This document shows, one piece after another, positions 1 to 35,871 of a stretch of 35,871 nucleotides of DNA. Location of the stretch: the NCBI GenBank assembly GCA_020847495.1, contig JADLCA010000436.1, positions 1 to 35,871 on the forward strand. Reading direction: 5' to 3'. The DNA comes from Candidatus Hydrogenedentota bacterium. GTDB taxonomy: Bacteria; Hydrogenedentota; Hydrogenedentia; Hydrogenedentales; SLHB01. The notes under the pieces are model-generated. The model was not told the origin of the DNA and did no database searches. It saw nothing but the letters and a program-made list of their open reading frames with translations. A program made the position numbers and the translations under genes. Every line of letters starts with the position of its first letter. Positions within the stretch are counted from its first letter, which is position 1.

Positions 1-1
1 C

Positions 2-901
2 GAAGGCAAACTGGGCGGCGTACTCATCGAGAGCAGCAACGTCGTGTTGTGCGGCCTCGGCACGGCCACCAAGCTGGTGCAGGCACCCCAGCAAGAGACG
101 AATGTCATTCGCATCATTGGCTCCGGCGTGGGGCACGAAACCGTCCGTGATCTCTACGTGGACGCCAACCGCGACCAGAATCCGGTGGGCGAAGGCGACC
201 CCAACGTCTCCCACGCGCGCTTCGAGTTCTGCGGCATCAAGGCATACTGCCAGGAACCGGGCGGGCCCGGCGCGGAGCCGAATCACGACATCACGATCGA
301 GAACTGTTACGTGATGAACAGCCGCCGGCTGGGAATCATGTTGGAGGGGTCCAACATGCGTGTTCTCAACAACGTGCTCGGCAACGCCATGTCCGATTCG
401 GTCGAAATCCTGACCGGTCCCGGCGAGATTCGCGGCAACTATGCCGAGATCACGGGCCGCACGCACGTGGCCTTCGGTTCCGACCGGGGCAACTCGATTA
501 TCATGGCCAACAACATCGTGCACGTGAAAGAGGGCGGCGACATCGACATCGGATTCCGCTCCTGGGCGGACTCGCAGCGCCACATCATCAGCGGAAACGT
601 GTTGGTGGTCGAGCCTGGGGGGAAGTGCGGCATCGCGATTGATGCGCGGGGATTCGGCGCTATCATCACAGGCAATCACGCGCAGACGGTGGATAAGGGA
701 AACCGCCTGCGTGTAAATGTGGGTGCAGGCAACAGCATCGTATCGCAGAATGTCTTTGAGAACGTGGCCGTTGAAGTCAATGACCAGACCGGCACGAACA
801 AGCCGATCCTGATTGCTGATAACATCCTCGAGAATTCCGAGGTCATCATTACGAAGGGCAACGTCAACCCGGGAACCAAACCGGAAGGGGAGCGACCGTA
901 G
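2..901 (+). CDS. Right-handed beta-helix protein (pectate-lyase-like fold), 5' end outside the window
   Basis: The reading frame is open from base 2, so the gene starts upstream of the window and the GTG at 44 is probably internal. About 299 residues are visible. They consist of short irregular repeats rich in N, G, I and V (for example ITIENCYVMNSRRLGIMLEG, MRVLNNVLGNAM, SIIMANNIVHV), the pattern of parallel beta-helix coils found in pectate lyases, epimerases and tail-spike-like proteins. No catalytic residues can be assigned with confidence. The stop (TAG, 899-901) is followed at once by the ATG of the next gene, so the two are probably co-transcribed and translationally coupled. I infer a secreted carbohydrate-binding or carbohydrate-cleaving role; the N-terminal signal would lie outside the window. 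Confidence 0.75.
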   Translation, partial: EGKLGGVLIESSNVVLCGLGTATKLVQAPQQETNVIRIIGSGVGHETVRDLYVDANRDQNPVGEGDPNVSHARFEFCGIKAYCQEPGGPGAEPNHDITIENCYVMNSRRLGIMLEGSNMRVLNNVLGNAMSDSVEILTGPGEIRGNYAEITGRTHVAFGSDRGNSIIMANNIVHVKEGGDIDIGFRSWADSQRHIISGNVLVVEPGGKCGIAIDARGFGAIITGNHAQTVDKGNRLRVNVGAGNSIVSQNVFENVAVEVNDQTGTNKPILIADNILENSEVIITKGNVNPGTKPEGERP

Positions 902-3724
902 ATGCATCCGAACTACATGCGCATAGTGATCCTGGGCCTCGCACTGGCGGCCTTTTCATTCGGCGGATTCGGCGATGCCTCCGCGCAGACGGTGTTCGAA
1001 CGCGTGTTCGGCATTTCCAAGACGCTCGACGCAGATATGGTGGCGAAGGTGAAAGCCCTTCCGGCGGGCGAACGCCTGCCTGTGGACCGCGATGGCGACG
1101 GGACGCCCGACGAGCTCTGGTATCTCGATACCACCAAACGGCACACCAAACAGCCGCTGCTGGTGCGTGCTGTTGACGAGGACAAGGACCTCGCCGAAAC
1201 CGGCCGCCCCGACCTCGACAGCGACGCGTACTTCTACGACTGGGGCGCCGACGGCGCCATCGACGTCGTCACCGACTACCAGGATAACGACGGCGACGAT
1301 GACGTGGACGAGATGGGCATCTTCTACGACAAGAGTTGGAAAGATGACAAGGACGACATCACGGTGTGGTGGGGCGTCGATGTGGGTGATGACAACCTGC
1401 TCTGGTACGACGTGGACGGCACGTACTACCAGGACTTGTGCCAGTACCGCACGCACTTCAGCGGCGACGAGATGTTCTACCAGTTCCGCCTTGCGGAAGG
1501 GTTTGATGCGTGGCTGAATGTATTTGAAGACCCCTTCGCGTTCTATGACGCCGATGGCGACACGTGCAGCGAGGTCGTGGTCCGCGTGTGCGCGCTGGGA
1601 CACGCCGTCGAGAACCTGCGCTACAGCATCGACGCGGATGGCGATGCCTTCGGCACACGCACGCATGACTATGAGTTCTCGGTGACCGCTCTCCCTGGCG
1701 ACTCCGCGATGAGCACGGAAGGGGTGGCGGTCGCGCCGATGCAGGTGCGCGGCATACCGACGCACCCGGTCTTGTCCTGGGCGGATACGCGCGCCTACGC
1801 GAAGACTGCGCCATGGGCAAAAGCCATGCTCACGTGGGATGAACTCAACGCGAACACGGAAGGCGAGGTGGATAAGGATTCGCATGAGCGGTGGGAAGGG
1901 CTCATTAACCGCGCCTCGCGGCGCGGCGATTTCCCGCAGGTTGGCGGACCTCCCACAAGCGCGTTCAACAAGCGGGTGGAGGTGAGCGAGCACCCGGCGA
2001 GCCCGTTGCGTCTCTATTTCGACACGGCCGATCAGCGGCTACATCTGCTGGGTGCGCGTTACGCGTACCTGGACGTCGACTACAACCTCGACGGCACCTT
2101 GGATGCCCGTTACGAGTACGAAGACACGGATGCGGATGGCGTGTTGGACCGGCGGCGGATCGATCTCGATGGCGATGGCACGGTCGAGTTCGACTGGGCC
2201 ATGAATGGCATCGGTCGAGAGATCGACCTTGAATACGAACCCGTGTCTGCTGTCTACACCCAAGTTCTATCCGAGGTCCTCGCGAACAGCCAGCGTTTCA
2301 TCGACACGGCGAAGGGTCTGCTCGAAGACTCCGCGGACCCGGTGGAGACTTTCTTTCTGAACGAACTTCCCGCGTGGCATGCAGAGCGCGAGCTGGGCCT
2401 TCGTATCCGCACAACACCCGGCGGCGCGCGCTACTACATGGACCTCGTGCGGGACCGGCTCTTTCATCGCCTATCAGAGAAATTTGGTGACAATCCAGCG
2501 TGGACGAAGGTGGAGCAGGCGTATTCGTCCGGCGATGTTACCGCCGCGGCGGATGCTCTCGCGAAGATGAAGCCTGGCGGCGAGACCCCGGTAGCAGCCG
2601 CTCCCTTCGGGTCCTTTACGAAACGAGTCGGCATCCGCGTGGACAACAGCGGCCATAAGCCACGTGAGCACTGGCCGGTTGTTTTGCCGGTCGCGGAAAT
2701 CAGGAAGATCGCGCCCGATTTCAATCCCAGGAACTGTGCCGTTACTTTGGACGAGCGCTGGCTGGATTGGTATGAACTCCCCCACCAGATCGACACGCTG
2801 GATGAAAATGTGGGAGAAGAACTTTCCTTTTCGGCGGACCTCGGCGCGAACGCCACCGAGGAGTTCTACATCGCCTACTCCCCCGAGGGAACGCGCGAGA
2901 CCTCCTTCCCGCGGCTGACCAGTGCCGTGCTTGACACGCCCGCGTATGTGGCGTGGGAGTCGGATGCGGGCGCATACCGTTTCTACACGGGGCAGTTCGA
3001 TTACTTCGGCAAGCAATCGGATCGCGGCCTTCCGCGCGCGGAGCGCTTGCTCTATCCGATCGTTGAAGTGAACTACCATGCGGAACAGGACTGGGGTATT
3101 GACGCGCTCCACGTGGACGAGACCTCCGGATTGGGCGGCCTTACGCTCCATTTGGGTGACGCGTCGTATCTTGTTCAAAGCCCCGCGGGCAAGGGCGATG
3201 TCGTGTTTAAGCACCGCGTGCTGTTCTCGGGGCCCGTGCGCTCGGCGGTCGAGATTACGGCAGAGAACGTCGTGCCCGGGAACGCGGCTGTTGGCGCGCG
3301 ATTCCTCTGCATCATCTACGCAGGACGCAGGGAGAGCGAGATCCGCGCCCAGATCACCGGCGTGAACGAACCGGTAGATATTTCCGCCGGCCTTCTTAAA
3401 CTCGTGAGCGAAACGTCGTTCTCGGACGCTGGAACCGGGGTTCTTGGCACGTGGGGTTTCCAGGAGGAAGGGATTGGCGAGATCGGCTTGTCTGTCATGG
3501 TTCCGCCTTCGGTCGCCAAGGAGGTCGTGGAACTGGATCACGAGCGCCGTATTCGGTGCAGCGCACAGGACGCGTCCCTGCGTTACTGGATCCTGGGCGA
3601 CTGGCGGCGCGGCATGCAGTATCCCGTGGCGCCGACGGTGGATAATTGGCGGAGGGAGACGAATGAACTGGCGCGGCAGCTTACGCAAGCGCCCGCTGTT
3701 ACACCTGTCCCGACAGATTCGTGA
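902..3724 (+). CDS. Secreted DUF4861-like protein with acidic calcium-binding-type loops
   Basis: The 940-residue protein starts at the ATG right after the upstream stop; a GGGGAG Shine-Dalgarno lies inside the previous gene. Residues 1-29 look like a signal peptide ending ASA-Q. Residues about 60-430 hold at least six D-x-D-x-D-G-type loops (DRDGDGTPD at 62, DNDGDDDVD near 128, DADGD at 216 and 244, DTDADG near 408, DLDGDG at 421), resembling EF-hand, dockerin or thrombospondin-3 calcium sites. The C-terminal third (about 570-930) resembles DUF4861, with AWESD at 684-688, the YRFYTGQFDYFGK stretch and a YH-x4-WGIDALHV segment (about 725-738). DUF4861 proteins commonly occur near polysaccharide-degradation genes but have no firm activity. 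Together with the beta-helix neighbour this looks like a secreted polysaccharide-processing pair. The DUF4861 assignment is from memory of the motif. Confidence 0.7.
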   Translation: MHPNYMRIVILGLALAAFSFGGFGDASAQTVFERVFGISKTLDADMVAKVKALPAGERLPVDRDGDGTPDELWYLDTTKRHTKQPLLVRAVDEDKDLAETGRPDLDSDAYFYDWGADGAIDVVTDYQDNDGDDDVDEMGIFYDKSWKDDKDDITVWWGVDVGDDNLLWYDVDGTYYQDLCQYRTHFSGDEMFYQFRLAEGFDAWLNVFEDPFAFYDADGDTCSEVVVRVCALGHAVENLRYSIDADGDAFGTRTHDYEFSVTALPGDSAMSTEGVAVAPMQVRGIPTHPVLSWADTRAYAKTAPWAKAMLTWDELNANTEGEVDKDSHERWEGLINRASRRGDFPQVGGPPTSAFNKRVEVSEHPASPLRLYFDTADQRLHLLGARYAYLDVDYNLDGTLDARYEYEDTDADGVLDRRRIDLDGDGTVEFDWAMNGIGREIDLEYEPVSAVYTQVLSEVLANSQRFIDTAKGLLEDSADPVETFFLNELPAWHAERELGLRIRTTPGGARYYMDLVRDRLFHRLSEKFGDNPAWTKVEQAYSSGDVTAAADALAKMKPGGETPVAAAPFGSFTKRVGIRVDNSGHKPREHWPVVLPVAEIRKIAPDFNPRNCAVTLDERWLDWYELPHQIDTLDENVGEELSFSADLGANATEEFYIAYSPEGTRETSFPRLTSAVLDTPAYVAWESDAGAYRFYTGQFDYFGKQSDRGLPRAERLLYPIVEVNYHAEQDWGIDALHVDETSGLGGLTLHLGDASYLVQSPAGKGDVVFKHRVLFSGPVRSAVEITAENVVPGNAAVGARFLCIIYAGRRESEIRAQITGVNEPVDISAGLLKLVSETSFSDAGTGVLGTWGFQEEGIGEIGLSVMVPPSVAKEVVELDHERRIRCSAQDASLRYWILGDWRRGMQYPVAPTVDNWRRETNELARQLTQAPAVTPVPTDS

Positions 3725-3727
3725 GCC

Positions 3728-5041
3728 TCAACTGCGCGCGATCGCGGCCAGCGCGTCTTTTGCCGCGCTGAGAGTCTGGTCGATGTCCGCGGGCGTGTGT
3801 GCCGTGGACACGAACCAGATGCCCATGGACGTGATCTGCACGCCACGCTCCTGCAGGGCAAGCCACAGGGCGCGCCCGCGTGAGTAATCCGTCTGCCGCG
3901 CGCTGCGATAGTCCGTCACGGGCTGTGCATCGCGCGGCAAGAATGTCGCGCTGAACACGGTGCCCACGCCGCGCATGGCCAGTGGCGCGCCCGCGTCCAT
4001 GCTTAGCGTACGCAGACCATCCATGAGGCGATCGCCCATCGTGAGCGCATGCCCCAATGCGGCCCCGCGCCCCGCGGTCAAGGTTTCCAATGCGGCGACG
4101 GTGCCCGCCATCGCGAGCGGATTGGAGTTGTACGTGCCCGCGTGGACGGTCTTCAGCGCGCCGAACCGTTCCATGTACTCCGCTTTGCCCACGACCGCGC
4201 TCACGGGCATGCCCGCGCCCAGCGCCTTCGCGAAGATGGCCAAGTCCGGCGTGACGCCGAAATACTCCTGCGCGCCGCCCAAGGCCACGCGGAATCCCGT
4301 GATGACTTCATCAAAGATCAACAACGTGCCGTGCGCGTCACATAGAGTACGAAGCGTCTTCAGGAATTCCGGTTCTCCGGGAATCAGGCCCGCCGCTGAT
4401 GCAAAGGGATCGCAGATGACCGCAGCCAATTCCTTGCCGTGTTGTGCGAATAGACGTTCCGCCAGTTCGGCGTTGTTCCACGGCAGCACGAGCAGATTCG
4501 CACCGTCCTCCGGCTGTTGTCCCTCCGACGCGGGCCGCATCGTTGGCGCTTCGCGCGGACCCAACTCCGCCGTGGGCGACGCCTGGTTCCAGGCGATATT
4601 GTCCATCCATCCGTGGTAATGGCCTTCGAAACGCAGTATTTTGGGACGACCGGCGGCCGCGCGGGCCAGGCGCAGCGCGGCATGCACCGCTTCCGAGCCG
4701 GTCGTGCTGAAACGCACCATCTCCGCGCAGGGCACGTGGGCGCGCAGCAATTCCGCCGCGTACACCTCGTGTTCGGATTGCTGCCCGTAGACGAGGCCGC
4801 GCGCGGCCTGACGGCGGATGGCTTCGATGACGGGCGCGGGGGTGTGCCCAAGAATCATGGGTCCGTGGCCGAGCAGATAGTCGATATATTCGTTGCCGTC
4901 AGCATCCCACATCCGCGAGCCCTCGGCCCGCTCAAAGAACAGCGGCACGGGTTCGGAGATTGCGCGGATGTTGCTGTTGATGCCGCCGGGGATGACTTGG
5001 CGCGCGCGTTCATACCACGCTTTGGACATGTCGTACCGCAT
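3728..5041 (-). CDS. Class III PLP aminotransferase, glutamate-1-semialdehyde aminomutase-like
   Basis: 437 residues beginning MRYDMSKAWYERARQVIPGG. The open frame extends to 5134, but that would overrun the upstream gene by 82 bases; the ATG at 5041 has AGAGGA upstream and an 11-base gap. Class III fold signs are clear: STTGSEAVHAALRLAR (about 112-127), HYHGW (141-145), FDEV (243-246) and the PLP lysine K272 in IFAKALGAGMPVSAVVG. HAGTYNSNPLAMAG is the usual segment near the second substrate loop. It resembles HemL, but the setting (symporter and sugar-type dehydrogenase upstream, no tetrapyrrole genes) makes a role in amino-sugar or amino-polyol metabolism more likely than heme synthesis. 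That role is inference. It is last in a three-gene operon and converges on the DUF4861-like gene with a 3-base gap. Confidence 0.88.
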   Translation of the reverse strand: MRYDMSKAWYERARQVIPGGINSNIRAISEPVPLFFERAEGSRMWDADGNEYIDYLLGHGPMILGHTPAPVIEAIRRQAARGLVYGQQSEHEVYAAELLRAHVPCAEMVRFSTTGSEAVHAALRLARAAAGRPKILRFEGHYHGWMDNIAWNQASPTAELGPREAPTMRPASEGQQPEDGANLLVLPWNNAELAERLFAQHGKELAAVICDPFASAAGLIPGEPEFLKTLRTLCDAHGTLLIFDEVITGFRVALGGAQEYFGVTPDLAIFAKALGAGMPVSAVVGKAEYMERFGALKTVHAGTYNSNPLAMAGTVAALETLTAGRGAALGHALTMGDRLMDGLRTLSMDAGAPLAMRGVGTVFSATFLPRDAQPVTDYRSARQTDYSRGRALWLALQERGVQITSMGIWFVSTAHTPADIDQTLSAAKDALAAIARS

Positions 5042-5052
5042 GGATGTGTCCT

Positions 5053-6096
5053 CTACGCTGGAGCAACTTCCCGCCCCGTCCTGCTTGATTCGTAGGCCGC
5101 AAGCGCGGCCGCAACAGCCTGGCGTCCGTCCCACCCCGAGGCGGCAAGCGGCTTGCCATCATCAATCGCGTCGATCAGGTTCTGGATGTTGGCAGCATAC
5201 GACTTCAAACGCACGGGGTCGAGGAAACCCTTGCCGGCCCAATCGATCGGTTCCTGGGTGGCGGCGACTTCCCACGGTCCTCCATCAAAGGACACCCGCA
5301 TCTCGCCGTACCAATCCACGTCAACCAGACCGAGCTCGCACACGATCTGCGTGGCGCCGCCGGTCCGCGCAAACCCGGGCTTGACGAGTTCAAACGAACA
5401 GAAGATGGTGCAAACAGTGCCGTCGTCCATGGTCAAGGTCACGTCGCTGGTGCCGTCCACGGGATAGCGGCCATCGAGGCTCGACACTTTTGCAAAGACT
5501 GAACGGATTTCGCGTCCGGTGAGGTAGCGAGCCTGATCGATATTGTGAATGCCATGGCCCAGCAGAATACCGACATTGGCCGGGTCCAACTGCCACTTGG
5601 GTACGGCGCCTTCCATGCCATCCGGCACAAGCTGAAAGGAATGCATGTGGAGGATGCGTCCCAGCTTGTCGGAGTCCAGCAGTTTTTTTGTTTCGAGGGG
5701 GCAGGTCCGCAGACGCTGGCTGAACATGACCGAGCAATGGGCGCCGTGCAGTTTGCACGCGTCCAGGATGGCGTCGCATGCTTCGACGGTGCACGCCATG
5801 GGCTTTTCGATCATCACGTGCTTGCCGGCCTGGGCGGCCGCCAGTCCCTGCTCTCCATGACTGGCGTGCGGGGTCGCGATGCACACGAGGTCCACCTCGT
5901 CGCATGCGATCAGTTCTTCCGGTGAAGCAAAGGCACGAACACCATACTCTTGGGCGAGGCGCGGGGCGCGGCTTCCGCCCGCGATTCCGATGAGGCGCGC
6001 GCGCGGTATCAAGGAGGCCACGGTACGGGCGTACGTCTGCCCCATGAACCCCGCACCAAGGATGCCGACGCCCAATGAGCCGTTCCGGCTTGCCAT
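5053..6096 (-). CDS. Gfo/Idh/MocA family NAD(P)-dependent oxidoreductase (cytoplasmic)
   Basis: 347 residues from MASRNGSLGVGILG. A longer frame reaches 6168 but overlaps the symporter gene; the ATG at 6096 lies 5 bases after the symporter stop and has a GAAGGGA sequence upstream. The N-terminal Rossmann motif is GILGAGFMG (11-19). The family EKP motif is at 97-99, and GHGIHNIDQARYLTG holds the usual histidine and aspartate region of the substrate site. Gfo/Idh/MocA enzymes oxidise or reduce sugar or cyclitol hydroxyls with NAD(P). There is no export signal, so it acts in the cytoplasm, presumably on the compound brought in by the SSS symporter. The keto product could feed the aminotransferase next door, or the reverse could happen during breakdown of an amino sugar. 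Confidence 0.92.
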   Translation of the reverse strand: MASRNGSLGVGILGAGFMGQTYARTVASLIPRARLIGIAGGSRAPRLAQEYGVRAFASPEELIACDEVDLVCIATPHASHGEQGLAAAQAGKHVMIEKPMACTVEACDAILDACKLHGAHCSVMFSQRLRTCPLETKKLLDSDKLGRILHMHSFQLVPDGMEGAVPKWQLDPANVGILLGHGIHNIDQARYLTGREIRSVFAKVSSLDGRYPVDGTSDVTLTMDDGTVCTIFCSFELVKPGFARTGGATQIVCELGLVDVDWYGEMRVSFDGGPWEVAATQEPIDWAGKGFLDPVRLKSYAANIQNLIDAIDDGKPLAASGWDGRQAVAAALAAYESSRTGREVAPA

Positions 6097-6101
6097 CGTT
6101 T

Positions 6102-7850
6102 TCAATTCCCTTCTTCGTGCGCACTGGACGGGTGCAGGATGCGGCGTGCGCAAGCCGCGAGAACGCACCCGAAAAGCACAAGAAAAGCACCCACCATTAT
6201 CGAGAGCCGCGCTTCCTGGAATGGCACACTCGCGAGCACGGCCACCATCATGATTGCCCCGAGCGAGGCACTCGCCAATCCGATGATGCGCACGGCAACG
6301 GTCGCATCGCCGCCCTCGTCAAATGCTTCCTTCGCGGGGCGCTCCTTTCCGGTCAGACCTGACAGGAACTGCGTTATCTCTTCGATGCGCCGTGGGGAGT
6401 CGGGCGCGAGCATGCTCACCACGAGCAGGACGGCGGCCGTGGGCACGCCTGAAATCCATGTCAGCCATTGTACATCGCGCAGGAACTTGAGGCTCTCGCC
6501 GCCGGGGATGTTGTGATAGCTCAGCATGTATGCTGTCACCCCGCAGACCGTACCCGTCACAAACGCGGCTAAGGCTCCCCGGTTCGACGCGCTGCGCGTC
6601 AACAGGCCGGCCATCATCGGTATGGCTACCGGAGGCATCAGCACGCTGAATAGTTGCGCCATGTAATTGACAAGATCCTCCATGGTCTGGGCATTCGCAA
6701 GGTACAGCGCGATCCCGAGGGCCAAGGCGCCAATCAGGAGGGTGGCGTAGCGTCCGGTGAGGAGGAGGCCGCGCTCGCTCAGGTGGGGGGCAAACTGCCG
6801 CTTCACGATGTCGTTTGTGATCACGGAGGCGCCCGCGTTGTAGTCGCTGGAAAGCATGGACATGGTGGCCGAGAACATCGCGGCGATGATCACGCCGATC
6901 ATGCCCGCTGGCAGCAGCTCGCGGCAAAGCAAGGGGTAGACGTCATTCGGGTTCGCGATTCCCGGCATGAACACCTTGGCCGCCAGCGCGGGCAGAAACA
7001 GGAGTGGAGGGCCGAATAACATGAATGCGGCCACCAAGTATCCCACCTTGCGCGCGTCGCGATCGCTACTCACGGAATAGTACCGCTGCACGTAGGGCCA
7101 CTTGGTCGCGTAGGTAAGCAGTAGCAGCACGCCGAACGCAATCAGCCAGGGCCAGGTGTAGGTTCCGCCTACCGGGTGCGCGAATTCGGGGGGAAGGCTC
7201 TCCAACAGCGTGGTCAGGCCGCCCGCCCTGCCTACTGCGAGCGGAGCCAGCACCAGCACGGCAACCGCCACGATCACGAACTGGATGACGTCGGTGATCA
7301 TCACGGCCCATAAGCCGCCCAGGAAGGTGTAGGCCAGGATGATCGCGCCGCACACGACGATCGAAAGCGTGAGCCCGTGTTCGAATTGAATTCCAAGGCT
7401 GACGGTGACCATCTTGCCAATGACAAAGAGCTTCAGTCCGTCATCGATGATGATCAGGGGCAGGCCGATCCAACTAAAACCCTGCCGAAGGGAGGGTCCA
7501 AAGCGGGTCTCGATGTATTCGAGAGGACTGGTTGTCACGGCGCGCCGCCAGCGGGCCGCCAGGAAGTATGCGCTGAACAGGCATGCCGGCACCGAGAACC
7601 ACCAGATCGTGATTGCCACCATGCCGTATTGATAGGCCAATGCGGAGTACGCGATGAAGGTGAAAGCGCTGAAGGTCGTCATGTACAGCGAGATGCCCGA
7701 AACCCACCAGGGCACTTGGCGTCCGCCGCTGAAGAAATCCTTCAGATCCTTCATGCGGTTGGCATAGTAGAGGCCGATTGCCAGCATTACGCCGAAGAAT
7801 CCGGCCAGGATGACGAGATCGGCGACGGCAAGATCTGTGTTCAACGACAT
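6102..7850 (-). CDS. SSS-family sodium/solute symporter
   Basis: About 582 residues from MSLNTDLAVADL; an in-frame start 33 bases further upstream would add only a short hydrophilic stretch. Neither start has a strong Shine-Dalgarno. The chain has at least twelve hydrophobic segments and typical SSS sequence such as DFFSGGRQVPWWVSGISLYMTTFSAFTF near the N terminus (about 36-64) and FSATMSMLSSDYNAGASVITND in the middle, as in SGLT/PutP relatives. It should couple sodium (or proton) entry to uptake of a sugar, polyol or carboxylate. It is the first gene of a minus operon with the oxidoreductase (5-base gap) and aminotransferase, and diverges from a secreted hydrolase-sulfatase pair. The substrate is unknown; the context suggests a sugar derivative released outside the cytoplasm. 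Confidence 0.93.
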   Translation of the reverse strand: MSLNTDLAVADLVILAGFFGVMLAIGLYYANRMKDLKDFFSGGRQVPWWVSGISLYMTTFSAFTFIAYSALAYQYGMVAITIWWFSVPACLFSAYFLAARWRRAVTTSPLEYIETRFGPSLRQGFSWIGLPLIIIDDGLKLFVIGKMVTVSLGIQFEHGLTLSIVVCGAIILAYTFLGGLWAVMITDVIQFVIVAVAVLVLAPLAVGRAGGLTTLLESLPPEFAHPVGGTYTWPWLIAFGVLLLLTYATKWPYVQRYYSVSSDRDARKVGYLVAAFMLFGPPLLFLPALAAKVFMPGIANPNDVYPLLCRELLPAGMIGVIIAAMFSATMSMLSSDYNAGASVITNDIVKRQFAPHLSERGLLLTGRYATLLIGALALGIALYLANAQTMEDLVNYMAQLFSVLMPPVAIPMMAGLLTRSASNRGALAAFVTGTVCGVTAYMLSYHNIPGGESLKFLRDVQWLTWISGVPTAAVLLVVSMLAPDSPRRIEEITQFLSGLTGKERPAKEAFDEGGDATVAVRIIGLASASLGAIMMVAVLASVPFQEARLSIMVGAFLVLFGCVLAACARRILHPSSAHEEGN

Positions 7851-7989
7851 GGCATGACAATGTGTGCAGCGCCCGTTACGCACTGGAGTCGCCTCGCAAC
7901 GGCGGCGCGAATCCGGTATGCTGACGCCTTGGTTCCCACGGTACCCCTGGTTAACGGATCAGGTTTGCGCAACCATAGGACAAATCGCC
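7851..7989. promoter_or_regulatory. Divergent control region between symporter and hydrolase-sulfatase operons
   Basis: 139 bases separate two outward-facing operons whose products fit one pathway. Promoters for both must lie here or in the gene starts. I see no convincing -35/-10 pair and no clear operator palindrome, so only the region is marked. The AGGAC at about 7977-7981 is the likely ribosome binding site of the plus-strand gene. Confidence 0.4.
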
Positions 7990-9195
7990 ATGGCGAAACA
8001 ACTCTTCGTCGAAGGATGCCTCGCGGGTTGGGGGTTGCTGCCCTTTTTCGTGCTTTCCTGCGTGGGCGCGCAGAATGCTCTGGCTTGGGAAGGGTTCCGT
8101 TGGGACACCTGGAGAGAGATCACTGGCGTCACAGCGCCTGCATTGGACAGTCCTCAGGCTGGCCGCCTTGACCTCCTGCCCCTGTTGGACGCTGGCGTGC
8201 CCGGCGCGGACCCCATTACGACGAAGGAGGAGTGGGAAAAGAGGCGCGATGGCATCCGGTCAGTGCTCGCGGAATTGATCGGCACACCCACGAACCTGAG
8301 CGCGCCCGCAGCTTCGGCCGAAGTGCTCGGCGAGGAGGACTTGGGCACGTACACGCGCCGGCACCTGCGCATTGCCAGCGAGCCCGATGACACGATCCCC
8401 GCCTATCTCCTGATTCCGAAGAAGCCCGTTCAAACGCCTTGCCCCGCCATGATCGTCCTCCATCAGACCCAGGCGCCGGGGAAGGAAGAAGCCTGCGGCA
8501 TGACCGGTGACCCGAACATGGCTTTCGCGAAGGAGCTTGTCGAGCGCGGCTACATCTGCATCGCGCCCGATGCAATTGGTTTTGGCGAGCGCATCCCCAA
8601 GGGCGAGCAGCCCTACTATGGCGCGCACGACTTCTATCGAAAGCATCCCCAATGGTCCTTTTTCGGCAAGATGATCTGGGACGTCCATCGCGTCGTCGAC
8701 TACCTGGAAACCCTGCCCGAGGTGGATAAATCGCGCATCGGCTGCATCGGGCACTCCCACGGCGCGTACGGCACGATCATGGGCACGATCTTCGAACCGC
8801 GTATCCGTGTGGCGGTGGCGAGTTGCGGATTCAACACGCTGCGCACCGATCCCTCGCCGAATCGCTGGTGTCAGCTCACGGCGCTGCTTCCGCGGCTCGG
8901 CTTCTACGTCGATGACGTGAAGACTGCGCCTCTGGACTGGCACGAGATCGTGGCGTGCCTAGCGCCGAGATCCTATTTCAACTACGCCACGCTGTACGAC
9001 GACGTCTTTCCCAACACGGAGAATCTCGCGTCCATCTACACGCAGTTGACCTCGGTGTATGCGCTCTACGGAAGTTCGGATCACTTCGCAGGCGCGCTTG
9101 TCACGGGCAAGCATTCGTTCCCGCCGGATTCGCGACAGATGGTCTATCATTGGATTGATCGTCAATTCGATCTACCTGCAAGCAACCCCGAATAG
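7990..9195 (+). CDS. Secreted alpha/beta hydrolase (dienelactone hydrolase/esterase type)
   Basis: 401 residues from the ATG at 7990, chosen because AGGAC sits 8 bases upstream and a hydrophobic leader (about 1-32, ending ALA-W) follows; the frame is open from 7864 without such signals. The nucleophile elbow is GHSHG with Ser256, preceded by the strand RIGCI. VLHQTQAP (157-164) may supply the oxyanion hole. Asp338 and His375 (GKHSFP) are plausible remaining triad members. Related exported proteins include acetyl-xylan or glucuronoyl-type esterases and Abhydrolase_7-like proteins, so removal of an ester group from a carbohydrate outside the cytoplasm is a reasonable guess. The sulfatase follows after 12 bases, probably in the same transcript. 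The exact substrate cannot be read from sequence. Confidence 0.85.
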   Translation: MAKQLFVEGCLAGWGLLPFFVLSCVGAQNALAWEGFRWDTWREITGVTAPALDSPQAGRLDLLPLLDAGVPGADPITTKEEWEKRRDGIRSVLAELIGTPTNLSAPAASAEVLGEEDLGTYTRRHLRIASEPDDTIPAYLLIPKKPVQTPCPAMIVLHQTQAPGKEEACGMTGDPNMAFAKELVERGYICIAPDAIGFGERIPKGEQPYYGAHDFYRKHPQWSFFGKMIWDVHRVVDYLETLPEVDKSRIGCIGHSHGAYGTIMGTIFEPRIRVAVASCGFNTLRTDPSPNRWCQLTALLPRLGFYVDDVKTAPLDWHEIVACLAPRSYFNYATLYDDVFPNTENLASIYTQLTSVYALYGSSDHFAGALVTGKHSFPPDSRQMVYHWIDRQFDLPASNPE

Positions 9196-9207
9196 AGGGA
9201 GGAAGAA

Positions 9208-10773
9208 ATGACTGACATGACGCGCAGGCAGTTCGTAGCAACCACGGCTGCGGCGGCCATTGCCAATGCCGCAATTGGAGATGCGAGCGCGCAACCCGCG
9301 CCGCGGCCAAATATCCTCTTTATCCTTGTCGACCAGCATCGCTTCGATTGCATCGGCGCCTATGGCAACGAGCAGATCCGTACGCCTGCCATTGATAATC
9401 TGGCGATCGATGGCACCCGCTATACCAACAGCTTCTGCGCCTACCCCGTGTGCACGCCCTCACGCTACTCCATCTGGTCAGGCCGTTACGTGCATGAGCA
9501 CGGCGGGTGGAGCAATCACTGCACCCTCAAACCGGGCACGGCGACGTGGCCCGCGCTCCTTCGCGATGCGGGGTACCACACCGCCGCCGCGGGGAAGATG
9601 CACTTCACGCCGACCTATCTGGATGTCGGCTTTCAGAGGTTGACGCTCTCCGAGCAGGACGGGGACGGGCGATGGGACGACGACTACCACCGCATGCTGC
9701 GCGAGCGTGACACCATCGACGGCAACGATCTCGAGGATCAGCGAAAGGAATACCGCGAACATGCGCGGCCTGAGTACTGGGAGACCTTCGGCGCGCTCGC
9801 GTCCAACCTGCCGGAGGAACTGCACTCCACCACGTGGACCGGCGACCGGGCGGTTGAAGCACTGGAGCAGTGGACTGATTCCGGCAACCTCTTCGCCGCC
9901 AGCTTCATCAAACCGCACCACCCTTTCGATCCGCCGCAGACCTGGGCGGAGCGGCACGACCCCGCGAGCATGACGTTGCTGCCCGGCTGGACGGACACGT
10001 GTTTCGCGCACGACCTCGAGCTTCAGACCGGCTACTTCCCGTATGAGAAGTTGTCGGAGCCCGCACTGAAGCGGGTGATGGCCTATTACTACGCGGCTAT
10101 CGAGCACATCGATCAGCAGGTCAACCGCATGATTGAAGTTTTGAAGCGCAGAGGCCTCTATGAGAACACGCTCGTTGTGTACACGAGCGACCACGGCGAG
10201 TACATGGGCTACCACCACCTGCTCCTCAAAGGCAACTGGATGTACGACCCGGTTATCAAGGTGCCGCTGATTATCAAGTTTCCGGGGGCGGAAGATGCCG
10301 GGCTGGTCTCGGACAGGTTGGTCAGCAATGTCGATCTCGCGCCCACGATTCTCGATCAATGCGGTATCGCTCCGCTGGACACGATGCGCGGGCTGAACCT
10401 CATGGACAAGGAGGCCAACCGCTCAGTCGTCTGCGCCGAATCCAGCGGTACCGCGCAACTCATGGCCCGCACGAAGACCCGGAAACTCCTTGTGCATGAG
10501 GGGAAGGAACTCGCCTTCCTCTACGACTTGGAGAAGGATCCGCTTGAAGCCGTGAACGTGCACGATGATCCGGTGTACGCGGAAGATCTAGCGATGCTGC
10601 GAAAGGCGCTTGCAGACTGGCGCGGGCTGAATCCCGTGCTTGAGACGGTGCTCGACGAAAAGGCGCCGCAGATCGACCAACCCAACGTTCGCCCCGACCT
10701 CAGTCATCGCGACGCCATGATTGCGTACACCCGGGAAAGAATGGACGCCTTCTACAAAGCAAACAGCGTCTGA
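9208..10773 (+). CDS. Tat-exported sulfatase (type I, formylglycine-dependent)
   Basis: 521 residues; GGGAGGAAGAA lies just before the ATG. The leader MTDMTRRQFVATTAAAAIANAAIG is a twin-arginine signal (RR-x-F), so the folded enzyme is exported. The sulfatase signature CTPSR is at 82-86; Cys82 is the residue converted to formylglycine by a maturation enzyme not present in this window. Metal ligands begin at D42 in LFILVDQH, with Gln43 instead of the usual second Asp, a variant seen in some subfamilies. YTSDHGEYMG supplies the later Asp-His pair. It probably removes sulfate esters from a glycan or glycan fragment. It is the second gene of the divergent operon and converges on the aldose epimerase with a 13-base gap. 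Confidence 0.95.
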   Translation: MTDMTRRQFVATTAAAAIANAAIGDASAQPAPRPNILFILVDQHRFDCIGAYGNEQIRTPAIDNLAIDGTRYTNSFCAYPVCTPSRYSIWSGRYVHEHGGWSNHCTLKPGTATWPALLRDAGYHTAAAGKMHFTPTYLDVGFQRLTLSEQDGDGRWDDDYHRMLRERDTIDGNDLEDQRKEYREHARPEYWETFGALASNLPEELHSTTWTGDRAVEALEQWTDSGNLFAASFIKPHHPFDPPQTWAERHDPASMTLLPGWTDTCFAHDLELQTGYFPYEKLSEPALKRVMAYYYAAIEHIDQQVNRMIEVLKRRGLYENTLVVYTSDHGEYMGYHHLLLKGNWMYDPVIKVPLIIKFPGAEDAGLVSDRLVSNVDLAPTILDQCGIAPLDTMRGLNLMDKEANRSVVCAESSGTAQLMARTKTRKLLVHEGKELAFLYDLEKDPLEAVNVHDDPVYAEDLAMLRKALADWRGLNPVLETVLDEKAPQIDQPNVRPDLSHRDAMIAYTRERMDAFYKANSV

Positions 10774-10786
10774 CTCGGACGGCCTG

Positions 10787-11926
10787 TTACTTCTCTACCC
10801 CGAAGCGGTACACCGTGACTTGGCTGTACTTCTCTCCCGGCCGGAGGACCGCGGATGGGAACTCGGGATGGTTGGGCGAATCCGGAAAACGCTGCGCCTC
10901 CAGGCAGAACCCGCCATGCTTCACGTAGGCCACGCCCGCCTTGCCTTTGAGGGAACCGTTGAATCCGTTGCCCGTATAGAACTGCAGGCCCGGCTCCGTG
11001 GTGAGCACTTCAAGCGTGCGCCCGCTGCTGTGGTCCACAGCGCGCGCGCCCAGCTCGACCCAGCCCGTCTTCTTGTTCAACACGTAGCAGAGATCGTAGC
11101 CCCCGTTGGTATCGCCATAATACTGTGAAATGGCGTGACCCGCCGTGAAGTCAAACGGCGTCCCCTTCACCGGCGCAAGTTCGCCCGTGGGAATCAATGT
11201 GTCATCCACCGGCGTGTAGCAGCCAGCATACATTGTGAGTTCATGGTCCAGCACGCTGCCAGCATCCTGTCCCGCCAGATTGAAATAGCTGTGGTGCGTC
11301 AGGTTCACCACCGTCGGCGCATCCGTCTCCGCCTCGTAGACGAGCCGCAGTTCATTCGTGTTGGTGAGCGTGAAGTTGACCACGCATGTCAGATTCCCGG
11401 GATAGCCTTCCTCGCCATCCTTGCTCGTGTAGGTGAAGCGCACCATCGGACCCTTGTCCAGCATGAAGGCCTCCCCTTTCCACATGACCTTGTTGAAACC
11501 CTTGTTGCCGCCGTGGAGATGGTTCGGCGCGTTGTTCGTCGCGAGAGTGTACTCCTTGCCGTCCAGCGTGAAGCGGCCCTTGGCGATGCGGTTCGCGTAG
11601 CGCCCGCAAATGCTTCCGAAATAGGGATTGTGCTGCTCGTAGTCTTCGATCTTGTCGAACCCCAGCACAATGTCCTCATTCACCCCATCGCGGCCGGGCG
11701 TCTCCAGGGCAACGAGCGTTGCCCCATAGTCGATGAAGGTCGCCTTCAGGCCGTTGGCGTTGGTCAGCATGTACGCCGTTACCACCGTGCCGTCGGCGGT
11801 CTGCCCGAAAGGACGCTCCTCGATCTGCCCCCGCGCGCGCTCGGCAGCGTAGGCAGCGCATAGTCCGCACATGAGCAATACCACGGCAATACGCACCAAA
11901 GATTGAACGGCCTGTATCCGTACCAT
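10787..11926 (-). CDS. galM: Secreted aldose 1-epimerase (mutarotase)
   Basis: 379 residues with GAGGGA about 8 bases before the ATG. Residues 1-28 form a signal peptide (hydrophobic run AVVLLMCGLCAAYA), so this is an exported mutarotase. The family motifs are all present: FGSICGRYANRI (103-114), NHLHGG with the active-site region His at 136-138, HSYFNLAG containing the second catalytic His, and CLEAQRFPDSPN with the catalytic Glu near the C terminus. It interconverts alpha and beta anomers of aldoses such as glucose or galactose; outside the cytoplasm it could speed conversion of sugars released by secreted hydrolases into the transported anomer. It is divergent from a zinc-ribbon membrane protein across a 369-base gap and seems to be transcribed alone. 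Confidence 0.93.
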   Translation of the reverse strand: MVRIQAVQSLVRIAVVLLMCGLCAAYAAERARGQIEERPFGQTADGTVVTAYMLTNANGLKATFIDYGATLVALETPGRDGVNEDIVLGFDKIEDYEQHNPYFGSICGRYANRIAKGRFTLDGKEYTLATNNAPNHLHGGNKGFNKVMWKGEAFMLDKGPMVRFTYTSKDGEEGYPGNLTCVVNFTLTNTNELRLVYEAETDAPTVVNLTHHSYFNLAGQDAGSVLDHELTMYAGCYTPVDDTLIPTGELAPVKGTPFDFTAGHAISQYYGDTNGGYDLCYVLNKKTGWVELGARAVDHSSGRTLEVLTTEPGLQFYTGNGFNGSLKGKAGVAYVKHGGFCLEAQRFPDSPNHPEFPSAVLRPGEKYSQVTVYRFGVEK

Positions 11927-12295
11927 TGCGGCAATCCCTCCAGATTCGCAGTCCCGGCTCTCATTCAGCTTGCGGTGTGATCGCGCTCCAATCTATTTCG
12001 CCGGGCTCTCCAGATCAAGAAACTTGGACCGCCACCCCACCGTACCCCGATTAAGACACAGGCGAGGGCGCCTGTGCCACACGCGCGTGCCATGCCTTGG
12101 TTGGTTCTTCCTATCTTCATGTCTCGGGTGCGCCGAAGTAATCGAGAATCCCAGATGCGCAGTGGAGCTGAGATGGACGTGTGGCACAGGCGCCCTCGCC
12201 TGTGTCTTCAATTGGCTGGGGCACCCTCGAATGTAAAGAGCCACCCCTTCAGCGTACAATCACCTGAGGCTCCTGGAGCATGAAGGAATCACCAT
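11927..12295. other. 369-base intergenic region holding an inverted-repeat doublet
   Basis: This gap lies between the divergent epimerase and zinc-ribbon genes. No coding sequence is visible. Its main content is the paired repeat at 12053-12208, described separately. The ribosome binding site of the epimerase (GAGGGA, minus strand, about 11934-11939) and of the zinc-ribbon gene (AAGGA, about 12283-12287) lie at its edges. Confidence 0.7.
12053..12208. repeat. REPIN-like doublet: two 31-bp perfect inverted repeats 94 bp apart
   Basis: The left arm (12053-12083) and right arm (12178-12208) are exact reverse complements over 31 bases. Each arm is itself a hairpin: CACAGGCG, a four-base AGGG loop, then CGCCTGTG (12057-12076 in the left arm). 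Two inverted palindromic units around a short spacer is the arrangement called REPIN or BIME in other bacteria. No transposase is nearby. The spacer has no evident ORF. Confidence 0.85.
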
Positions 12296-12691
12296 ATGAC
12301 CGATACTGCCGAACCCACTCCCCCGGCTCCGGCCACCGCCTCCGTGCCGCCCGTGCCCGGCCGAGTACTATGCCCCCGTTGCGGCCACACCATCGATTCC
12401 TGGGACAACTTCTGCCGTTACTGTGGAAGACCCATGAAGGCCCGCGCCAAGTCAAATGCGCCGTGGTATTACGAGCCACTCTGGATCTTGGTGCTCTCCA
12501 TCGCAGTAATCGGTCCTCTTGCGCTGCCGCTTGTCTGGAAATCGCCAAAACTCACGCGCTCCGCGAAATGGGGCTTCACGCTCTTCCACGTCATCTACAC
12601 GGCCATGCTTGTCTACGTGCTCTGGTTCTGGTGCCTCTACATGTGGCGGCTCTACTCCACCCTAACTCAGGATTTCGGCGCTTTCCGTTAG
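12296..12691 (+). CDS. Small zinc-ribbon membrane protein, function unknown
   Basis: 131 residues with AAGGA about 9 bases upstream of the ATG. After a Pro/Ala-rich start (5-22) comes a zinc ribbon, CPRCG at 26-30 and CRYCG at 40-44, four cysteines in two CxxC pairs. Two hydrophobic segments follow (about 62-82, WILVLSIAVIGPLALPLVW, and about 95-118, LFHVIYTAMLVYVLWFWCLYMW), so the ribbon probably sits on the cytoplasmic face of a two-pass membrane protein. This layout is common among uncharacterised bacterial proteins. The gene stands alone, bracketed by two different inverted-repeat doublets, which suggests its flanks are permissive sites for repeat insertion. No function is assigned. Confidence 0.8.
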   Translation: MTDTAEPTPPAPATASVPPVPGRVLCPRCGHTIDSWDNFCRYCGRPMKARAKSNAPWYYEPLWILVLSIAVIGPLALPLVWKSPKLTRSAKWGFTLFHVIYTAMLVYVLWFWCLYMWRLYSTLTQDFGAFR

Positions 12692-13172
12692 CCTTGATTG
12701 TCCTTGTTTTCCGCGAGGACAGGAGAACCCACATCCTCCGGTTTTCCCTGGAAAGAGGCGAAGGCGGCAGGGCTCATTCGTAGGGCGGGATTTGTTCCCG
12801 CCTACTTGGCGAGAAGGAAAGCACTGGGGTGCGTTAAACGGCATTTCCCGCTAGACATCCCGGGTACGCGGAACCCGAGTCAGCTTCCCCTCCAATGCGC
12901 AGTTGGGAAGACAAGAAGGCGGGAACAAATCCCGCCCTACACTTTGCACGTGTTCGGGAACTCGCGTGACACCCCTTGCGAAATTCCGCTCACGACGGTA
13001 CTATTGAGGGTGTCGCACTGGATCAATCCTGCGAGCATGGCGACGAGCGGCCGTGAAAGGCAAACGCACGACTGCAATCTGAGTAGCGGGGGCGGCCAGA
13101 AAAGCGTTGGTTCGTGCGTGACGCGCCTTTCCACTCTTGCGTGAGAAGGGCCTGAAATGGGGGACACATGTA
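12692..13172. other. 481-base intergenic region with a second inverted-repeat doublet
   Basis: No convincing gene is present. A 148-codon plus-strand frame (12698-13144) runs through the repeat arms and has no ribosome binding site or recognisable protein pattern, so I treat it as non-coding. The main element is the paired repeat at 12780-12940. The last 30 bases contain a GGGGGA sequence that serves as ribosome binding site for the gene at 13173. Confidence 0.65.
12780..12940. repeat. REPIN-like doublet: two 24-bp perfect inverted repeats 113 bp apart
   Basis: The left arm (12780-12803) and right arm (12917-12940) are exact reverse complements. Each arm is a palindrome of the form GGCGGGA-TTTG-TTCCCGCC, able to form a hairpin. 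The sequence is unrelated to the doublet at 12053-12208, so two repeat families flank the zinc-ribbon gene. Confidence 0.85.
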
Positions 13173-14357
13173 ATGGGTATGAAGCGCGAATTCGAACCTA
13201 TCCGGGCACTCATCCATGAGCACCGCTACCCCGAAGCACTGGAAGCTCTGCACAAGATGGAGGCCGAGAACGGCCCCACGGCGGAAACGGAGTTCGGCAA
13301 GGGAATCTGTCTCGCCGCGCTGGGCCGCACCACGGAAGCCCGCGCGACAATCCGCCACTTGAAAGAACTGGGACAGATCGCGCTTGCGCAACAAGTGGCT
13401 GAGCGAATCGACCAAACGGATCCTCTCGGCCTAGAGGAAATGAAGCCCGCCGCGTCTGCAGCGCAAGCGCCGCCCGTCGTTGCACGTCCCAATTCATCAT
13501 TCTACCGGAATGCCTTTTTCGCGGTTGCGGCCGTCGCGGTGCTTCTTGCGTTTGGGTTGTGGGCCATGCGCACGCGTCCGGCCGAGACCGTATCCGAGCG
13601 GGTTTCTCCCACGCCGCCAGTGGCACCGGCCAAACCGGTCTCTCCCGTGCCTGCGGTTAGCGATTCGCAGAAGGACGCGCCGGCCCCTGGCGATACTCAT
13701 ACGCCTCCGGATAGAACCAATCCCAAGGAGAGACTGGCCAATGCGACCCTGAGCTACGGCCGCACGCCCACGGATTCCAAGAACTTCTACACGGCGTCGA
13801 TTCGGATCGTCGATACCGACAAACAGCCTGTTGTGGGCGCGGCAATAGGGCCATGGATTTCCCAGGCAGGCGGTTCGCCCGTGCGGTACGGGGGGTACGC
13901 CACGGATGCCGAGGGCCGCTTCACCTTCGCGGAGTTCCCCGCCGGCGTTGTGTGCGGTTTCAACACTGACCATATCAATGGCTACACGAGTGTCTCTACG
14001 GAGGGTTTTGTCGGAAATGGAGGAGATGAGTTGCCGGAAATGACCGTAGTGGTCGAGAAGCTTAAGGGCGATGTAAAGGGCGTGGCACTTGACACACGAG
14101 GACAGTGGATGTCCGATCAACAGCTCATCGTGGAAGTCTTCTACGATGACGGCAAGAAAGCTGTTCTCTTGGGACAGACATCACCCACCGGCCGTTTCAA
14201 GTTCACCGCTGGGCGCCTTGGGCACAAGCTCCAATTGGCAATTCGGGCCAACGGCGAGCCCTACCACAACTACCGCTGGACCAGCGACGCCCTTCAACTG
14301 AAACCAGACGCCACCATGGACCTCGGGGATCTTGCCTTCTTTCAGAGCAATGGCTGA
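13173..14357 (+). CDS. Single-pass membrane protein: helical-repeat N terminus, C-terminal carboxypeptidase-regulatory-like domain
   Basis: 394 residues from the ATG at 13173, which has GGGGGA 8 bases upstream; the frame opens with a TTG at 13137 that lacks such a signal. Residues about 5-85 look like TPR-type helical repeats (IHEHRYPEALEALHKMEAENG, then GKGICLAALGRTTEARATI). One transmembrane helix follows (about 111-133, AFFAVAAVAVLLAFGLWAM), then a Pro/Ser-rich linker to about 195. The C-terminal half is predicted beta-rich: IRIVDTDKQPVVGAAI...YATDAEGRFTFAEFPAG matches the CarboxypepD_reg/Cna-B-type pattern in which a modifiable strand precedes TDAEGRF. A second similar unit may start near LKGDVKGVALDTRG. 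The topology suggests a cytoplasmic TPR and an outside beta-sandwich. Function is unknown. It ends 46 bases before the pgi remnant. Confidence 0.8.
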   Translation: MGMKREFEPIRALIHEHRYPEALEALHKMEAENGPTAETEFGKGICLAALGRTTEARATIRHLKELGQIALAQQVAERIDQTDPLGLEEMKPAASAAQAPPVVARPNSSFYRNAFFAVAAVAVLLAFGLWAMRTRPAETVSERVSPTPPVAPAKPVSPVPAVSDSQKDAPAPGDTHTPPDRTNPKERLANATLSYGRTPTDSKNFYTASIRIVDTDKQPVVGAAIGPWISQAGGSPVRYGGYATDAEGRFTFAEFPAGVVCGFNTDHINGYTSVSTEGFVGNGGDELPEMTVVVEKLKGDVKGVALDTRGQWMSDQQLIVEVFYDDGKKAVLLGQTSPTGRFKFTAGRLGHKLQLAIRANGEPYHNYRWTSDALQLKPDATMDLGDLAFFQSNG

Positions 14358-14403
14358 AGGATGGAATGTCGGGCAACGCAGATCCCGCTGCAAAAGCCCT
14401 GCC

Positions 14404-14506
14404 TTACCGCAGGCTCTTGTAGTAATTGATCAGCCCGTTCGTGCTCGCGTCGTGCGAGGTCACTACTTTGTCGCCATCCAGTTCCGGTTCGAGGCTCTTC
14501 GCGAGG
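14404..14506 (-). pseudogene. Remnant of the pgi 3' end (displaced gene end)
   Basis: These 103 bases align without gaps to 16309-16411 of intact pgi, with 9 mismatches (about 91% identity), including identical runs of 32 bases (14408-14439) and 38 bases (14458-14495). The encoded tail ends in [15 protein letters not shown] followed by a TAA stop, where intact pgi uses TAG. Of eight codons that differ, six are silent; the two replacements are Thr to Ser and Gly to Ser. Similarity stops abruptly at both edges. The silent bias means both copies evolved as working pgi ends before one was cut off. There is no upstream part of pgi here, so the piece is not a gene. Confidence 0.9.
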
Positions 14507-14581
14507 CGTCTGTGCTCGCGCGCGTGAATTGCGTGGTTAGACTGTGCCAATATGAGATGTACGTAGAAATCGGAGTTGATC

Positions 14582-15040
14582 GTGGCGTCGAAAGAAGACA
14601 AGCATCCAGTAACGCCAGTGACGCTATATAGGGCGGCACTGGATTTCTTGACCGGTGCCAAGGTGTTGGTAGGACACCCCGATGAAGCACGGGCCAGCCA
14701 TTCCTTCGGGCTCCTCGTAGGTTTCTGTCTGGAGGATGCCCTAAAAGCATTTTTGTGCCATACAGGCGACAATGAGACTGATCTGAAGGGCGTTGGACAT
14801 GACCTTGTCAAAGCTTGGAAGAAGGCAGTAGATAGGGGACTGGCATTGGGCGCCAAGCCGCCACAATGGTGTGTAGCGTTGTGCGATATCTACTTCAAGG
14901 ACGATTTCTATGTGCGATACCCTCAAGACAACAGCGGCATGGTTGTTCCGAATAAGGCCAAACTGATCGACGATTTGCGGAAGGTCTTGTCAGTCGTGGG
15001 TGTCGCCTTGGGGATGGACGAGCACGGAAATTTCACGTAG
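14582..15040 (+). CDS. Small HEPN-like protein, function unknown
   Basis: 152 residues from a GTG at 14582, favoured over the TTG at 14576 because a CGGAG motif sits 6 bases upstream of the GTG. The sequence is largely helical. The segment [20 protein letters not shown] followed by [18 protein letters not shown] has the look of HEPN-type proteins: a helix with a conserved acidic residue and lysine, a short loop, then GH-D-L. The R-x(4-6)-H RNase motif of toxic HEPN proteins is not evident, so activity as an RNase cannot be claimed. It lies in the low-GC island and faces the nuclease gene, tail to tail, with 168 bases between. It could be a partner, a cargo gene or a remnant of a defence module. 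The family call is tentative. Confidence 0.55.
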
Positions 15041-15208
15041 GAAATGGCCTGTAACCGAAACTGACATGTCCTCCTCTGTATTACATGTTCTGAGCCGGAG
15101 TTTGTTTGAACCGAGGCGACGGCCAGCGAGGAAGGACGGGATAAAATGGTTGATGGCAACTGGGCGTGCAAGCTTGAGGGCACGACCGTCACGTTCGTGA
15201 GAAGTGAA

Positions 15209-16088
15209 TCAGTGAGAGGGAAGTGACAAGATTACAGTTCTCAGCTCGATGACATTCACCGGGCACTCGGGCCAGTCATTCACCCAACAGACGACGAAAT
15301 CACACTGGCTAGAGTCGTGACCGTGCAACTCGAAGTTTGACGCTTTGTACTCAAATTCTATACGGGCCTTGGCCCAAAGGTTCTTTTTGGGATCGTACAA
15401 GTACTTTCCTTCGCAATCAGGAAAGCCTTGCTGCACTGACTCTATATTGAAACCTAGTTCGCGACTTATCATAGCAAAAAGAAACACAACGCCCTGTTCA
15501 TTGATGGGAGCGTGTCGCAGACCGCGAAAGTCAATCGGTTCTCCGTAGAATTGCCCCGGAGTTTTCTTCTTCTCTGCTCCGTTCGGAATCGCGGGGACCA
15601 ACACAGATTTCATGGCTCCAGTGCGATTCTCACAAGTTGCCTCACGCTTACTTGGCGCGTCATTAGGAAGAGTCAAGATGAGATGCTCGTTTTCCGCTTT
15701 CCATTTCCGGTAGCGGATCAGAACGCTCGCCCACTTACCAAATCTTCGCACGTAGGGCCTGACGGAATACTCGCAATGTGCGCTACAATCGTTGAAGCCC
15801 GGTTCGTGGCCAATGGTCTTCTCGACCCTGTGTAAGGCCTGAAACAGGCTAGCGTCCTCGATCTTTTGCCCTCGATTCTTCAAATGCTCGGTAGGCGAGG
15901 TTCTTCGCAGTCCAGCTAACTCCAGTGCATTGCCTATGTTGCCGAAGCGGCCATTCACGGTAGACGCAGATATGACTGAAGCAATGTCTCGTTTGGAAAG
16001 GCTGTCCTTCCCAAGACGCTCAGCAAGGTTCTTGAGGATCTCTATGATTTGCTCATTACTGTAGCGAGGATACAGGCCCCCTGCTCAC
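15209..16088 (-). CDS. Putative endonuclease: homing-endonuclease-associated repeats plus PD-(D/E)XK-like domain; 5' end probably frameshifted
   Basis: The uninterrupted frame runs from 16084 to 15209 (291 codons) after a TGA at 16085-16087, but has no ATG, GTG or TTG before the GTG at 15958. Coding-like sequence clearly extends upstream of 15958: PRYSNEQIIEILKNLAERLG...FGNIGNALELAGL is the pattern of the homing-endonuclease-associated (HNH_repeat) domain. A second copy follows (SLFQALHRVEKTIGHEP...RRFGKWASVLIRYRKW). Removing one base from the five-C run at 16077-16081 would join this frame to a GTG at 16088. The C terminus resembles a PD-(D/E)XK nuclease: PDCEGKY, then ARIEFEYKASNF with the E-x-K element, then HGHDSSQCDFVVCWVNDW. 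Known relatives are mostly uncharacterised. In this island it is the best candidate for a mobility or homing nuclease. No Shine-Dalgarno was found for any start. Confidence 0.72.
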
Positions 16089-16240
16089 GATGTAGGGATT
16101 ATGGGCGGCAGGTCTTGAAGAATCAAGAGGGTCTGGAGTCTGAGCCCCTCCCCCTCTGTACGCGGCAGGCGACGCGTCTCCTTTAGCGCGTCTTTGTGGT
16201 TTTAGAAGCTGGCCCTTGTCTTTCCTATGTGAGCATTCTT

Positions 16241-16275
16241 GCGTCTTGGCGTCTTGGCGTCTTGGCGTCTTGGCG
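16241..16275. repeat. 8-bp tandem repeat, four copies
   Basis: The unit GCGTCTTG occurs four times in a row (16241-16272), followed by a partial GCG. It lies 34 bases beyond the stop of pgi, in the non-coding stretch 16089-16308 at the edge of the island. Apart from this tandem array I see nothing definite in that 220-base stretch. Confidence 0.9.
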
Positions 16276-16308
16276 AGAGTCTAATCTCCTCATACGCCCA
16301 CAGCGCCC

Positions 16309-18021
<1,713 letters not shown>

Positions 18022-18771
18022 TTACTTCTTGACGGCGCCCTGCTTGGCGACAGCTTCGGCGGCCTTTTTCGCCGCTTCGGGATCGCCGAGGTACGTGCTC
18101 CGGATCGGTTTCAGGTTCGCGTCGAGTTCGTACATCAGCGGGATCCCCGTCGGGATGTTCAGCTCGATGATGTCCTTGTCGGAGATATTGTCGAGGTGTT
18201 TTACGAGCGCGCGAAGGCTGTTGCCGTGCGCCACGATCAACACGCGCTTGCCCGCCTTTACTTGCGGCGCAATCGTGTCCAGCCAATACGGGACGAAGCG
18301 GGCCACCGTGTCCTTTAGACTTTCCGTCAGCGGCAACTCGCTCTTCGAGAGCTCCGCATAACGCCGATCCTTGCCCGGGTAACGCTCATCGCTTTCTTCC
18401 AGCGGGGGAGGCGGGATGTCGTACGCGCGCCGCCAGATTTTGACCTGATCCTCGCCGTGCTTGGCGGCCGTCTCCGCCTTGTTGAGACCCTGCAGGGCGC
18501 CGTAATGCCGCTCGTTCAGCCGCCAGTGGCGGATAACCGGCAGCCACATCTGATCCAGCTCATCGAGCGCGATCCACATCGTGCGAATCGCGCGCTTCAG
18601 CACCGACGTGTAGACCAAGTCAAACTCGAACCCTTCCGCGCGGAGCAGCTTGCCCGCGTCGCTCGCTTCCTTCACGCCTTGCTCGCTCAGATCCACATCG
18701 GTCCAGCCCGTGAAACGGTTCTCAAGGTTCCACGTGCTCTGCCCGTGGCGCAATAGAATGATCTTGTACAT
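18022..18771 (-). CDS. gpmA: 2,3-bisphosphoglycerate-dependent phosphoglycerate mutase
   Basis: 249 residues from [15 protein letters not shown]; the frame is open to 18921, but the family start and the GGAGAGAGGC just upstream fix the ATG at 18771. E. coli GpmA has 250 residues. The enzyme interconverts 3- and 2-phosphoglycerate in glycolysis. The phosphohistidine motif is RHG with His9; the acid/base Glu is E87 in [10 protein letters not shown]; His182 in VAHGNSLR is the second active-site histidine. The C-terminal tail is unusually rich in Ala and Lys ([21 protein letters not shown]). It lies between a ThiS-ThiF fusion gene (103 bases upstream) and pgi, giving a small glycolytic pair, though separated by a terminator-like hairpin. 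Confidence 0.97.
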
Positions 18772-18874
18772 GCCTCTCTCCAATTCCTCTCGGTATTGCC
18801 TGAACGGCCGCAGACCTTCCAGGACCCCCATTCTCGGGGAAGGATAGCACACAGAAGTCCCGCGGTTCCTCTTG

Positions 18875-19687
18875 TCAGGCCCCGGCTGGGTCTTCCCCCA
18901 GTAGGATGCGCACGATCGCATTTGCCTGGTGGTGAGCGGCCACGCCCACGCGCGGCGCCATCAACCCCGTGCCAGGCTGCGCGGCGGTGGTCAGGTCGCC
19001 CACCACGGTCGTGTTCTGGCCCATGCGCCGTGTGAGTATCGTATTGCTGGATGCATGGCCTGCCAGTCCTGTGGCCACCACGATCGGCGTGCCGGGGCGC
19101 GCGCGACGGAAACACTCCAGCAGCATCGCCTTTTGATCCGGTGCGTCGAAGGCCTCCGCCAGCACATCCACAGATGCGAAGATCGCGGGTACGTTATCCG
19201 GCGTGAGGCGCACCGCATGGGCCTCAACGTTCACATAGGGATTCACGCGCGCCAGGTTGGCCTTGAGGGCCTCCGTCTTCAGCAGCCCCACTTGGTCGAC
19301 AAAATACTGTTGCCGGTTGAGATTGCTGGGCTCGACCACGTCGAAGTCCACGAGCACCAGTTTGCCGACACCAATCCTGGCAAGTGCAATGGCGATGGCC
19401 GAACCCAGGCCGCCGAGTCCCGCGATGCCCACGCAAGCCTGTTTCAAGACTTCATGCACGCCGGGCGTGTGCCGCGCGGCCATGAGCGCTTCCATTTCCT
19501 CCGGCCCGGGAATTTCGCCTCTGCGGATCAATACGACTTCGTCGCCCTCCTGCAAAACGCGGTCTTCCCGCATCGGCGCGCCATTGAGCACCACCACGTC
19601 GGCGCCGGGTTTCAGGCGATCGCGCAACGCGAAGAGGGTCGTGCCCTGATCGATCTCGATGGGCTTTTCGGAGAGGCGTATTCGCAT
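18875..19687 (-). CDS. ThiS-like/ThiF-like fusion (sulfur-carrier adenylyltransferase, ThiF family 2 type)
   Basis: 270 residues from [15 protein letters not shown], with GGAGAA about 11 bases upstream; a longer frame to 19771 shows no family match. Residues 1-60 resemble a ubiquitin-fold ThiS/MoaD ([24 protein letters not shown]) but lack the terminal Gly-Gly, so this part cannot itself be the adenylated carrier. Residues about 84-265 are an E1-like domain: [17 protein letters not shown] nucleotide loop, [16 protein letters not shown] with the family Asp and Arg, and [14 protein letters not shown]. The paired cysteines that bind zinc in classical ThiF/MoeB are not seen, fitting the shorter family 2. 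It should activate a sulfur carrier for thiamine thiazole synthesis. No other thi genes are in the window, so the partner is unknown. Confidence 0.82.
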
Positions 19688-19800
19688 GTTGGGTAGGTTC
19701 TCCTCACTTCCAATCGTATTGATTTGAAGGCATTGTAGGTGAAGTTCGTACGCGATGCATGCCGGGACCAAAAATGTGCCGGCGAGCGGAAGAAGAACAT

Positions 19801-19823
19801 CCCCCGGCGCTACGCGCCACCCC
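19801..19823. repeat. Short C-rich palindrome, possible REP-like unit
   Basis: GGCGC-TAC-GCGCC (19806-19818) is framed by C runs on both sides. It lies in the gap between the ThiF-like and Gfo/Idh genes, upstream of the former. Only one copy was found in the window, so the repeat call rests on its palindromic form alone. Confidence 0.35.
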
Positions 19824-19845
19824 CTTCAACTTCGCATTGCTCAAC

Positions 19846-19876
19846 AAAAAGCAGGACCCGCCGCGGCGGGTCCTGC
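19846..19876 (-). terminator. Rho-independent terminator after the Tat Gfo/Idh gene
   Basis: Bases 19851-19876 are a perfect 26-base palindrome (GCAGGACCCGCC and its complement). On the minus strand it is followed by TTTTTG (19846-19850 read as A on plus). It begins 21 bases after the stop of the gene ending at 19898, an ideal position for intrinsic termination. Confidence 0.9.
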
Positions 19877-19897
19877 GACTAGGTTACAGGAGCGGTG

Positions 19898-21232
19898 CTA
19901 CACGACTTCCGGCACCACAAACCCTTCGCGGTAGACACGGGTAAGGTGCGAATTCGCCTCCGGATCATTCTTGACCTGCTCGGCTTCCGTGTCGATCTCG
20001 AGCACGCGATTCACGCGCGCGCCCGTCAGCGCATAGTGCGACAATGCCGATGACAAATGGCCGTCGATCGGCTTCGCGTTGATCTTCTCCGCGTCCCGGC
20101 TGACCACGCAGTCAATGAAGTTCTGGAAGTGGTACAGGTCGCTTCCCTCGTTGGCTTCCTTGATCAGCTCGTTCTCTTTTCCCTTGTAGGCCTTGTAGCT
20201 GCCGTACCCCGGGAACGTCATCCAGCCGTCCGATCCGTAGAACATCACGCCGAAGGACGTGCCGCCCGCTTCGTCGTTCGTGCACCACGGGCGCACTTCC
20301 AGGGTCATCATCTTGTCCTTGCCATCTTCGCCCTTGAACATGAACGAAGACGAGGACACGTTGAAGACCTCTTTCGCGTCGTCCCACAAGAACATGCCGC
20401 CCATGGACGTCACGCGGTACGGCACTTTCACGTTGAGGCCCCAGCGCGCCGCGTCAAGCTGGTGCACGCCCTGGTTGCCGATGTCGCCGTTGCCGTACGC
20501 CCACACCCAGTGCCAGAAATAGTGCACGTAGATGCCTTCGCCTTTTTCGTTCAGCATGAAAGGCTCTTCCTGGGCGGGACCCTGCCAGAGGTTCCAATCC
20601 AGGCCTTCCGGAGCCGCCCCCGGGTGGCCTTTACCTATGGAAGGACGCCACCTGTAGCACACGCAACGCGCCATATACACGTCGCCGATGATGCCGTTCT
20701 GCAACTCATTGATGCCTTCGATGAAGCCCGGGTTGCTGCGAAGCTGGGTACCGTGCTGCACGATGCGCTTATACTTGGCCGCCGCTTCGACCACTTTCCG
20801 GCCTTCGTACACGTTATGCGTCATCGGCTTTTCAACGTACACATCTTTGCCCGCCTGGCAGGCCCAGATCGTCGCCAGCGAGTGCCAGTGGTTTGGCGTC
20901 GCAATCGAGATGACATCCACATCCGGGTCTTCGAGCACCTTGCGGATGTCCTGCTCGCACTTCGGCTCCGGCAGGCCCTTCGCGGCGAAGTTCTCTCTGC
21001 ACGGTTTGAAGAGGCGCGAGTCCACATCGCAGATCGTCGTGACCTGGGCGTTCGGAATCTTGCCATAGTTTTCCAAGTGGCTCCGCCCGCGGCCGTTGAT
21101 GCCCATGACGCACACGTTGATGCGTTCATTCGCGCCCGCCCAGGCCGTCTTCGACGTGCCAAGCAAACCCAGACCAACGGCAGCTCCCGCCGCCGAACCT
21201 TTCATGAAACTCCTACGAGAAATCTCACTCAT
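19898..21232 (-). CDS. Tat-exported Gfo/Idh/MocA family oxidoreductase-like protein
   Basis: 444 residues with GGAGG 6 bases before the ATG. The leader MSEISRRSFMKGSAAGAAVGLGLLG is a twin-arginine signal (SRRSFM), so the protein is exported folded, presumably with bound NAD(P). The Rossmann motif is GINGRGRSH (44-52). The family EKP is at 134-136, and GNGDIGNQGVHQLDAARW carries the active-site-region Asp and His typical of the exported branch. Such proteins are abundant in planctomycete-like genomes and often lie near sulfatases. Their substrates are mostly unknown; some act on glycosides by an oxidation-elimination route. It is followed by a strong terminator, and lies 152 bases downstream of the C25 peptidase gene. 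Confidence 0.93.
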   Translation of the reverse strand: MSEISRRSFMKGSAAGAAVGLGLLGTSKTAWAGANERINVCVMGINGRGRSHLENYGKIPNAQVTTICDVDSRLFKPCRENFAAKGLPEPKCEQDIRKVLEDPDVDVISIATPNHWHSLATIWACQAGKDVYVEKPMTHNVYEGRKVVEAAAKYKRIVQHGTQLRSNPGFIEGINELQNGIIGDVYMARCVCYRWRPSIGKGHPGAAPEGLDWNLWQGPAQEEPFMLNEKGEGIYVHYFWHWVWAYGNGDIGNQGVHQLDAARWGLNVKVPYRVTSMGGMFLWDDAKEVFNVSSSSFMFKGEDGKDKMMTLEVRPWCTNDEAGGTSFGVMFYGSDGWMTFPGYGSYKAYKGKENELIKEANEGSDLYHFQNFIDCVVSRDAEKINAKPIDGHLSSALSHYALTGARVNRVLEIDTEAEQVKNDPEANSHLTRVYREGFVVPEVV

Positions 21233-21384
21233 GGCAACCTCCGTAGATTCATCTGCCCAATCAATCTGACCCCTGTGCGTTTACAGGCAATACGATCCAC
21301 TATCCTACTCCGTAAAGGAGCGGAATTAAACCCTGCGCTCGGCAGAAACCGCGGTTCTTCTTAACCCAGTGATACGCATGTATT

Positions 21385-23970
21385 TCACGAGCCGGGCGGG
21401 CGCATCTTGAGCATTGGGTCGCCCAGAAGGTGGTAGATCTCCTGGTTGTACTGTGCCCGGACCACGTCCGTTCCGAGCCACATGGTCTGGTGGAACTTTG
21501 CCCATTGATACGCCGCACCGAGGCGCTCAAACACGGGACGGTCCTCCCAGGGATTGATGCTGCCTTCCGCGAAGTCCGGGTACAACGCGGCCATCAGGCC
21601 ATCAAGAAGACGGTCGTTTGCGTCCGCGTCTCCGCCGCGTATCGCACCCACGATGGCCACGGCTCCGCCCTCGGGGTACCGCAGCGCGCGTTCGCAAAAA
21701 CACTCCTGGCGCGGGCCAGTCTGGGTATTTGCAAATGGCCCCAAGAATGTCTTCACGATGTCGGTCTCGTTATCAAACCAACCGGAATCACAATTCAAGC
21801 TGAACACAATCGGGTAGAAGGCGGTCGCCGGGTCGTCCATCGCCACGAGCTGTCCCGGGTCCCAGGCCGGTGGGTTGCCCCCCGAGAACGCGGGATGTAC
21901 CCACCCATACTTGTAGCCGTGGTCACAATGGACGATGAGTCCTTCCAGTCCTTCGCGCCAATTTGCCTGGATATCCTCGTAATCGGCGTCCCAAGCGTAC
22001 GTAAGGAGATCGGGGGCGAGGGCTTCCCCGTTGAAATCTTGAATCGGATCCACTCCGCCGTTGCGCGTATAGCCAAACCGCACGGTCACCCCGCGATCTG
22101 ACAGAAAACCGCGGACCTTTTCGACGCCCTTGATGAACTCCCAATCGTCGCGCCCGTCCTGACGTCCATAGATAGCCTCGTCGCCGAACAGCCGCGGTGA
22201 CTCGGCATATGGCGTTGTGAGCGTCATCTCCGTGTTGCTGGTCACGGATGCCACCTGATAGATCGGGCCTGGATCTTCGGGGTCGGTCGTCACCATGATG
22301 TAGTCTTCGGGTAGGATTGTGCCCAGGAAAGAGGTTCCCGTGCCGCGCACAGCGGTGCTTCCCTCGGTGAACCACAGACGCCCCTCGATAGCGCCGACGG
22401 GCCTTAACAGATCATCGAAATAGCCGTAGGTTGCCGCGTGGGCGGGATAATCGCTTTCCAGCCGCCCTTCATATTGGATAATCTTGTCGACGACCGCCTC
22501 GGCCTCATCGGGTGTATCCACGGAGATCCGCCCGATCGCCACATCCGGCAGAGCGTCTCCGCCGCGAATCGCCGCGTAGTGCTGGTCCGTTTCCACGGTG
22601 TCGACAGATTCCAGCAAGCCATCCGGGTCTTCGGCGCCGCGCACGTTCATGCCTTGATTCGGAGGGATGATCTCCGCGTCGCCGAAGATCAGGACCGCCG
22701 ACATGACTCTCGGAAAGGGATACGATGTCGTGGGCACGATGTTCGTGCTGTCCTTGCCGATGATGAAATCACGTATCGACGGCGCGTCCGGATAACTCGA
22801 TTCGGAGAGCGCAGCCAGATACACGCGGGTGCCGGTGTCTTGCCTCCAGCGTGCGAGCCGGCGCGCCTGATTGAAGAGTTCCGGCCGCGTGATGATGAGC
22901 AGGTCGAACGGATCATCCATGATGTGAATGGGATCGACCGATGCGAGCACGTGCGACAAATCGTCCGCCTCAATCACGGGCACCTGGCTGCCGTTCACCA
23001 CGTCGTCCACCAGCCATTGCTCGGCGCCGGTTTCCTGGAGTGCCTTGTAGTCGCCGAGCACGGGCGGTATCTTCAGCGCCTGCTTGCCGCCGAACTGCAC
23101 CTGTACCCGCAGGTCGCGGGAAAGCACCAGCCGGTGCTTGGCAGGCAAGTACCGTACTGGGTACACGCGCACCTCCAGCATCCGCATGTTACCCATCTGA
23201 TAGCTGGACTCCTCATACTGAACGGCAGGATACGGGCTGTTGGACGCATATACCTGCTCATCCCGAACAAAACCGGGCCGCGGGTAGTCCCCTTCGCCAT
23301 CCTCCAGCCAGGGAGGTGATTGAGCGGGATACACGAACACGCCGTCGTACAGGCGTTTGGACTCCTGCGTGACCGTGATGTTCCATTGGGCCGTCTCCTC
23401 GCTCTGACTCTCCACGGGCACCGCGAAGAGCAGCGTGTAGAATGGCAGTTCCGGCTTTCCCGGCTCCTGCGTGCGCGATGCGCCGGGAATCGACAGGCGG
23501 TGATACAGGTCCTGCATGTACGATGTGACCTCCGCGGCCACGCCCGGGAAGTGAAGAGAACAATCCACGTTTTCCAGGGTGACGGTACGCTCCAAGGTAG
23601 GCTCCACCTGTGCAGGGTCCGCGGGCAACTGCATGGAGAAATCCGCTGGAGGGACAACGGTCACGCCGATCGTCGCCGAACCGCCGCTGTGCCGCCCTGT
23701 TACGGAGAGCGCCGTTTGTCCGAGGCCCACGGCGTGCACCACGGCGTCCGAATCGCCCCGCGCTACGAGGGGGTCTCCCGGGGTGCAAAGAAAGGTCTTG
23801 TCCCTTTCATCCGTGGAGGTGACCGTGAGCGCCCGGGTATCGCCCAGGGTCAGCGTCACGGAAACCGGTTCGACCTGGATTACTGCGGGTTCTGGCGTGG
23901 GGCAACCTGAAAGCAATGTCGTTGCGCACAGGACAGCCCAACACACCAGGATGTAAGATGCGTATCGCAT
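21385..23970 (-). CDS. Gingipain-type (C25) cysteine peptidase lipoprotein
   Basis: 861 residues from the ATG at 23970, which has GAGGAG upstream. The frame is open to 24099 but that part is not leader-like. The N terminus MRYASYILVCWAVLCATTLLSGC ends in a lipobox, so Cys23 should be lipidated. A bacterial Ig-like domain follows (about 34-108, VTLTLGDTRALTVTS...GLGQTALSVTG), then a C25-propeptide-like region (about 160-300), then the peptidase. The catalytic pair is readable as His684 in HCDHG and Cys727 in SLNCDSGWF, matching the H-G and C spacing of gingipains. The end, IYHLLGDPMLKMRPPG, is the usual end of the catalytic unit. There is no type IX C-terminal sorting domain, so it is anchored by lipid instead. 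It may cleave surface or extracellular proteins. Confidence 0.9.
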   Translation of the reverse strand: MRYASYILVCWAVLCATTLLSGCPTPEPAVIQVEPVSVTLTLGDTRALTVTSTDERDKTFLCTPGDPLVARGDSDAVVHAVGLGQTALSVTGRHSGGSATIGVTVVPPADFSMQLPADPAQVEPTLERTVTLENVDCSLHFPGVAAEVTSYMQDLYHRLSIPGASRTQEPGKPELPFYTLLFAVPVESQSEETAQWNITVTQESKRLYDGVFVYPAQSPPWLEDGEGDYPRPGFVRDEQVYASNSPYPAVQYEESSYQMGNMRMLEVRVYPVRYLPAKHRLVLSRDLRVQVQFGGKQALKIPPVLGDYKALQETGAEQWLVDDVVNGSQVPVIEADDLSHVLASVDPIHIMDDPFDLLIITRPELFNQARRLARWRQDTGTRVYLAALSESSYPDAPSIRDFIIGKDSTNIVPTTSYPFPRVMSAVLIFGDAEIIPPNQGMNVRGAEDPDGLLESVDTVETDQHYAAIRGGDALPDVAIGRISVDTPDEAEAVVDKIIQYEGRLESDYPAHAATYGYFDDLLRPVGAIEGRLWFTEGSTAVRGTGTSFLGTILPEDYIMVTTDPEDPGPIYQVASVTSNTEMTLTTPYAESPRLFGDEAIYGRQDGRDDWEFIKGVEKVRGFLSDRGVTVRFGYTRNGGVDPIQDFNGEALAPDLLTYAWDADYEDIQANWREGLEGLIVHCDHGYKYGWVHPAFSGGNPPAWDPGQLVAMDDPATAFYPIVFSLNCDSGWFDNETDIVKTFLGPFANTQTGPRQECFCERALRYPEGGAVAIVGAIRGGDADANDRLLDGLMAALYPDFAEGSINPWEDRPVFERLGAAYQWAKFHQTMWLGTDVVRAQYNQEIYHLLGDPMLKMRPPGS

Positions 23971-24052
23971 GTGTGCCACTCCTCGCCGTCGGTCCCGGAC
24001 CCGACGGCAATCTTGTGGCCTCAGTATGAATGCCCCCAGCATGCCCCTTTCG

Positions 24053-24081
24053 AGTATAGCGCGGATTCGCAGTCCGGTCCA
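24053..24081 (-). promoter_or_regulatory. Possible sigma70-type promoter for the C25 peptidase gene
   Basis: On the minus strand, TGGACC (24076-24081, 4 of 6 to TTGACA) and TATACT (24053-24058, 5 of 6 to TATAAT) are separated by exactly 17 bases. The -10 lies about 82 bases upstream of the start codon at 23970. This is sequence similarity only. Confidence 0.4.
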
Positions 24082-24150
24082 TCGCAATGCCGTCAACAAG
24101 TCTTACCCCGAGCCCCAGCAGGCGCGCGCTGCAAAAGCAGCCGGGCAGAA

Positions 24151-24186
24151 GAATCGGACGGATAGGACCGATTGGACCGATCGGTC
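24151..24186. repeat. 9-bp-period degenerate repeat (consensus CGATYGGAC)
   Basis: Four adjacent 9-base units read GAATCGGAC, GGATAGGAC, CGATTGGAC and CGATCGGTC. The same periodic pattern occurs at 31693-31737. It lies in the non-coding gap between the C25 peptidase and sulfatase genes, 25 bases beyond the sulfatase stop. Confidence 0.7.
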
Positions 24187-24210
24187 GCTGGAAAGACGAT
24201 GCGCGAGGGC

Positions 24211-25635
24211 TCAGCCTCTTCCGGGGTTCTTGCCCCATTCGTGGGCGCGGGCGGGATCGTAGTCCGGATTGGGCACGGGCATTTCCGCACCGGCGGATTC
24301 GCGCCATGCGGCGAGTTTGGCCCGGAGGGCTTCGGCGCGTTCGGGGAAGTGAAGAGCGACATTCTCCTTCTCGCCGATGTCATTTCGGAGGTTGTAAAGT
24401 TCGAGGTGGCTGTCGTCGTAGAACTCGATGAGTTTCCAGTCGCCCTCGCGAATGGCGCCCGCTGGCACTGAGTGGTGGTAGTGGGGGTAGTGCCAATAGA
24501 CGGCGTCGCGATTCAGCGCGCCGGCCTGTGTCAAGAGGGGCGCGATGCTCACGCCGTCTAGCGTTGTACCGGACGGCTGCTCCGCACCGGCCAGTTCGAG
24601 GAAGGTGGGATAGAAGTCCGGCGTGGTCACGATCTCGTGGCACTCCGTACCGGGCGCGATGTGGCCGGGCCACCGGACGATGAGCGGCTCGCGGACGCCT
24701 CCCTCGTAGAGGGTGCCCTTCTCGCCACGCAGGGGGGCATTGCTGGTGACAAGGGGTCCCTGGCCCGTGTACATGCGATAGAGGCCGCCGTTGTCGGAAT
24801 AGAAAAAGACGACGGTGTTGTCCGCGATGCCGAGCGCGTCCAGCTCGTCCAACAAACGCCCCACGCTGGTGTCGAGGTGTTCGAGCATGGCGGCGTAGAC
24901 GGGATTACACACCTCTTCACGCTGCTCAGGTTTGTTCGCGTACTTGAGGATGGTCTCCTGACGGGCCTCAATGGGGATGTGGACGGCAAAATGCGGCAGA
25001 TAGAGGCAGAACGGCTGGTCGCGATGCGCGCGCATGAACTCGATGCCCTTGTCGGCAATGACCTCGGTGAGATGCTTATCCTTCGGGATTTGGATGTCCG
25101 GTTGCGACTGGTTGCCGAAGTGACCCCAACCGCCCGTGACGACGAAGTCATCGAACCCTTGCGTACCGGGGGTGATCTTCGGCTCGCCGAGATGCCATTT
25201 GCCGAAGGAACCGCAGACGTAGCCCGCTGGCTTCAGGGCTTCCGCGAACGTCACAACCTCTTCGGGCAGGTACTGCGTCTTGTTGATCGTGGCGAGGACC
25301 TTCTCGTAGGGCCGCCAATGGCCTGCGATGAAGTCCGTGATTCCTACTCGGGCCGGGTATTGACCGGACATGAGGCTCGCGCGAGTGGGCGAGCACACGG
25401 GACAGGCGGCGTAGGCGTCGGTGAAACGCATGCCCTGGGAGGCCAGGCGGTCGAGGTTCGGCGTTTCGTGGTAGGTGTTGCCGTAACAGCCGAGGTCGCT
25501 CCAGCCAAGGTCATCGGCAAGGATGAAGAGGATGTTGGGTTTGATCGGGGCTTGGGCGAGGGCGTTGAATGCCTCCATTGACCAGAGGCCCGCACCTATG
25601 CCGGCTGCAGTATGCAAGAATTGACGCCGATTCAA
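24211..25635 (-). CDS. Tat-exported sulfatase, arylsulfatase A-like
   Basis: 474 residues. The start is a TTG at 25635 (MNRRQFLHTAAGIGAG), supported by GGGAGG 5-6 bases upstream and by the twin-arginine signal (NRRQFL) that follows directly. The sulfatase signature CSPTR is at 81-85, with Cys81 the formylglycine site, and LMSGQYPAR follows as in arylsulfatases. Asp41 and Asp42 (ILADDLGWSDLGCYG) and the later FYSDNGG supply metal ligands. It probably desulfates a glycan in the periplasm or outside. It differs from the sulfatase at 9208-10773, which has a D-Q metal site and CTPSR. It lies between the DUF533 gene (76-base gap) and the C25 peptidase. A cognate maturase is not in the window. Confidence 0.95.
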   Translation of the reverse strand: MNRRQFLHTAAGIGAGLWSMEAFNALAQAPIKPNILFILADDLGWSDLGCYGNTYHETPNLDRLASQGMRFTDAYAACPVCSPTRASLMSGQYPARVGITDFIAGHWRPYEKVLATINKTQYLPEEVVTFAEALKPAGYVCGSFGKWHLGEPKITPGTQGFDDFVVTGGWGHFGNQSQPDIQIPKDKHLTEVIADKGIEFMRAHRDQPFCLYLPHFAVHIPIEARQETILKYANKPEQREEVCNPVYAAMLEHLDTSVGRLLDELDALGIADNTVVFFYSDNGGLYRMYTGQGPLVTSNAPLRGEKGTLYEGGVREPLIVRWPGHIAPGTECHEIVTTPDFYPTFLELAGAEQPSGTTLDGVSIAPLLTQAGALNRDAVYWHYPHYHHSVPAGAIREGDWKLIEFYDDSHLELYNLRNDIGEKENVALHFPERAEALRAKLAAWRESAGAEMPVPNPDYDPARAHEWGKNPGRG

Positions 25636-25711
25636 ATCAACCTCCCTCTTCCATCAGTAACCGTCGGGGTAACGCGCTACTCAAGGACCCATTTTGGTGC
25701 GGGCGAATCAA

Positions 25712-26377
25712 CTAGAACCCGGCCTCGCGTTGTCCTTCAACCTGGCGGTGAAGTTCCTCGACCAGTTCGCGAGGCATCTTCAATCGCGCGGCCAGCATCG
25801 ACAAGTACGAACTCTCCGCGGGGTGGTCCACGTCAATCGCCAGCAGCGAGGCGGTATAGATCTCGGCGGCGACTTCCGGCGAGGTCGACGCGCGCACGAT
25901 ACCATCCATATCCACCGGATGATTCATTTCTTCGATCAACGCCGACTTCTCTTCCGGGGAAACGTCCAGGGACTCGATGCGTCCAAAGATGGCCTGACTC
26001 TCTTCGGAATCGAGTTTCTTATCGGCGCGGGCGGCGGCGATCATGGCGCGCACCAGCGTCTGACTCAGATCCGCGCGGGCCGACGCGTTGCCCGGAGGCG
26101 GCATGAACGAGCTGCCTTCCGGCGCGTACAGCAACGGCTGCGGTGAAGAACCGGATGAAGGCAGCGAGGCGCCACCTCCGCTGTACTTCTTGTACGCGGT
26201 GTAAGCGAGGGCGGCAATTGCGGCCATGCCGCCCAGCTTCAGGGCCTTCTTTCCCAGCTTGCGGCCCGACTTCCCGGCCAGCATGGAACCGGCAAGTCCT
26301 CCCGCGAGCCCTCCGGTGAAACTCGAAGCTGCCCCGCTATCGAGCAACTGATTCAGAATCTTGTTGAAATCTGTCAT
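25712..26377 (-). CDS. DUF533 (YebE-type) protein with TerB-like C-terminal region
   Basis: 221 residues with AAGG about 15 and AGG about 9 bases before the ATG. The pattern is that of DUF533 proteins: MTDFNKILNQLLDSG, a glycine-rich stretch (GGLAGGLAGSMLAGKSGRK, about 22-40), a hydrophobic helix (GMAAIAALAYTAYKKY, about 50-65), a flexible Pro/Ser linker with the common PLLYAPEGSSF-type segment, then an all-helical TerB-like domain (about 103-221, MIAAARADKKLDSEESQAIFGRIE). The helical domain has acidic turn residues similar to metal-binding TerB sites. E. coli YebE is a probable membrane-associated protein tied to envelope stress; its role is not well known. It is the first gene of the minus-strand run towards pgi and divergent from the secreted protein at 26668. 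Confidence 0.88.
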   Translation of the reverse strand: MTDFNKILNQLLDSGAASSFTGGLAGGLAGSMLAGKSGRKLGKKALKLGGMAAIAALAYTAYKKYSGGGASLPSSGSSPQPLLYAPEGSSFMPPPGNASARADLSQTLVRAMIAAARADKKLDSEESQAIFGRIESLDVSPEEKSALIEEMNHPVDMDGIVRASTSPEVAAEIYTASLLAIDVDHPAESSYLSMLAARLKMPRELVEELHRQVEGQREAGF

Positions 26378-26595
26378 TTGCGTACCTACCTTCTGAGAAC
26401 CTTGGGTCCCGCCCGATGAAAGCTCCCGCGCCTGCCGTCAGGACTTGCGCACTTTCGACGAGCGCCGATCATGGACATGGAAAGATCAGGCCTCCGCGTA
26501 TCGTAAGTGCCCCGTTTCCGAGTTTCAAGACCACGTTACAGATGCGCGCTTTTCGTCCAACGGCCGGTGTTACGAAACTACGCCATCTTACGGGA

Positions 26596-26624
26596 TTGAC
26601 ATAGCAGGCATGAGCGACTCAATA
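26596..26624 (+). promoter_or_regulatory. Possible promoter upstream of the secreted protein at 26668
   Basis: A perfect TTGACA (26596-26601) lies 66 bases before the GTG start. The best -10 candidates are weak (CAATAT-like, about 18 bases on). The whole divergent gap 26378-26667 has no gene that I can support. Confidence 0.3.
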
Positions 26625-26667
26625 TGGCGCAATGCCTCGTCTTCGCCACACCTTAGGGGAGCCAGCC

Positions 26668-28542
26668 GTGAAAGTAATTACCGTTTTTGTCATGTTCTGC
26701 ACTTTCATTCCACTTGGTTTAGGTCTGGAGCCTTATTGGGCGAATCCACTCAAGCGCGAGGACCTGGGCCGCACGGTGAAGTTCACGTGCGTCGTCGACA
26801 AGGTGATGCAGGCGCACAAGAAGTGGGTCACCGAGGAATGGATGATCAAGGACGCGGCGGAGGCAGGCTTCAACATCTATTCGCCGCGGATTGGGTATGA
26901 CAAGCTGGATGTGGTGGCGCAGGTGACGGCCTGGTGCAAGCAGTACGGCATTTTCCATTTGCCGTGGATGCGGGGAACGCTCAATGTCGCGCTGGATAAT
27001 CCGGCGGGCGAAGGGAAACGCGTCGTATGGGCGGATGGCACGGAGCAGCCGCTGTGGAGTCCGAACTCGGATGAGCTGTGGGCATGGATGACGCAGTACA
27101 TCACGGCCTACGCGGAGTTGAGCGCGAAGGACGAGCACTTGTTGGGCGTCTTTCTCGATTTCGAGAACTACGCGCCGGGGAAACAGGGCAACCTGTATTC
27201 GTTGTCCTATGACCGGCTCATCCTCGACAAGTTCGCGGCGGCGGAGGGCATCGAGATTCCGGCGCTGGCGCCCGCGGAGCGTGAGCCGTGGCTGCGTGAA
27301 CAGAAGCTGCACGAGAAGTTCGAGGCGTTTCAGATCGCGCATTGGCGCGAGCGGTGCCGCACGCTCCGGCAGGCGGTGGATGCGCTCGACCCCGGGTTCC
27401 AGTTCTGGCTTTACCCCGTGCCGGGTCCGCCGTTCCTGCAAGAGGCGGCGTATCGCGAGTGGACGACCGAGGCCGCGCCGATGGTGATCGCGGACCAGAC
27501 GACGTACGGAAGGCCGTCGTCTTTCTTGACCGAACAGGAGGCGCTGCAAGCCAACCGCGCGTCGCTGGAGAAGTACGAGGCGATCCCAAAGGCAATGGGC
27601 GTGCCGTATCTCTATTCGGGAGGGATTGACCCGGTGGTGCGCGGGGCGGACGCGGAGTTCTGCGGCAAGAACGCGGTGATGATTTCGGATGCGACGGATG
27701 GTTATTGGATCTTCTACGAGGGGCCGGAGTACACGACCACGCATGCGGACTACTGGAAGTGGTTCACGTGGGCGAATCGCACGATCGCGGAGGGGCGCTT
27801 TGAGGCGCAACGCGAGCCGCGCCAGACCGACGAGGGGTTTGTGCTCGATCTGCTGAAGCGGATCGACACGACGGGGTTTGCGGATGCAGACGCGATCGGC
27901 AAGGACGTGGAACTGCCGCTGCGAAAGCTGCGCGGCGCGAATCTGCTGCTGATGGCCTGCAAGGCGGGCCAAGAAGTGGCGCTCGAGTTGAAGGACATTC
28001 CCGTGGGCGACAACACGGTCGAGCTGCGCTGGGACTTGCGGACGCCGAAGTTCGAGAAGAGCGAGGCGGGCGCGATCGCGCACAACGAGAGCGGAGAGGT
28101 CCGGTTCACGCCCACGGAGAACGGCGTGTATTTCCTGGGGGTCTCGTCGGGGGCGTGCTCGTATGCGGTGACGCGGGCGAACGTGCCGGTGGCGTGGCAC
28201 GCGGGCGAGTTCATGGGAACGATTCACGGGGAGGAGCGTTTCTACTTCTTCGTGCCGGAGGGTACCGCGGAATACAAGTTTCACGTAAAGGGTTCGGGCG
28301 CCGAGACGGTGCGCGTGAATGTGTACGACCCGGAGGGGACGCTCGCGGGCACGGCACAGACGTCAACCAAGGAAGCGCGCGTGACGTTGCCTGTGAAGCC
28401 GGGAGCCAAGGCGGGGGCCGTGTGGTCGTTTGCGCTGGTGAAGGCCGACGAGGGCACATTGGAGGACGCGCTGGTAAAGATCGAGGGGATCGCGCCGCTG
28501 GTGTCGTATGTGCCGGAGCATGCGTTTCGGCCGGGGAAGTGA
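26668..28542 (+). CDS. Secreted protein of unknown function, possible glycoside hydrolase-like barrel plus beta-sandwich
   Basis: 625 codons from a GTG at 26668, chosen because GGGGAG lies 8 bases upstream and a signal peptide begins there (MKVITVFVMFCTFIPLGLG); an ATG at 26632 has no ribosome binding site. Residues about 25-400 alternate predicted helices and strands with aromatic- and acid-rich loops, such as LLGVFLDFENYAPGKQG, FQFWLYPVPGPPF and GVPYLYSGGIDPVVRG, as in TIM-barrel carbohydrate enzymes. The DFEN and GGIDP acids are candidates for catalysis, but I recognise no family. The last 200 residues are beta-rich (VELRWDLRTPKFEKSEAG..., FYFFVPEGTAEYKFHVKGSGAETVRVNVYDPEG), like a pre-peptidase or carbohydrate-binding sandwich. 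It may work with the isomerase-like gene downstream. Codon use is strongly G+C-biased like its neighbours. Confidence 0.75.
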   Translation: MKVITVFVMFCTFIPLGLGLEPYWANPLKREDLGRTVKFTCVVDKVMQAHKKWVTEEWMIKDAAEAGFNIYSPRIGYDKLDVVAQVTAWCKQYGIFHLPWMRGTLNVALDNPAGEGKRVVWADGTEQPLWSPNSDELWAWMTQYITAYAELSAKDEHLLGVFLDFENYAPGKQGNLYSLSYDRLILDKFAAAEGIEIPALAPAEREPWLREQKLHEKFEAFQIAHWRERCRTLRQAVDALDPGFQFWLYPVPGPPFLQEAAYREWTTEAAPMVIADQTTYGRPSSFLTEQEALQANRASLEKYEAIPKAMGVPYLYSGGIDPVVRGADAEFCGKNAVMISDATDGYWIFYEGPEYTTTHADYWKWFTWANRTIAEGRFEAQREPRQTDEGFVLDLLKRIDTTGFADADAIGKDVELPLRKLRGANLLLMACKAGQEVALELKDIPVGDNTVELRWDLRTPKFEKSEAGAIAHNESGEVRFTPTENGVYFLGVSSGACSYAVTRANVPVAWHAGEFMGTIHGEERFYFFVPEGTAEYKFHVKGSGAETVRVNVYDPEGTLAGTAQTSTKEARVTLPVKPGAKAGAVWSFALVKADEGTLEDALVKIEGIAPLVSYVPEHAFRPGK

Positions 28543-28973
28543 GGGTGAGGGTAGGGGTCTTCGTGGGAGACTTTGACCCAAGCTAGCCCCTCCCTACGGT
28601 CGGGGCAAGCCTGCGCTGTGAGTATGCTGACCTTTCAGGCCACAGGGCGAAGAGCGAATCGTTTTAGGGATAGTGTGCGCGCAACGAGGCTCTGCACAGT
28701 CACGCGGGGACAGCGAGGACAACAGGGACAGCAAAGACGCCCCCTGCCCTCCCCGCACTCGGGGAGGGAGGGAGAAGACCATGGGCAGGATGCCCATGCC
28801 ACCTCACGGAATGCCCATGCCACCTCACGAGTAGAGTGTTCCTTGGCGTACGCCCGAAGTCCTCTTTACAGGATCTCGGTGTTGCCGTATGCTGGTGGGT
28901 AGGGGCATGGGTTCGGATACGCGCCGCAGGCGGTCCACGGGGGTGGATGCGGCGCAATAGGGGGGAATCTACT
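28543..28973. other. 431-base intergenic region with palindromes and short direct repeats
   Basis: No gene is supported here. A 109-codon plus frame (28573-28902) runs through the repeats and lacks a ribosome binding site. The repeats at 28747-28829 are listed separately. The last 15 bases include AGGGGGGAA, the ribosome binding site for the gene at 28974. Confidence 0.6.
28747..28829. repeat. Cluster of hairpins and a 19-bp direct repeat
   Basis: First, CCCTCCCC and GGGGAGGG pair around a 6-base loop (28747-28768). Second, CATGGGCA and TGCCCATG pair around GGA (28780-28798). Third, a 19-base sequence at 28790-28808 is repeated exactly at 28811-28829. Such palindromic clusters are typical of dispersed intergenic repeats. 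Confidence 0.8.
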
Positions 28974-30431
28974 ATGGAACGCGAATTCAAGCGCAGGCAG
29001 TTCCTTCAAATCGCGGGAGCGGGAGCGTTCATGCTTGTGGCGCCGGGCGGATCGGTGTGGGCGGCGGATGCGCCCGCGGGTCCGGAGTTGGTGAGTCCGG
29101 GGTGCCGGGGTTCCAAGGTGAAGGTGGCGCGGCTCTATCTGGGGGTGCCTCATGCGCATTGGCCGGAGCCGACGATGGACCTGGACGCCGAGGTGAAGCG
29201 TTATGAGGCGGAGTTCGCGAAGCGCGAGATGGCCTTTGCGGATGTGGAGTTCGCGCCGAGCGTGCTGGTGACGTCGCGGGAGCAGGCGAAGTCGCTGGCG
29301 CCGCAATTGGCGAGTGTGGACGGCGTGCTGGCGATGCATCTGTCGATGGGCGTGCGGGGGATGGTGGAAGATGTGCTGGCGGCGGGCAAGCCCACGTTCC
29401 TGTATGCGGCGCCGTATTCGGGACACGAGTGGACGACTTTCGGAAAGTTGCGTAGCGAGCCGCAAGGCGCGAAGCTCGAGTGCATCCTGACGAGCGATTT
29501 CGACGAGCTGGCTGCGGCGGTGCGTCCGTTCCGGGCGATTCACCATCTGCACGAGGCGAAGATCCTGAATGTGACGTCGCGGGAACTGTCGGGAGAATTT
29601 CTGTCGGCGGTGGCGGACAAGTTTGGCACGGAGATCGTGCGCGTGGACCGGGAACGGGTTCTAGCGGCTTACGAGGCCGTACCCGAAGCGGACGCAGTGG
29701 CGGAGGCGCGCCGGTGGATCCGTCGCGCGGTAAAGGTGGTGGAACCTTCGCGGGACGAAATCGAGCGGTCGTGCCGGCTGGCGCTGGCGTTCGAGCGCAT
29801 GATGGATGATGACAAGGCGACGGCGATCACGGTGGATTGCTACGGGAGCATGTACCGGCAGTTGCCCGCGTTTCCGTGTATCGGGTTCACACGCTTGAAC
29901 GACATGGGTCTGGCGGGGATCTGCGAATCCGATCTGGCAAGCGCGATGACGTTTATCCTGATGCAGTCGATGAGCGGCAGACCTGGTTTCATCAGCGATC
30001 CGACGGTGGATGAGTCCCGGGAGAGCATCATCCTGGCGCATTGCCTCGGCTCGACGAAGATGGACGGTCCGGATGGCAAGGCGTGCCCGTACAAATTACG
30101 GACCATCATGGAGCGGCAGGAAGGCGCCGTGCCTCAGGTGAAGATGGAGAAGGGGCGGCAGGCAACCCAGGCCATCCTGATTGGGACGGACCGGATGCAG
30201 TACTTCACGGGCGAAATCATCGACGCGCCGGATACGGAGCGCGGATGCCGCACGAAGATCGAGGTTAAGGTGGATGGCGACATCGAAACGCTGTGGCACA
30301 ATTGGTCTCATGGTCTGCACCGCGTAACGTGCTATGGCGACATGAGGCGCGACCTGGAGCGCTTCTGCAGGTACACGGGGATCGCGTTAATCGATGAAGC
30401 CGCAGAAGAGGGTGGAACCGTGACCACCTGA
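28974..30431 (+). CDS. Tat-exported L-fucose/L-arabinose isomerase-like protein
   Basis: 485 residues from the ATG at 28974, with GGGGGGAA 8 bases upstream; the frame is open from 28836 but without leader or ribosome site. The leader MEREFKRRQFLQIAGAGAFML is a twin-arginine signal (KRRQFL) ending near VWAADA. The mature protein resembles the FucI/AraA-type fold: an N-terminal substrate-lobe pattern (HLSMGVRGMVEDVLAAGKPTFLYA), then GFTRLNDMGLAGICESDLASAMTFILMQSMSGRPGFISDPTVD with an acidic metal-site-like stretch, and an ending HNWSHGLHRVTCYGDMRRDLERFCRYTGI like the FucI C-terminal domain. Canonical isomerases are cytoplasmic, so a Tat-exported copy is unusual. It may be a periplasmic isomerase, or a sugar-binding or lyase-type relative. 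Residue-level activity cannot be confirmed by eye. Confidence 0.75.
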   Translation: MEREFKRRQFLQIAGAGAFMLVAPGGSVWAADAPAGPELVSPGCRGSKVKVARLYLGVPHAHWPEPTMDLDAEVKRYEAEFAKREMAFADVEFAPSVLVTSREQAKSLAPQLASVDGVLAMHLSMGVRGMVEDVLAAGKPTFLYAAPYSGHEWTTFGKLRSEPQGAKLECILTSDFDELAAAVRPFRAIHHLHEAKILNVTSRELSGEFLSAVADKFGTEIVRVDRERVLAAYEAVPEADAVAEARRWIRRAVKVVEPSRDEIERSCRLALAFERMMDDDKATAITVDCYGSMYRQLPAFPCIGFTRLNDMGLAGICESDLASAMTFILMQSMSGRPGFISDPTVDESRESIILAHCLGSTKMDGPDGKACPYKLRTIMERQEGAVPQVKMEKGRQATQAILIGTDRMQYFTGEIIDAPDTERGCRTKIEVKVDGDIETLWHNWSHGLHRVTCYGDMRRDLERFCRYTGIALIDEAAEEGGTVTT

Positions 30432-30521
30432 GCGGCGGTAACGAGCAGCAAACGTTGCGAGAATCTTTCGTGGCCTGGAGATGTTCCTGAAGTACGCGAG
30501 CGTACACGGAGGATTCGGAGC

Positions 30522-31673
30522 ATGTTTACGAGGCGCGCGACATTGTTTCACCTGCTGGGCTTTCCCATCCGGGTGGATTCCAGTTGGGTCGTGTTGGCTG
30601 TGCTCGTGACGTGGTCGCTGGCCCAGGGACGCTTTCCGCACGCAGTCCCGGGTCTGTCACCCATTTCCTATTGGACCATGGGCGCGCTGGGGGCTATGGG
30701 CCTGTTCGCATCCATTCTGCTGCATGAACTGGGTCACGCGGTGGTGGCCCGCCGCTACGGAATTCCCATCGAAGGCATCACGCTATTCCTCTTTGGGGGC
30801 GTCGCCGAAATGGAGGACGACGCGCACGATGCGCGGTCCGAATTCCTCATGGCGATTGCGGGTCCTCTCATGAGCCTGTTCCTCGCGCTATTGTGTCACG
30901 TCATGGGGACGGTGTTCCGCGGCGTGAGCGGACTCGAAGTGACGGCAGAAGTGCTGGCCTATCTATCATGGCTGAACCTGGTCCTGGCCGTCTTCAACAT
31001 GGTGCCGGCGTTTCCGCTGGATGGGGGACGCGTTCTGCGCGCGGCGTTGTGGGCCGCGCGCGGGAACTTGCGATCGGCCACAAAGATCTCGGCTGGGATT
31101 GGCACGTTCTTCGGCACGGCGCTTGTGGTGCTGGGCGTTTTCGCGTTTGTCGCGGGCAGCGTGATCGGCGGTCTGTGGTGGTTCATGATCGGCCTTTTTC
31201 TGCGCAACGCATCGCAGATGTCCTACAAACACGTCATCGTGCGGAGGGCGTTGGAGGGGGAAACGCTGCGCAGTTTCATGCAGGCGGAACCCGTAACGGT
31301 GCCGCCGTCGATCACGGTTGCGGAACTGGTCGAGCAATACATCTACCGGTATCACTTCAAGATGTATCCCGTGATTGAGGATGGAAGAGTGCTGGGGTGC
31401 GTCTCGACGCGCGAAGTGAAGGCGGTGCCCAAGGAAGACTGGGATGCGCGGCGCATCGGGGAAATCCTCGTTCCGTGCTCGCGCGAAAACACGGTGTCAC
31501 CGGATGAGGATGCGATGCACGCCCTGTCGCGGATGAACCGCACGGGGAACAGCCGGTTTCTGGTCGTGGAGGGCGAGCGGCTGGTGGGGATCGTGGCTTT
31601 GAAAGACCTGCTCCGGTTCTTGTCGTTGAAGATGGACCTGGAGGGGGAGGAAATGCCGGAGGACCCCGAGTGA
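30522..31673 (+). CDS. M50 family site-2-type metalloprotease with tandem CBS domains
   Basis: 383 residues with GGAGG upstream of the ATG at about 10 bases. It is an integral membrane zinc protease: HELGH at 68-72 in the second hydrophobic region gives two zinc histidines and the catalytic Glu, and NMVPAFPLDGGR (159-170) supplies the third ligand (Asp). Further hydrophobic segments lie at about 18-35, 108-128, 145-162 and 185-225. Two CBS domains follow (about 245-310 and 312-372), beginning MQAEPVTVPPSITVAELVE and ILVPCSRENTVSPDEDAMHAL, which usually bind adenosine nucleotides and may adjust activity to energy state. This is the S2P subclass with CBS domains. Its likely role is intramembrane cleavage of a regulator, perhaps an anti-sigma factor, but no such gene is nearby. 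A 5-bp stem with a 4-base loop (30492-30505) precedes the ribosome site. Confidence 0.93.
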   Translation: MFTRRATLFHLLGFPIRVDSSWVVLAVLVTWSLAQGRFPHAVPGLSPISYWTMGALGAMGLFASILLHELGHAVVARRYGIPIEGITLFLFGGVAEMEDDAHDARSEFLMAIAGPLMSLFLALLCHVMGTVFRGVSGLEVTAEVLAYLSWLNLVLAVFNMVPAFPLDGGRVLRAALWAARGNLRSATKISAGIGTFFGTALVVLGVFAFVAGSVIGGLWWFMIGLFLRNASQMSYKHVIVRRALEGETLRSFMQAEPVTVPPSITVAELVEQYIYRYHFKMYPVIEDGRVLGCVSTREVKAVPKEDWDARRIGEILVPCSRENTVSPDEDAMHALSRMNRTGNSRFLVVEGERLVGIVALKDLLRFLSLKMDLEGEEMPEDPE

Positions 31674-31692
31674 ACAGGCTGTGCCACGATCC

Positions 31693-31737
31693 GGATTGGA
31701 CGGAGCGGACCGATCGGACAGGTCAGTCCGATTGATG
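31693..31737. repeat. 9-bp-period degenerate repeat, second copy of the type at 24151
   Basis: Units GGATTGGAC, GGAGCGGAC, CGATCGGAC, AGGTCAGTC and CGATTGATG follow each other at 9-base spacing. It lies 19 bases after the stop of the M50 protease gene. Confidence 0.65.
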
Positions 31738-31747
31738 ATGGCGAGTG

Positions 31748-31812
31748 GCATAGCCACGCCTTGCGTGGCTGTGCTCTTCGCGGGTCAAGACGCCCGCCGT
31801 GGAAGGCGGGCG
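31748..31812. terminator. Two strong hairpins in the convergent gap between protease and glycosyltransferase genes
   Basis: Hairpin one (31748-31774) has a 12-bp stem with one mismatch and a 3-base loop. Hairpin two (31791-31812) pairs CGCCCGCC with GGCGGGCG around 6 bases and abuts the stop codon of the minus-strand glycosyltransferase. Neither has a U-tract, so they may be REP-like units or factor-dependent terminators. The position between convergent genes favours a role in transcript ends. Confidence 0.5.
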
Positions 31813-33021
31813 CTACGAAGATGCAGCAATTTCCGTGAGGTGGGTTTCGAGTCGATCAATGGAGGCGGGCCAGGGCCAGTGCGCGGTCACGTGATCGCGG
31901 GCGGCGGCGCCCATGCGCCGGGCGGACTCTGGACTGTCGAGCAGGCGTGTGAGCAGCGCGGCGAGTTGGCTAGGATCGTCTCCATCCGCGAGGAAGCCGT
32001 TGAGGCCATCAATGATGGTTTCGCGGATGCCGCCTTCGGCGATGGCGATTACGGGGGTTTCGCAGGCGTTGGCTTCAAGCGGAGCGAATCCAAAGGGCTC
32101 GAGTTGGGGCGTGTAGAGCAGGGCGGACGCGCGGCCGAGGTGTTCGATGACCTCGCTTTCGGGCAGGCCAATACGCGCGTCAAACTCGACGCCAAGCGAC
32201 TTAGCCAGGGATTCCATGTCGCGGCGATAGGCGGGATCCTCGAAGTGCCCGACCCACACGAAGGGCGGACGTTTCGCGGGGGGGATGGCCGCCAGCGCGC
32301 GGACCGCACGGTCGGGGCGCTTCACGGGGAAGAGTCCGCCCATGCCAAGCACGAAGAGTTCGCGGTCCGCGCCGCTGGGATTGAACGTTGCGGTATCGAC
32401 GCCGAGGTAGCAGACGCGCGATTCGATGCCGTAGGCGCGCAGGACGCTTTCACGGCTGAACCGCGAGTTGACGAGGACCCTACTGAACGCGCGGACGCTT
32501 CTGAGTTCTTCGCGGGCCTGGATACGCAAGCCTTGTGTGGCCAGCATGTTTTCAATGGTGCGCTTGAAAGTCCTCGGCATCCACCATGTTCCGCGTGCGG
32601 CTGGAGGCGCTACCCAGGGGAGTTGCGGGAGCGCTTCGTACAGGCGTCGGCAAGGTTCGTGTAGAAAGAGCAGCGAAGGGACACGCACGTGGCGTCCAAT
32701 CGGCGGAACGGCGTGGAAGAAGCAGGGATAAGCAAGCAGCACGTCGAAACCGCCGCGATTGATGCTGTCGGCGCAGGAGCGCGCGTGGTCATCCATGCTC
32801 TTCAGTGCCCGAAGCGTTCCGGACAACCCGGATGCCTCCGATCGGGGAAGCGGCAGGACATTGCGCGGGCCAAATTCCGAGAGTGGCAGATAGTCCAGGT
32901 CCGCTGTATCCGGACACCACGTCTGCACCTGGTGGCCGCGGGCGACAAGGCCTTTCACCTGTTCGTAGAGGGCGCGCTTGGCGCCGCCGCCCTTCAGGTT
33001 ATGCCACACGGCGATGTTCAT
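31813..33021 (-). CDS. Glycosyltransferase family 4 (GT-B fold)
   Basis: 402 residues. The start ATG (33019-33021) overlaps the stop of the upstream gene in an ATGA, so translation is coupled. The N-terminal lobe begins MNIAVWHNLKGGGAKRALYEQVKGLVARGH, the usual acceptor-side start of GT4 enzymes. The donor lobe has VLGMGGLFPVKRPDRAVRAL and the E-x7-E motif EPFGFAPLE (308-316), then ETPVIAIAEGGIRETIIDGLNGFLA, where the nucleotide-sugar is held. It would transfer a sugar from an NDP-sugar to a growing surface glycan on the cytoplasmic side. It is the last gene of the four-gene operon 35862-31813. Sugar and acceptor are unknown. Confidence 0.93.
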   Translation of the reverse strand: MNIAVWHNLKGGGAKRALYEQVKGLVARGHQVQTWCPDTADLDYLPLSEFGPRNVLPLPRSEASGLSGTLRALKSMDDHARSCADSINRGGFDVLLAYPCFFHAVPPIGRHVRVPSLLFLHEPCRRLYEALPQLPWVAPPAARGTWWMPRTFKRTIENMLATQGLRIQAREELRSVRAFSRVLVNSRFSRESVLRAYGIESRVCYLGVDTATFNPSGADRELFVLGMGGLFPVKRPDRAVRALAAIPPAKRPPFVWVGHFEDPAYRRDMESLAKSLGVEFDARIGLPESEVIEHLGRASALLYTPQLEPFGFAPLEANACETPVIAIAEGGIRETIIDGLNGFLADGDDPSQLAALLTRLLDSPESARRMGAAARDHVTAHWPWPASIDRLETHLTEIAASS

Positions 33022-34199
33022 GAGGCCACTGCCCTGAGGCGCTCGCAGAATGCACGAATGCCTTGCGTCGGGTCCATGCGCTCTCGATAGAACCGCAACG
33101 ATTCGGCGCGGTAGGTTTGGTATTCGATATCCATTCGCTGCAAGAGGTCACCCGTCTGTCCGATGGAGGAGTAGACCTCTCCACAACGGTACTCCGAGAA
33201 CTCACGGCGAAACACGGGGATGCCGCTCGCCAGCATGGGAAGTCCGCAGAGACTGTAGTATCCGACTTTCCCGGATGAGAGGCCCATGTGGAGGATGTTT
33301 TTGCCGGTGTCCCAGTAGTCGGGCGTGGGTTTGAATGGGGCCAAACCGAAGTCGGCGGATGCATACAGACTGGTCAGACGATCCGGCGGTAACGGGTCCT
33401 CCGACACGAAGACCCGGCCGGTCTCGCGCAAGCGCCGCAGGTACGCATTCAAGAACGAATCGGCGCTCACCCAGTGGTGGAGGACGAGCACGTAGTCGCG
33501 GGGCCAGAACGCGAGCATCTCATCGAAGAAATCGCGGGAGGCCCATGTCTTGAGATTGCCGGCGTAGAGGACGACGCGGGACGACGCGGGGATGCCCAGC
33601 TTCTCACGCAGGTATGCCGATGTGCCGGCTGGTTCCGGGGCGGGTCCATTGGGAACGAGGACCATGCTGTCGCGCGGAAGGCCATTGTGATCGACGAGAC
33701 ACGCGGCGCGCTCGTCATCCTGCACAAGCGCGAGGCGGACTTCGCGGGATGCCTCCAACTCGCGCCGTTTCAGTGCCTCCAAGGGCGAGCCTGCGATTTC
33801 GTCTTTGAACATGATCTCGAAAGAGAGGTAGACCAAAGGAAGCCGGGCATTGCGGTTGAGCCGGTGGGCCTGGATCAATCCTTCCGGGTCGACACCGATG
33901 ATGGCAGCATAGCGTGCGCGATCCGCGGCGAGACGCCGCGGCGCCAAGGTTGCGCGGAACCGTGCGCGCGGCTGCTCGATGAAAGAACCACGGCCCACCA
34001 GGGGATTCAGGGTCGAATGTGGAAGGTTGGGCACAAGACACGCGTCCACGGGATCGCCGTTTTTCAAATGAGCATCACCGCCCGCGCTCACGACATGCAC
34101 AAAGTCCCATTCGCGCGCGAAGGCGGTTAGCAGGTTTCGCATGGTAGGGTGCGTGTCCATGCGCGCATAGGGGAAGACGATGAGGAGGCCGCGCGTCAT
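33018..34199 (-). CDS. Glycosyltransferase, GT-B fold (GT1/GT4-like)
   Basis: 393 residues, with ATGA overlaps at both ends (34196-34199 and 33018-33021). The protein has a GT-B outline: an N-terminal lobe (LLIVFPYARMDTHPTMRNLL...) and a C-terminal lobe starting near ASSRVVLYAGNLKTWASRDFFDEML, with DPLPPDRLTSLYASADFGLAPFKPTPDYWDTGKNILHMGLSSGKVGYYSLCGLPMLASG as the donor-binding region. The typical E-x7-E is not clear, so it belongs to a more divergent group. Its place between a methyltransferase and a second glycosyltransferase indicates stepwise assembly of an oligosaccharide. It may use the sugar made by the DegT aminotransferase upstream. The substrate is not predicted. Confidence 0.82.
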   Translation of the reverse strand: MTRGLLIVFPYARMDTHPTMRNLLTAFAREWDFVHVVSAGGDAHLKNGDPVDACLVPNLPHSTLNPLVGRGSFIEQPRARFRATLAPRRLAADRARYAAIIGVDPEGLIQAHRLNRNARLPLVYLSFEIMFKDEIAGSPLEALKRRELEASREVRLALVQDDERAACLVDHNGLPRDSMVLVPNGPAPEPAGTSAYLREKLGIPASSRVVLYAGNLKTWASRDFFDEMLAFWPRDYVLVLHHWVSADSFLNAYLRRLRETGRVFVSEDPLPPDRLTSLYASADFGLAPFKPTPDYWDTGKNILHMGLSSGKVGYYSLCGLPMLASGIPVFRREFSEYRCGEVYSSIGQTGDLLQRMDIEYQTYRAESLRFYRERMDPTQGIRAFCERLRAVAS

Positions 34200-34972
34200 G
34201 CCGGCTTCATACCCACGAAGTAGACGCCGAAGGTGTCATGCGAGGGACGGCGTTCGGTCATCCATTCGCCGGATTCGACAGTTTGAAGGCCAGCCTGCCG
34301 CATGAGCGCTTCCACTTCCGGCGTAAACAGGTAGCGCATGGTGTGAGATTCGTTGGGTATGCGCTGAATCTGGCCGAGATGTTTGTCTTCGACAAAAACG
34401 GTGTAAACGACATCCACCGTATTGCGTTCGTCGTGGCATCGAGGTTCCGAAATGCGCGTCACAGAGACGGACTCATCCTCCAAGCGCTTGATACGGACAG
34501 CCGGACGCTCGGCGAGCACGGCGGGGCCGTACCAGCAGTCGAAGAGCAGGACTCCGCCCGGTTTGAGATGGGCCGCTGCGGTATTGAAGGCCGCAGTCAG
34601 CGCTTCATCCGTGGTCTGGTAGCTGAACACATGGAAGAGCGAGATGACGGCGTCGAACGCTTCCTTCACGCGAATATCGCGGATATCGCCTTCATGGTAA
34701 GTGAGGCGCTCCGCAATCGAAGCTGGCGCCTGCCGTGCGCGATCGCGCGCTTGCTCCAGCATGGCGGGGCTGCGATCGACACCGTGAACGGCGTAGCCCT
34801 TCTCCGCCAGAAGCAGGGCGTGGCGGCCGGTGCCGCTGCCGAGTTCGAGGATGCGCTTCGCGTGCGGCGCGTGACGTTGCAGAATGCGATAGACGAAGGC
34901 TGCTTCGCCTTCGTAATCCTTGTCCTGATAGAACAGGTTGTAGTAGCGCGCGTACTCGCCGAACACGCTCAT
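34196..34972 (-). CDS. Class I SAM-dependent methyltransferase
   Basis: 258 residues. The start overlaps the aminotransferase stop (ATGA, 34969-34972). Motif I, ELGSGTGRH (43-51), follows a helix, and VHGVDRSPAMLEQARDRARQ gives the acidic residue that binds the SAM ribose. LTYHEGDIRDIRVKEAFDAVISLFHVFSY is the following motif II/III region. The C-terminal part RYLFTPEVEALMRQAGLQTVESGEWM is like small-molecule methyltransferases that act on sugars or amines. In a DegT-glycosyltransferase operon it probably N- or O-methylates an amino sugar or a sugar in the glycan. It acts in the cytoplasm. Confidence 0.93.
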   Translation of the reverse strand: MSVFGEYARYYNLFYQDKDYEGEAAFVYRILQRHAPHAKRILELGSGTGRHALLLAEKGYAVHGVDRSPAMLEQARDRARQAPASIAERLTYHEGDIRDIRVKEAFDAVISLFHVFSYQTTDEALTAAFNTAAAHLKPGGVLLFDCWYGPAVLAERPAVRIKRLEDESVSVTRISEPRCHDERNTVDVVYTVFVEDKHLGQIQRIPNESHTMRYLFTPEVEALMRQAGLQTVESGEWMTERRPSHDTFGVYFVGMKPA

Positions 34973-35862
34973 GCAAAGACTTCCTTGAGCGCGGCGGCAA
35001 CACGGTCCATTTCGCCGCCGCTCAGCGCAACACCGCTGGGGATGTAAAAGCCGCGGCGCGCGAGCCGCTCCGCGGAGGGATACGACTCACCGGGGAAGAG
35101 GTTCATGTCGTGGAAGACCGGCTGCTCGTGCATCGGCCAGAAGAAGGGGCGCGTACCGACGCCGAGCTTGGCCAGGCGCGCCATGGCTTCCTTCGCGTCG
35201 AAGGGGACTTCGTCCTTGATTGTGATGCCATACACCCAATAAATGTTCTCGGCGTACGCAGTCTGAGGAATGGGCAGTTCGATGCCAGGCACATCTCCAA
35301 GCAATTCGGTGTAGCGCCGGCCCATGCGCCGCTTGGTCGCAACAGTTTCGTCGAGCCTTTCGAGCTGGGCGAGACCCAGCGCGGCGTGGACGTTGCTGAA
35401 GCGGTAGTTCCATCCCAGGTCTTCGTGGAAGAAGCGTTGGCTCTTGAGAAAACACATGTCGCGGAAGGAGCGGCAGCGTTCCGCGAGGTTCGCGTCGTCC
35501 GTGCAAAGCATGCCGCCCTCGCCCGTAGTCACGTGCTTGTTCGGGTAAAAGCTGAAGGTGCTGATGTCGCCGAAGCTCCCGCAGTTCTTGCCGCGATAGG
35601 TCTGGCCAATGACCTCGGCCGTGTCTTCGATGATCGCGAGGTTGTGGCGTGCGGCGATGTCGAGGATGGGGTCCATGTCCACGGGGAGGCCGTACAAGTG
35701 GACCACCATGATGGCCCGGGTGCTGGGTGTGATCCTGGCCTCGACTTGCGAGGGAATCATGTTCCAGGTGAGGGGATCGGAATCCACCAGCACCGGGGTG
35801 GCGCCGGAACGCACGATCGCGGCCGCACACGAGATAATTGTCAGGTTTTGCAGGATTAATTC
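34969..35862 (-). CDS. DegT/DnrJ/EryC1/StrS-family sugar aminotransferase, 5' part missing
   Basis: 298 codons are visible, including the stop. The frame has a GTG at 35814, but typical DegT sequence continues upstream of it (ELILQNLTIISCAAAIVRSGATPVLVD), so that is not the real start. The frame then hits TAA at 35863-35865, just where the family usually has the Asp of a GDE triplet, 6 bases from the end of the window. The PLP lysine lies in SFYPNKHVTTGEGGM (codon at about 35536-35538), after IIEDTAEVIG, which holds the PLP-binding Asp. Family members transaminate a keto-sugar nucleotide (for example to perosamine or a 3-amino sugar). This is the first visible gene of the operon. Truncation by the window, an assembly error or a real nonsense change are all possible. 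Confidence 0.88.
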   Translation of the reverse strand, partial: ELILQNLTIISCAAAIVRSGATPVLVDSDPLTWNMIPSQVEARITPSTRAIMVVHLYGLPVDMDPILDIAARHNLAIIEDTAEVIGQTYRGKNCGSFGDISTFSFYPNKHVTTGEGGMLCTDDANLAERCRSFRDMCFLKSQRFFHEDLGWNYRFSNVHAALGLAQLERLDETVATKRRMGRRYTELLGDVPGIELPIPQTAYAENIYWVYGITIKDEVPFDAKEAMARLAKLGVGTRPFFWPMHEQPVFHDMNLFPGESYPSAERLARRGFYIPSGVALSGGEMDRVAAALKEVFA

Positions 35863-35871
35863 TTACCCAAC

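Follow-up and report, generated by a model that had tools for sequence, protein, structure and literature searches.

The window, as we call the whole stretch of DNA analyzed here (35,871 nucleotides, contig JADLCA010000436.1 of the Candidatus Hydrogenedentota bacterium assembly GCA_020847495.1), carries beside pgi a minus-strand open frame of 291 codons plus stop (15209 to 16084) in which two HEAR (homing-endonuclease-associated) repeats precede a C-terminal domain predicted to be PD-(D/E)XK-like. This architecture defines a real and widespread family, and its C-terminal domain has no name in Pfam or NCBIfam. The reading that we favor, with about an even chance of being right, is that of a single-gene, horizontally moving, stand-alone restriction- or defense-type nuclease, carried as toxin-antitoxin-type cargo. 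The 291-codon frame, the two repeats, and the core motifs quoted in a previous sequence-only reading were all found in the sequence.

Domain architecture and predicted fold

Both HEAR repeats claimed in that reading were recovered by the Pfam model HNH_repeat (PF18780) above its curated cut-off (two matches in the window protein, 70.1 bits against a cut-off of 26, E value of 2.1e-19). In the AlphaFold (AF2) model, both are compact helical HTH-like units. Repeat 1 (residues 8 to 59, 15908 to 16063, minus strand) is predicted as a four-helix unit (helices at residues 10 to 24, 31 to 35, 40 to 47, and 50 to 56) within a block of pLDDT mostly above 90, and repeat 2, the second Pfam stretch (residues ca. 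77 to 131, 15692 to 15856, minus strand), has helices at 77 to 91, 97 to 103, 108 to 115, and 118 to 131. A fold search with the full-length protein returned mainly TetR-like HTH matches to the repeats, none of them significant. The repeats are followed by a poorly conserved linker of low confidence (residues 140 to 184, 15533 to 15667, minus strand; pLDDT below 50).

The C-terminal half of the window protein had no match in Pfam or NCBIfam. Its nuclease-like domain, delimited from alignments and the AF2 domain model (residues 178 to 291, 15212 to 15553, minus strand), was modeled alone with a pLDDT of 90.9 and a pTM of 0.83 in the order a-b-b-b-a-b-b-a, which includes, in AF2 only, the a-b-b-b-a-b core of the PD-(D/E)XK superfamily. 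The residues that mark the domain are E196, PD222-223, E243-x-E245, H254-x-H256, D262, and CW266-267. Across an alignment of 46 members, the invariant or nearly invariant residues were N-E (first helix), PD (ahead of strand 2), E-x-E (strand 3), H-x-H (following strand 3), and D..CW (strand 4). Along the predicted fold, this succession is that of a PD-(D/E)XK core; E196, D223, E243, and H256 were kept in nearly all members. The lysine of the E-x-K proposed in the sequence-only reading behaved differently. Position 247 (the K of EYK) is a lysine only in the group of the window copy and a few others, with R, V, S, E, or Q in the remaining relatives. Thus, of the conserved D...(D/E)-x-K pattern, D223 and E243/E245 are kept and the lysine varies, for which reason we call the domain only PD-(D/E)XK-like, of a predicted E-x-E type. 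The nuclease core suggested previously, for which a structure prediction with E and K in the site had been proposed as a check, therefore stands as regards the predicted a-b-b-b-a-b fold and the conserved E, PD, E-x-E, and H-x-H, and not as regards the lysine.

A fold search with the domain placed the nucleases Cap4 and MspJI at the top, with SPARDA and EcoRV further down; the top hits belong to the PD-(D/E)XK superfamily, but no match was significant (best E value of 0.36), and Pfam and PDB profile searches gave no match of the domain to a PD-(D/E)XK family. There was also no Pfam match to HNH, LAGLIDADG, GIY-YIG, His-Cys, or Vsr-type nucleases, either for the window protein or for the C-terminal domains of the 46 relatives. 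In a smaller set of 19 full or partial relatives, with 48 to 82% identity over the C-terminal domain, the core motifs were conserved and hence are not due to chance. The stretch HAPINEQG is over-conserved in this set, having itself served as a search pattern, a bias from which the wider, HMM-found members of the 46-member alignment are free.

Start of the window copy

A normal in-frame start is missing from the window copy, which may be damaged and not made. The sequence-only reading had placed its 5' end at 16088, where there is indeed a GTG (16088 to 16086), in a frame different from that of the protein and overlapping an in-frame TGA (16087 to 16085; 16085 to 16088 together, minus strand). 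The earliest in-frame ATG, GTG, or TTG lies at 15958, and starting there would remove repeat 1. Since the nearest full-length relative (L004) begins with MAKYTKEQ at the same place as the window frame, the start here is either unusual (CTG) or damaged; the possibilities are a CTG start, a frameshift by one base within five consecutive G, and a damaged start.

Family and spread

A scan across genomes recovered 20 loci with a related C-terminal domain, whose titles named WOR-3, Nitrospirae, Nitrospinota, Planctomycetes, Myxococcales, Chloroflexi, Gemmatimonadetes, Acidobacteria, Actinobacteria, Proteobacteria, a Melainabacteria-type group, and two archaeal groups. In 18 of them, the protein is intact and full-length and is built like that of the window, with two repeat-like units, then a linker that varies, then the domain; the other two (L003 and L021) are broken copies. 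Altogether, relatives with two HEAR repeats and the domain span 14 named groups at phylum level, among them archaea. The distribution is patchy. Among 68 genomes of the host phylum, only that of the window has the gene (one other gave a repeat-only match), and a domain-profile search found members in 22 of 392 Planctomycetota-type, 10 of 346 Nitrospirota-type, 5 of 400 Chloroflexi-type, and 3 of 147 WOR-3-type genomes.

In a phylogenetic tree, the window copy fell into one group with copies from WOR-3 and Nitrospirota (100/100), and the copy of a genome from the Nitrospirota search (G1205) grouped with one from Lokiarchaeota; the row of L126 is void owing to an out-of-frame translation, and the other rows stand. 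These cross-phylum groupings point to spread by transfer, to be read with caution as most member genomes are metagenome bins, and the nuclease-domain family has crossed between bacteria and archaea. A phage origin was rejected, with no match in phage records (none below an E value of 0.5 for the C-terminal domain) or in IMG/VR viral contigs, and so was a plasmid origin, as plasmid matches cover the repeats only, the best being haloarchaeal HNH-type or hypothetical proteins. Searches of an open-access paper library gave no description of HEAR repeats fused to a PD-(D/E)XK domain.

The same domain also occurs with other partners. It is fused to an EVE domain in L102 (Pfam, 4.6e-5) and, by resemblance, to EVE-like tails in L103 to L107, L129, and L130, while in L074 it is doubled. 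Four further proteins (L108 to L110 and L128) combine it with small C-terminal repeats of the form LTAWQKFCQxKRLEGLxFxEIAKLWK. A family without a Pfam name thus swaps its DNA-reading part (HEAR, EVE, or small C-terminal repeats). EVE-PD(D/E)XK proteins are putative modification-dependent restriction enzymes (PMC7641849), and EVE has been shown experimentally to read 5mC and 5hmC in VcaM4I (PMC7897488). The EVE and other partners suggest a nuclease module that exchanges readers and favor a restriction-like role, although the EVE link rests on paralogues and not on the window protein itself.

The duplicated pgi end

The gene pgi (glucose-6-phosphate isomerase, as assigned in the sequence-only reading; 16309 to 17949, minus strand) is intact and 94% identical in amino acids to that of a congener, G052, in which the pgi end has no island. 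The duplication of its 3' end, noticed previously, is real. A displaced copy ending at the stop codon (14402 to 14506, minus strand) matches the intact end (16307 to 16411, minus strand) over 105 bp at 91%, and these are the only two places of this repeat in the genome. The order is pgi, HEAR gene, a 154-amino-acid open frame (14576 to 15040, plus strand; no Pfam or NCBIfam family), and the pgi-end copy. By eye, the product of the 154-amino-acid frame looks small and all-helical and may be a small HEPN-like protein.

We then defined a direct-repeat mark (at least 30 bp, 80% identity, 300 to 3,500 bp apart, one copy within 300 bp of the gene) and counted it around different classes of genes. 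It adjoined 8 of 27 HEAR-type genes versus 4 of 224 ordinary genes (P = 2e-6). However, it was equally frequent around PIN-toxin genes of the host genomes (10 of 40; P = 0.78 against the HEAR-type genes). The neighbor's 3' end is duplicated in the window and in L009, L022, and L013, and one repeat copy is often a neighbor's 3' end that stops at the stop codon (window, L022, L013, and the PIN loci L239, L243, and L254). In L022, L009, L092, and L013, the repeats enclose toxin-type cargo and the nuclease gene lies outside. The equal marking of PIN genes and the repeats around toxin cargo indicate that the mark belongs to small-cargo insertion in general. The pgi-end duplication was therefore rejected as proof of homing, and its interpretation as the cut site of the nuclease is not supported, all the more as the relatives lie beside unrelated genes.

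Toxin-antitoxin-type cargo was often seen within direct repeats of 35 to 140 bp with no recombinase gene in the unit; examples of repeat-flanked cargo are the PIN loci L239, L243, L245, L254, and L270, together with L009 (6890 to 7737) and L022 (6403 to 7372). A duplicated gene end around such cargo could be a general insertion signature. From the PIN control, a duplicated neighbor gene end that often marks toxin-antitoxin-type cargo is a clue to insertion without an own recombinase.

The displaced pgi-end copy is 89% identical to the pgi end of G052, and the 9% difference between the two copies in the window resembles that between species of the genus. The layout agrees with the integration, by one crossover, of a circle that bore the pgi end of a relative. 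G052 itself was rejected as a clean empty site: its pgi lacks the island, and the segment corresponding to window positions 3727 to 14350 (85% identity) is inverted or relocated there, so the flanks cannot be joined. One break of this rearranged segment coincides with the island next to pgi, and a second lies near 3702 to 3727. A REP-like, high-copy repeat of ca. 29 bp was also seen dozens of times in G000 and G052, in inverted pairs ca. 130 to 150 bp apart (for instance, window positions 12912 to 12940 and 12780 to 12808, or 12053 to 12083 and 12178 to 12208).

Mobility and genomic settings

The gene moves alone as a minimal unit. Two pairs of loci share 896 bp at 96.2% (L093 and L095) and 869 bp at 91.6% (L009 and L022), in both cases the gene and only 14 to 62 bp of flanks, with unrelated surroundings. 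Such movement is not specific to homing, since toxin-antitoxin genes may do the same. The inverted ends of 5 to 6 bp of these mobile units were discarded as terminal repeats, being expected by chance.

The mobile setting proposed in the sequence-only reading was borne out in the relatives, found in a tyrosine-integrase island with 114-bp repeats (L014), next to an IS91-type transposase with 133-bp repeats (L006), and in an integron-like array. In the last of these (L099, 6525 to 9968), at least six attC-like repeats of ca. 105 to 115 bp with GTTAGGY/ACCTAAC-type ends were seen, with a HEAR-type gene among the cassettes. Others lie in toxin-antitoxin neighborhoods, with PIN, BrnT, PemK/MazF, AbiEii, nucleotidyltransferase, and YhcG genes among the neighbors. 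A single spot in a Nitrospira family is shared by several kinds of cargo (L126, 7396 to 9391; L123, reverse, 6898 to 8817; L229, after 5118). It lies between convergent genes with 4 to 9 bp between their stops and is empty in eight relatives. In G1124, it holds an insert of ca. 2 kb with a HEAR-type gene; in G1046, it is occupied by a BrnT module together with another HEAR-type gene, not the same as that of G1124 and broken; other genomes have different small cargo there.

Function and alternative explanations

In the reading that we favor, the two HTH-like HEAR repeats would bind DNA and, beyond a flexible linker, the compact PD-(D/E)XK-like domain would cut it with E...PD...E-x-E...H-x-H. 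The gene would belong with toxin-antitoxin modules to one class of accessory cargo and would have entered at the pgi 3' end by the route of such cargo. This would have kept pgi whole and placed a 105-bp copy of its end beyond the insert, a structure that a single crossover of a circle made of the pgi end and the cargo would give. The insertion spots and the direct-repeat mark shared with toxin-antitoxin genes count for this proposal, and the non-significant fold matches, the unconserved lysine, and the missing normal start of the window copy count against it. The PADLOC defense models did not match the window protein, the best value being 0.016 in one of 20 members.

We consider it unlikely, and no longer the leading explanation, that the gene encodes a free-standing homing endonuclease. 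Such an enzyme would cut pgi at an empty 3' end (or the ends of other genes), repair would then copy the gene in, and the element would supply a recoded gene end of its own. The repeats are named for homing enzymes, the gene moves alone, the neighbor's end is duplicated at several loci, and the close relatives L003 and L021 are degraded, as in homing cycles. However, the relatives have no common target, with neighbors that differ between loci (pgi, a leuB-like gene, a fabF-like gene, a TPR gene, glyQ, and others, named by eye), there is no intron or intein, members sit in an integron-like array and as cargo of an integrase island, PIN toxins carry the repeat mark just as frequently, and the repeats often enclose toxin-antitoxin-type cargo instead of the nuclease gene. 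Far less probable is a broader version, in which HEAR nucleases would be self-mobile, with loose specificity, and break DNA near gene 3' ends, the breaks admitting adjacent toxin-antitoxin modules with duplicated gene ends.

We find it quite doubtful that the protein is a nuclease-derived DNA-binding regulator, or a toxin-antitoxin-like partner of the adjacent 154-amino-acid gene, that has lost catalysis. The variable lysine and the frequent adjacency of toxin-antitoxin genes would agree with this, but the retention of E196, D223, E243, and H256 argues for catalysis, the neighboring gene varies by locus, and the units move alone. Somewhat more credible, though still on the unlikely side, is that, irrespective of the role of the family, the window copy is a functionless remnant in decay. 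The lack of an in-frame start, the TGA immediately before the frame, and the GTG shifted by one base speak for this, as do the broken copies at L003, L021, and L123; against it, the 291 codons are uninterrupted with every conserved residue present, and a CTG start or errors of a draft assembly are possible. Our confidences in these explanations overlap, since a broken window copy is compatible with any role of the family.

Comparison with known systems

Like other HEAR (PF18780) proteins, the window protein has two HNH_repeat units well above the cut-off, and haloarchaeal plasmid proteins of this family, several of them annotated as HNH endonucleases, match it over the repeats only. It differs from the HNH proteins in that it matched neither HNH nor LAGLIDADG models and that a PD-(D/E)XK-like domain without a name is attached to its repeats. 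Free-standing homing endonuclease genes, such as those of the phage seg/mob type, are also single genes between ordinary genes that move alone, whereas the HEAR relatives share no target site or gene and sit in toxin-antitoxin spots.

Cap4, MspJI, EcoRV, SPARDA, and HamA (PDB 6vm5, 4f0p, 1az3, 9qbp, and 8vx9) were the best-ranked nuclease folds and have the same a-b-b-b-a-b order, although these matches are not significant, there is no sequence similarity, and the window protein has E-x-E versus E-x-K. BamHI is a known E-x-E case. The EVE-PD(D/E)XK enzymes resemble the family in the nuclease domain itself (L102 and the other EVE fusions) and in a similar defense-type neighborhood. The modified-base reader expected of a type IV enzyme is present only in other members of the domain family, and the window protein carries HEAR repeats in place of EVE, so its trigger is probably a sequence and not a modified base. 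If active, the nuclease-domain family would add a sequence-reading partner to the restriction-like toolbox.
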